64,000 nucleotides of DNA from Phalacrocorax aristotelis (lineage: Eukaryota; Chordata; Aves; Suliformes; Phalacrocoracidae). Positions 1 through 64,000 of the stretch are shown one piece after another (the first letter of the stretch is position 1; each line of letters opens with the position of its first letter). The position numbers and the translations under genes were made by a program. The stretch is taken from the NCBI RefSeq assembly GCF_949628215.1, contig NW_027441387.1:1-64000 (forward strand). Reading direction: 5' to 3'. The notes beneath the pieces were generated by a model. That model did not search any database. It was not told the DNA's origin and saw only the letters and a list, made by a program, of their open reading frames with translations.

Positions 1-159
1 TACACAGAAGTACTAAATGTACAGAATTCTTTAAAAAATCCGTTATACACAATAAATACAGTACAAAATTATTTTATAGTACTATATTTCGTTTCCAACT
101 GTGACAGCGTCCACTGGTACCGGCGGGAGGGGGCTGGGGTCGTCGGGGGGCTCCGGGGG

Positions 160-1030
160 CTCCCCCCCCCCCGTGCCCCCCCCCCCCCAAACGGGGATGA
201 AACCCCCCAGGGAACCAGAGACCCCCCCCCAAAATAAGGTGGGTTAAAAGAGGCGGGGAAAAGGCCCCCCCCCCCCCCCCAGGTGCCACGCAACATCCCA
301 ATGGTCAAACCTGGATTTTTCTCCTCAAAACTGGGGGGGGGGGGGTGGGAGAAACCGTCCCCCCCCCCCCGCGGCGGTGCCGAACGGCCCTTTTTGGGTG
401 GAAAGGGGGAAAAAGTGGGGTTTTTGCGAAAGGGCTGCGTCGCGCGGAGGGAGGAGGAAACGACCCCGGTCCTTCCCGCTTTTTTTTTTTTTTAAAAAAG
501 GAGACATTAAATGAAAAAACCCGAACGATTGAATATACATTTTTATCGAGAGAGATGTAAATATAAAAAACGCCAAATATTTGAGCCTGGGAATCGTCCC
601 TTATTGCTGCCCCGCCCCCGCGCCGGGGGAGGGGGGCTCCGGCCGCCCGGCGGCACCGGGAAAAAACGTCAAATCACCTTAAAATTCAAAAAAAAAAAAA
701 AAAACCACCCCAAAAAACCTCCAAAAAACCCCAAAAACCCACCCCAAAAATTTCAGGTCGCGTTGGGTTCGCTCAGCCCCCCAGCGCATGGGGGGGCGGC
801 GAGGGGGGGAGCGCTAAGGGGGGGGGGGATGCCCGGCGCTGAGACCCCCCCCCCCCCCGCGGAGCCCCCTCCCCGCCGGCGGATGCGCTAAGTAAGGCCT
901 TGTTCCGGGGGTGGGGTTTTTTTTGGGTGAAAAAAGAGGGGAAATGGGGAGCGGGGAAGCGCGAGGGGCGTCGCCAAAGCCCAGCCGCCCCGTCTGGGGG
1001 TGAGGCGGGGGGGGGGGGGCTTTTTCCAAG
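160..1030. repeat. G/C homopolymer-rich low-complexity tract
   Basis: Many runs of 8 to 16 consecutive C or G, together with A and T runs (for example near 165-190, 263-280, 337-371, 481-493, 845-860 and 1007-1018). It is low complexity, likely to form G-quadruplexes on one strand or the other, and prone to sequencing length errors. Confidence 0.7.
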
Positions 1031-1653
1031 AGAAGGGGATAAATAAAAAACACTGGGAATTCTTGGAGTTTTGGGGTTAAAAAGGGGGATTTGGGGGGGG
1101 GGTGGTTAAAAAGCGGCAGGTTTTTGGGGATTAAAAAGCGGGATTTGGGTGGCGGAGGCCGGGCGTCGGTGAGTCAGCGGGGAGGGAGGCCGAGCTCGCC
1201 GCCCACCCCCAGGCTTGGGGTGAAAAAAGCAGATTTATGGTTCCTTTTTTTTGAGGGGGGGAATAAAAAAATCAAAAAGGGGAAAAAAAAAACCAACCCC
1301 AAAACACCCCAAAATCACCCCAAAGGAGCAAAACCGCAGCCCGGGGCGGCTCCCCTGGCTCCCCTCCAGCCCCGTCCCGGCGCGACTCCGGCTTCGCCTC
1401 TTTTCCCGCCCCCCGCCAAGTTTTTCCACTGTTAAAAATAATAATAATTAAAAAAGAAAATATTTTTAAAAAAAAACCCCAAAAATTAAAATCCCGGCGG
1501 GGCAACGGCCGCGAGAACTTCGGTTTTGGGGTTATTTTGCTGCGGGTTTTGGAGGAGGGGAAGGACGTTTTCTGTTTCCAGGGGCGATCCCGCCCTGCCG
1601 CGGCGGCGTGAGGCTCCCTCGCGGGGGGGGGAATCGCTTCAACAGAAACGGGG

Positions 1654-1703
1654 AAATAATAATAATAATAATAATAATTATAATAATAATAATTAGAATA
1701 ATA
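1654..1703. repeat. AAT trinucleotide microsatellite
   Basis: A run of AAT/TAA units with one interruption, in otherwise GC-rich DNA just beside the G-rich minisatellite. Confidence 0.85.
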
Positions 1704-2191
1704 TTGCGGCTAAAAACGGAAGGCGGCGGCCGACGCTGGGATCCCGCTCGTCGCCCCGAGGGTCCCTGCTCCCACCCTCGCCCCGCCCCGGGGGTCTCTG
1801 CCCTTCGCCCCGACCCGGAGCCGCGGCGATTTGGGGACAAAACGCCCTTTTCGCGGGTTCTGCGGCGCGCGGGGGGTCGCCCCCGGCCGCAGACAGGCGC
1901 GCCCCTTCCCCCCCCCCCCCCCCCCGCCCCCCGTAGGTACCCCCGGATCCACCCGCGGGGAGGCGGGAGGGCGGCGCGCGACGCCCGGGCCCCTCCCGGC
2001 CGCCGCCAGGGACAAAACGGGAACCGGGAGCGGGAGGAAGAGGAAAAACCAAACCCGGGATGGCGCAAAAACGGGGGGGGGAAGCGGGAAAGGAGCCGGA
2101 GGCGGAGCGGGAAGGGAGGCGGCCGCGGCCTAAAGCCTGCCCGCGGGGACGGGCGCGATGGCGGCCCGGGGGCGCCCGCGGGACTCGGGGG

Positions 2192-3845
2192 CGACGGGGA
2201 CGGGGCGAGGAAGAGGCGGGGGGCGACGGGGACGGGGCGAGGAAGGGGCGGGGGGCGACGGGGACGGGGCGAGGAAGGGGCGGGGGGTGACGGGGAAAAG
2301 GCGAGGAAGAGGCGGGGGGTGACGGGGACGGGGCGAGGAAGGGGCGGGGGGCGACGGGGACGGGGCGAGGAAGGGGCGGGGGGTGACGGGGACGGGGCGA
2401 GGAAGAGGCGGGGGGTGACAGGGAAAAGGCGAGGAAGAGGCGGGGGGTGACGGGGACGGGGCGAGGAAGAGGCGGGGGGTGACAGGGAAAAGGCGAGGAA
2501 GAGGCGGGGGGTGACGGGGATGGGGCGAGGAAGGGGCGGGGGGTGACGGGGACAGGGCGAGGAAGGGGCGGGGGGTGACGGGGACAGGGCGAGGAAGGGG
2601 CGGGGGGTGACAGGGAAAAGGCGAGGAAGGGGCAGGGGGTTAGGGTGACGGGGCGAGGAAGAGGCGGGGGGCAACGGGGACGGGGCGAGGAAGAGGCGGG
2701 GGGTGACAGGGAAAAGGCGAGGAAGAGGCGGGGGGTGACGGGGATGGGGCGAGGAAGAGGCGGGGTGTGATGGGGACGGGGCGAGGAAGGGGCGGGGGGC
2801 AACGGGGACGGGGCGAGGAAGAGGCGGGGGGTGACGGGGACGGGGCGAGGAAGAGGCGGGGGGCGACGGGGACGGGGCGAGGAAGAGGCGGGGGGTGACG
2901 GGGACGGGGCGAGGAAGAGGCGGGGGGTGACAGGGAAAAGGCGAGGAAGAGGCGGGGGGTGACAGGGAAAAGGCGAGGAAGAGGCGGGGGGTGACGGGGA
3001 CGGGGCAAGGAAGAGGCGGGGGGTGACGGGGACGGGGCGAGGAAGAGGCGGGGGGCGACGGGGACGGGGTGAGGAAGAGGCGGGGGGTGACAGGGAAAAG
3101 GCGAGGAAGAGGCGGGGGGTGACGGGGACGGGGCGAGGAAGAGGCGGGGGGTGACGGGGACGGGGCGAGGAAGAGGCGGGGGGCGACGGGGACGGGGTGA
3201 GGAAGAGGCGGGGGGTGACAGGGAAAAGGCGAGGAAGAGGCGGGGGGTGACAGGGAAAAGGCGAGGAAGAGGCGGGGGGTGACGGGGATGGGGCGAGGAA
3301 GAGGCGGGGGGTGATGGGGACGGGGCGAGGAAGGGGCGGGGGGCAACGGGGACGGGGCGAGGAAGAGGCGGGGGGTGACGGGGACGGGGCGAGGAAGAGG
3401 CGGGGGGCGACGGGGACGGGGCGAGGAAGAGGCGGGGGGTGACAGGGAAAAGGCGAGGAAGAGGCGGGGGGTGACGGGGATGGGGCGAGGAAGAGGCGGG
3501 GGGTGACAGGGAAAAGGCGAGGAAGAGGCGGGGGGTGACAGGGAAAAGGCGAGGAAGAGGCGGGGGGTGACGGGGACGGGGCGAGGAAGAGGCGGGGGGT
3601 GACGGGGACGGGGCGAGGAAGAGGCGGGGGGCGACGGGGACGGGGTGAGGAAGAGGCGGGGGGTGACAGGGAAAAGGCGAGGAAGAGGCGGGGGGTGACA
3701 GGGAAAAGGCGAGGAAGAGGCGGGGGGTTAGGGTGACGGGGCGAGGAAGAGGCGGGGGGCGACAGGGAAAAGGCGAGGAAGAGGCGGGGGGTTAGGGGGA
3801 CGGGGCGAGGAAGAGGCGGGGGGTGACGGGGACGGGGCGAGGGGG
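2192..3845. repeat. 32-bp G-rich minisatellite, about 51 copies
   Basis: Head-to-tail units of about 32 bp sharing the core GCGAGGAAGAGGCGGGGGG. Two main unit types alternate irregularly: one starts GACGGGGACGGGG, the other GACAGGGAAAAGG. Smaller variants have GGGGCGGG instead of GAGGCGGG, or GATGGGGAC. Because 32 is not a multiple of three and the unit lacks stops, all frames stay open over long distances and give spurious proline- or glycine-rich ORFs. The G-rich strand is the plus strand. Copy number is an estimate from length. Confidence 0.93.
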
Positions 3846-4609
3846 TGCCAGGGGGTGCCGTGGGTGCCAGGGACGAGGCGAGGCAGAGCCTGGGGGTGCC
3901 GGGACAAGGCAAGGCAGACCCCCCGCTCCCCGGCTGGACGCTTCCCTCCCCTCCCGCCAGCTCCCCCTCCTCCGCCGGCCCCGGAGGAGCTGCTTCTCCT
4001 CCTCCAGGCGTAAAACTCACTGTAAACGTTTGCTTTTCCTCCCAGCGATTAGTGTTTGCGTTTCCTTCTCTTTTCGTTTGCGTTTCCTGGTTTTTTTCCC
4101 CCCTTGGCTGAGCAGCGAGAGGGTCCACAAGCCTGCGCGGCGCCTGAAATCACTTAAAGGAAGGATAAATCTTTGCCCCCGGGGCGACGCCTGCGGGGGT
4201 CCGCGCCGGCCTCCCGCCGGTTGAGGCTCGCGAGGGGCTCGGGGAAGGTGGGGGGAAGAGAGAATAGACCGATCCGATATGAATATTAGCGATTTGTTAC
4301 AGAATCTAAATTACACAGGCGACAACACCCCACGGGCCCCGCCGTCCGCCCCCGGCCGCGCGGATCGTGAACCCGGCCTCCGCTCGCGCTTTACAACAGC
4401 CCCGAACCCCCCCCTTTTCTCTATAAACACCGGGGCGAAGCGCCCCCGGGACGCCCCCCACCCCTGCTCCTCCCGGCCCAGGCCCGGCCCGTCGGGTCTC
4501 TGGGAGGCGGCACCGCCGCGGGGCTCGACCGCGTCCAACCAGCAAGAGCTTCGTCGTCGTCCTCCTCCTCCTCGCTCAGCGTCCCGCTGCCGCTGCGCCG
4601 GGGTCGCTG

Positions 4610-7600
4610 TTATCTGTTCAACGTCCTCGCTCCAAGGCCGCCGTTGTGATTAGGGGCAAGGTAGGCGTCCGTACGGTGGACGGGCGAGGAGAAGGGGGAG
4701 GAGGAGGAGTTGTAGGAGGAGGAAGGCGTCCGGACGTTCGGGGCCCCGGTCTGAGGTTGCTGCAGGTTGAGGATGCTGTCGATGGCGCTCTGTAGGTGCT
4801 CGTTGAGCGAGTCGTCCTGGGGGCTGTCGCTGGAGAAGCTGGCGTTGTCCACCTCGAAGGACTCCGACTTCCGACGCTTGGCCGGCGGCAGCGGCACCTC
4901 CCAGGTCAGTTCCGAGCCCGAGCCCTGGTCCGGAGGCTCTGGTTTTATCATCCCGCGGTAAAACTCGTCCTCCACTTCCGCAAGCTCCTTCATAAGGCCA
5001 CCGGTGGCATCGTCGGCCTTCGGCGGGGCCGCGCTGTCCTGCAGGACGAGGGAGCGGGCGTCGCTCCTGTTGAAGAACGGGAGCTTGGAGCTCTCCTCCG
5101 GCCGGCCCTTCTCCGCCACCGCCGCCGCCGCCGAGGGGCTGTCGCGGCTCTTGTGGGAGGTGATCACGCTCCTGGAGCCATCCTCCTGCTTGATGACGAG
5201 GGCGCCGGGGAGCTTGTCGCCCTTCGGGGCGCTCCCCTTGGGGCAGGCGTCGGCCGGCTTCTCGGCCACGAAAGCGTCCACGTTCTCGCGGTAGGTCTTG
5301 CGAAGGGGGAGCCGGCAGTAGGTCACGATGGGTTTCTTCTCGGCGGGAGCCGAGGCGACGTGCTCGACGGTGCCGTTCATCTGCCCGGCGGCGGCGGCGG
5401 CGGCGCCGTGCGGGTCGGGCCCTTTGATGACTCGGCAGACGGGGGGCGGCTGGTGCACGGGGTCCAGGGCGGTGTTGTGGACCACTTTGCTGAGCCCGGC
5501 CTCCTGCTTGATCTTCAGCTTGAGGCCGATGCGGCTGCGCGCCTCGTAGGTTTTGATGGGGGGCTTGCTCCGGGAGGGCAAGGCGTCCTCGTCCCCGTCC
5601 AGGGAGGGGGAAGCCTTGGCCCAGGTGACCGACGGGGAGCCCCCGCTGTGCTTGATCACCAGCTTGGTGGGGTGCAGCGGGGGGGCCGCCTGCGCGGGGG
5701 GGGCCTTCAGGCTCTCGGGGGCCGGCGCCGCGCTGGACACGGAGGCCGGGGCCGCCGAGGAGAGGCTCTGCGAGCGGGAGGATGAGACGTACTCGTCTGG
5801 AAGGGAAACAGGGCGTTAGCGCGGGCACGGAACGCTCCCCGTCTTACCTTTCTCTTTAAAATGTTTTTTAAAATTAAAATAAAAATTATAACACTAACAT
5901 TATTGCGAAACACACGTTTTGCGAACGTTTTCCCCCCCTCTCGGCCCCTCTTCCCTCCGCTTCCTACCGAGTTCGTCCCCCGTCGCCGTGCCCGGGAACG
6001 GCGGCGGCAACTTAACGCAAACCCCCCCTTGCAAAGACCCTCCGGGAGCGGCCGGGGACGAGGAGCGATTTGCCGGGAGCCCGAAGGCCGCCGGCGCTTC
6101 GCCCTGAGCGAGGCCGCGCCCACCGAGATCCTGACCGTAGGGGAAGAGCGCCGACGGCGGCAGGTAACGCGCGCTCTCGATTTTAACAGGTTTTCCCCCA
6201 AATGCCCGCGGAGCGCGGTGGAGCGGGCCGACTCCGCCCCGCGCCGGGGCCCCCGCGGAGGAGGGACGCGCCGAAACCCAAGCGCGGGGCCGCAAGAGGC
6301 GGACAAGCAGCGGAAATAATTCGCCTCCCACCTGGTTTCTCCTTTGCCAGCTGCTTGTCGAGCGCTAACATGGTCTTTTCTTCCTGGATGAACATGCGGT
6401 CGATCATCACCATCTCGGCAGAAGGACTGACTCTCTGCGGACGAGGAGCGGAAAGGAGGAGGGAGAGGAGAGGAGAGGGGCGGGGAGGAAGAGCGGCTGC
6501 CGTCACACGTCACCCCCGCAAGGCGGCCTCTTATTCTTCCAGATCTTTCCCGTCCCCGTTCGCAAAGAGCGCCGAGGGCTCGACGCGGGGCCGCGAGGCG
6601 GATCGGCGGCCGGGAGGGGAGAGCTCTGCCGGGTCGGCGGCCGTCCCGGGGCCGAGGCCACCGCGGCGGCGAGGCCGAGGCAGCGAACCCGGGAGGCCGC
6701 GGACGGACGCGAGCGGCCCGCGTGGCTCGGGGCGGAGGGGGGCAGGACGCGGGGCTCACCCGAGACTCCTCCAAGAGCAGCAGGCGGTACTTGTTCAACA
6801 TCGCTTGCGTGCGCTTCAGCAGTTGGGTGGATACCACTTCGAACTCCTCGTCCACTGCGAGGAAGAGGAGGATGGGGGGGAAAAGAGGGTTTGTGTCACA
6901 AGGCGAAGGCGGAGACGGGGTCAGCAGCTCTTTGTTATGAACTTTTTCAGCGGGCTCACCTGGGGGAGGCCCCGAAAAGGGGGGGGCCAGCCTCGTTTTT
7001 GATCGCTGGGATTGTTAAGAAGCCGCTAAGCTCCGTTTTTAACCATTTCTCAGAATATAGGGAGGCTGTGCCAAAGCTTTGACGCGGCTTTGAGCTACTC
7101 CAGGTCAGAAACCCTGGAGAACTGCAGCTACGTTCTCTTGGGGGTCTGTGTTTTTTCTAGAGCGAGGGCGTAGGTCGCTTCCAAACTTTTTTTAGTATGA
7201 AAACCCCGCTTTCTTTTTCTTTTTTAAAAGCTCCAGCCGCTGCCCGGCCGTCGCGGCCCGCGGAGGACTCACCCTTCCTGTAGTCCTGGGCAGAGGGCAG
7301 CATCCCCTGGTAGACGTGGTAGGGCAGGAGCCGCTGCAAGGCGTCGTCGAAGGAGCGGAACGACGTCTTGTAGTCGGGATGCAGCACCGCGCCCTGGTGT
7401 TTGTGCAGCTGCTCCAGGAAACTGGGCGGAAGGAGAAGAGCAAGGGGGGGAGGGAAACATCGCTGGGAGGGGGCGGCTTTGACGGGCAAAACGCCCCGGC
7501 CGCGGCAACGAGCAGAGCCGCAGCGGCGAGAGGAGCTCGGGGGGTTTTAGCTCAGCGACCACCCCCCCCCGCCCCCCCAATGCGCTCACCAGGCTTCCTT

Positions 7601-10600
7601 GCTGGGCTGTAGTGTCGGGGCTTTCTTCAGAGCGAGCTTGCCGTCGTACTGGCGAGAGAAGGACGGACGTGGGCGAGGGGACGGACGGACGCGGGCAAGG
7701 GGAGGACGGACGCGGGCGAGGGGAGGACAGACGCGGGCGAGGGGAGGACGGACGCGGGCGAGGGGAGGACAGACGCGGGCGAGGGGAGGACGGACGCGGG
7801 CGAGGGGACGGGAGCGGAACCGCGGGTGCAACGGCTCCGGGAAGGAAAAGGCACCGCAGGGTGAGGGGAGGGGGGGAAGGGAGCGAAGCGCCGATTCCCG
7901 CGGGATTCAGGTACGGGGGGAGGCTCCCGCTCGCTTTCCCCAACAGCTCCCGGTGCTTTGGTGGGCTTTGAGTGACATATAACCTATAGATCGGCACGTA
8001 TGTACCAAACGTGCCCATGCATGAACGGGCCAGGCACGTACGTACCGAATGTGCCCATGTATGAACGCGCCAGTGGCACGTATGTACCAAATATGCCCAT
8101 ATATGAACACGCCAGGTACGTACGTACCAAATGTGCCCATATATGAACACGCCAGCGGCACGTGTGTACCAAATCTGCCCATATATGAACACGCCAGGTA
8201 CGTACGTACCAAATGTGCCCACGTATGAACACGCCAGTGGCACGTATGTACCAAATATGCCCATATATGGACACACCAGCGGCACGTATGTACCAAATAT
8301 GCCCATATATGAACACGCCAGGTACGTACGTACCAAATGTGCCCACGTATGAACACGCCAGGAGCACGTATGTACCAAATGTGCCCATATATGGACATGC
8401 CAGGAGCACGTATGTACCAAATGTGCCCATATATGGACACACCAGCGGCACGTATGTACCAAATGTGCCCATATATGAACACGCCAGGTACGTACGTACC
8501 AAATGTGCCCATATATGAACACGCCAGTGGCACGTATGTACCAAATATGCCCATATATGAACACGCCAGGTACGTACGTACCAAATGTGCCCACGTATGA
8601 ACACGCCAGTGGCACGTATGTACCAAATATGCCCATATATGAACATGCCAGGTACGTACGTACCAAATGTGCCCACGTATGAACATGCCAGCAGCACGTA
8701 TGTACCAAATATGCCCATATATGAACACGCCAGGTACGTACGTACCAAATGTGCCCACGTATGAACACGCCAGTGGCACGTATGTACCAAATATGCCCAT
8801 ATATGAACATGCCAGGTACGTACGTACCAAATGTGCCCACGTATGAACATGCCAGCAGCACGTATGTACCAAATATGCCCATATATGAACACGCCAGGTA
8901 CGTACGTACCAAATGTGCCCACGTATGAACACGCCAGTGGCACGTATGTACCAAATATGCCCATATATGAACACGCCAGGTACGTACGTACCAAATGTGC
9001 CCACGTATGAACACGCCAGTGGCACGTATGTACCAAATATGCCCATATATGAACACGCCAGGTACGTACGTACCAAATGTGCCCACGTATGAACACACCA
9101 GCGGCACATATGTACCAAATGTGCCCATATATGAACGCGCCAGGTACGTACGTACCGAATGTGCCCACGTATGAACACGCCAGCGGCACGTATGTACCAA
9201 ATATGCCCATATATGAACATGCCAGGTATGTACGTACCGAATGTGCCCATATATGAACATGCCAGCGGCACGTATGTACCAAATATGCGCATGTATGAAC
9301 ACGCCAGGTACGTGCAAATACATAAATTCGGCGTGACTTATGTATTTGGGCACCCGCGGGGGGTGGGGCGCGGAGCCCCGAGCTCACCAGCTGCTGGCCT
9401 TGCACGGGGACCGAGGGCACGAGCTGCGACAATCCTTTCCCCACGACCTGGATCTGCAAGGGACCCTTCCCGAGGCTCAGGCCCGAGACGGAACTGATCA
9501 CGCCGGGCTTTGCCTGCGCAAGGGGCGAGAGGAAATCGCTGCCGTTAGAATCCCGGAGCCCTTTCGGCACGCAGCGACTGCCGAAAGGACGCGGTGAGAA
9601 ACCGCCCGCCGAGGCGACCAGCTCGCGGGCGGCCTCTTCGCTGCCCAGGTGCAAATGCCCGAGCGTGAGAAGCAGTTTTGCATAAAAATAGGAGTTATTC
9701 TCATCTGTACTTCCAGAAATCGACGCTGAGGGTCGCGACATCCCGTTAAATCGTCGCTGAGTAAGCGGTTCTCTTGAGGAGGAGGAAGAAAGCAGCCCCC
9801 GTCCCCGGGGGTTTCATTACAGGGGGGACTATGACCCCCGAGGTCCCTTCCAACCTGGGACTAATATTGGTGGGAACGGGTAATTTTGTGCCATCTTTAG
9901 AGGTTCACAGCACTTTAAAACCAAGGGGAAAAAGGGGTTTCTAGAAACAAATTCTTCCTTCTCAACACAACGGAGGGAAATGCCGAGGGATCTCGCTGCT
10001 CTCGAGGCGGAAAACTTTGGAATAGAATGGAAAACAGTGAAAAAACACCCCCCGCGTCCTCACCTGAACCGGCTGCTGGATGGCGAGAGGCGTCCCCGAC
10101 TTCCCCGGGGCTGCGGCCGCCTTCCCGGCGGAAACCGGCGCGGAAACACCGGAGAAGGTTTTACTCTCCGCGGGAACCGGGGTGGTAATGCCTAGCAAAA
10201 GGGAGACGAGGCGGGGAGGGTTTCACGTTTAAGTTCAAGCCCGGGTAACAAATCACGTTGTCCTGGATTCCCCCCGGCACGTTTCACCCCGAAGGCCCAG
10301 GGTTTATCAAAATAAACCGATGCCCTCCCGTGGTTTCCCCCCCCCCGCCCCAGAGCCAGCGGGACGAACCTGCGGTGGAAGGCGGGAGGGCGGCGGGCGC
10401 GTGGCCGTGCGCGGGGGCCGCCGCGGTCGTCGCCGTCGCCGCCTGCCCCTGGCCGCTCACCAGGACGGAGGAGGACGGGCTGTTGAACTGGCTGAGCGCA
10501 GGGGAAGCCTGGCTGGTGGGAGGCGGCTGCTTCGTTTGCAGGATGATCCCTTGGGGCACCTGCACGGGAGGGAAAGAAAACAAAACAAAAAAAAAAAAAA

Positions 10601-13600
10601 AAAAAAAAACCAAAAAAAAACCAAAAAAACAAACCCCCAAACCCCAGAAGTTGAAAATGTGACCTAAACCTGTTGTTTTTTATCCCGTCCCCCCTCCCCC
10701 GAGTACCGTCGGCTCAGCACGAACGCGTGAGGAGGGAAGGGAGCCGTCGCGTGCGGCCCCCGCTGTCCCCCCTCGCTCAGCACCGGGAGACGGACGCGAG
10801 AGAAGCGGAAAAAAGAGGCGCCTGCCGAGCTCGCCCGGGGTCTAAACCGGGCCCCGCGCGCTCGAAAACGGCAAAGCGCGTCCTTACGAGGAGAGTTTGC
10901 TCTAAGTTCAATCAACGCAAGCTCAAGCGTTGCCCTTTTCACCCCCTTTCCCACCTCCTCGGTGATAATAAAGTAAATAACTGCAGGTTTTCAGAAGCCT
11001 GGTTTTTTCGGGGTGGAAGCCCCTGCCCGCCCCCCTCCCGCCCCTCGGCGAAGCACCGTTGCCGAGGGCTGGCCCCGGTCCCCGAGCACCCCCCTGCGAA
11101 CGCCTCCGCACCCCGCCAGAGCCGGCCCGAACACCCGCAACCCCTCTGGCCCCCTCCCCAAATCGCAAAGGGCGACGGGTCGCGGGGGACGCTCGCCGCG
11201 GGAGAACGGGGGCGCGCTTTCATCCCCCGCCGTCGCCGAGGCCTTCTCCGGCCGTTTCCGACGCGCTGCGCCAACGGCGTCCGCGGAAGACGCCCTCCCC
11301 CACCAGCGCCATCCGTTAAGGGACGCGCGCGCGTCCCCGCGGTGCAGCCGGACGTGACCCGCGGCGCAAACCCGCTCGGACCCCCCCCAAAAACCGCCCC
11401 CGTGAAGCACCACGGGGAAGCGGCGCCCGGTTCGGCTCCACGGCAGAAGCCGCCAGGACCTGCCTGGGAGGAATCGGGGGGTGTCTGAGGGGGGGGTGTT
11501 TAAATTTGCTTCCGATTTTGCCTTTAATCCCTTGGCTCCCCGACGGTGGGAGGCCCGCGGCCGCGCTTCGCCACGCTACCTCCCTCCTGAGCTACGCCCG
11601 GCGTGAGACCCTCGACGGCACTTATTTACCTGCTGGAACCTGTCCAGTATTTGCTTCTGCTGAGGAGCGGGGCTGGGGATGGCCGGGAGGGTTTGGAATT
11701 GGCTCGGGACCATCGGAAAGCTCCTCTGCTGCTCCGCGGTTAGGTGGAGAGCGTGGGTGGGAGTGGGAGGTTTGATCTGACCCTGCGATGGAAACTGCAG
11801 CTGGAAGTGGGGGGAGTGGGCGTGCTGGACCTCCGCCGGCGCCGGGAGCTGGACCTGGAGCTGCGCCGGGGCGGCTTCCGCCTGCGCCGGCTGGAAGGGC
11901 GGCTGGGGCTGGGAGGGTGGGCGCAGGGGGTGCTGCCCCCCGCCCAAGGGGGAGGAGGCCAGCTGGTTCTGGATGACGTACAGGCCGGGCACGGGCGCCT
12001 GCGGGGTGCAGGAGCGGGAGAGCGGCTCCGAGGGGGGCCGGGAGAGCGTCTGCGGCTGGGAAGGGGGGCGCGAGTGGGGCCGCGAGGGGGGCCGGGAGAG
12101 GGGCTGGGGCTGGGAGGGGGGCCGGGAGGGGTGGGGGGACTGCATTTGGGAGAGGTGGGCGGCCGGGAGCTGCGGGCTCTCCCCCAGGGGAGGATGAGGT
12201 AGCGAAGGGGACGGGGAGGCTCCAGGGAGCTTCTGCTGCCCTGCAGGTAACTGAAACAGAGAAGGAAAGAGGAAGAAGTTAGTCGAAGCTCAGGAAGGAA
12301 TTTTGCCCTCGAAGAAGCCGACGGGCTCCTCGGCTCCGTCGGAGTCGACGGGCGAACGCTGCGGGCAAGCGCAGGCCGCTCTGAAAGCGGCTTCGCCAGC
12401 GGCTCGCGGAGCGTCTCTGCCTCCTGCAGCCCCCGGACAACGAGCCCCTGCTCTCGGCCGGTCTCCCTAAGCCCCCGCCCGGGGAACGCTGCTGGGGCAG
12501 CCCCCGTCCCTCCTGGGGACACGGCCCAGGCACACGGCCCCGACCCTGCCCCCACTGGCGCTTTTAGAAGCATTTTTAGGGGCGGGATAAGGTAAAACTG
12601 CCGGAGGGCGTCCACCCCGGCTTCGCTCGGGCTCCCGAACACAGCTCCACGCCGCGGCCCCGCCAGCTGAGGCAGGGACCCCCGCGTCGGGGTGCCCGGC
12701 CCATCCAGCCTCCCTGTGAGACCAGGGAAGATGCGTTTTCTACTTTTCTTCCCCAAAAAACCCCCTCACAGCTGCCCGCAGGACTAGCCGGGGCGACGCT
12801 GGGACACATCCCTGCCCTCCTTTCTTCCTGCAAATCCGAGGCTGCCGCTCCCCTGGGGAAGGGGGCTCGTGGCTGCCGGCTCCCGCCGGCCGGGGGTGAC
12901 CGAGGACGCCCTATCTGGCACCCCGCTGCTGAGATTTCTGGGGAGAGACTCGCTGCGGGGGCTGCGCTCTCCCCGCACCTCAAAATACCCCCTTCTCCTT
13001 AATTCTGTGCTTCGTAACTACCGATTGCTATGGGAAGATAAAGAATTGGGGGGAAAAAAGGTAATAAAGCCTCCGGCAGGGACAAAACGGCCCCAGACAG
13101 CGAGCATGAAGGGAGAGGAGAAGAAAAAGCAACGCAGGGCGGCAGCAGCTTTCAGGGTTAGTGAGGACCTGCAGGCAAGCGAGCAGGAGCAGCCGGAGCT
13201 CGGAGGGGGGACGGACGGAGGGCAGGACGGACGGCGGGGGTGGCTGGAGGAGGAGGAGGAGGAGGGACGACTCCCGCAGCCCTCCCTCCCCCGATTTCGG
13301 CCGCGGCTCGCCCGTCCCCCGCACCCGGGGCTGCGAGTTGCGGTTTTCGGGTGCAGGGGCTGAAACCAGCCCCCGGCCCTGCGAAGGGCCGTCCCGGCAG
13401 CAGCTCGCCTCCACCGAGCCGTAAAGTACCTGATTCCACCTAATTCTGGGGGCCAAGCTGGCGGGAGCAGGAGGGAGCAGGAGGGAGCACCGTGCCGTGC
13501 GCGGAGCCCTTCTCTCCTCTCCTTCCCGCCGCTTTGCTTCGGCAGCGAAACCGCAGCCTTGGCTCCGTCCTGGTCCGGCTTAGGAAAGCCGGACCTAGGG

Positions 13601-16600
13601 AAGACCTCGGAGGCTTTCAACACCAACAAGGCAAAAATAAACGCTGGGAGATGGCCGGCGCTACGCGAACCCATCTTCACAAGCCCTGGGAGGTTCGGGG
13701 AACCCCTCCGCGGCAGGACTCGGCGTCACCGCAAGCTGCCACGGGCAGCTCGACCGGGGCCGGACGCTCGGGGATGGAGAAGCGGGAAGGGGCTGAAGGA
13801 GGAGGGGCGAGGGCACCGGGGGGCCGGCCGGGAGCTGGACGCCAGGATTAGGGTCCCCCTGGCTCCGCCGTGGCCGGGCTCTGGCACTGGGCCAGCCGTG
13901 GAGCCGCACCGGCGCTGCCGCTATCACCGAGGCTGGGATGCTGGCGGGCACGGTGGTGCCGCCGAGAGGTTTCGGTGCCCTCTCCTGCCGCTGGCGTCTG
14001 TCCAACGCGTTCGGCGGCGACGGCATTTCGGGGTCCCTCCTCCTTCGCCTGCCTCTCGCCGCATCCATCCGCTACGCCTACTTCATCGGCAACACCGCGG
14101 GGTGGCCGCCGAAGGGGAAAGCGGTGGCCGCTCTCGCCCCGGACGCGGGCACCGCATCTTCCAGGGCTGGCGGCCGGGGTCGGTGCGGCCGGCGAGGGAA
14201 ACAGCTCTCTCTGGAGGTGGGAGAGCGACTTTGCAGGGGAAGGCACCGCGACCCGCCGCCTCCGGCAACGCAACTGCAGCAATATTTAGCACCGACGTAG
14301 ACTGAGGTACGTCCCGGCAAAAAACCCTGCCGTGAGGCGCAGGAGGGACCCCGCAGCGACGGAGCGTTAAAGCTCCACCTGCTGCCTCGACCCGCGTGAA
14401 ACGGCAGAGAGAGATAAACGCCGGCGGAGCCGGGGCGCGCCGGGCACGTCCGTCGGCTTCTCCCCACGGCGGGAAGGGTTTTCTCTACTTCCGAATCTCG
14501 GGGTGGGTTGAGAGTTTGTTAAACGCCCCTCCGGGGACAGCTCGAAGTGCAACCCCTCCCTCGCAGGCAGACGCCTGGGTTTAATTATGCTGCAACAGCG
14601 GGAGGTGACTGTCACCATCAAGCCTAAGTACCTGGAAAGTTGCGTCTGTGCTACGAGCTACGCCAAAGAGAGCTCAAATGAGAGTTTCAAAGCTTCCCGC
14701 TACTGAAATAATAATAATAATAATGATAAAAAAATAACAGAGGGTGCGCTCACTCTCCCCCAATTTCTTCCTCTGATAATTCAGGGACTTTTCCCGATAA
14801 CCCTGGGACCTTCTCTGATTACCCTGGGACTCTGGCAGGGCACCGACCACCACCCGCCTTTACAAACACGACTTTAAAGATAAAGAAAACCCACGAGGGT
14901 TCAAATCCGGCCTCTAAAACGTGCCCGGACCCTTCGCCAAGGTAGGTGAGAGCGGCTGAGGTGCCTGCGCCGGACCGGCCTCGGCCTCCCCGCGCCGGTA
15001 CGCGGGTGGCACCCAACGCGGCCACGGCGGGGACCCTTGCGACGAGACGCTGCCCCTCCCGGCTGCCGGCGTCGCTTCTAGAGCCGCCCAATTAAAGGTC
15101 TGACTCGAGCTAACGAAGGTAGAAAACCCCGAGTGGGCAAAAGCGGGAGCGACGGCGGCGGGCTGAGCTCGACGGAGCGTGGGGACGAGGCGGACGCTGG
15201 GCCCCCGCCGAGCCCTCAGCACCGCGGCGGTGGCTTCGGTGGCTTTTGGGACCAGCTCCTCCTTCCGAAGGCCCTCGGCCACATGCGGAGCGGCCCCGAA
15301 CCCCGCTCCCGGTAACTTCTGACACCTTCCGAGGAAGGGGACTGCCCGAACGGCGGGAAGGCAACACGCAAAGGACTGAGATGAGGAGCCGGAGCGCTTC
15401 TAGCACGCGGGGCGCGGAAAGCGAGCCCGAAAGCGGGGCTCTCTGGGGCCCCCACGACCGACGGGCTGCGAACGCCGCGGGGCTCTACTTGCCTGCTGCA
15501 GGAACATCTGCATGGAGTCCTGGTTGATGACGGCGCCGGCGGCCGCCTGGCCCAGGATGATCTTCTCCGGGCTGGAGGCCAAGCCGGGGCTGGGCTGGGA
15601 AGTCCCGGGCTGCTGGGCGGGCGGCGGAGGCGGCACGTTGAGCTGGAGCGGAGCGGGCGGCTGGGAGGCGGTTTGGACGGTGAGGATGGAGGACTGGTCG
15701 GCGCCAGGGAGCAGGCCGGCGCCCGAGGAGGGCTGCGGCTGGACGAGGCCGGGGCTTTGGCTGGCGGTGGTGGCGGAGGCTTGGATGCTCACCGCCTGGC
15801 CGAGGTTCTCGGCGGCGTTGAGCATGGCCACCTGGTTGGGCAGCGTCACCCCCTGGATCACCGTCTGCCCCGTCTGGCCCAGCGAAGCGGCCACCGAGGG
15901 TTGGCTCTGCGTGGTCAAGCTGCCCGCCAGCGAAACGGGCATCTGGAAGAGAGCTGGCTGACCCACCTGGCCGGGCTGGAGCTGGATGGGAGCCGAGAGG
16001 ATGTGAGCGGTGCCGTGGGCGTTCTGCGAGGTGAGCACCTGGCCCAGGTTCAGCTGGCCGGCGATATTCTGGTTGGTCAGGATCTGCGCCGGCAAGGCTT
16101 GGTTGGTTATGAGCTGTCCGCCCGGCCCTTGGCTCGTTATGATGTGGGCTTGCCCGCCGGGGTGGGAGGTGGTCAGGATCTGGCCCCCCATGTTGGCCTG
16201 CAGGGCCGAGAGCTGCTGGGGTATCTGCACGGCGGAGGCGCCCGCCAGCTGCCCGGGGAGGAGGAACTGGTTCTGGCCCTGCAGCATGGCCTGCGGGACG
16301 TGCTGGGCGGGGATGACGATGCTGCTGCCCTGGTTCAGCAAGTGGACGCTCATGGGCTTGCTGAGGGCTTGCTGCTGCGGCGGCGGCTGCTTGAAGACGT
16401 TGGCTGGAAGCCCCTGGGGGAAGCCCGACAGCACCACGTTCTGCCCCGGTTTGCTGGCCATGAAGGTCAGGTTCTGCTGGGCCTTCTGCTGCTGCAGGGC
16501 GGCTTCGTTCTGGATGGTCAGGGTGGTGTTGTTGGAGGCGAAGGGCTTGGGGGTGATCTGGTAGAGCTTCTGCTGGAGGACCCCCGCGGGTTTGGGCTGG

Positions 16601-19600
16601 ATCGGGGTGGGCGTCCTGTGGATGATGACGTTTTGGGCCTGCACCAAGGGGCTGCTCAAGTTCGAGGTGACGGTGAGCGGCTGGGAGCCCTGCGTCCCGG
16701 ACACGCTCCCGAACATGGAGTTCCCGTTCAGCGTCGTGGTGGCCACCGTCGGCAGGTTCTTCTGGATGACGAGGCCGGCGCTCTGCGGAGAGACCCCCGT
16801 CGAGGCGAGGGTGACCTGCTGCTGCTCGGGCGCCGGCTGGGCGATGTAGCTGCCGACGGGCATGGTGGCCACCTGGGAGGGCTGAACCTGCTTGGCGATG
16901 ATCTGCTGCGCCGGCTGGTTGATGGCCATCACCTGCTGCCCGACCACCTGAATGGGCCCGATCCCCAGCGTGCCGCTGGGGCTGCCGTTGGGCAAGCCCT
17001 GGAGGTTGGAGATGGGCTGGATGGTGACGTTGCCCAGGCCGACCTGCTGGAGGAAAGGCTGGACGCTGATGGCTTTGTTGACGACATCCGCCCCTACCGA
17101 CTGCTGCACCAGGGCTTGGTGCGTCAGGACGGCGGGTTGCTGCAGCCCGATCAGGTCGGCCCCGCCGGAGAAGATCTGCGGGGTGCCGTCGGAGGCCGTC
17201 TGCACCACCGGCTGCAGGGTGGGGAGCTGGAAGGAGCCCAGGTCCAGCTCGGCCTCCGCCTCCAGCGTCTGCTCGGTGATGTTGGCCTCCTGCAGGCTCT
17301 GCTGGAGGATGTCGCAGGGCTGGTCCGAGTTCTGCAGGTTCGCCCCGCCGCTGGACGGCGACCCCAGGATGTCATCTTCTAGGAAGTCGAGGTCCACGCT
17401 GGTGGCGGGCTGACTCTGCTCGGTGCTCAGGTGGTTGCCGGAGGACTCTTGTACGTGCAGCTGGGAGGCGGCGGGAGAAGAAAGGAGAAGGCACTGAGCT
17501 CGAGCGCGGGGCAGGGGGCTTCAGGGCAACGGCTCAGCGGCTCTCGCGAGCCGCCTCGGGGAGGAGCGGGCGAACGGCGGCGGCACCTCGGCGCCCCTGC
17601 GAGAGCCCCCCTTGACGCGCGGCGGCGGGTGAGGCGGCCGCGGAACGGCATGACTCGCCTCGAGCGAGGCACGGGGCGGCCGGCAGAGCTCCTTGACGGC
17701 ATCCCGTGGGCGGCTTAGAGGCTTCGCGCCATCGCCGTGCCAAACAGCTGAGCTCGGAACACGTTCCCCCGCCTTTCTTACTCTTACAAACTCCGCTCTC
17801 GATGGGGTTGGAAGCGGAAAACGCGGCGAAAAGCCAGCCCTTCTCTCGCAAGGGCCGCTCAAGCAGCGGCCGAGAGAAGCCGGGCGCGCGGCCCTCCTAC
17901 AGAGAGGGCGAACGGGGGCGAGGGGAGGAAAGCGCCGCGCGGCCTGACCTCGGGCCCTGCCAGCTCTGTGCCGTCAGGCTTTGTAAAGCTACCGGGAAGA
18001 TAGAAAAGGAAAGCATAATAATAAAAAATTAAAATGAATTAAAAAAATTAATAAAAGCGATAATAACCATAATAATGGAAGCGGAAGTAAACGTCACCGC
18101 TAGGTAAGTTTGTGGGTTATAAAGTCAGCGGCAGCATTACCCAAAGTCTTTGTGAAAAAATAAAGCGCGATGGAGGGGAAAAAAGGATCATAAACCCCCC
18201 AAATTAAGACTTTTATGACAACGGAACTGGAAATAGAGAAAAAAAAAAAAAGGAAAATAAAAAAAACCCCACAGAGCCCTTCCTGCTCGAGGGCTGTCCG
18301 CGCAGAGCGACCCACGCTCTTGGGGGGAACGGGGAGAATAAGAGGGTTTTTAGACCCCGCTTCCGCGTGTCCCACCGCGGCCTCGGGGGCTTAAGGGGGG
18401 GATTTCGCTTCTCAGCAGCTTTTTGAAGCGATCTCCCGCCTCGTCTATGCTGCCCTGGGGCGCGAGGCCCGCTTGCGCCCGCCGCTCCTCCGCCTGCTCT
18501 CCAGCCTCGCAGCCTCTCCCGGGCCGGAGCAGGCCCGGCCTTTGCACCCGGACGCGCCCGTTCCTCCCCCGACCTACGGGGAGCCTCCCCGAGGGAGCTC
18601 TGCACAACCGCGGGGAACTGCCCCGCGTCCTGCCTCCGTCGCCGGAACTGGGGAACAGGTGGGAAACGAGCCTGCGAAACCATGAAAAAATAACAAAGGG
18701 GGAAAAAAAATGGGGGGGGGGGGAGGGGGAAATGGGGAAAAAAGAAAAATGGGAAGCAAAGTGGGGGGAAGGGGGAGGAAGTGGGGGAAGCAAAAAGGGG
18801 GGGGAAGGGGGGTCAAAAAAGGGGGGGGAAAGGTGGGGGTGAAAAAAAGGTGGGGGTGAAAAAAAAGGTGGGGGTGAAAAAAAAGGTGGGGGTGAAAAAA
18901 AAGGTGGGGGTGAAAAAAAAGGTGAAAAAATGGGGGGGGGAAAGGTGGGGGAAAAAAAAGGGGAAAAAAATGGGGGGGATAAAAAAAAGGCAAGGTTTCT
19001 AAGCTGATGTTCCCCAAGTATAAATTAAAAAAATACATACCCCAGCACCTTCAAAAAGGCACTGGCTGCATCTCCTGTGTTGTCCAGGAGATCATCACTG
19101 TCAATCTGTAATTAAAAAGATTTTATTTATTTTCTTTAGATATAGTATGGGGGGGAAAAAAGGTGAAAAAAAAAAAAAAAAGGTGAAAAATACAAAACGG
19201 GCAAAACGGCGGCGTGCGGAGCTGAGGGGAGCTCCCCGCCTCGCCTCAAAGCGCCCCAAAACCCCGGCGGGAGCTGCCACTGCGGGGGGGCCCCGGAGCC
19301 CCGGCCGGGGGGGCTGAAGAGCCCTGAGACCGATGCGGCAGTCCTCAACCTGGGTGCTGGTTTCTTTAGGAAAAAAAACCTCGTTTTTTTGTTAAAAAGG
19401 GTAAAAAAATAGAGGTGGTTTGCGTGGAAGGTTTTGGCGAGTAGAAACGAGTCGTGGCTCACCTTTTCGGATCCATGTAAGAAGTCGTTCAAGGCCTGAG
19501 GGTCGCTGCAAAACAACAGACGGAAGCGTTTAGGGACGCGGCACGTGACCCGCGCGGAGTCGGGAGCGAAACGCGTGTTTCGGACGCGGCACGTGACCCG

Positions 19601-19945
19601 CGCGGAGTCGGGAGCGAAACGCGTGTTTCTAGTTAACGCCTTCCCCCACCTCCGAGCGCTCCAAGGAGCGCCGCGAAGCCGCCTGCAGCGCGGCGCTGGA
19701 GGAGCCCCGAGCCCTCCCAGCCTCCCAGGAGGAAACCAAAGCATAAAGCCGGAGTGGGGTCAATACGTTGGGGAAGCTCGCAGACCCCGTGGAGCGCTCC
19801 TCGGTGGGTTTCTGGCTCTGGGAGGGCCCCCAGCGACCCCCTTCCCGCCCCCCGCGCCCTCCCCGAAGCCGCAGGAGGGCCAGAGAAGCGCCGCGGCCAC
19901 TTACCAAATTACATCTAGCAGGCACCGGCCGTCTTCATCATCCAT
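4610..19945 (-). CDS. BICRA: BICRA (GLTSCR1), ncBAF/GBAF chromatin-remodelling subunit
   Basis: Scaffold subunit of the non-canonical BAF complex, which binds BRD9/BRD4 in the nucleus. Coding exons in order: 19945-19905, 19505-19463, 19105-19041, 17460-15493, 13984-13910, 12250-11630, 10559-10370, 10191-10064, 9513-9388, 7648-7590, 7421-7273, 6854-6760, 6434-6332, 5796-4610. The start MDDEDGRCLLDVI and the end NGGLGARTLNR match human BICRA from memory (MDDEDGRCLLDVI, NGGLGARTLTR). The large Gln/Pro-rich exon 4 codes residues 51-706. The GLTSCR core is about 1095-1221 (PTLQPSKEACFLEQLHKHQG, LLPYHVYQG, MVMIDRMFIQEEK), followed by a Lys-rich, Ser-rich tail. Length is about 1,616 aa against about 1,560 in human. 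Oddities: exon 3 is one base short of frame, exon 4 has a GC donor, and exon 9 has no counterpart I recall in human. The exon 5 donor (13909) is the least certain join. The exon carrying the ATG begins at 19950 after an AG acceptor, so at least one noncoding exon lies upstream. Confidence 0.96.
5797..7272 (-). other. BICRA: BICRA introns 11-13 around the GLTSCR-core exons
   Basis: Introns 6333-less-than-exon bounds are 5797-6331, 6435-6759 and 6855-7272. All have GT donors and AG acceptors. They are GC-rich and hold no further gene, RNA or mobile element that I can recognise. Confidence 0.7.
7655..7815. repeat. 21-bp minisatellite, about 7 copies
   Basis: Tandem units built on GGACGGACGCGGGCGAGGGG with small changes (GGACAGACGCGGG in some units). 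It lies in BICRA intron 9 only a few bases upstream, in gene direction, of the exon 10 acceptor at 7649, so on the minus strand it forms a CT-rich stretch leading into that splice site. Confidence 0.9.
7984..9320. repeat. Alternating 40/42-bp minisatellite with a 14-bp palindrome, about 32 monomers
   Basis: Two related monomers alternate to give an about 82-bp higher-order unit. Monomer A (about 40 bp) opens with the perfect palindrome GGTACGTACGTACC. Monomer B (about 42 bp) has GGCACGTATGTACC. Both continue AAATRTGCCCAYRTATGAAC and end in ACGCCAG. The array is much less GC-rich than its surroundings and fills most of BICRA intron 9. Open frames translating to GTYVPNVPIYEHA-like peptides are artefacts of the repeat. 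Confidence 0.94.
9815..9885 (+). mobile_element. CR1 LINE 3'-end remnant
   Basis: The string GAGGTCCCTTCCAACCTGGG and its surroundings match the well-known CR1 3' UTR tail (GGTCCCTTCCAACCC...). Only this scrap is recognisable; there is no coding part. It sits in BICRA intron 8, on the opposite strand to the gene. Recognition is by eye. Confidence 0.6.
10560..11629 (-). other. BICRA: BICRA intron 6, with an A-rich tract next to exon 7
   Basis: A run of A with few interruptions at 10577-10640 reads as a long T-rich tract on the gene strand just before the exon 7 acceptor, so it lengthens the polypyrimidine tract. The rest is GC-rich with no recognisable gene. Confidence 0.6.
12251..13909 (-). 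other. BICRA: BICRA intron 5, nothing recognised
   Basis: It runs from a GTGCGG donor after exon 5 to a strong pyrimidine-rich acceptor TTTCAG before exon 6. Small overlapping ORFs are present in all frames, as expected for GC-rich DNA; none resembles a known protein. Confidence 0.55.
13985..15492 (-). other. BICRA: BICRA intron 4 with GC-AG borders
   Basis: The donor reads CAG|GCAAGT at 15492, a GC donor with otherwise consensus bases. The acceptor is GGCAG before 13984. It contains an AAT microsatellite near 14706-14726. No gene is recognised. Confidence 0.7.
18700..18990. repeat. G/A-rich simple repeat in BICRA intron 3
   Basis: About five copies of an 18-base unit resembling GGTGGGGGTGAAAAAAAA at about 18830-18930, flanked by irregular GGGGAA stretches. 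On the gene strand it is a long pyrimidine tract some 50 to 340 bases downstream of exon 3. Confidence 0.85.
19535..19630. repeat. 48-bp direct tandem duplication carrying CACGTG
   Basis: Two near-identical 48-bp copies (19535-19582 and 19583-19630), each with GCGGCACGTGACCCGCGCGG followed by GAGCGAAACGCGTG. Each copy has a CACGTG E-box. The duplication lies in the BICRA intron between the ATG exon and exon 2. Confidence 0.9.
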
Positions 19946-19950
19946 GTCAA

Positions 19951-22900
19951 CTGCAAAGAGCGGAGAGAGACCACGTTACCGTCAGGGGGGCCGCGGGGCG
20001 GGGGGCCGCGGGGCGGGGGGCTGCCCCCTGCTCCCCCCCGCCCCCAGCGCCGCGCTCTGCCCTTCCTCCCGGTGAGGATGCCCCCGGCTCCACGCGATGG
20101 CGGGGGACGCCCCGGCCGGCCGCGTGCCGGAGCCGGCTGCCGAGGGCCGCGCTCAGCCCTCCGCGGCGGTGGCTCGTCCCTCCGCCGGATGGATTTCACC
20201 GGCTGTTTTCCCGACTGGGAACCCCAAATCGGAAGGTTTTCACCCCGCCGAGGGGAACCGGGGACCGCGGCCGGTGTAGGACAGCGCCGGACCCTCAACG
20301 CCGGGAGGCGGCGCGCGCCAGAGCCCGGCACCAACTCCTGTTTTAAAAAACATAATCGCGCATTCGCGTGTTTTTATCCCCAAATTCTCACTGTGGCAAA
20401 AGGTACCGGGCGGCGTCTCGCTCGCGAAGGTGGAACTGGGGTTTCTCCGCCGATAGCCTGGCACAGGGCCACCTCCCCTTCATGACCAGCTCTGGAAAAC
20501 GGTGGGGGGGTTGGGGTTTTTTTGGGGTTGTTTTTTTTTGGTTGTTGCCCCCCTCTTTTCCCCCAACCTGCCCCACAGCTTGGGTCTGGGCAGGGTTTGG
20601 AGGCGCAGCGCTATGAAACTCCCTAGTGAGGCTCAGCTCGAGGAGGGGAGAAGTGGGGGGACACCGAAGTCAGCCGCCTCAGGAGATTATAGAGATGAAA
20701 ACCGGGGATCCTCACGGCAGAATAACCCCTCCTTTACGGGCTGAAGCTCCCAGTTTTGAACCGCCCGACTCCCACAGCGGCCGTCGTTATCTTCGGGACC
20801 AGCGAATAAATCACCTCAATCCGCCGGCCACGACCGCGCCCTGGAGCACACGCCCGCGTACAGAACCGAACGAGAGGGCGGGTTTCAACCCCTCCGCTAT
20901 TGCGGGCGCCCCGGTGAGCGTCGAGGAATAACGGAGCGACGCCAGGAACGTGGATTTTCTCCACGTCCCAGCTGAAATCCTTCCCCACGTGGCGGGCGCA
21001 GCCCCCGCCGGGCTCGGGATGCAAACCGCCCTTGGTGCTGAGGAAAGCGCTGTGTTCAGAGGCAGACGGAAACCCCAGAGCTCTGAATTCTCACCTATAA
21101 ATAGATGATATTCCTTAAATATACGCATTAAACCCGCTGCCTTTTAGCCATAGCCGCTGGGCAAAGGGCGCTCCAGGGGAGGCGACGGCCATCCGCCAGG
21201 GGAGGAAGAAGCGTGACGTCACAAACAGCGTCATCGCCGCAGGGCGGGTCAACGCGATGACATCGGCCGACGAAACGCGCTCAAAGTCAAGGCAAAAAGA
21301 GTCGCGAAATACGAGATTTGCCACAGGAGTTGTTCGGCTGCCGGATGCGCCGCGTCCACCCCGGCGCTGGGGTGGGACCAACGGCCGGCGGTGCCACGCG
21401 GGTGATCGGCCAGCGGCCCGAGATGGCGCGGTTTTACCCCTTTTTAAACCACCAAACGACATCTTTGGGGGTTTTCACCCAAAACAGAATGGTTTTGCCG
21501 CGTCCCGCCTAAGAAAGGAGCGATGCAGCCGGCGGCCCCCGCGCTCCACAGCCAGCGAGGACTTGAAGTCTTCACAACGTTTAATCCCGGCCTCGTCCTG
21601 CGAGGAAGCGGCGCAGGGCTGAAAAGCTGCAAGCCGAGAGAAGTTTGGGGATCTAAAATGCTTCAAAAAATGAAACAAACCACCCCAAGAAGGGCAGCGT
21701 AAGCACTTCCTAACATTATTTCACGTCCAAGCCATGGCAGTGACGCCGCTGTCGAGGCAGAGTCCGTTTCCACAGTCCCTCCAACACAGATATATTTACG
21801 GAACCTTTGGACGAAGAGACTGTGTGATTCAGCAAACGGGGCTCGAGGAAAGAAGTCCAGAGCCCCTGGCCCATTCCCGCGGCAGACCTGGCCCAGCTCT
21901 CCACGATCCCGGCCTTTCGGACCTTTCCTCCGCCGTGAAAATCAAACCTGCGACCGGGAAAGGCATCGGGATCGGCGCGGGGGGTGGGGGGGGGTGGGGG
22001 GCGTCCGCGGGGGAACCCCCTTCCCCGAGCTCGCCGGAGCGCCGCGGAAGGCGCAGCCGTACGTAGGAAATACGAGGGCGCCGCGCCGTTGATGGGAAAA
22101 CCGCGGTCGGTGTCGGCAGGACGTGCGGAGCGGCGCTGCCTGGCGAGGCAGGGTGTTCCGGGCAGACCCCGCTGCGACTCCCTTCCCACAAAGTTGTTTT
22201 AAGTGTTTGATCCCACCCCGACACCGCAAACGGACCTTTGGGGAAGGTTTCGGGCACGACGCGCGCGTAGGTGGGCGCCACTGCGCTCGCTCGCTCTTTT
22301 AAAAAGAAATAAAGTAAACGGGAGCCGGCGAAGGACGCGGCGCTGTCGCTAAAGCCGACGAGCCACCTGCGGTCGCGTCCTTTTCCGTCCGTTTACAGGG
22401 GCCTGGTGAAGTCCAGCGCGACGAGAGGGAGGCAAACAGCCTTCAGCGCTGCCATCCCGCAGGCGTTTTCATCTTCCACGCTAAAAATTACATCGCCCCA
22501 GACCAAAAGCGGGGCGGGGAGCGGCCGGGAACGGCGGCGCTTGGCAGCACGCCGCCGGCCAAAAAGCCAAACCGCCCTGTGAAAAACACGGCAAAAGGCG
22601 AGGAGGAGAGTTTCTACCGCGCAAAGACGTTCCGCAGCCCCATTTTGCTTCCGGGCGGTTCCCCCCGGTTTGTTGAGGAGAACGCCGAAGAACGTATTTT
22701 TGGCAAAAGCCGGGGCGTTTCCGTAACGGCTGCGCTCCGCGTGCCGAGCCGACGGCGGATCCTCGCTCCGCTCCGCGCCGGCAGTAGCCCCGACTTGATT
22801 TTATTACACGATAACGCTCGACGTCAGCCTATTTTTAGACCTCACGCGCTCGCGAATGCCGGCAACGGCGGGGCGACGCGAGGAAAAGCCTTTCGCCGGC

Positions 22901-25900
22901 GTAAATGGAGCGGGAAGGGAAACACCGAACTTTACGTCCCGGGAAGCTCTTGAAAAGGAGACGGAAAAGACTGTTTGGAAGCGCTTACAAGCAGTTTTCC
23001 TTCTCCTGCAGTGGAGGAAAGCCGTGGCCCCCGTCCCTGGATCGTCCTGGTGAGGTCTCATCAGGAAAAGGAACCGCAGCGAGGGGAGAAGCCGGCGCGG
23101 CCGAGCAGGCCCTGCGGAGCAAGGCCGCCCACAAAAGGGGAAGAGGGTTTAGTATTTCCAGCCCGCCGTTTGCAAAGAGGAAAGAAAAGAGCCTTCGCTG
23201 TCTCTGAAGCGACGTTTCCTCCTCGCATGTGCCCAAACTTCTGGGTTTCGGTGGGTAAGATCTGCCCGGCCTCGCCCGGCAGCCCTGGGGGTTGCTTCCC
23301 TCGGCGCGGGCCGCAGAGCCCGGCTTTTGGTCTGACCGGCCTCGTCCCCACCGCAGCCGGGGGGGTCCCGCCTGCCAAAGGACGAGGCGGGGGAGCTCGA
23401 GGCGAGGGGGGCTTGGCGGAGGGGTCGCCGGCACGGTTGAGCCGAGGCTGCCCCGCGCCCGAGGGAGGCAAGAACCAAAGGCGGTGGGGGCCCTGCGGAG
23501 TCCTGTCTGTAGCCCGCTCCTTAATCGTTAATTATTCTTTGGTTTATTGTATTTAAGACACTATAATCATTATTCCTCTTGTGACTTGGCTTCCCTTTGT
23601 AATTAGAGATAACGATTCGGGTACGTTTTGTACGACGTCCGCATCGTTTGAGATAACTCTCCGGAAAGCTGAGGATGCCCTGACCACCCAAAGATGAGGA
23701 GGTGTGGGAGGCTGCCGGCCCCACGCCACCCCCGGCGCTGGTAAATCACCGGGGCTGGCACCAAAACAGAGCTGCCGTCGCCTTCAAGCTGCGAATTACC
23801 TTTGCAAGGCTCGGGGGAAACGGGCTCCCAAGCCCAAGAGCGAGTCAGGTCACAGTTTTAGGGTGAAAAAAGGTCCCGTCCTCCTCAGGAGCGGCAGTCG
23901 TGAGAAGGGGATAGAAACGCGTTGCGAAGGGAGGCACGAGCAATGGCTACCCCCGCCGAGCCAGGCACAGCGGAAGAACCGACGGGGAGCCGCGAGCCCT
24001 CGGCCACGGCGCTGGGAAACCAGCCTAGGACAGAGCGTAACTAAAGCCAGGCGAGCCCGCTTCAGCTCAGAGCCCTCGCTCAGCGCTTTCAGAGCATTGG
24101 CTGAAAAAACGGTTGACAAAAATCACTGGAAACGCGTTTTCCTCCTCGTTTTCCATGCCAAAAATTAACAGGCTGTCTAAGCAGGAAGACTTTTCCCTTC
24201 TTCTTCCTTTACAGCCTCACCGGCGGCTGAAAAAAGCCTCAAAAAAAGACAAAAAGCTGGACACAAGCAATCCCTGGGCTGGCCTGCGGGCCGGGCCGAG
24301 ACGGCGCAGCATCCTCCGAGGGGCTGGACGCGGCACCTCTGTGCTTTCGCGGCCGGAGCATTCGGCTTCCCCGCGTTTCACCTCCGCTTCGAGACAATAA
24401 ATACCGGCGCCGCGACGGATACCGACAACGCCGAGCACAAAGCGGCTCCGCGCGACGACCTGCAAACACGAGAACACGCCAGCGACGGTGGTTTGGGGGG
24501 GGTTTTGCCAGAGCTGCGGCGAACCTCCGCAGGGAACGCGTCCGGGAGGGCCTGAGCAAAGCGGCCGCTTTTGGTTAAATGCCTATTTCTTACGACGAGC
24601 CCCGGCTGCTGCGGGAGGGGGGACGGGAAGGGAGGTCTCCCGCCGGTGTGCGACGCCGCCTGCGGCCCGCCGAGACGTACGGGCGCACACGGCGACCTCC
24701 AGCCCCCAAAAGCTGTCGTATTTCGCGGTGCGTTTATGGCCCAGGGGGAAAAAACAGGCCTTGGGAAGTTTACCAGGCTAAGCGAGATAAGTCACAATTT
24801 AAAGACGGATGAGGTAAAACACGGAGATGTGTGTGTGAGATCCGGGTCCCACGAGCTTCGCTGAAGCTCCCCGTCTAACAAGGCAGAGCGCTTCTGCTCC
24901 GGCTTTCTGAAACGAGCCGTGATTAAGGGCTCTTGCGAGGTTCGTTGCTTCCCCCCAAGGCCAGCATCACTCAGCTTACGGGGAGAGAGGACGGGGGCGC
25001 ACAAGGGATGCGTGGAACCAGAAAACGAGCGAGGAAGAGCACGGAAGGAAATACTGACAACAGGCCGGGGTCCCCCGTTGCCTCACACGCCGCGCGGAAG
25101 CGGTGTTAAACCAAGGGGCCGCGGCGGCGGTAGTTACGCCTCGTTCACCCGACCTGGGGAACGAGGCGCCCTGCGAGGGGGTGAGTTTGGAGCCTCGCGC
25201 CGCCCCGTCACTGCGGAAGGCCGTGCCCGTATCGAGCGAGCGCTTTTTCCTTCCCGACAGGGTCCCTTTGATCCCCTCCGCGCTTCGCGCTCTTACCGCA
25301 GAGGACGATCAAATTACACCCCGCGCGCAAAGTTTATACCCTCAACACCAATTATGTGTTTTCTTTTCAGTTTTTAGGTTTGATTAACGTTTGCTTTTAC
25401 GCCTTCGGTTTCCCCCGGCTTCCCCTTACTGAGGTCAGCGATAAAAACAGGTGCGAAGCCGCTGGCAGAGCGGGGTCCCCGAGAGCTTTGGCGACACTCT
25501 CGCGCGCGAGGGGTTTTTCCAGGGAGGAGAAACCGAATTGAGAAGGGATGGGGGGGGCAGAGGACGCCCAGACCCACTTGCGGGCGAATTTATGTAAAAC
25601 GAGGGCAGGCAGGGAAGTACCGAGGATCTCCTCAGCGCTCGCTTTCACCGCATCGAGAGTTAATTTACTGCCAACCTCCCAAGGGAACGGCGGAACAAGG
25701 CGACGGGGACAACGACTCGCTAAATCTACGTGAGCCCGACGAGGCGCCTCGTTCCCTGAATCGGTTGGTTTTAAGGTTTTTGTTCGGCTCCAGCACCAGC
25801 GGCCGAACTACCCCCGCGACCCTCGGAAAGCCTCTCCGACGTCGAGCTCCTCTCGCCGAGGGACGTCGCGCTCGGGGCTTTACCGAAACAGAGGCGTTTT

Positions 25901-28900
25901 CATTCGCGTCAGGGTAAACCCGAGCTGGAGGGGAACTGCCAAACCCTGACGGTGACAGTAAGACGCGGCTGCCGCCCCGCCCGATGCCCTACAGCGGGCT
26001 CAGGGTCCGCCATCGGGGCCGAAACCCCGAGGAAACCCCTATTTTACCTTCGCATCCCCGTTTAATCAAACTTTTGGACTTCTTCCTGCTCTGAGGACAC
26101 GCAGCTTATACTCCAGAAACGGGGTGGGGGGAGAAAAATATTAAACCACCCATTTTTTGACAGCCCGAGGTGCGTTCATCAATTGTATAACGACGGGAAT
26201 TACAAGCAGGCGGATGAAAAAGGCACCAGCCCCTATTTCGCCGCTGCCATCCTCTTTTTCCGTCGTCCCGGCAGATTTATCTCTTACGCAAAATAAAAGG
26301 TGTGCTGGGCGGGAGAGGAGGGCAACCCCCCACCCCACCCCAACTAAAGCGTCTTCCGGGGGAGAAAGCTGGAAATGATAATTTCCCCGTAGGGCACCGC
26401 ACGGCAGGATTTGCAGAGTCTGCAAGAATCCTGCCTGGGGGACCAGAGGAAATCTCCATTTCAATGCGGAGGACCTGCGGGAATGCCGTGCTTTCCCCAC
26501 CGAAAGGGACTGAAGGAAAGGATTCCTCCGGAAATCCATCCGGTGGCTCACGTTTTTAAGCGCACAAACCCCCGAAACAGAAACTAAACCCCATACGGGT
26601 TATTTTTGCAGCACTAATAAATATTTGAAACACAAACAGGTTTTTTTTTTCCCTTTTCCTACCAGCAACTTAGAAAAGGCAACGGCCCAGATTCTGAACA
26701 TACCAACCACCAATGTCTATTTTTAACAGATCAACTTGGAATCGGTGTTTTCGCCCCCCTCCCAATGATTCCCTCACCTCACTGTCCCCGTTCGGCGCAC
26801 GCCTTCCGCCGCCTCGGCCCAGGTGATTCTGTAAATCCTCCTCCGACTGTACCTACGGGGCAGCCGCCGGCGGACGGGAGGGTAAGGCTCGGCCCCCCTC
26901 GAGCCGGGGAAGCTCTCTTTGGGGTAGCGTTGGATGCTAACGGGCCGCTTGGATAACAAGGGAAGGGGTGAAGGAGGCCCGACGTACACGCCAGCACAGA
27001 CGGGGTAACCAGGGCTCCGCGCAGCCTCCGCGGCCGCTCTGGATGAAATTAAAACGTCGGTTTTTAACCCACAATGTACGCAAAAACCCACCGCTCGGAG
27101 CACGCACCTCTCCGGGTTGAGGTTCGTGTTACCGCTGTTCCTTAGCTGGAAATATTAACAGGCTTTGGACCCACCCGGGAGCAGCCCCAGCCTTCCCTTG
27201 GTTTTCTGAGGAATCTTTGTAGAATAATTAAGGCTCGAAAAGACTTCTCGGATCATCGAGTCCAACGGCCAACCCAACACCCCCAGGTCTCCTAAACCGT
27301 GTCCCCAAGTGCCGCGTCTACACGTCTTCTAAATACCCCCAGGGATGGTGACTCCCCCACCTCCCTGGGCAGCCTCTGCCAGGGCCTGACCGCTGTTTTG
27401 GTGAAGGCGTTTTTCCTAATCTCCAACCTAAACCTCCCCAACGCAACTGGAGGCCATTTCCTCTTGTCCCATTGCTTGTTCCTTGGGAGCAGAGACCAAC
27501 CCCCCCCTCACTCCAGCCCCCTCAGGCAGCTGGAGAGAGCGAGAAGGGCTCCCCTCAGCCTCCCCTTCTCCAGGCTAAACCCCCCCAGCCCCCTCAGCCG
27601 CCCCCCAGCACACTTGTGCTCCAGACCCTGCCCCAGCCCCGCTGCCCTTCTCTGGACACGCTCCAGCCCCTCAAGGGCCTTCTTGTCCCGAGGGGCCCAA
27701 ACCTGAGCCCAGCATTCGAGGTGTGGCCTCCCCAGTGCCGAGCACAGGGGCCCCATCCCGGCTCCTGCTGGCCACACCAGTGCTGACACAAGCCCCGGGG
27801 CTGGTGGCCTCCTTGGCCACCTGGGCACTGCTGGCTCATGCCCAGCCGGCTGTCAGCCAGCACCCCCAGGGCCTTCTCCGCCGGGCACTTCCCAGCCCCT
27901 CTGCCCCAGGCCTGGGGCGCTGCCTGGGGTCGGTGTGACCCAAGGGCAGGACCCGGCCCTTGGCCTTGTTAAACCTCACACAACTGGCCTCGGCCCATCG
28001 ATCCAGCCTGTCCAGGTCCCTCTGTAGGGCCTTCCTGCCCTCAAGCAGATCAACACTCCCACCCAGCTTGGTGTCATCTGCAAAGTCACTGAGAGTGCCC
28101 TCGATCCCCTCATCCAGATCATCAATAAAGACATTAAACAAGACCGGCCCCAACACCGAGCCCTGGGGAACCCCGCTGTGACCGGCCTCCAGCTGGATTC
28201 GGCTCCGTCACCACAACTCTGGGCTCGGCCGTCCAGCCAGTTTTTACCCAGCGAAGGGTCCACCCGCCCAAGCCATGAGCCGCCAGCTTCTCTGGGAGGG
28301 TGCTGCGGGAGACTGTGTCGGCGGCTTTGCTAACGTCCACAGCCCGCCTCGCACGGATAAGCCTCCCCACCGCGCGGCCGTGACCCCGCCGCACCGAGGG
28401 GCGGGAGGAGAGCGCTCGTGCTTCGCTAACCTCTTGTTTTGAGCGACCCCGCGCCGACTACGGGTGGGAGGCGACGCACGGAACGGATCCGCTTTGCGCA
28501 GTCGTGCCGTAAGGGGCAAAACCAGGTGGATTGTTACGGCAGCTGCCCGGTAACCTGACGAACGGACCGCCAGAAGAGCGGGGCTCTGAACGCCAACGGG
28601 TCTGTTTGAAGCGTTAAGGAGCCAGGGTGAAAAGCCAAGACGGAATCCGAGTGGGAACCAGAAATCCAGGCGCTCCGGTGCCGCCGTCTGTGCTCAAAAC
28701 CAACACCCAAACCCCAGCGTTCTGGGCTTCCGGAACGCCTTAAAACCCTCAAAGCCAAGATTGCGCGATAGGACGTCGTTTCCCCTCGATGTTAATCTCT
28801 GTCTGCGAGAGGAGCGAGTGGATTATTTAGGCTGCGAGCGCCGAGGATGCAGCGTGCTGTCATGGATACGGGGCCGGGGGGATGCAGAACTGACCCCCTT

Positions 28901-31900
28901 AAAGAAGGCAAACCTCGCCACTCCGAACACCCACACCACAGCTCGCCGCGCCACCGCACCAGCCGAGGCGCCTTTAAATGCTTTTTTTCGATTAATAACA
29001 GAAAATAAGGAGGTAAAAGAGGAGCAGTGCGAGCCTCGTTTTGCTCCGGAGCGTTGAAACATGTAACGAGGAGACCAGGAATAGATCGGGTGCTGCTCCT
29101 CGGCGCCGGAAGGGACCCTAAGCCCGGTCCCCGGCTTTATGTGGAGTTTAAAGCGCTAAGCCAAGCTCTGGGCGTACCCGAGCGCGAAGAGCTCCGGCCG
29201 CGCTCTGGGAGGGCACGGGTTACCAGGCCCGCTGCCGATTGCCACGTGGCAGCCAACGAGGCACGGTGAGCAAACGCGATCCGTCCTCCCCGCGCGGCCT
29301 TAGGGATACACGTCCGCAGGGGGGGAGCTGCCCTCGGCGCGCGGGGATCAGGCGTTTTTTCGGCTCCTTCACCAGATCGCCATCCCGGCTGATTTTTCTA
29401 CCGCAACCGTAGCGCCCGGGAGGCACGTCGTAGCCTCCGCCGTACGTGTCGCTCGTCCAGCTGCCATCAAAAGCGACCCGCGCTGTTTGAGCGCGTTTAG
29501 CCGGGCCGTCTCCGTCAAGGGGAACCCGAATTTTCCCTTCTTGGGGAAAACGGGTGATACGAGGATTGGAAAGACCCTTATTTTCAACGGAAGGGTTGGG
29601 AACGGAACTCCGTAAGGAAAAGCAGCGGCTCTCGCGGCGCAGAGGGAGAGTTTGAACACACCGAGCACCTCATTCTACAAGAGGACAGAGAAGGATACTT
29701 AAAATTTCCCAGTTAAAAGGATCTGAGCCCTAAAATTAACCGGCCTAGCCCATCCTTGGTGGTGGGCGCTGCCCTACACACAAACAAGCGGGTCTCGGAA
29801 GAGGGGGCGCATAAACCAGCTCCCCGCGCAGCTTAATCCACACGCACGCTCCGGCCCTCGGTGCCGGTAACGTTTTCTGCTGTTCCCGTACCAAAAATAT
29901 TCCGGGGATTGGCGCTTGCTCGGAGCCAGAGCAGCCGGGCTGATGGTTTCAGCAGTTCTGTTACAGGCTGCGGCAGCCGCGAGTTAAATCGCAGGTTTTG
30001 CGACGCACCGAGTGAGGGGCGTCGTGTTCCAGGTGAGTCTCCAGAAACAAACCCAGCAGTAAAAGGAACACGTTCTAATCGCCTTTGCCCGTCGCCGTTC
30101 TCCTACGGCGCCGGAGTTTGCAGGAACCGGGGGGAAGCGGCTGCTCCCTGCGCCAAACGCCTCGGAGATACGGAGCGTGAAAGCGCCTGTGGCGTCTCGC
30201 GGCGACCCGAACTCTAACTCCCCCCGCGCCGCGAGCGCACCGGTAACGTTAGACCCATTTTAGAGATGACGGCGCTTTTAAAAGCCCGGCCACCAGGAAT
30301 TTAGGTTTCCAACTCGCCCTGAAGTCGGAGCGCCGGCCCGGTCACCAAGGGGTTTCAGGGCGCTTTTTCCCCCTCTATATTTCTCGGGGGTGAGACGAAC
30401 ATCTCGCAGCAGGAACCTGCTGGGGGGCGTGGTTTGAGAAGCTTCTGGTTCATTTCCAGCCCTCGGGATGGGCGCAGCAGGAGCGGCGTCCCCGCTCCGC
30501 CGTCCCACAGGGCTGGGACGCCGACAGCCGGTCAGCCCCTGCCCCCGAGGAACCAAAGTCCGCCCTCCTTCCTTCAGGGATTTCTGCTTAAAAAAAGCTA
30601 CGGAAAGGAAAAGGCTTCGGCTGCCCCGAGGTGCAAGCGGAGGGCAGCTGCAGGTGCGGGCCGCTCAAGAGCAACCTTGGACGTTTCTTCCTGCAGGAGG
30701 ACCGTTAAAACCAAAGTAAAACCATTTGCGTACGGTTTGGAGGTTGAGCGTTACTCAAAAACCGATTAAATCCACCCAAGCCGCCTCTCCGCCTGTCCCG
30801 CGTCCCCGTAACTCATTCAGCATCGACCTGGTTTCACGGCCAGGACAACTCTTGACTTCGCGCGGGCGGGAGGGACGAGACAAGCCCGCAGCGGCGACGG
30901 GAAACGTCCCGTTCCGGGCTCGGGGAAGCCTTTTCCTCGCGGCAGCGGGGACTCGCACCGTCCCGGGCTGCCCTCCCCTCCCCCTGTGCGACGCAGGATT
31001 GACTCGGAGCTTTTTTTTTTTTTTTTCTCTCTCTCTCGAAATCATTTCCAGACTCGCATTCCCTCGACCGCAGCGGGAGGAGGAGGAGAAATACAATGGG
31101 AGGCAAAGAGCTCGCTTTTTTGGGGAAGGAGGGGGGAAACTTCCCAGGGCCGGAGGGCGGGGGGAGAAGAGGACGTGGGCAAGGAGCTCGGCGAACGCTT
31201 CCCAACCGGGAAACGCCACTCCCGGTTTCCCTCGACAGCGAGCGGCCGTCGCGGGGCGTTTTGGCCCGCCTTTTAGTCCTGACGTCCAGTGAACGGCTCA
31301 CGGTTTTGTTGGATGTAAAGGTTGTTCTCCTACCGGGGTGGGGGGGGGAAGGTGCGGCAGCGCTCGGACACAGGGCCGAGGGGGAGCCGGCGCGAAGGCA
31401 GGTCGTCCCCGGAGCCGCCACGCGGAGCGACGAGTCCCGCGCCTCCGACAGCGGACGCGAGGCCAGTTCACGTGACAGCGGGGTGCCGGGGTGGGAGTTT
31501 GGGGAGCAGATTTGGGAAAGACGGACGAGAAATCGGAGAAATACACTCAGCTACACACAGTCCTCGCAGGAAATGGGTCCGAACCCCTTCCAGGCTGGCT
31601 CAAAAGCCTTCACTTTTAATGACGACTGATAACAAAATAAACATTGACAGTTTTCTTAAGTTCTCCAACAACTCCACAGCATTTTCCTCAGAAATCCGTG
31701 TCCGAAACGAGCCGTAAAACCAACAGCTTTTTGCAGGTGAACGCCTCATCACGCGCCGACCCACGACCTTCTCGTCAAAACCACAACGAACGTTTCTACT
31801 CCTTACGGCAGCAGAAACAACTTCCAAACACACGCTGAATGTAAACTCAAGCGATCTCGGCCTCCGCCTGCAGCCGGCCCAGCCTCCCCGGCTGCTCCCG

Positions 31901-34900
31901 TCGGCCGCAGGAGTCTTGTTTTCGCGGCTGACTTCCAGTCAGCAATAAAACTGACAAAAATCAGGTCGCTTTGCTGCCGGAGAAGGCGAGGAGGGAGAAG
32001 GGGAGAGCGCAGGGCCCGGGGCTCGGAGGATTGGGAAGCGTGGAGTGGGACGGAGCGCGCGACCGCTCGGGCACGACTGCGGCTTTAACTCCCTGCGTGA
32101 GGATTTGGAAATATTTCAGCTGTTAAATAGTAACATTGGAGAGAAATCCACGCCGCCGCGGTGCGGGATGCCACGCACACCCTCTCACGGAACCGCTTCT
32201 TCTCCTGAAGGGGAAGCGGTGGCTCCGGAGGAAGGGGAAGAAGCAGTCTCACCCCAAGCCGCCTTGTGAAACCCCTCCTCGGGCTCGGCGGCAGAACAGA
32301 AACGCTCTCCCGTCGCTCGAAGAAGCGAACTCCCCGCCAAGGGGGAACGTGGAGGAGCCGCGCTCGGAGCCTGCTTACGCCGGGATGGGCAAGAGGCGCT
32401 CGCCCGACGCCGCGGCCCGGCGTTTGTTCACGGAGCGGGTCCGAAACGGGCGGGAAGAACAAAAGCTTTCCCCGCTCGGCTTCGCCAAGAGGCCTGGGCT
32501 GGAAGGACCACCTCAAGAGATGAAACGATAGCTCAGTCTCCATAGCAATCGCCGGCTCTGCCCGTGCCACCGGCGAGATTCCCTCACGAGGGGGACAGCC
32601 CGAGCCCGGCTCGCGCCGGAGAGTTTTGGTGCACAGCGCTATTTTCCCGGTGAATTCCGGCAGAAAACGCCGAAAGCCTCCCCTCTCCTCCGCCACTACG
32701 AGATCTGAACCATTTTTAACCCCAACGGGGCGGTTAATCCTAGCCTACGCTAACTTTTAGCGTCACGGGGCTGTTAGGCGAGAAGCGCCGGCGAACTCAA
32801 CGAAGGCAACGCAATCGGCCGGCTGCGTTCTGCCGGCTCATCGCTCCAAAGCTCCCCGGAGCCGGGAATTGAGGTAGGGGCTTCCAGCCGCGCTGGTTTG
32901 GTACCCCAATCAGGGTCAGAGGCGAGCGCAGCGGGAGCGAGACCAAGCACGAAGCCTCTTGCAGGCCAACGGCCGTGTTTTAGAGCTGGGTGTTCCGACG
33001 TTAACACAATCTGCTCGTTTCTTGACCCAAAAACCCCGCTCTACCACAGGGCAAGATGTAGCTGCTACCGCGACAAACGCTGCTCCGCTAACGTGACGAT
33101 TCGGAGGCTGTATTTCCAGTGTTTATCTTTCCTAAAGAGACTTAAATTTAGCGTTAAGTCTCTCACATCGGGGAAAAAACACGGGGGAAAGAAATGCCGA
33201 GTCACAAATCATTCCCCTCGAGTTTTTTCCCCTCCTCAGGAAAAAGAGGAAAGCGCTCTGAGAGTCCAGCCTCACCCGCACATTCACAAGACAACCCACG
33301 AAAGCTCCACGTAAGACGCTGCCGCCCTCTAAACGCCCCTCCAGACTTCCAGAAATACTCTTTTCTACTCAAAAAAAGGGCGTCAGGAGATATTTAAGGA
33401 CCAAATCCCCCCCGGGACAGGGTGTTATTTTGGGTTTCCCCGCAGCGCCGGGCGCAGAAGCGGATCCTTCCCATCGGCGGCGATTCCCAGCGAAGGCGCG
33501 GGGGAGAATGGGAGCCGCGCCGGACGCCGGCTTCGCTTGTCGCCAGAACGTTTTCTGGTGCAAAGTATTCCCTCGGCGCGCGCCGGACCCTGGAGATGGG
33601 TTTCCCCCCACCTCTCATTTTTATTAATGCGATAGGAAGAAAGGACGCGGTGATTGTATCGCCGGAGAGAGAGAGAGAACGGTTATTGCGCGCTTTCAGG
33701 GCGCTGGATTTCTCCCCCGGTATCTAAATCGCTAAATATTCTGGGAAGGAGAAGCGTGCGAAATACGGGCTGCCCGCGCGACTCGGGAGGAATCCTTCCC
33801 CCAACGGTTAGGCTGGGGGTGAAACAACACGCGGTGTGGGATAGCCGTGGGGTAACGGTGCCCCGCCATCTCGTCCTCTCGTTCTAGAATTAATAACGAC
33901 GATGACTCGAAGATCAGCACGTGTGCCTGTCACACGTTCACGGGTCAAAGAACCAACAGCCAAAAAAAAGCGATATATTTTAGCGTTCAAATGTAAGCAG
34001 CGAAGCGTCGGCGCAGGCACCAGGGGATGGGGGAGCGGCGCAAACCCGATGGCCTCACGGCGAACGCGCGTGCCGAGCCCGGCGCGGCCAAGCGGGAGCC
34101 CCTCAGTGCGGCACCCCGGCGCCCCGGGTGGGTGCCACAGCCGCGAACCCACCGCCGGGCTTTGGCTGCGCCTGGGATTGGGTCCAGCTGCGGTGCAGTG
34201 CGGGGGGAAAGGCGAACCCCCCCCGTGCCTCAGTTTCCCCGTGGGTCACACGCAGGCGCCGTTTGACAGCTACTCTTGAGCCAAACAACAAAAGTTCCGA
34301 TGGTGAACGGTGCGTCCGGGGACCATGACGGCACCAGGGATCCCGACGGGACGGCGGGCGGGATACACGGAATTACCGAAGAGGGAAAAACCAGCCCGGA
34401 AGGAGAGCTGGTGTCGAGAAAACTACAGAAACCAAGACCACGACCACACGCCCGGCATCGCTCCCGCAAAAAGGCAAAGCCAAAACACACACGTAAACGG
34501 TAAATACGTTCCGAAATTAAGCTGCGAGCAGCAAATGAAAACTAGAAGAGAATTTGAAGAGCAACGAACTGTAGTTTATTCCACTAATGCCTTATTTAAC
34601 GCAGCGAGGGGAAAAAACCTGGGGGCTGTAAGGGGGCGCAGGGCACCCCTCGGATGGCCAAGGCCAGCAGGGCCCCCCCCGTGGGGGCGCGCTGCCCCCC
34701 ACACACCGGGGCGCCGAGACACTCCGCAGCTTGCCATTTCCCAAACCGGGGGAGGCCGCGGCGGCGGGTCCGGGCTGAGCGAAGCGCCGGCGATGGAGGT
34801 TTTGAATCCTGACATTGCAAAGGCTTCGCTTCCCCTCCGTGCCGGCGCTCCCAGAGCCATCCCGAGGCGGCCCCGGCTCGTCCCCGGGAGGAAGAGGAGG

Positions 34901-35351
34901 AGGGGAGCGGCGGGGGGGGGGACGCGCACAGAGGCCGAGACAGCAGCACCGAGTCACGGCAGGGCGAACCGGCGGCCTCTCCCGAGCCGCCCCCCCCCCC
35001 CCCCCTCGCCCGGAGGAGGTGGGGACGAGCAGGGCGCTTCCCGGCGGCGGCGGGGGGGGGAAGGCTGTCGGCGCCCCCTCTTTTGGGGGGGAGTGTGTGC
35101 ATGGAGGGGGCGGGGGGGGGGGGGGGGGCCGGAGGGCGACGTCTCCTTTTGGGGAGGTACATTGTATTCCGGAGACGTGACCCGCAGCCGCCGCAGCGGG
35201 AGGCTGCCCGGGGGCGGCGGGGCCGGGGCGCGGGGGGGGGAGCGGCGGCGGGGCCGGTGCCCGGGGAGGGGGCAGCCGCCCCCCCTCCCGCCGCCGCAGG
35301 TAGCGGAGTTAAGCGATTTAAAGCGAAATTGCTGCATTGTAAGAAACTCAC
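19951..35351 (-). other. BICRA: Probable long first intron of BICRA
   Basis: The ATG exon starts at an AG acceptor (19952-19951), and the next credible minus-strand promoter and donor upstream is at about 35350, so this 15.4 kb is most likely intron 1. Apart from the CR1 copy at 27.2-28.4 kb and an AT-rich island at 23520-23640, I recognise nothing in it. Every ORF is short, and none resembles a known protein. Additional 5' UTR exons could be hidden here. Confidence 0.5.
27213..28400 (-). mobile_element. CR1 LINE, 5'-truncated, degenerate
   Basis: The minus strand carries the CR1 reverse transcriptase C-terminal half and 3' UTR. Seen in pieces: [74 protein letters not shown] and [14 protein letters not shown] is the catalytic palm motif. 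The frame shifts repeatedly between pieces, and the 5' two thirds of the element is absent. The plus strand near 27225-27275 shows the familiar antisense 3' end (AATTAAGGCTCGAAAAGACTTC, then CATCGAGTCCAAC). It is a dead copy inside the probable first intron of BICRA, in the same orientation as the gene. Confidence 0.93.
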
Positions 35352-35660
35352 CGTGATGTTTGAGCAGCAGTCGGCGCGGGGTCTCCCAGACATCCCCGCA
35401 CGGGCTCCGGAGGCAGGACCCCGCCAGGCACCGACACATAGGGGTTCAGCGCGCTGCCTGATCGCCCTCCGCGCCCCGCGCCGGCCGCCGCCGGGCTGGG
35501 GGGGGCGGCGGCAGCGGGGACACCCCGCCCGCCCCAGGGCCCCCGATTAACGCGCACCCCCCCCCCGCCGCGCCCCCCCTCCCCGCGCCCTGCATTTGCA
35601 TACGCCACGCCCCCTTCCCCCCCGCCCCGCCCCGCCCGGCGAGAGGGACGCGCTGCGCCC
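34650..35660 (-). promoter_or_regulatory. BICRA: CpG-island promoter, probable BICRA promoter
   Basis: Very CpG-dense block with GC boxes and long G runs. On the minus strand an octamer ATGCAAAT is at 35601-35594, upstream of the candidate first exon. The placement, divergent from ZNF541 and upstream of the BICRA ATG exon, fits human gene order. No TATA box was seen for the minus strand. The transcription start is not determined. Confidence 0.55.
35352..35590 (-). other. BICRA: Candidate noncoding first exon of BICRA
   Basis: On the minus strand a good donor, CATCACG|GTGAGTTT, ends the candidate exon at 35352 (donor bases 35351-35350). The upstream edge is unknown and is set near the octamer. 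The support is one strong donor within the CpG island and the need for an upstream noncoding exon; transcript data would decide. Confidence 0.4.
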
Positions 35661-35664
35661 CGGG

Positions 35665-36130
35665 CCCGGCTCTGCTGGGACGGGCCCAGCTAAACCCGGC
35701 CTCGTCGGGACGGGCCCGGCCCAACCCGGCCTTGCTAGGAGGGGCCCAGCCGAACCCGGCCTCGCCCAGCCAAACACGGCGTTGCTAGGACAGGCCTTGC
35801 GGAACCCGGCCCATCCAGGACAGGCCCTGCTGTACCCGGCCTTGCCCAGCTGAACCTGGCCTCACCAGGACGGGCCCAGCTTTGCTAGGATGGGCCTAGC
35901 CGAGCCCAGCCTTACTGGGACAGACCCTACCAAACCCGGCCTTGCCCAGCTGAACCTGGCATCACTAGGAAAAGCCCAGCTGAACCCAGCCAAACGTGGC
36001 CTCGCTGTGACAGGCCTAGCCAAACCTGGCCTTGCCCAGCTGAACTTGGCCTTGCCAGGATGGGCCCAGCTGAACCTGGCCTTGCTAGGATGGGCCTAGC
36101 TAAACGGGGCCTTGCTAGGAAGGCAGGGCT
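35665..36130. repeat. About 30-bp minisatellite beside the BICRA promoter
   Basis: About 15 diverged units of roughly 25-32 bp built from CTAGGACGGGCCCAGC and TGAACCTGGCCTTG. The copies differ from one another more than in the other arrays of this window, so the array looks older. Confidence 0.88.
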
Positions 36131-37220
36131 GCCGGTTCCTCCCGGCTGGGGGGTGCTCATACCTGCTGAGTCACGCCAGGGGGAGATCTCCCCGACGGCC
36201 CTCACCGGCGCGCTGATCCTCGCCAGTCCTGGCCCGCGCGGGCCCCCGTTTCTGTATGAAACGGAGAAAAATCTCGGGGTTAGCGGGGCCTCTCAGGGCC
36301 GGCAGGCTGGGCCTAAGCCCCCCCCCCCCCCCCCAACAGGGGAACCCCCCTGGGGGAAAAAGGGTGTTTAAACACAAATCAATGATTTTATTGATCAAAC
36401 CCCCGGGCCAGCCTTTAATTTTAGAGGGTTTTTAGGGGGAAGTTCTGCCGAAAGCGTGGCTTTGGTACAGCAAAGCCACAGTGGGGAGAGAACACCCCCC
36501 CCAGCCTGGCCTGGCAAAGACCCACAGGCAGTTCTGAGGAACCAGTGCCTTAATCAGGGTTGCCTAAGGTTGGTATTTTATAGATAAATAGCCCAATAAA
36601 ACGTTCTCAACTGCTTTTAACACGCCAGGGACTGCGTCACCTGGACAAAGAACAGGCACGGGGGACACCAGAAGTATTGCTGACGGAGCAAAAGGGGTGA
36701 CGGCGACTGTGACACGCCCCCCTCCCCAATTTGCATCGTCACAGAGTTAACGGCTTTCCCCCGTAAAACGGGTCATTTTACACCTGTGTAAAATCAATTT
36801 TTCCAGCTAATTCCTGAATCCTGGGTGAAAAAAATAACCTACTGGACAGGGGTTTGCTCGGCACTCCTGGCCCGCTGCGGGTCCCAGCCTGTGGTTTAAG
36901 TCAGGTCCAGATTCCTCCCCCCCCCACGTCAGGGGTTTTAAGCGCTTATTAAAACCCCACAAAGGGTATTTTTATGTGTATTCGCTCACAAAAAGGAAAA
37001 CTGTTTTTCAAAATCGTCGCTCTTGAAAGGCAACACTTAAAAACAGCTCCCTGCTCACGGCAAGCTGGGGAAGATAAAAAACCCAACATATTCGCCAGGT
37101 TTCGGCTGGATTTTTATTGAGATAAAGCCTCGCCGCCGGCACGCCCGGGCAGCCCGGCGCCCGGCCCAGCCCAGGGTCCTCCACATCCCAGTTACAAACT
37201 GGTTGAGCCGGCGACGAGGC
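36131..37220. other. Intergenic stretch, no gene recognised
   Basis: There are no open frames longer than 60 codons between about 36400 and 37350. Minus-strand AATAAA hexamers occur at 36392-36387 and 37118-37113, but no coding sequence leads into them. The base composition is more moderate than the neighbouring promoter regions. Confidence 0.6.
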
Positions 37221-37227
37221 CGCGCTG

Positions 37228-37505
37228 GCGATTGGCGGGGTGCAGGCAGGGGTAGGCAGGGCCAGGCGCTTTGCCTGCGCCCTGATTAGGCGGGTTAAAT
37301 GTGATTGACCAGTGCGAGTAATTAATCTGCCGAGAGGCCGGGCTTGGGGCTTTGTTTATACCCCTGGATTGGCTGGATTTGAATTGGATATATATGTTCT
37401 GTTTGTACCTGGGTGGGACCTCGCGGCGGGGGGGGGGTGGGGGGGGTTATTTTGGTGCGTTACGCTATAAAAGCGCGGCGCCAGCCCAGCGCCGTCGCTC
37501 TCCTT
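37228..37505 (+). promoter_or_regulatory. TATA and CCAAT-box promoter, target transcript unknown
   Basis: Plus-strand TATAAAAG at 37466-37473 is preceded by inverted CCAAT boxes (ATTGG) at 37231-37235, 37368-37372 and 37383-37387. A start would be expected near 37495-37505. Spacing and order are those of a classic focused promoter, unlike the CpG-island promoters nearby. The first downstream ATG (37565) runs straight into a long G run, so no protein is evident. It could drive an upstream noncoding exon of ZNF541 or a noncoding RNA. Confidence 0.5.
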
Positions 37506-38342
37506 CGCCAGCGCCGGGAGCCGACGGCCGGTGCCGGAAGAGGATCCGAACTCCGGGCTGTTTTATGGCGGGGGGGGGGGGGGGGGAAGGGGAAAGAGAT
37601 GAGCCCCACCGTCAGCATTGCTTACCAAAAAAATTTAAGCCCTGCACTCGGCTATCTCCTTTTTTTTTTTTTTTTTCTCCAGTCCTGCGGCACCAAAACA
37701 AATCGAGCACGCTGTACCTTAAGAAAAAAAGCCAAACCCCAAAGGCTTGGGGGAAAGCGCCGTGAGCGATAATTCCACTAACCCATGGGACGAGACAAGC
37801 TTCTTTCCTCGAAGGACGCTGCTCGCAGCGGGCCCCTCAAAACACGGCGCCGATTTCCAAGCGGGAGGCATCACCGGTGCCATAAGGAAGGTTTTTTGTC
37901 TCTCATAGCGGCGGCTTCACAACCAGTCACGTACGCGGTCCTCAGACTGCAAAAAAAAACCACCTTTGAGCGCGGCCGGTACGACGGGGCGAGGAGAAGC
38001 TGCACGGAATTTCGCTGCGGCGACGGGCTGGGATGTTTCTGTCCAAGCTCAGCACTCCCTCGGGTCACAAAACCTCGCCGGGACGGCGGCGTTTAGGGCA
38101 AAATCCTTCAACAGAGCGAAACGACCCACCGGTACCGCACTGACAGCAATCAAGGCTACGTAAAAACCCCTCTTCTTCAGAAAAAGCATCGATCATATCC
38201 CGCGGCGCGCTCATTAATTAGTACGGTACCCATGTGGACGCGTTCGCTCCGGAGAGGAGCTTGGCACGGCAGAGTAGTAACAGATGAAACCCCCAAACAC
38301 CACTATTTTGGTGTTTGCTTAAAATACACAGCTGATGACTAA

Positions 38343-38542
38343 NNNNNNNNNNNNNNNNNNNNNNNNNNNNNNNNNNNNNNNNNNNNNNNNNNNNNNNNNN
38401 NNNNNNNNNNNNNNNNNNNNNNNNNNNNNNNNNNNNNNNNNNNNNNNNNNNNNNNNNNNNNNNNNNNNNNNNNNNNNNNNNNNNNNNNNNNNNNNNNNNN
38501 NNNNNNNNNNNNNNNNNNNNNNNNNNNNNNNNNNNNNNNNNN
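38343..38542. other. Assembly gap (200 N)
   Basis: Exactly 200 unknown bases, a conventional placeholder size, between BICRA and ZNF541. The true length and content are unknown. Confidence 1.
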
Positions 38543-39440
38543 ATACCCAAACGCTTACAGCCTTGCTCATCTCCGTGCAGCTCATCCCGGCTTTAACCAC
38601 TAGACCGCAGCAGCAGGCAGCGCCGCGACACCTTTCCCGTTTAAAACGACATAAGCTTATTTATTTTAAGGGTTTTTTTCCTTCCCTCTTCTCCCCACTT
38701 GCTTTGCTAGGATCCAGGCGGCTCCTGGACCAGCCAGAGCAAGACCAGAGCATTAATAAGAGCTTTCTAAGTGCTACAGGTAAAGCGTTATTATGGTCAG
38801 TGGCCTAGTGCTCGTCCTGGGACAGGACGTCCTGCTAAAATGAAGCAATTTCCTTCAAACAACAGAAATAAATAGCAGAGAAAAAGCCAGAAAGGTACTG
38901 AGAATAGGGTGCTCGAAGGGATCCTGGTGCACTGCAACACCCTACCTTGTCTCGCTTTGAACACAGGGTTTCTTGGTGTTTCACAGTTATTGAGAAGTAA
39001 GAGCTACCCCGTGAAGCAGAACTCCCACTTCGCACGGGAGCCATCAAGTTGCAGAAATACTTCTGCCAAAGCCAGGCTGAAAAACGCTCAAGAGGCATAT
39101 TGGGTCGTTCTTTGCTTGGAGCTTAGCTAAAACTGTGTACCTGGAGCCCTTTCCTACGCTTTTCTCAGAGCTGTGCCCCGTAACTCACGTTCCCAGCCCC
39201 TTCCCACACAACTCCCCCACCCCCTTTACCACACCTGCGCCCGTGCCCACCACGCCGCCATTCCCCACCCAAACCTCCCCCTTTTACCACCCCCTCGCTT
39301 CCTTAAACCTTATTTTCACACACAATCCTTTCCACTCACCTCCCTCCGGGGCCACTTCTCTCACAGGCATCTCATGCACCCCCAAGTCTCCTCCCCCCCC
39401 GCACTAAGACCCCTTCCCCTCCCCCTCCCAAGCCCACTCC
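38543..39440. other. Intergenic stretch, no gene recognised
   Basis: Mixed-composition DNA after the gap that becomes C/T-rich toward 39180. No gene, RNA or mobile element is recognised. Confidence 0.55.
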
Positions 39441-40350
39441 CCCACCACTCCTCCTCCTCTCTGGGACACCTCACATCCCCTCAAGCCTCCCCTCTCCCCC
39501 TTTACGAGCTCACTCCCCCACCAATCCTCCCTCTCTCCTCTCAGGGACGCCTCACACCCCCTCAAGCCTCCCCTCTCCCCCCTCCCAAGCTCACTCCCCC
39601 ACCACTCCTCCTCCTCTCTGGACACCTCACATCCCCTCAAGCCTCCCCTCTCCCCCCTTTACGAGCTCACTCCCCCACCATTCCTCCCTCTCTCCTCTCA
39701 GGGACGCCTCACACCCCCTCAAGCCTCCCTGCTCTCCCTCCATACTAACAGCCATTCCCCTCCCAAGCTCACTCCACCACCATTCTTCCTCCTCCTCCTC
39801 TCAGGGACACCTCACATCCCCTCAAGCCTCCCCTCTCCCAAGCTCATTCCCCCACCATTCCTCCTTCTCTCCTCTCAGGGACACCTCGCATCCCCTCAAC
39901 CCTCCTCTCTCCCCCCACACTAACACCTATTCCCCTCACCAGCTTGCTCACCTGCCATCCCTCCTCTCTGGGAAGCCTCACATCCTCTCAAGCCTCCCCT
40001 CTCCCCCCCTCCCCCCTCACAAGCTCACTCCCCCACCATTCCTCCTTCTCTCCTCTCTGGGATGCCTCACATGCCCTCAATCCTCCCTGCTCTCCCTCCA
40101 TACTAACACCCATTCCACTCACAAGCTCACTCCCCCATCATTCCTCCTCCTCCTCCTCTCAGAGACACCTCACATCCCTCAACCCTCCCCTCTCCCCCAC
40201 ACTAACACCTATTCCCCTCAGCAGCTTGCTCCCCCGCCATTCCTCCTCCTCTCTGGGAAGCCTCACATCCCCTCAAGCCTCCGCTCTCCCCCCACACTAG
40301 CACCCACCCTCCGTACTCCCCCCACAAGCTCACTGCCCGCCATTCCTCCT
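39440..40350. repeat. CT-rich minisatellite, units about 75-100 bp
   Basis: Roughly ten irregular units containing ACACCTCACATCCCCTCAAG, then CCTCCCCTCTCCCCC, then AGCTCACTCCCCCACCATTC and CTCCTCTCTGGGA. Nearly pure pyrimidine on the plus strand. Confidence 0.88.
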
Positions 40351-40379
40351 CCTCTTCTCCTCCCCTGACCCACACACCT

Positions 40380-40560
40380 CTCTCCCTCCCCTACACAAAA
40401 TGGCGCCGCCCGCGCGCCCGCCTTTTCCGCCAGGAGCCCATCACGAGCCCATCACGTGACGCCGCGCACGCCCGCCCGTGCCGTTCCACGAGGCGGCGCT
40501 GGGCGGGAAGGGTCGGGGCGCGAGACGACGGCTGAGGCGGCACCGCCGGTGAGGGACCCC
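40380..40560 (+). promoter_or_regulatory. ZNF541: CpG-rich promoter, probable ZNF541 promoter, with exon 1 donor
   Basis: AAAATGGCGCCGCC (YY1-like) lies at 40397-40410 and a TCACGTGA E-box palindrome at 40452-40459, in a short CpG island. A donor CACCGCCG|GTGAGG falls at 40548/40549, which could end a noncoding exon 1 that splices to the acceptor TTCCTTAG at 43795 just before the ATG. Orientation and exon are inferred from these two sites. Confidence 0.5.
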
Positions 40561-40784
40561 GCTCTGCTGCTTCTTCCTCCCCCTCCTCCTCCTTCCCCCC
40601 TCGGGCCCCCGGGGCGGCTGGACGCCCCCCTTCGCCTCCGGGAGAAGCCCCGGCCCTGGGGCAGCCCCCGCCTCCCTCTGCCTCGCGGTTCTCCTCAGGG
40701 AGAGCGCCCCCCGCCCCCTCCCAACTCTGCTCCTTTACAGCCCCCTGTAAGGTTGGGAGCAGCGTTTCCCTCAGGAGAGACCCC

Positions 40785-41500
40785 TTGCCCACCCCCCCAG
40801 CCCCAGGGTGGCGCCCCAGCCCCCCCTTGCCCGGTCCCCCAGCCCCCCTCGCCCACCCCCCCCAGCCCCAGGGTGGCGCCCCAGCCCCCCTTGCCCGGTC
40901 CCCCAGCCCCCCTTGCCCACCCCCCCAGCCCCAGGGTGGCCCCCCAGCCCCCCCTTGCCCGGTCCCCCAGCCCCCCTTGCCCGGTCCCCCAGCCCCAGGG
41001 TGGCCCCCCAGCCCCCCTCGCCCACCCCCCCCAGCCCCAGGGTGGCCCCCCAGCCCCCCTCGCCCACCCCCCCCAGCCCCAGGGTGGCCCCCCAGCCCCC
41101 CTCGCCCACCCCCCCCAGCCCCAGGGTGGCCCCCCAGCCCCCCTCGCCCACCCCCCCCAGCCCCAGGGTGGCCCCCCAGCCCCCCTCGCCCACCCCCCCC
41201 AGCCCCAGGGTGGCCCCCCAGCCCCCCTCGCCCACCCCCCCCAGCCCCAGGGTGGCCCCCCAGCCCCCCTCGCCCGGTCCCCCAGCCCCAGGGTGGCCCC
41301 CCAGCCCCCCTCGCCCGGTCCCCCAGCCCCAGGGTGGCGCCCCAGCCCCCCTCGCCCGGTCCCCCAGCCCCAGGGTGGCCCCCCAGCCCCCCTCGCCCGG
41401 TCCCCCAGCCCCAGGGTGGCCCCCCAGCCCCCCTCGCCCGGTCCCCCAGCCCCAGGGTGGCCCCCCAGCCCTCCTCTACCCTCCCCCAGCCTCAGGGTGG
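40785..41500. repeat. 42-bp C-rich minisatellite, about 17 copies
   Basis: Units of about 42 bp with CAGCCCCAGGGTGGCCCCCC followed by AGCCCCCCTCGCCC. The central units (about 41000-41260) are almost identical. The length is a multiple of three, so proline-rich ORFs run through it on the plus strand and glycine-rich ORFs on the minus strand; none is a gene. Confidence 0.93.
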
Positions 41501-41729
41501 CCCCCCGGCCTCAGGGTGCCCCATTTTGTCCCCAGTCCTAGAGTTGTCCCCCCTCGCCAGTGGCCCCTGGTACCCTCCTATCCCCAGCCCTAACTTGCCC
41601 CCAGTCCCAGGAGGACCCAAGCCCCTCACCCCCATGCCCCTATGCCCTCCCCAGCCCTAGAGCCCCCCCTTGCCCCCAGGGTGGCCTCCAAGCCCTAAGA
41701 GGGTACCCCAGTCCTCCCTTTGCCCCCAG

Positions 41730-43520
41730 TCCTAGGGTGTCCCCCCCTCAACCCCAGCCCTCCACCCCTGCCCCCTGGGGTCTGACCCCAGCCCGCCCTG
41801 CTCCCCAGCCCTCCGCCCCTGCCCCGGAGGTCTGACCCCAGCCCGCTCTGCTCCCCAGCCCTCCGCCCCTGCCCCGGAGGTCTGACCCCAGCCCGCTCTG
41901 CTCCCCAACCCTGCGCCCCTGCCGCTGGGGTCTGACCCCAGCCCGCCCTGCTCCCCAGCCCTCCACCCCTGCCCCCTGGGGTCTGACCCCAGCCCGCCCT
42001 GCTCCCCAGCCCTCTGCCCCTGCCCCGGAGGTCTGACCCCAGCCCGCTCTGCTCCCCAACCCTGTGCCCCTGCCGCCGGGGTCTGACCCCAGCCCGCTCT
42101 GCTCCCCAGCCCCCCGCCCCTGCCCCGGGGGTCTGACCCCAGCCCGCCCTGCTCCCCAGCCCTCCGCCCCTGCCCCGGGGGTCTGACCCCAGCCCGCTCT
42201 GCTCCCCAGCCCCCGCCCCTGCCCCGGGGGTCTGACCCCAGCCCGCCCTGCTCCCCAACCCTGTGCCCCTGCCGCGGGGTCTGACCCCAGCCCGCTCTGC
42301 TCCCCAGCCCCCCGCCCCTGCCCCGGGGGTCTGACCCCAGCCCGCCCTGCTCCCCAGCCCCCCGCCCCTGCCCCGGGGGTCTGACCCCAGCCCGCTCTGC
42401 TCCCCAACCCCGCGCCCCTGCCGCTGGGGTCTGACCCCAGCCCGCCCTGCTCCCCAGCCCCGCGCCCCTGCCCCGGGGGTCTGACCCCAGCCCACTCTGC
42501 TCCCCAGCCCTCCGCCCCTGCCCCCGGGGTCTGACCCCCAGCCTGCCCTGCTCCCCAGCCCTCCGCCCCTGCCCCCGGGGTCTGATCCCAGCCCGCCCTG
42601 CTCCCCAGCCCTCCGCCCCTGCCCCCGGGGTCTGACCCCAGCCCGCCCTGCTCCCCGGCCCCCCGCCCCTGCCCCCGGGGTCTGACCCCAGCCCGCCCTG
42701 CTCCCCGCCCCCCGCCCCTGCCCCCAGGGTCTGACCCCAGCCCGCCCTGCTCCCCGGCCCCCCACCCCTGCCCCCGTGGGTCTGACCCCAGCCCGCCCTG
42801 CTCCCTGGCCCTCCGCCCCCGCGGGTCTGACCCCAGCCCGCCCTGCTCCCCGGCCCCCCGCCCCTGCCCCCAGGGTCTGACCCCAGCCCGCCCTGCTCCC
42901 TGGCCCTCCGCCCCCGCGGGTCTGACCCCAGCCCGCTCTGCTCCCCAGCCCCCCGCCCCCGGGGGTCTGACCCCAGCCTGCCCTGCTCCCCATCCTCTGC
43001 CCCCACCCCTGGGGTCTGACCCCAGCCTGCCCTGCTCCCCAGCCCTCTGCCCCTGACCCATGGGGTCTGACCCCAGCCCGCCCTGCTCCCCGGCCCTCCG
43101 CCCCTGCCCCCGGGGTCTGACCCCAGCCCGCTCTGCTCCCCAGCCCCGCTCCCCTGCCCCGGGGGTCTGACCCCAGCCCACTCTGCTCCCCAGCCCTGCG
43201 CCCCTGCCCCGGGGGTCTGACCCCAGCCCACTCTGCTCCCCAGCCCTCCGCCCCTGCCCCGGGGGTCTGACCCCAGCCCGCGCTCCTCCCCAGCCCAGCC
43301 CCTGCTCCGGGGGTCTGACCCCAGCCCGCTCTGCTCCCCAACCCTGCGCCCCTGCCGCTGGGGTCTGACCCCAGCCCACCCTGCTCCCCAGCCCTCCACC
43401 CCTGCCCCCGGGGTCTTGCCCCTGGCCCGCCCTGCTCCCCAGCCCTCCGCCCCGGGGGTCTCGCCCCCAGCCCGCTTTGCTCCCCAGCCCCCTGCTCCCA
43501 CGGCTCGCCCGAGGCCACTC
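41730..43520. repeat. 50-bp C-rich minisatellite, about 35 copies
   Basis: Units of about 50 bp with GGGGTCTGACCCCAGCCCGC, then CCTGCTCCCCAGCCCTCCGC and CCCTGCCCC, with small length changes. It lies in the probable first intron of ZNF541. The three overlapping 590-650-codon ORFs on the minus strand come only from the repeat. Confidence 0.93.
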
Positions 43521-43808
43521 TGCTCCCCAGCCCTTCGCCTCTCCCTGTGGGGTCTCTGCAGCCCTCCCGTGCCGTGAGAAGTCCACGTGTTCGCTGCAGG
43601 AATCGGGATTCGTTTTTTCTGCGGTGCGTAGGGCTGGTGCAGAGCCAGCGCCCCAGCTGCGGTGCCGGTGAGCGTCCAGCAGTAACACCAAACCCTATTT
43701 AACGTTCCCTTTTTACGCTTTATTTAGGCGGCTCTTCCTCGCGCCCTCAATCTTTGCTCGAGGCGGCAGCGTGGCGGCGCGTAGCTGTTCCTTAGGGTGG
43801 CGGCGGGC

Positions 43809-46800
43809 ATGGAGCAGCACCCCTTCGGCGACGAGAGCGCGGTGCATTTGGAGATGCATCTCCCTGGGTTTCCTGACAGCCAGGGGCTCATCTCTAGCGA
43901 GGCTCTCGGCCTCGATCTGTCCCTAAATGGGGAAGGGGTCCCGTATGTGGGGCTGGGCGGCTTGGACGCAGCGCCCGGCCTTCAGCCCGCGGATGCGGCC
44001 AGTGAGGCTCCGGCGGCTGATTTAACCGCGTTCTCTGTGTACCCGGCCAAGGACTGCGGCTCCCTTCAGCTCCTCGGCGCGTCCGACCCGCGCCCCTCGC
44101 AGCACGGTGAGCGCGCTGGGCTCTGCCCTCCCCGCTGTTTTGACGGTGTCTCGCAGATGAAAGCGGCCAGAGTTATTTAGTAGTTTTGTATAGGTGGTGG
44201 AGTCTGTTACGTGGATGTATTTTTGGGGTTGAGAGATGGATGCGGGCGGTTCTTTAATCATTAAGCACTCTGAAAGCGTTTCTTGTTGCCTGTTACCTGT
44301 AAAATGACATTCAAATCGGTAAGGCTGTCGAAGATGGTGATAATTATAACACCTCTCTTTGACAGGAATTTAATTTCTCTCCTATTTTCTTAAAATTATA
44401 CCCTAGGCAGGAATATATATGTTTTTTTTTTCTTTCTCCGAGAGCCCTCGCAACCCGCTCTCCGCCTGGAAATGGAAAACGCGAAGGCATTAGAATGATA
44501 GATTTGCTAAACACGTTGCAAACACCTACGTTACTGGCTTTCCCTGGAGCGGAGAAGAGGCTTTCTGTTTAATTCTTTCTGCATTTCAAATGCATTTCAA
44601 ATGAAAGGGGTTAAGCAGAAGGGGCTTTTCCCTTCCGGAGGGAACGCGCGACGCGGTGGCGAACGTGGATCGCAGCGCGCCCCGTTTGGGTGGCTTGAGG
44701 GCAAACCAAATGGAGGGCTGCGACGAGCAGCAGCACTCGCGTAGGAAAATGAGACTTTCCCCAGTTAATAACGGCTCGTCCCTTTGCCGGGAGCCTCGAG
44801 CTGCCTCCCAAAGCCCGCTCCGGCGGGAAGCGCCTGGGTTGTTGCCCATCCGGACTGCCGGAGGTAAAACACCCCGCGCAAAGCGGGCAGCGGTTGCCTC
44901 GTTTCTTCCCTCTTTTCCCAAGAAAAAGAGGGGAAAATGGGACAGCTCGTTCCCAGCGAGGCTCGGAACGGCGAAGGACGCGACTCGTGCGAGGGCGGGA
45001 CGTGGGGTTCGGTGGTCGCGGAGGCCCCGGCAGCGAAATGGCTGCAGAGCTGGGAATCATAAGAGTGCGTTTGCGGGACCTTTGCGCTCGCTGTTGTGCG
45101 GATGCTCGGCCGCCGCGACCTGCGGGCCGGACCCCCGCAACGGGAGCCGTGTAAAAAGAGATAATTTGATCAATATTTGAGTGAAAATTGCGTTATCACA
45201 AGGGTAACCTGAGGATATCACTTTCTCCTGCCCTTCAGAGCCGGCGCTTCCCGCACCGATGGAGCCCGGAGGAGGAGCTGGAGCTGGCGGATGCGCAGGG
45301 AGAGGAAGGCATCCCCTCGTCTCTCGGCGGGCCTCGCTGCCGGGCTGCGGCCGCTGCGGGAAGGTGTTCGGCAGCGCCAGCGCTCTCAGCAAACACGGCC
45401 TGACTCACAGCCAGAAGCGGGAGCACGTCTGCGCCGTCTGCAGCAAGGCCTTCAAGCGCCCGGACCACCTGTACGTAGGCGTTCCCCGCCACCGACCCCC
45501 CAGAGCTGCCGTGGGTGGATCCGCGTCGGGAGAGGCGGCGCTCCTTAGTCTTTGCCGTCCTTTTGGGCTGGCAAATGCTGTCAAACCAGGTTACAAACCC
45601 ACCTGCGTGGCTGGTGCAAATGAGTGTTGCATTTTCCAGCGTGGGCCGCTGCAGGAAAAGCTGTAAACTACTTGCCCTAAACTACTTGCCCTAAACTACT
45701 TGCCCTAAACTACTTGCCCTAAACTACTTGCCCTAAACTACTTGCCCTAAACTACTTGCCCTAAACTACTTGCCCTAAACTACTTGCCCTAAACTACTTG
45801 CCCTAAACTACTTGCCCTAAACTACTTGCCCTAAACTACTTGCCCTAAACTACTTGCCCTAAACTACTTGCCCTAAACTACTTGCCCTAAACTACTTGCC
45901 CTAAACTACTTGCCCTAAACTACTTGCCCTAAACTACTTGCCCTAAACTACTTGCCCTAAACTACTTGCCCTAAACTACTTGCCCTAAACTACTTGCCCT
46001 AAACTACTTGCCCTAAACTACTTGCCCTAAACTACTTGCCCTAAACTACTTGCCCTAAACTACTTGCCCTAAACTACTTGCCCTAAACTACTTGCCCTAA
46101 ACTACTTGCCCTAAACTACTTGCCCTAAACTACTTGCCCTAAACTACTTGCCCTAAACTACTTGCCCTAAACTACTTGCCCTAAACTACTTGCCCTAAAC
46201 TACTTGCCCTAAACTACTTGCCCTAAACTACTTGCCCTAAACTACTTGCCCTAAACTACTTGCCCTAAACTACTTGCCCTAAACTACTTGCCCTAAACTA
46301 CTTGCCCTAAACTACTTGCCCTAAACTACTTGCCCTAAACTACTTGCCCTAAACTACTTGCCCTAAACTACTTGCCCTAAACTACTTGCCCTAAACTACT
46401 TGCCCTAAACTACTTGCCCTAAACTACTTGCCCTAAACTACTTGCCCTAAACTACTTGCCCTAAACTACTTGCCCTAAACTACTTGCCCTAAACTACTTG
46501 CCCTAAACTACTTGCCCTAAACTACTTGCCCTAAACTACTTGCCCTAAACTACTTGCCCTAAACTACTTGCCCTAAACTACTTGCCCTAAACTACTTGCC
46601 CTAAACTACTTGCCCTAAACTACTTGCCCTAAACTACTTGCCCTAAACTACTTGCCCTAAACTACTTGCCCTAAACTACTTGCCCTAAACTACTTGCCCT
46701 AAACTACTTGCCCTAAACTACTTGCCCTAAACTACTTGCCCTAAACTACTTGCCCTAAACTACTTGCCCTAAACTACTTGCCCTAAACTACTTGCCCTAA

Positions 46801-49800
46801 ACTACTTGCCCTAAACTACTTGCCCTAAACTACTTGCCCTAAACTACTTGCCCTAAACTACTTGCCCTAAACTACTTGCCCTAAACTACTTGCCCTAAAC
46901 TACTTGCCCTAAACTACTTGCCCTAAACTACTTGCCCTAAACTACTTGCCCTAAACTACTTGCCCTAAACTACTTGCCCTAAACTACTTGCCCTAAACTA
47001 CTTGCCCTAAACTACTTGCCCTAAACTACTTGCCCTAAACTACTTGCCCTAAACTACTTGCCCTAAACTACTTGCCCTAAACTACTTGCCCTAAACTACT
47101 TGCCCTAAACTACTTGCCCTAAACTACTTGCCCTAAACTACTTGCCCTAAACTACTTGCCCTAAACTACTTGCCCTAAACTACTTGCCCTAAACTACTTG
47201 CCCTAAACTACTTGCCCTAAACTACTTGCCCTAAACTACTTGCCCTAAACTACTTGCCCTAAACTACTTGCCCTAAACTACTTGCCCTAAACTACTTGCC
47301 CTAAACTACTTGCCCTAAACTACTTGCCCTAAACTACTTGCCCTAAACTACTTGCCCTAAACTACTTGCCCTAAACTACTTGCCCTAAACTACTTGCCCT
47401 AAACTACTTGCCCTAAACTACTTGCCCTAAACTACTTGCCCTAAACTACTTGCCCTAAACTACTTGCCCTAAACTACTTGCCCTAAACTACTTGCCCTAA
47501 ACTACTTGCCCTAAACTACTTGCCCTAAACTACTTGCCCTAAACTACTTGCCCTAAACTACTTGCCCTAAACTACTTGCCCTAAACTACTTGCCCTAAAC
47601 TACTTGCCCTAAACTACTTGCCCTAAACTACTTGCCCTAAACTACTTGCCCTAAACTACTTGCCCTAAACTACTTGCCCTAAACTACTTGCCCTAAACTA
47701 CTTGCCCTAAACTACTTGCCCTAAACTACTTGCCCTAAACTACTTGCCCTAAACTACTTGCCCTAAACTACTTGCCCTAAACTACTTGCCCTAAACTACT
47801 TGCCCTAAACTACTTGCCCTAAACTACTTGCCCTAAACTACTTGCCCTAAACTACTTGCCCTAAACTACTTGCCCTAAACTACTTGCCCTAAACTACTTG
47901 CCCGGTCCTAAACCTGCAGCCTAAACTGCAGCTTTCCGGTCGGTTTTCCCTCGGTTTAGGTTAAGGTGCCTGTCTAGTTCTTCCCCCCTCTCCCCCAATT
48001 TCTACTCTACCCTCTTTTCTACTGAAAAGAGAGTCGGAGCCAGGGCACCACCGCGCACGCTGACGGGTAGAACCGGGCTTGAGATCCCTTTGGGGCTGCT
48101 CGAGCCGCCGCAGCTTAGGTGCAAACCGACTTCTTTTCACCGGGAAATGCTAATCGCCCTGTTTTCCTCTGACCACCGCAGGAGCGGGCACATGGCGACG
48201 CATCAGAAAATGAAACCATTCGCGTGCCCGCATCGAGGCTGCGCTAAGAGCTACTGCGATCCCCGGTCGCTGCGCCGCCATTACGAGCTGCAGCACAGCT
48301 GGTGCGGCTCGAAGGAGGCTCCGAAGGAAGGCGCCGGGGAGGAATCCCCGCTTCTTCCCGCTCCGTGCATCCAAGGCGGCGGGAAACCGGTGGCCCGACT
48401 GGCCGCGCGCTGCGCGTCAGGCCCTTTCCCGCCCAGCGGGGACCCGCCGAGGTGCGTCGTGACCAGCTTTGCGAATCAGAAGCCCCCCTCGGCCGCCTTG
48501 CCCTCCGCCTGGGCGGACCCCGCCTCGTCAAGCCAGGCCTCCTGCCTCGCCCCTGAGGGCAGCGGCTTTCTGGAGGCCACGGGAGACGACGTAGCGACGG
48601 GCCGCCTGCCTTGCCCGAAGAGTGCCGCTTCTTCCAGCGTCTGCGCCGCGATCGATCCCGGCGACGTGTCTGTGCTGGCGCCAGGCGAGAGCGTAGTTAC
48701 CCATCTGTCCCGCAGGCCTTTCGTTTCAGAAGCCCGGCTCCCCTTGGAGCCCCAGCGATGCCCCGCCGGCCCCCTCCCCTCTTTTTCCGTGTTCAGAGGG
48801 TGGAAGCCGTCCACGAACCAGCCGAGCGGTAGCTACCAGTGGATGAGAGACATGCTGGTTTGCGCTAAACCCCAAAGGAGCGATGCCTGCCTTGCTCACG
48901 AGCCGCCCGCCGCAGCGCAGGGTGTTTCGGAGGGCTTCGCTGGACCTTCCCTCGCTCTCTCGGCTGCCTATGAGTGTCCGGACGCTTCGTCTTTGAAAGC
49001 CAAGGAGGACGCGCCGAGGAAGTTTGAGGAAGCCCCCGACTCCCACCTGTGGGAGGATGCTGGGGCGTTGATTTTCCCGGAGGTTCAGAAGTGGGACGGG
49101 CCGCCAAGCCAGACCAGGCAGCTCTTCCCGAAACCCCAGGATCCCGCCGCGTGCCCGGAGGCGCCGCAGCTGCAGCGGCACCTCTTCCAGCCGCTCGCCG
49201 CCTCTCGGCAGGTCCCGTCCCACGCCCGGGCGCCAGCTCCGGTCACGCTGGCGGCTCCCGAGGCCGAGTGCCTGCCGGCAAACCCCCTCCGAGCGGGATT
49301 TCAGCAGCCGCCCCCTTGGACGCCCCAGCTTCCGCAGCCGACGGGGTACGAAGGGCTTTCTGCGCCACTCCAAGCGTCCGTACCCCACTTCCAGGGCGTG
49401 TTGTCTGACGGGGAGAAACAAGGAGCGCAGGCAGCCCCTGCTTTTCAGTCCCCCGTGCGAGAATCCACGGGGCCGCGAGGCTCCTCTGCGCCTAGCTGGC
49501 TCTGGTGTGGAATGAGTGGAAGCGCCGCGGGAAGCCGCTCCTCCGGGAGCTGGGATCAGCTGGAAAACAAGGATTCGGCGCTTAAAAAGGAGGAGAGTAG
49601 AGACTGTGGCGCGGAGGCAGGTGGGAAACCGCCGGCGGGTGCCGGCCGGTGTTGGCGTCTGCCCGCCGTCCGCCGGGAGAAGCTGCCCTCGGGGCCGAGC
49701 TGCGCCGCTCCCCCCAGCCAGGTGGCCATGGCGTCCTTCTCTGCTCCCGCCGCCGCAACGCGCCAGCTGACCATTTTCAACCGCATCCAAGTACGTCGGC

Positions 49801-52800
49801 GTGTCCTTTCTTCCCTGTTTGGGTTTTTTTTAAGCTGTCTGTTGTTTGAGTTTGCGTCTCGGTGCCGTTGGCTGTCTTCCCGCGCTCTTTTAAGCACTTT
49901 TCATTAGCGCCGACAGCTCTAGATTCACCCGTAACGGCACTTATCGCTTACGCCGCGCTCTGAAAACCGTTACCTAATGAACCCAGTGCCAAAGGCTTAG
50001 AAATCATTCAACGAGGTTGACTTTTGTGATATTTAGTAACGGGATACGCAGCCTTTCGCCTGGCTTCGTGGGCTGAGGTCGGTGAGAGTCGAAGGCGGCG
50101 ACCGCCCGCGCGCTGGGCGAGCTCCGCGCCCGTGGAACGTTTCCTGCCGGCTTTCTCCGGTGGAAACAGAGGTCAAAGTCAAAACGCGTTGGCTGAGGGT
50201 GGCCGTGGGAGCTTCTCTTACGGCTAAACGTCCCGCGGCCGGGGATTTGCATCCCTCTGCCTCTGGGAGATTGTTCTTGGGGGCCCGGGTGATACGTGAT
50301 AACAGATAACAAGTGTTATTTTCACGGAGAAAATGGCTCCCTGCCTCTGTTTCTTTTTTTTAAAGAGGGAATGACTACGTTTGAGAGCTTCCCTTGCGGG
50401 CAGAATAACATCTGCTTTCGGTTGTTGTTTCCTTTTACTGCAGGGTGGGAACATCTACAGCCTCACGAAGGCGGCGGAGGAGAGCCGGCTGAATGGCTGG
50501 TAAGCAGCTTGCGCCGAGCTCTCGAGGGCGGCGGTTGTTTCCTAGAGCGCGTTTTAAGCACCGAGTCGGGCACCTTTTTGTTCCCTCCGGGGTCGAGCTT
50601 TAACGCAGCCCCATCGTCTGTCTGGCTTTAGGCTGCGCTAACGAACGGGCGCTTCGGTTAGAACCGCGAGGGCTTCGCGCCTCGTTCTGAACTCGCCGAC
50701 TGAAGCGTGCCGGGGGGGCGGCTCGAGCGAGACGCTTAAGCCCGTTGGGGGGGTAATAAGGAACGACCGGGCTCCTCCTTTTCATGTGTTACAAGAACAA
50801 AAGAGCAAAAGTTCACTGGGAAGGAAGGAAAGAAGCGGAGATCTGGGGTAAGGTGAAGGGGATCACCTCGCCGAAGGTGGCTGGGGGCGTGCGGGCTCCA
50901 CCCTCCACCTCATCCCTAAATAACCTAAAGAGAGTTGCTGCATTAAAATCGTGGGGGCAGGCCCTGAGGTTAGGTTTTAGAAGCGATTAGCTAATTCGAT
51001 GGCTAATCATTTGTTTTAGAGGGTGTTTGTCACTCTGCTCTCTCTGCCAAAGAAAACTCCCCTCTTCTTCGGCAATCGCTGCATCTTTGGGGCGGGGGCC
51101 GCCCGCCTTGGGTGCTGCCCCCGCGAGGGAAGGGTGGCTCGGCCGCCTCGCTGCCCAGGCTCGCCAGCTCGCCCTTTACCGAGCAAGACGGCAAAGCCGC
51201 TCCCGGGAGAAGGAGGTTTTTCTGGTCTGCGTCCTTCGCAGCAGGGGCGCAGGCCCCGGGCGCGCGGCGCGGCTCGCCGGCGCGGGGAAGGGCGCTGCTC
51301 TCTCCCGGTACGGAAGGCTCGCCGCCTTCGTCACGCGAGAAATCACACCACGGGGCGTATCCCCAAAGGACACGGGGCTTTTCCATTCACGGAATGGCAT
51401 CTTTCAGAAATTCCACTGTGAGTGGAGTGCCTGGAACTGAAAGAAGACGCTGCTGAGGTTCTTAACGCAGGTCGGACGTTGGAGCGGGTGATTTTGGCGT
51501 CGTGGTTAAAAAGCGATGTCTGTATCTTTGAAAACAGTACTTGTTCGTGTCTGCGAACATTGCTGTAACTGCTGGGAAGGGAAGGCTTCGCAGCCCCGTC
51601 CCTCGGTTAGAGCTCTCCGAAGCCGGTGGCTGACGTCCCGCTGGGGATTTCGCTCTGCTTCCCATCTTATGCTGCCAAACGCACCGCGGCAACTCCCCAG
51701 CCAGACACGAAACGAGCCCTGTGGCGGGGAACGCCGACAGCGGTCGAATTATTACTTTTAAAAGCACTTCGACTTACACAACGTTAATTTTCCCTCCCTT
51801 TATCTCCGTTTTCTCGCTCAGCGACAAGACCGGTGCCGCGCCCGCCGCCGACCGCGAAAGCGCCTTTCTCCACGAGAGCGGCGGCCAGCACTTCTGCGCC
51901 GAGAGCGGTCTGGAGAGCCGCCGGTGTTTCCGTGGTGAGCGATGGCGTTCGCCACCGCGGGAGGAGGAGCAGCAGGTAAAGGGAAACGGAATCCTTCGGG
52001 GCTTGGTGTTTAACAGGAGTTTGAGTTAAGGTCGTGAGGGTGCTTTAAACGGGCTCGTAGCATATGGAGAAGCTGCAGAGCAACTTCAGCTCGTCCCGAG
52101 AGCGAGGGCAGGAGCGGGGTGCGGGACAGCGGCGCCGTCGTTGCGGAGCGGCCGTTCTTCCGTAACTGCGGTGCTCGGAAAGCTGCCGCTGCTCCCAGCG
52201 ACGTTCTTCGCGCCGCAGCGGCGAAGCGGCAGCGGAAAAGGGCTGTTGCAGCCGCTAAGCGGGAGCTCGGCTTTGCAAAGATCAGGAGGAATTGGTGCGG
52301 GGAGGGTTCCTGCTCTGGGTTCTCGCTAAAGTACGTCGCGCTTAGGGGGACTTACTCTCTTAAGAGCAGCGGGTAGCTCTTACTATCGTTTATAAAATGG
52401 AGAAACCGTTCAGAATTGGCTTGAAAGGACAGTTTTCAAAGCGTTTCGATGTCCCCCGGTGAAACGCCCCGTACCCTCGTTTGTGTTTGCGAAAGGTGAG
52501 CCACGCCGGAGGCGCGAGCGCTCGCGCACCGCCGCTCGAGGCAGCGGCAGGTGGAGACCCTCCCTCCACCCCCGAGGTGCCTTTAGAGGACGGCACGGCG
52601 GCTCCTCTGGTCATCCCCGTCTCCGTCCCGGTGACAGCTACGAGCTCGCGAGCCGCGAACGAGGTGGGTGGCGATGGCCTTCGTCATGTCTCTTACCGGT
52701 TCGGCGGTCACGCCGGCGCTGGCCGGCTGCGCGGCGGCTGGTCGCCAGCGCGCGAGTTTGACAGGCCTGGGCGGCACGGCTCCCTCAGACCCCCCAAACT

Positions 52801-55800
52801 CTACCCAAATAACGCTGCAGTGACGGACTCGGCGGCGATCTCTCATGGTAGGGGGCTCGGGGGAGGTTCCGGGGTCCGTCTTGAGTAATTTTATCGGAAC
52901 CCTGGAACCCGCCGGTCGCCTTTTTGTCACGTGAAGGTAAAAGGTGGTGTGGGAGGTGTCGGCAGCGTGGTGCAGGACGGGCACCTGGCATCAAAGCCTC
53001 GGAAAATGCTTGCAATTTCATAGGTGGTTTAAATAGTCTCAAGACTATTCCAGCATGAGCCTTTTTGTTTCCTCTCAGCGCTCTCTCCTACAAAAAAACT
53101 CGCAGAGGGCTCTTTCCGAGAGCGCGTGTGCGCGTCGTTGCCTCCCCCAGGGCCGTCTCCGCGCGCGAGGGCTGGAGCAGAGGGTCCTCTGACGGCCCGC
53201 CTTGCCCGACCGTTGGGGCGGGGGGCTCGTTCCCGACCTCGGAGCGATAAACCATGGCACCGAGGCCCTAGAGGACACCCCGATAAAAACCCTGCGCGAT
53301 TCCGAGCTTTCTTCCACGTGGTTTCAAGCGCCTTCGCGCCCGTCCCGCTTCTTTCCTGTGATAAACTGGACGGGGGATTTGACATCTTGTTTGGAATTGT
53401 TTGTCCAGGTTCCTGAAGGGGAAAGCCTGGATGGGAAGGTCCTCAAAGAAAGCTCGTGCCAGAAAAAGAGCAAGAGGCAAACGCGGCCAAAATCGCTTTT
53501 TATCCCCCCTCCGGCGACCCCCGAAGCCCAGCCGGGGCCGGGGGGGTGTTACCAGAGCAACCTTCGATCGCCCGTGTTCCTGGTGGATCATCTGCTGCGG
53601 GACTTGTTCCAGGGCTCTCCGTACACGCCGCCTCCCATGCTCAGCCCCGTACGGGAGGGATCGGGCCTCTATTTCAGCACTCTCTGCTCTTCCTCCGCTG
53701 ACGGCGATCCCAGCCAGCTGCTCGGTGCTTCCTTAGGTAATAAATCCTCCCGTCTGCGCCCAGCAGGTGACAGCGCTGGAAGGGAATCCCGCTGGCCGCC
53801 GCGCAGGCCCCGAGGCTTGCCCCGCGCTCCTTTTCTCCGAGATACGCACCTTTTATAACATGAAGTTATAAACCAAAGCGGTGTCCGCCTTCCTGGAGGA
53901 TAAATCCCAGCCTCGCACGCGGGCCAGCGGAGGCTTTCGCGGAGCGTTTTAACTTCTCGTAAACTGACGGCACGATTTTATTGTGCCGGTTTGCCGTAAA
54001 AACTCATCTAAGTGTTAAAATCGCCGGTGGAGCGGCCCCCGTGAAAGCGGCTTGCCTCTGGGCTCGCCGCGGGGAGCGCGGCCGGGTTTCGGGAGTTGTG
54101 CCTCGGCCCGGCTCTGCTCGCGGCTTTAAAAAACCCGGAATTAACGTGATTTGTACGTTGCGGCTCCTGTCGCAGAAGAGGGGGCGCGACCGGCCTACCA
54201 GGGCCTGGCTCCGACCCTGGCTCTCGCTTGCGAGCCCTGCGTGGCTGGCTCGTGGCCCGTGGGCAGCCATCGAACACGGCCGGTCCGCCTCGAGAGCTTC
54301 CGAGTGGAAAAAGCGAGCCGCTTCTCTCGGGATTCCCCTTGTTTTGGGGAATAGTGGCTTGCGACGATGAGGATGCGGGAGGAAGGCTAAAGGACGGGAT
54401 CTCGGCAGAACGGTATCCGGAGCGTGTTTTCTTTGCGTTTTTCAGGCAGAACGGACGGCGACTTCGGATTTTGCCTGGTGAAGGAGAGCGCCCGAATCGG
54501 CGTCCAGCCGTGAGTGACGGCGCGGCGGCGGGGGGTGGCTGCGAGAGCAGAGCCTAGCGGGGGGCCGGCGGCAAAGCCGCCGTTGACCTCCCCCCTCCCG
54601 CGGTCCCATTGCTCGGCCCCTCGCCCGGCCGGTGGCGTTGGTGGCGGGTTTTTGGCTGCGGTACCTTGCGCCGGTTGGTGTGAGGCTGCGCCCGGCGCCG
54701 TCCTGGCGTCGTTTAGGCTGGCGTCGCGAATAAAGCCGCCCGCCTCCCTCCTTCCAGACGTCCTTTTCTGCCCACCGTCGCAGCCCTCGCCCCCCGCCCC
54801 GCTGCGCCGTGGGGGTCTCAAAGCGAACCTCACAGATTTGGACGGGTTTTGAGGAAGGGGGGAACAAGCGTCCTTGGCGGGCCGGGGACAAGGGGGGGCT
54901 TTGGGGGGAGCGCTGGGAAAGGCGCGTTGCCTACGTGCCGTATTTGTTACGGCCAAGCCTCACTCGTCGCGTATCCCCTCCTGAGCGCCTGTAAGCGCCT
55001 GCCGTCGCGACGTATCCGCTCACGGCTCGCCTTCCTCCCCCTCCTCTTCCTCGTCACTTCAGGCACATCAACGTTGGGAGTCGCTTCCAGGCAGAGGTGC
55101 CGAACCTGCGGGACAGGTCGCTTTTGGGGAAGGACGAGCAGGCCGCCTCCCTGGTGTGGAAGCCCTGGGGAGACATCGCGACAAACCCCGAGACGCAGGA
55201 CAGAGGTTTCTCTACGGGTTTTTCTCCGAGGCCGCCCCCGAGATATTGGGCTTCAAAAAAACCTGCGTTTTCACGGCAGCTTTTTGCGTGTTCGGATTCT
55301 CTCCCTTCTTTTTCTCGACTGTGGTGGCGCAGCGTGGGGGAGGAGGTGGCTCGGACGGTGACTGAACAACCGCTGTCAGGCTCTCGGCACTGACTGCCGT
55401 GAGAAGTGGGTTGGGGAGGGTGTTTGTACCCGTCCCCCCTCACCTGCAGCGACCTGGGGAGAGAGAGGGGAGATTTGTCTCTGGAGTTAGCGGGCCTGGA
55501 GCCGTTCCTAAGGTAGAGACGGCGATACCCAGTTAGTCGGGACGTCGGCCTCGCTTCCACCCTCCTTGTGGTCGGCTGGTTGGGCTGGGTCTGTTCCCCC
55601 CCCACTATTGGGGCAGAAACTGATGGTTTTTGTTGCGTTCGTAGTGACGGAGCTGCTCAACACGGCCTGCTCCAGCGTCATGCCGGGGGGAGGAACGAAC
55701 CTGGAGCTGGCCTTGCACTGCCTGCACGAAGCCCGGGGCAGCGTTCTGGTGAGGAGCCGCTTCTCGGCCCTTATTACTAACACACCAGGGCGGCCTTCGT

Positions 55801-58794
55801 TACAGCTGGGAGCCTGGAATCCAGCCTCCGGGCTTCCAGACCCGGTCCTGGTGTGTAAATAAGAGCTTGGCTTGTCTCGTCGTCGTTCACGGGACGGTTT
55901 GGAGAATATTAGTCCTGCGGGTGACAAGGGAATCGCCCCGTTAGCTAAAACCCAAGGTCTGCGATGACAGTCCCTGCGTCCCTAGGCGCTCCTTGCCGAG
56001 CCAGCGCCTCCAGCCTGCTCCCGGCTAAGCCCGGAGAGGGCTCGGCTTTGCTCCGTGTTCCTCGAGGAGGGGGTTCAACAAGGCTTGGTCTAGCGGAGGG
56101 CTCGGCGTGCGCCGCGTCTCCACGAGGAGGCTCTCCGAGCCCCCCTGCCGTGGCGGGGACCGTCTGGAAGCGACTCCGGCGGAGGGAGAGCTCCTCCGGG
56201 AGGGGTGGGGGGGGGTGGGCTCCCGCAGCTGGGCCCCCGCAGATCTCCCGAGGGTCTGGTTTTTCACCCCAAACGCTTGGGCGCGGGTCGAGGAGAGGGT
56301 TCTGTAAGCCGCGGTGATCCCGCGGCGCCGTTGCCAAGCGCTGACTGAGCAAACCTCCTACCGCGGGCTGAACCGCCCACGAAATAGCTGAAAACACCCT
56401 TTTTTTCACCTTTTTGCCCCTCCTGAGGTGGGGAATCTGACGCCTTTTTGTGTTAAACCCTGCAGGAGGCTCTGGAGATGCTGCTTTTTGGGGTGCCTCA
56501 GAAACCTGAACCCCATCCTCTGGCTAATTACCGTTACGCAGGTAAACGGGAAGCGGAGCTCGTTCCTTCGCCTGGAGGGCGGACGGGTACCGCGCTTCCC
56601 TTTCCGCGCTCCGGAGAATTTCTGTAAATCTTCAAAGGCTTCATTTTAAAGAGAACTTAAAGAATTCATTTGAAAAAAATAAGATCGCACGGGCGGCGAG
56701 GGGGGGCTGATGCATCGACGGGCGCCTCGTAGCTGGGGCGGCGAGCCACCTCAGCCTGCGCCCCTGTTTCTTACCAGGTTCCGATACGTGGACGCCCCTC
56801 GAGAAGCAGCTGTTCCGAAAGGCTTTTTGCGTGCACAGGAAGGATTTTTACCTCATCCAGAAGCAGGTAACGCCGTGGGGCCGAGGCGGGTCTCGGGCTG
56901 TTGGCATCGACCGTCTCAACCCAGAAAAAAAGTCGCGTTTAGAGGCGTGTCCTTGGAAAACCCGCGTTTGCTTCTTAACGGTATAAAAAGGCAGCGGAAC
57001 GGGGCACGGTTTGCCCTTAATGTGTAATTACGAGGGAATATTTAATACCTCTGCTACGAAATGCCAGAGGTATTCAGATAATCGTGGAACGTGCGATTCG
57101 GCCCTCTCGGAAGAGGAAGGTTTCTTCCCCGTCTGCTGCGGCCCCGGAGAGGTTGGGGGGAAGGACAGACGGCGCTAGGTGGATTAGTCGTGTGTCTGTG
57201 CCTTAAATGTTTTACTGCGGTGTTATAGATTGCTTCTGTTTCTCTCACACTAGATTCAGACTAAGAATGTGTCCCAGTGTGTTGAATATTACTATATCTG
57301 GAAAAAAAAAATTAAATTTGACTACAGTCGAGCTCAAGTAATAGGAAAAAAGGTCAAGAGAGACAAGGATGAGGTGGAAGAGGCTGGAGAAAAGGTAGAA
57401 ACACCGCTGGGGGTTTGGGCGAGGTGCCGCTCCTCAACAGGAAGGTGCTGGGTGGTGCTGCCCGGGGAGAGGCGCTGCTCTTACTCCGCTGCTTTCATAA
57501 AACCGATCCTGGCTTAAACCTGGAACCGGGATCTCGTAGCTCGCGCCCTCCCCGAAAGGTGCCGCCGCTCTTCGCGGGCGGTGTTGGCTCGCGACGCGCC
57601 CCTCGCCGGCTCGAGACCCCCCCACCTAACGGCCCCCTTGGCGCTGAACCCGTTGCCGATGATTTTCGGGGACGTTGTGTCGCTCCGTAGAGGGCGGCGC
57701 GGGGATCGCCGAAGCCTTCCTCGCCGCCGAGCCGGAATCCGGCCCGCAGAAACACCGATTTTCTTTGTTGGCAGCGATACCCATTCTTTTTTTTTTTTTT
57801 TTTTATTGGTAGCAACTGGGTAACCGTGTAACCTCAGTGCTTTAAACCCGCGGCACGGACTTTTGTGGAGGGAAGGGGATGTTCTGCTGAGGCTGGTATA
57901 AATAATAGGGGGGTTCCTTCAAGGTCTGCGTGCGCCCCGTCCTCGCGGTGGAATTAAGGCGGGTTTCGCGGCTCCTTGGCGTTCAGAGCGGTTCACCCGG
58001 GCACACCCGGGCCGGTGCGGGCTTTTTGCGCTGGATGTAGCGCGTTCTTGCCTCGGGGGTTCCTCAGGCCCCTCCCCTGCGCCCCCCGCCTCTCCGAGGA
58101 GGAGGAGGAGGAAGAGGGGTGCATGGGGGCTCCCTGACTTGCAGGCTGCCCGCGGCTCGGGGAAGAGGCGCCGCCTCCTGCCGAAGGGGAGCCTGCCGAA
58201 GCGGAGGGCTTACCAACGGCCGCCCCGCGGCGCGCGGAGCGATGCCCGCGAGCCCCCGTGCCCGCTGGGAAGCGCAGGCCGTCGGGCTCTCTTTCCCTGC
58301 CAAGAGTGCGAAAGGTATTCATCTTTTTATTTTCCTAGAAACCAGCTCTTTTTGGCACCCGGGGGGCAGAGGGGAAGCGGAGCTAAGCGTTGCCCCGGCC
58401 CCTCTGCCCTCCCCTTCGGCTTTACGGCCAACTTTCAGCCCAAAGACGTCTTGTCTGACCACTGTGGTCCCTCACAGCCGGGCTGAAGCCCTGAAACTGA
58501 GGCCACACCCCGCATTGAAACGCGTAGGACTCACAGAAGAAGAAATAAAGCTCAGTTTAATTGTGTTTATTGAATTAAAAAAGGGAATTTGAACCCCCCC
58601 CCATTTGCTTTCCAACTTGCAGGGTGTTTGACAAGATAAAAGGGAGGAACGCTCATATGAAAAGCCATCGCCTGCAGGAGCCTGGCCTGAGGGTCAAGTG
58701 GCCCCTGAAGCATCCAAAAAGCGAGGCAGAGAGGGAAGAAACCCAGACGCCGACCTCCTCCGGGGGCGACTGCGGAGCCGTGACCTCCCAGTAG
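43809..58794 (+). CDS. ZNF541: ZNF541, ELM2-SANT zinc-finger protein of HDAC complexes
   Basis: Nuclear C2H2/ELM2/SANT protein that in mammals joins HDAC1/2 and KCTD19 complexes in meiotic germ cells. Exons: 43809-44106, 45239-45470, 48182-49790, 50444-50499, 51822-51975, 52496-52663, 53409-53736, 54446-54509, 55063-55205, 55645-55748, 56466-56541, 56778-56866, 57254-57394, 58145-58314, 58623-58794; the sum is 3,804 bases (1,267 aa, human about 1,346). All joins keep phase with GT-AG sites. Fingers: CGRCGKVF...H (about 136), CAVCSKAF split by intron 2, [11 protein letters not shown]...H (about 190), and the C-terminal [19 protein letters not shown] split by intron 14. The ELM2 region is about 960-1020 ([24 protein letters not shown]) and SANT about 1078-1130 ([31 protein letters not shown]). 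The start was chosen at the first ATG, whose product [10 protein letters not shown] resembles human MDQYSLGDEG. It is divergent from BICRA, as in human. Confidence 0.95.
44107..45238 (+). other. ZNF541: ZNF541 intron 1 after the ATG exon, nothing recognised
   Basis: GTGAGC donor and CCCTTCAG acceptor. Mixed composition; no recognisable gene or repeat. Confidence 0.6.
45664..47903. repeat. Perfect 14-bp satellite array, 160 copies
   Basis: The unit TAAACTACTTGCCC repeats without visible change from 45664 to 47903. The length 2,240 is exactly 160 units, and the phase at the last line agrees with no indel. Partial, diverged copies follow (GTCCTAAACCTGCAGCCTAAACTGCAG). It fills 2.24 kb of the 2.71 kb ZNF541 intron that splits the second zinc finger. 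Each unit junction reads CCCTAA, the telomere hexamer, but the period and remainder differ from telomeric DNA. Confidence 0.98.
49791..52495 (+). other. ZNF541: ZNF541 introns 3-5, nothing further recognised
   Basis: Introns 49791-50443, 50500-51821 and 51976-52495, each with GT and AG ends. Short ORFs only. Confidence 0.6.
52664..58622 (+). other. ZNF541: ZNF541 introns 6-14
   Basis: Introns 52664-53408, 53737-54445, 54510-55062, 55206-55644, 55749-56465, 56542-56777, 56867-57253, 57395-58144 and 58315-58622. All follow GT-AG. A T run lies at 57787-57804. No other gene or element is recognised. Confidence 0.65.
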
Positions 58795-59279
58795 CGATGA
58801 GGTTGGCTTTCCCCGTTGGGCAAAAAATAATAACCACGCGAACCTTGGCTGGCGTCGGAGGCGCGGAGGGGCTCCGGGCGGGGTTTAGACGCCGCAGGTT
58901 GGGCCCTGCTCCTCGGCCTAACCCCTGGGCGCTCGCGCCAGTGCCGAGAAACCCGCTCAGCTCCTCCTGCCCTGGGGAAAGCGCTCGGGGAGGCCGTGGA
59001 GGGCGTTCGCTGTGGGGTGTCCGGGAGGAAACAAACCCCCCGCCGCGGCTTCGTGCGCCTGTGGCGCGGCTTAAATCGTATCCGGGCGTTTCGCAGCCGT
59101 TGGCGCCAGCGGCCGGCGGGGGTTTGGCCCGAAGAGAGGCGAAGGCCTCGCACGTCCTTGCGCGGACCGACGCCGCAAAGAGCGCGTGCGTTGACGAGCG
59201 TGGAAGAGCCGTCGTGCAAACGGCGGGGCTCACGGCCCCCGCTGCGCTTCGAAGGGTCCTTTGCCTCCACCTAAAATGG

Positions 59280-59645
59280 AAGTTGGATGCTCGTGGCCCT
59301 CCCCTTTGGGGTCCCCTGGCCCTCACATTCTGCCCTCCCCTTTGGGGTCCCCTGGCCCTCCCCTTTGGGGTCCCCTGGCCCTCACATTCTGTCCTCCCTT
59401 TTGGGGTCCCCTGGCCCTCCCTTTTGGGGTCCCCTGGCCCTCGCGTTCTGCCCTCCCCTTTCGGGGTCCCCTGGCCCTCCCCTTTCGGGGTCCCCTGGCC
59501 CTCCCCTTTCGGGGTCCCCTGGCCCTCCCCTTTCGGGGTCCCCTGGCCCTCCCCTTTGGGGTCCCCTGGCCCTCGCGTTCTGCCCTCCATTTCGGGGTCC
59601 CCTGCCCTCCCTTTCGGGGTGCCGCGGCCCTCGCGTTCTGCCCTC
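59280..59645. repeat. 24-bp minisatellite, about 14 copies
   Basis: Units CCCCTGGCCCTCCCCTTTNGGGGT of 22-24 bp, some with an inserted TCGCGTTCTG segment. Located in the probable 3' UTR or just past ZNF541. Confidence 0.9.
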
Positions 59646-59826
59646 GGGGCCGGGCTTTGCCGCCGTCGGAAAGCAGCAGAACGGGGGAACCACCGGGAAG
59701 TCGTTAGCGCGTTTAACACCTCGCGGCGCCGCGGGGTGCTCGTGCCCGGCGCCCCGGGTGTGAAGCCCAGCCCTCCTCCGGCCCGGGGAAGGGCTTGGTT
59801 TGCCAAAGCGTCCCCTACTTTAGGTT

Positions 59827-59901
59827 ATTAAATCGGGTTCTTGAACAGCAGCTGTAAAAGTTCTTGGGCTGCTCTTGCTGGTTCCGCTGTAAATAATTAA
59901 A
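59827..59901 (+). terminator. ZNF541: Candidate poly(A) signals for ZNF541
   Basis: ATTAAA occurs at 59827-59832 and again at 59896-59901, each followed within about 30 bases by a G/T-rich stretch (TTGGCTGGTGGTGCG after the second). They are about 1.0-1.1 kb after the stop codon. No AATAAA occurs nearer on this strand that I noticed. Confidence 0.35.
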
Positions 59902-60185
59902 GCTAAACTCGTGACGCTTGGCTGGTGGTGCGAGCACGGCACGCGCGGCCCTCGGCGGGGGGGAGCGGGTGGGGGGCCGAGACGGATCCTTATCCCTAAA
60001 ACTCAGCTCTGAGGCCGCGAACCGTCGCGTCGAAGCTCCTCCGCTTCCCCCTCCAAACGCAGACGCCTCCTTCCTGCAGGCGACGGGGCGCTGGGCGTTG
60101 GCGGCCGGGGCACGAATCGGGGTGGGGGAACCTTTTCGGCGCCGTTTTCCGGCAGAGTCGGCGTCGGCCTTTCACCGGCTGGGCG

Positions 60186-60191
60186 TTTATT
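60186..60191 (-). terminator. Candidate poly(A) signal for the ZBED gene
   Basis: Minus-strand AATAAA about 680 bases after the ZBED stop codon. A further minus-strand ATTAAA lies nearer, at about 60384-60389. The choice between them is open. Confidence 0.35.
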
Positions 60192-60867
60192 GCCCCGCTT
60201 TTCCGTCTGTTTGCGCGACTAACTCTTGCTAAAACCGCGTTGGGGAGTGGAAACGGAAGGTTTGAGTGGTTCCATGAACGCAATAGAAATTTAAGGGGTC
60301 TCGTCTCCGCCATTGCCACGCCAGGAGGGATAAAAGGCTTTTTTTTCTTTGTTGTTGTTGCCAGGCCTGGAGATTTTCACAGCTTTAATTTTTCCTAGGC
60401 CGAACGTTCGCACCCGGCACAAACAAATCCGTGTTTCGGTTCCGTTTTCCCCTTATGGGACCCGTCTTTGGGTCTGGGCCTCGATAAACAACTTCTTCAC
60501 CCAAATCAGGCTTTGCAGAGCGGGTGCGAGCGTTACCCTCCCGCTTCTCGTAGCTCGTGTTGAAACCACCCGGGCACGGGCTGGGCCTGGGTTTAGAGCG
60601 CTCGAGAAGGCGCTTGGGGGCCTTAAGCCTGGCTTAGGCTCTCGGGTGGGTGCGATGCGAGTAGGGCCGCACCGAGAGGAAACAAAGTGCCTTGAAGCCG
60701 GGGCCGAGAGCGTGAGCGCTGGAGGGTTCGTCCCTCCTCCCGAGCTCGCTCTTGGCCGCCAAAGCGATTCCGGAAAGGCGTGGGCAGGAGTTTGGAACAA
60801 AACAAACCCCCCCCCCCGCCGCTGGGTGACGGCGGCGGGGCCGAAGACCCCGCGGAAGCCCCGCGCC

Positions 60868-63204
60868 TCAGTGCGGCGTTCTGTTCCAAGCCTCGCTACC
60901 GTTTCTCACCGATTCTAAAAAATCGAAATTCTGATGCAAGAACAGAATTTGGTCCAGGTTCTCCGGCGCCAGGACGGCTCGCCGATGCTCCAGGGCGCTC
61001 TCGCCGGCGCCGAAGGCCTGCTCGGGCAGCACGGCGGTGGCGGGGACGGCGAGGTACTGCCGGCTCAGCCGCGCCACGGCCGGGAAGCGATGCTCGTTGT
61101 TCTTCCACCAGTCCAGCGGGTTGGTGCTGCGCTTGCAGAGAGGCTCCACGATGTAGTTTTCCAGTTGCTGGTGGATCTCGGGCATGCTCTCGGTCGGGTC
61201 CTTCCCCAAAAGGATGTCGTACATGCTCTGGGACGGGGCGCTCGAGCACCGATCCTTGCGAGCCGAGAGCTGGCCGCCCGCGTCTCCGCCCTCGGCTTTG
61301 GGATCGGCGTTGGGCACCCAGAACTGGGCGGCGGGCGGGGGCTGGAAAACCTGCGACAGCATGGTTTTGACTCTCCTGTGCAGCTCGCTCCTCAGGCTGG
61401 GGCTCAGAAACCTCAGCTCCTTGAAGCGCGGGTCCAAAAAAGACGCGATAACGGCCGGGCTCTCCAGCAGCTTCTCGTCCTCCGCTAACCCCCAGCGCCG
61501 CGTCAGCTCCGACCTGATGTTGCCTACGACCGTCTTGATGACGGCGCCGGCCTCCTCCGACTGCTGCCCGATGGCGGCGACGATCCCGTGGATGCAAGGC
61601 ATCAGGGCGGACACGGACGCGTTCTGCTCCTCGCGCAGGAAGGACGTGGCGATCTTGACGGTCCTCATGACCGGCACCAGGTCCTGGAGGAGCTTCCACT
61701 GGTGGTCGGCCAAGTGGCGGAGCGCCGCCGGGCCCTTGGGGTGCTCCTCCAGCACGGACATGATGGCCCACTTGAGGTCGAGGAGGCTCTCGCACATCTC
61801 GAGGGTGGTGATCCAGCGGGAGCCCGTGTCCATCACCAGCTTCAGCTTGCTTTTATTGATGGCTTCCAGCTTGCTGTTGAGGGAGCAGGTGGCTTTCGCG
61901 TCCTGCTGGAAGTACCCGACGATGCCGCGGGCGATGCCCAGCGCTTCCTGCACCTGCTCGACGTCCAGCCCGGCCTTGACGCAGAGGTGGAGGGTGCGGG
62001 CGGCGCAGCGCAGGCTGCTCCAGCCGTACGCCGCCTTCAGCCGCTGCCCGTTCGCCGCCGGGCCGTCGTGCAGCACGCAGAAGACTGATTTGCTGGAGAG
62101 CCCGAACTCGCCGAGGACGGCGTAGAGCTTCTCCCCCAAATCGCCCTCCGCCTCGTCCCGGCGCACTTGCCGCGTCTCCATGACGCACCGCGCCCGCCGC
62201 CACTCGCCGTCGATGAAGTTGGCCGTGACGGTCAGGTAGGTCTGGCTGAGCCGCGAGCCCCAGAGCTCCGCGCACACCACGATGGCCTGAGCCGTCTGCA
62301 GGTAGCGCTCCACGTGCTGCTTGACCACGCTGTACCTGCGCCACAGCATGCCGGCGAGCTGCAGGGGCGACGGGAGGGCGAAGCTGGGCTCCAGGTAGCC
62401 CACGAGGAGCCCGAACCCTTTGTCCTTCACCACGGAGAGCGGGTGCAGGTCGCGGAAGATCATCTCCAGCACCAGCTCCAGGATGACGTCGGCCCTGGGC
62501 TCCGAGCAGGACGCGGCGTGGTAGAGGCCGCTCTCCGGCGGCGTCTGCCGCGAGCGTTTCGCGGCGTTTTCCTGAGCCGCGCACTCGGATTCGGAAGCCT
62601 GGTCGTCCTTGAGCTGGGAGAGGAGGGTGTCGCGGATGCTGTGCTTCCTCACCAGGTGCTCTCTCATCGTCGTCGTGCTGTTGTGGAAGGAGAGCTGCTT
62701 CTTGCAGACGTTGCACTCCACGTAGGCGTCGCCCAGCTTCGTGTAGTAGTTCCACACCTTGGACTTGCGGCGGTCGACGTAGAGCGCCGCGCTCGCGCCC
62801 TCCGGCCCCCCGCCTTTCTCCCTCCTCCTCCTCGGCGACGGCCCGAGGTTGGTGGCCGCCATGTTGTAGGCGTTGAAGACCATCGGAACTTCCTCTGAGG
62901 AGACAAAAACACAACGCAGCCTAAAATTCGAACCTTAAACCCCGCTTTAGGATCGACGTTCTTTAGTCCCGCGCCTTACCGGAGCCCGGAAGCCCTGCTT
63001 GCCCCGCGCCGCCTTCGCCCGCTGCCGCTTCCCATTTTGGGGGGGGAAACGAGCCAAAAGGGCGCACGTACCTCGTACCGACGGCGGGACGAGAGGGAGG
63101 GAAGGCTCCTCCGTCGCCTCCTCCTTGGGCTGCGCCTCTCCGGCCTCCGGCTTAACGCATTTCTGCAAGAACTGAGACGCTCCCGTGGAGTTCCCGTCTG
63201 CCAT
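60868..63204 (-). CDS. hAT transposase-derived ZBED-family protein, two exons
   Basis: Probable nuclear DNA-binding protein descended from a hAT transposase. Exon 1 is 63204-63072 (MADGNSTGASQFLQKC..., 44 codons plus one base, donor GAG|GTACGT). Exon 2 is 62894-60868 (acceptor TCCTCAG|AGGAAG). The joined frame is open for 719 aa; the alternative start at 62883 would give 671 aa. BED finger at about residues 88-130 (C105, C108, H124, H129). RNase-H-like hAT core: VVCAELWGS where active relatives have TDxWTS, then LHDGPAANG, RCAARTLHL and GSRWITTLEM. C-terminal dimerisation block at about 636-703 (NPLDWWKNNEHRFPAVARL, PATAVLPEQAFG). The uninterrupted frame, host-like GC-rich codons and a separate spliced N-terminal exon suggest a domesticated gene. 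I cannot name the orthologue; it resembles ZBED1/ZBED4-type proteins. Confidence 0.88.
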
Positions 63205-64000
63205 CGCGGCCTTCGCCCGGGAGCCGAGCGGGGAAACGAGCGCCGTTAGAAGTGAGGCCGGCGGGGCTCGGATCCGGCGCCGGGGAGGGGGGGGTGGAGC
63301 GGGGCAGCGAGGGGCCGCCTTGGAAATGCTTCCCCTCCTCTCCCCCCTCCCCAAAAGCAGGTGGGGGGGGCGAGAACGGTGAAAACAGCGGGTTTAAAGG
63401 CGATCTCGGGCCCTTCGCTGCTGCCGGCGCGGTCACCCGCGCCCCTCGCGCCCGCGGGGGTTTCGTAGCGGGTTGGGGGTTTTTTTGGTCCTTAAAACAT
63501 CGCCGGGCCCTTGGGTGGGAATTGGGGTTAAACCAGCACAAAACGGGGCAGGGAACAGCCGTAATCCTCGCCTAGCCGGCGGTAATCGCCATTTTTAACC
63601 GTGGCCGGCGTCCCCTTCCCTCTGCGTGTGAGATGGGGCTGGGCCCTCGCCGTAAGTAGTCCCGCAACGAGGAAACCCCTTTTGGGCCGATTTTCCCCCC
63701 ACCCCAAGACCCCCCGGCTGGGACACGGGGGTGCCGGCGCCGCCCCCCTTACCTCCTCTCCGCCAGCGCTGCCGGGTCGGGAGCACGCGCCGGAGCCCGC
63801 CGAGGACGGCCCCGCTTCTTTCACCGGCACCGGGCTTTCACCGCGGCGGGTGGCGCGGCGAGGGGCGCGAGGGCGGCTCGTGGGGGGAGACCCTCTCCCC
63901 CAGCCACCCCCTCATCGCCGGGGGTCGTGCCGTCGGTCACCGCGCTGCTGCCGTCGCCTTCCCGGCCGCGGGTGGGCGCTGAATTCGGGGGGATTTCACC
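63205..64000 (-). promoter_or_regulatory. CpG-rich upstream region of the ZBED gene
   Basis: GC- and CpG-dense DNA directly before the exon 1 ATG on the minus strand, without a TATA box that I can see. It probably contains the 5' UTR and promoter. No gene is recognisable on the plus strand before the window ends. Confidence 0.45.

Follow-up and report, generated by a model that had tools for sequence, protein, structure and literature searches.

The ZBED genes are a studied case of transposases that have turned into regulators. Hayward (2013) describes them as hATs that were domesticated and carry BED fingers, and reports that their catalytic DDE triad is conserved (PMC3606216), so that, on this account, the state of the triad cannot separate a gene from a transposon. 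The housefly transposase Hermes is itself described as carrying a BED domain (PMC10368747). If a further ZBED-type gene had an altered active site, it would set the co-option of DNA binding apart from the retention of catalytic residues. In birds, older assemblies are reported to have missed many genes on the GC-rich dot chromosomes (PMC9974502), and a hAT-derived gene could therefore have been overlooked there.

Here, we describe a candidate of this kind. The window (the whole stretch of DNA that was analysed, 64 kb in length and GC-rich) carries on its minus strand an intact frame of 719 codons plus stop, in two spliced exons that join to 2160 nt. We consider it likely that this is a ZBED-type host gene of hAT transposase origin, and that its product is a dimeric, non-cutting, DNA-binding regulator of transcription or chromatin. 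Judged from the sequence, it would be a new or unlisted member of the known ZBED-like, hAT-derived genes and not a new kind. The coordinates of all features are collected in Table 1.

Table 1. Features of the hAT-derived gene and of its neighbours in the 64-kb window; residue numbers are those of the 719-aa product.
Feature	Position	Strand	Details
Coding exon 1	63072..63204	-	133 nt; residues 1-44 and first base of codon 45
Intron	62895..63071	-	177 bp, GT..AG, GC 0.60
Coding exon 2	60868..62894	-	2027 nt; residues 45-719 and stop; open frame
BED zinc finger, residues 89-130	62638..62763	-	Pfam PF02892 zf-BED, 1.5e-11, over curated cut-off
hAT catalytic RNase H-like core, residues 184-430	61738..62478	-	Homologous to Hermes 96-344
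E254, codon GAG, at Hermes D180 (first catalytic D)	62266..62268	-	Hermes alignments
D321, codon GAC, at Hermes D248 (second catalytic D retained)	62065..62067	-	Hermes alignments
R344, codon CGC, at Hermes H268 (CxxH histidine lost)	61996..61998	-	Hermes alignments
hAT C-terminal dimerisation block, residues 622-700	60928..61164	-	Pfam PF05699 Dimer_Tnp_hAT, 1.1e-16, over cut-off
E669, codon GAG, at Hermes E572 (catalytic E retained)	61021..61023	-	phmmer Hermes alignment
Nearest AATAAA 3' of the stop, candidate poly(A) signal	60186..60191	-	Motif scan only
Opposed AATAAA pair	58544..58571	both	+ 58544-58549, - 58566-58571; motif only
ZNF541-type SANT exons, frames	56711..57517	+	Joined peptide, best PDB match MIDEAS SANT, 2.6e-10
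BICRA, part of GLTSCR1 domain	6754..6858	-	Pfam PF15249, 9.8e-06, 26.4 bits, under the curated cut-off of 28.2; profile 42-77 of 102

The two coding exons agree in phase (the exon 1 donor, CGAG/GTACGT, is phase 1), the acceptor directly before exon 2 is the pyrimidine-rich TTTTTGTCTCCTCAG, and the ATG lies within GCCGCGATGG. With 719 codons and a stop, this bears out the intact two-exon frame of the original prediction. By itself, frame length is a modest argument where the GC content is high: when exon 2 was simulated 1000 times (order 1), a frame of 600 aa or longer came up once. It is the Pfam domain matches that decide against chance, and on these a chance open frame was ruled out. Upstream of the ATG, 796 bp remain to the end of the window, with a GC content of 0.71 and a CpG observed/expected ratio of 0.94. 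Within this GC-rich stretch, a donor-like AGGAG/GTAAGG at 63752 on the minus strand (motif only) may mark where a non-coding first exon ends. On the 3' side, a motif scan places a variant ATTAAA, at 60389, closer to the stop than the candidate AATAAA signal.

The frame encodes the three elements that had been predicted for it, namely a BED finger, a hAT core, and a hAT dimerisation block. Pfam finds one BED finger, in which all four zinc ligands are present in the Cx2C...H arrangement of ZBED genes (C105, C108, H124, and H129). These ligands align with those of the human ZBED1 BED structure 2ct5, in a weak match (E 1.2) that two other chains outrank. Hermes is the best solved relative when the whole protein is searched by phmmer against the PDB (E 6.5e-9), and its residues 538-603 align inside the dimerisation block. 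For the core stretch alone phmmer gave an i-Evalue of just 0.79, so a 270-aa core piece was aligned separately to Hermes 96-344. It reached a local score of 94 (z 12.2), which none of 500 shuffles attained (mean 31.6, sd 5.1, maximum 71). The Pfam core model had no match in the 719-aa protein, and a single-sequence AlphaFold2 model (mean pLDDT 39.4, pTM 0.26) was unusable for the fold. On the alignments, the core appears collinear with the RNase H-like core of Hermes, which points to an origin in the hAT superfamily.

The SANT exon peptide in Table 1, joined with four residues omitted at the join, gives a Pfam Myb_DNA-binding match of 0.031, under the cut-off, and C2H2 fingers found by Pfam at 45.2 kb fit a ZNF541-type gene on the plus strand. 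Across eight neighbouring frames, Pfam named zinc-finger families alone, and these in one of the eight. We provisionally take the SANT gene to be ZNF541, and not another of the MIDEAS/TRERF1 relatives, given that BICRA lies nearby. Long BICRA-like frames, recognised by eye, extend up to 17.5 kb, and Pfam named nothing in the three that were searched. The hAT gene does, as predicted, adjoin the ZNF541-type gene, and the two lie tail to tail. The opposed AATAAA motifs between them, which are 2 of the 12 AATAAA/ATTAAA matches on both strands from 57.0 to 60.87 kb, fit such a convergent arrangement. We take the human gene order to be NAPA, ZNF541, BICRA; on this order, the hAT gene would separate the 3' end of ZNF541 from the expected NAPA, of which nothing was recognised by eye within the window.

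Inside the ZNF541-type gene, positions 45664-47903 consist of 160 copies of the 14-bp unit TAAACTACTTGCCC with 100% matches, an array that could have expanded recently or could have arisen in assembly. The intron repeats described for dot chromosomes in PMC12954441 are longer and less perfect. Long minisatellites lie within and near the BICRA and ZNF541-type genes (2187-3842, 7996-9313, 41752-43490, and 59294-59645, with units of 32, 82, 50, and ~23/59 bp). They resemble the “sequence stuttering” reported for introns of chicken dot chromosomes (PMC12954441), for which minisatellites are also described in PMC9974502. Together with the GC content and the set of genes, these minisatellites suggest that the window is avian. 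A run of 200 N at 38343-38542 is probably an assembly gap.

Does the gene already have a name? It could be the orthologue of a named ZBED (ZBEDX, ZBED1, ZBED4, or an avian ZBED-like model) known under another label, a reading that overlaps with ours and is compatible with it, and that we regard as rather doubtful. Annotation pipelines would probably assign such a gene a ZBED-like name. In addition, ZBED1, ZBED4, and ZBEDX are reported to be widespread in fish (PMC10967968), and Table 1 of Hayward gives chicken orthologues of ZBED1 and ZBED4 (PMC3606216). Against this stands the locus. The loci in that table (DHRSX, CD96, AGGF1, ALG12, ZC3H11A, LRRC6/LRRC61, and EIF4G2), from which ZBED7-9 are omitted, do not include the neighbours found here, the ZNF541-type gene and BICRA, in a window that ends at 64000. 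The finger count also argues against some of the candidates, with one BED finger here and, in the same source, two in ZBEDX and ZBED6 and four in ZBED4, although ZBED1, 2, 3, and 5 likewise have one (PMC3606216). Among the open-licence papers searched, a single one, on tumour expression, came up for ZBED together with ZNF541.

The ZNF541 complex has a meiotic role. A bolder form of our reading, which we put forward only tentatively, is that the gene stems from its own, as yet unnamed, domestication of a hAT in vertebrates, was fixed in sauropsids with ZNF541 on one side and NAPA on the other, lost two active-site residues, and is possibly co-regulated with that complex.

Composition and flanks bear on whether the frame is a host gene or a transposon copy. 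In exon 2, GC at codon positions 1, 2, and 3 is 0.62, 0.44, and 0.92; over the whole frame GC3 is 0.91, GC4 is 0.93 (371 sites), and GC2 is 0.44. Two nearby BICRA-like frames, recognised by eye, have GC3 values of 0.91 and 0.91, and this agreement is the pattern expected of a frame under long protein-level selection. Against it, the frame taken for ZNF541 has 0.75, and the GC3 could in part have been inherited from the transposon. At an assumed neutral divergence of 10%, 7.8 stops would be expected in the frame, which has none.

Transposons of the hAT type have a CA start and an 8-bp target site duplication (TSD). We scanned 57.9-60.87 and 62.9-64.0 kb for pairs of 14-bp terminal inverted repeats (TIRs) with a TSD matching at 7 of 8 positions or more, and ran 10 simulations. 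Pairs with at least 9, 10, 11, and 12 matches numbered 33, 7, 1, and 0, compared with simulated means of 18.3, 4.4, 0.7, and 0.2 (ranges 11-31, 1-12, 0-2, and 0-1); the counts are inside the simulated range at three of the four thresholds and just above it at the laxest. None of the 33 pairs at the laxest threshold starts with CA on both sides. Two inverted repeats bracket the coding part, 60825-60843 with 63807-63825 (79% over 19 nt) and 60806-60822 with 63279-63295, both among the 25 listed of 96 pairs. Neither has a target duplication (4/8 and 1/8 positions agree, and 5/8 and 3/8 at the best shift). The original prediction had pointed to TIRs around the gene as a check on its host origin. 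The flanks available in the window show no convincing ends, in keeping with a host gene; the result is less firm on the 5' side, where just 796 bp separate the ATG from the window end and a 5' TIR could lie outside, and at the laxest threshold, where the count exceeds the simulations.

Searches for relatives were similarly negative. A tblastn search of the 64-kb window found no second copy (other matches E 0.4 or worse), the viral contigs searched with the exon-2 protein gave no relative, and of four stretches in prokaryotic contigs that fit a peptide pattern none proved to be a relative by tblastn. Rfam at gathering thresholds gave no matches.

It is improbable, in our judgement, that we are looking at a fairly recent, undecayed hAT transposon copy, or at a misread gene model, without host function. 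Such cases do occur: hAT transposons misannotated as a transcription factor are reported from fish, reptiles, and amphibians (PMC10641963), a set from which bird sequences were excluded as unlike transposons, and the 5' flank within the window is short. Weighing against a copy are the flanks without convincing ends, a frame that is intact apart from two active-site changes, GC3 values that match those of the BICRA-like frames, a first coding exon that is short, spliced, and preceded by GC-rich DNA, and the lack of any further window match better than E 0.4 by tblastn. Domestication as a host gene remains the reading we prefer.

The active site was compared with that of Hermes, whose residue numbers (D180, D248, C265, H268, W319, and E572) were counted along the printed phmmer alignment. 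The first catalytic motif reads AELWGS from residue 253, and the replacement of its aspartate by glutamate, claimed in the original prediction, is confirmed by the alignment of E254 with Hermes D180. The same prediction also read the last motif as deviant; that its catalytic glutamate is lost, we reject. The motif reads PEQAFG from residue 668, its glutamate, E669, aligns with Hermes E572 and is the catalytic one, and the changes lie around it (P for Hermes S571 and Q for R573). The DDE triad thus carries one change, not two. A second active-site change, absent from that prediction, is the replacement of the CxxH histidine by R344; the cysteine of this motif is retained as C341 at Hermes C265, and W405 stands at Hermes W319. 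With E254 and R344, the protein lacks the full D, D, E triad and CxxH of an active hAT transposon. Hermes is reported to contact its TIRs through K585, R586, and R588 (PMC4763223), and these positions read R, R, and V in an ungapped alignment.

What these changes mean for cutting can be gauged by analogy. Kat1 is reported to lose cleavage when predicted catalytic residues are mutated, its double mutant C402A/H405A makes nicks only and no hairpins, and catalysis by Hermes is said to suffer severely from mutations of H268 (PMC4763223). In piggyBac, changing any of four core aspartates to N or E reduced excision, with D450E the best tolerated, and Hermes D180C with Mn still forms hairpins and joins ends (PMC2533014). 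On these precedents normal cut-and-paste activity is unlikely, since E replaces the first D and R replaces the CxxH histidine; nicking would still be possible, and the behaviour of Hermes D180C with Mn and of Kat1 without its CxxH would speak against a complete loss of cutting. That the gene encodes a domesticated enzyme which still nicks DNA like the Kat1 CxxH mutant, without hairpinning, is very improbable. In its favour, D321 and E669 are kept, E254 retains a carboxylate so that all three DDE places are acidic, RW is retained, and both mutants just named offer a precedent; against it, D to E at core aspartates reduced piggyBac excision, the TIR-contacting R588 is V, and the flanks are without convincing transposon ends.

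The original claim that binding and dimerisation were kept while cutting was lost is supported in its first half, insofar as the zinc ligands and the dimerisation block are retained. For its second half, the change of D to E speaks in favour and the intact glutamate of the last motif against. As the parts for binding and pairing are kept and the cutting centre differs at two key positions, a gene regulator is the most likely product. Two subunits would probably dimerise through the C-terminal hAT block, and the dimer would probably contact DNA through one BED finger per subunit. Self-association of ZBED1 is reported to be required for its DNA binding (PMC6179265), a precedent for this mechanism. 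The dimer would probably act as a regulator of transcription or chromatin, as some known ZBED genes do, and would probably no longer perform cut-and-paste.

It remains to place the gene among known systems. With ZBED1 (hDREF) and the vertebrate ZBEDs of the hAT-Ac group it shares a BED finger, a hAT core, a dimerisation block, and an intact gene, and with ZBED1 also the single finger. It differs from the ZBED genes in lying beside a ZNF541-type gene, a distinction made by locus, and in having E for the first catalytic D, where DDE conservation is a reported trend and no defining rule. Compared with Hermes, the core and C-terminal block align and W182, D248, C265, R318, W319, and E572 are retained; the differences are D180 to E, H268 to R, S571 to P, R588 to V, and no convincing transposon ends around the gene in the window. 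Like the gene proposed here, Kat1 of Kluyveromyces lactis is a hAT transposase domesticated for a host role, and it differs in that it is reported to retain its DDE and CxxH residues and still to cut (PMC4763223).
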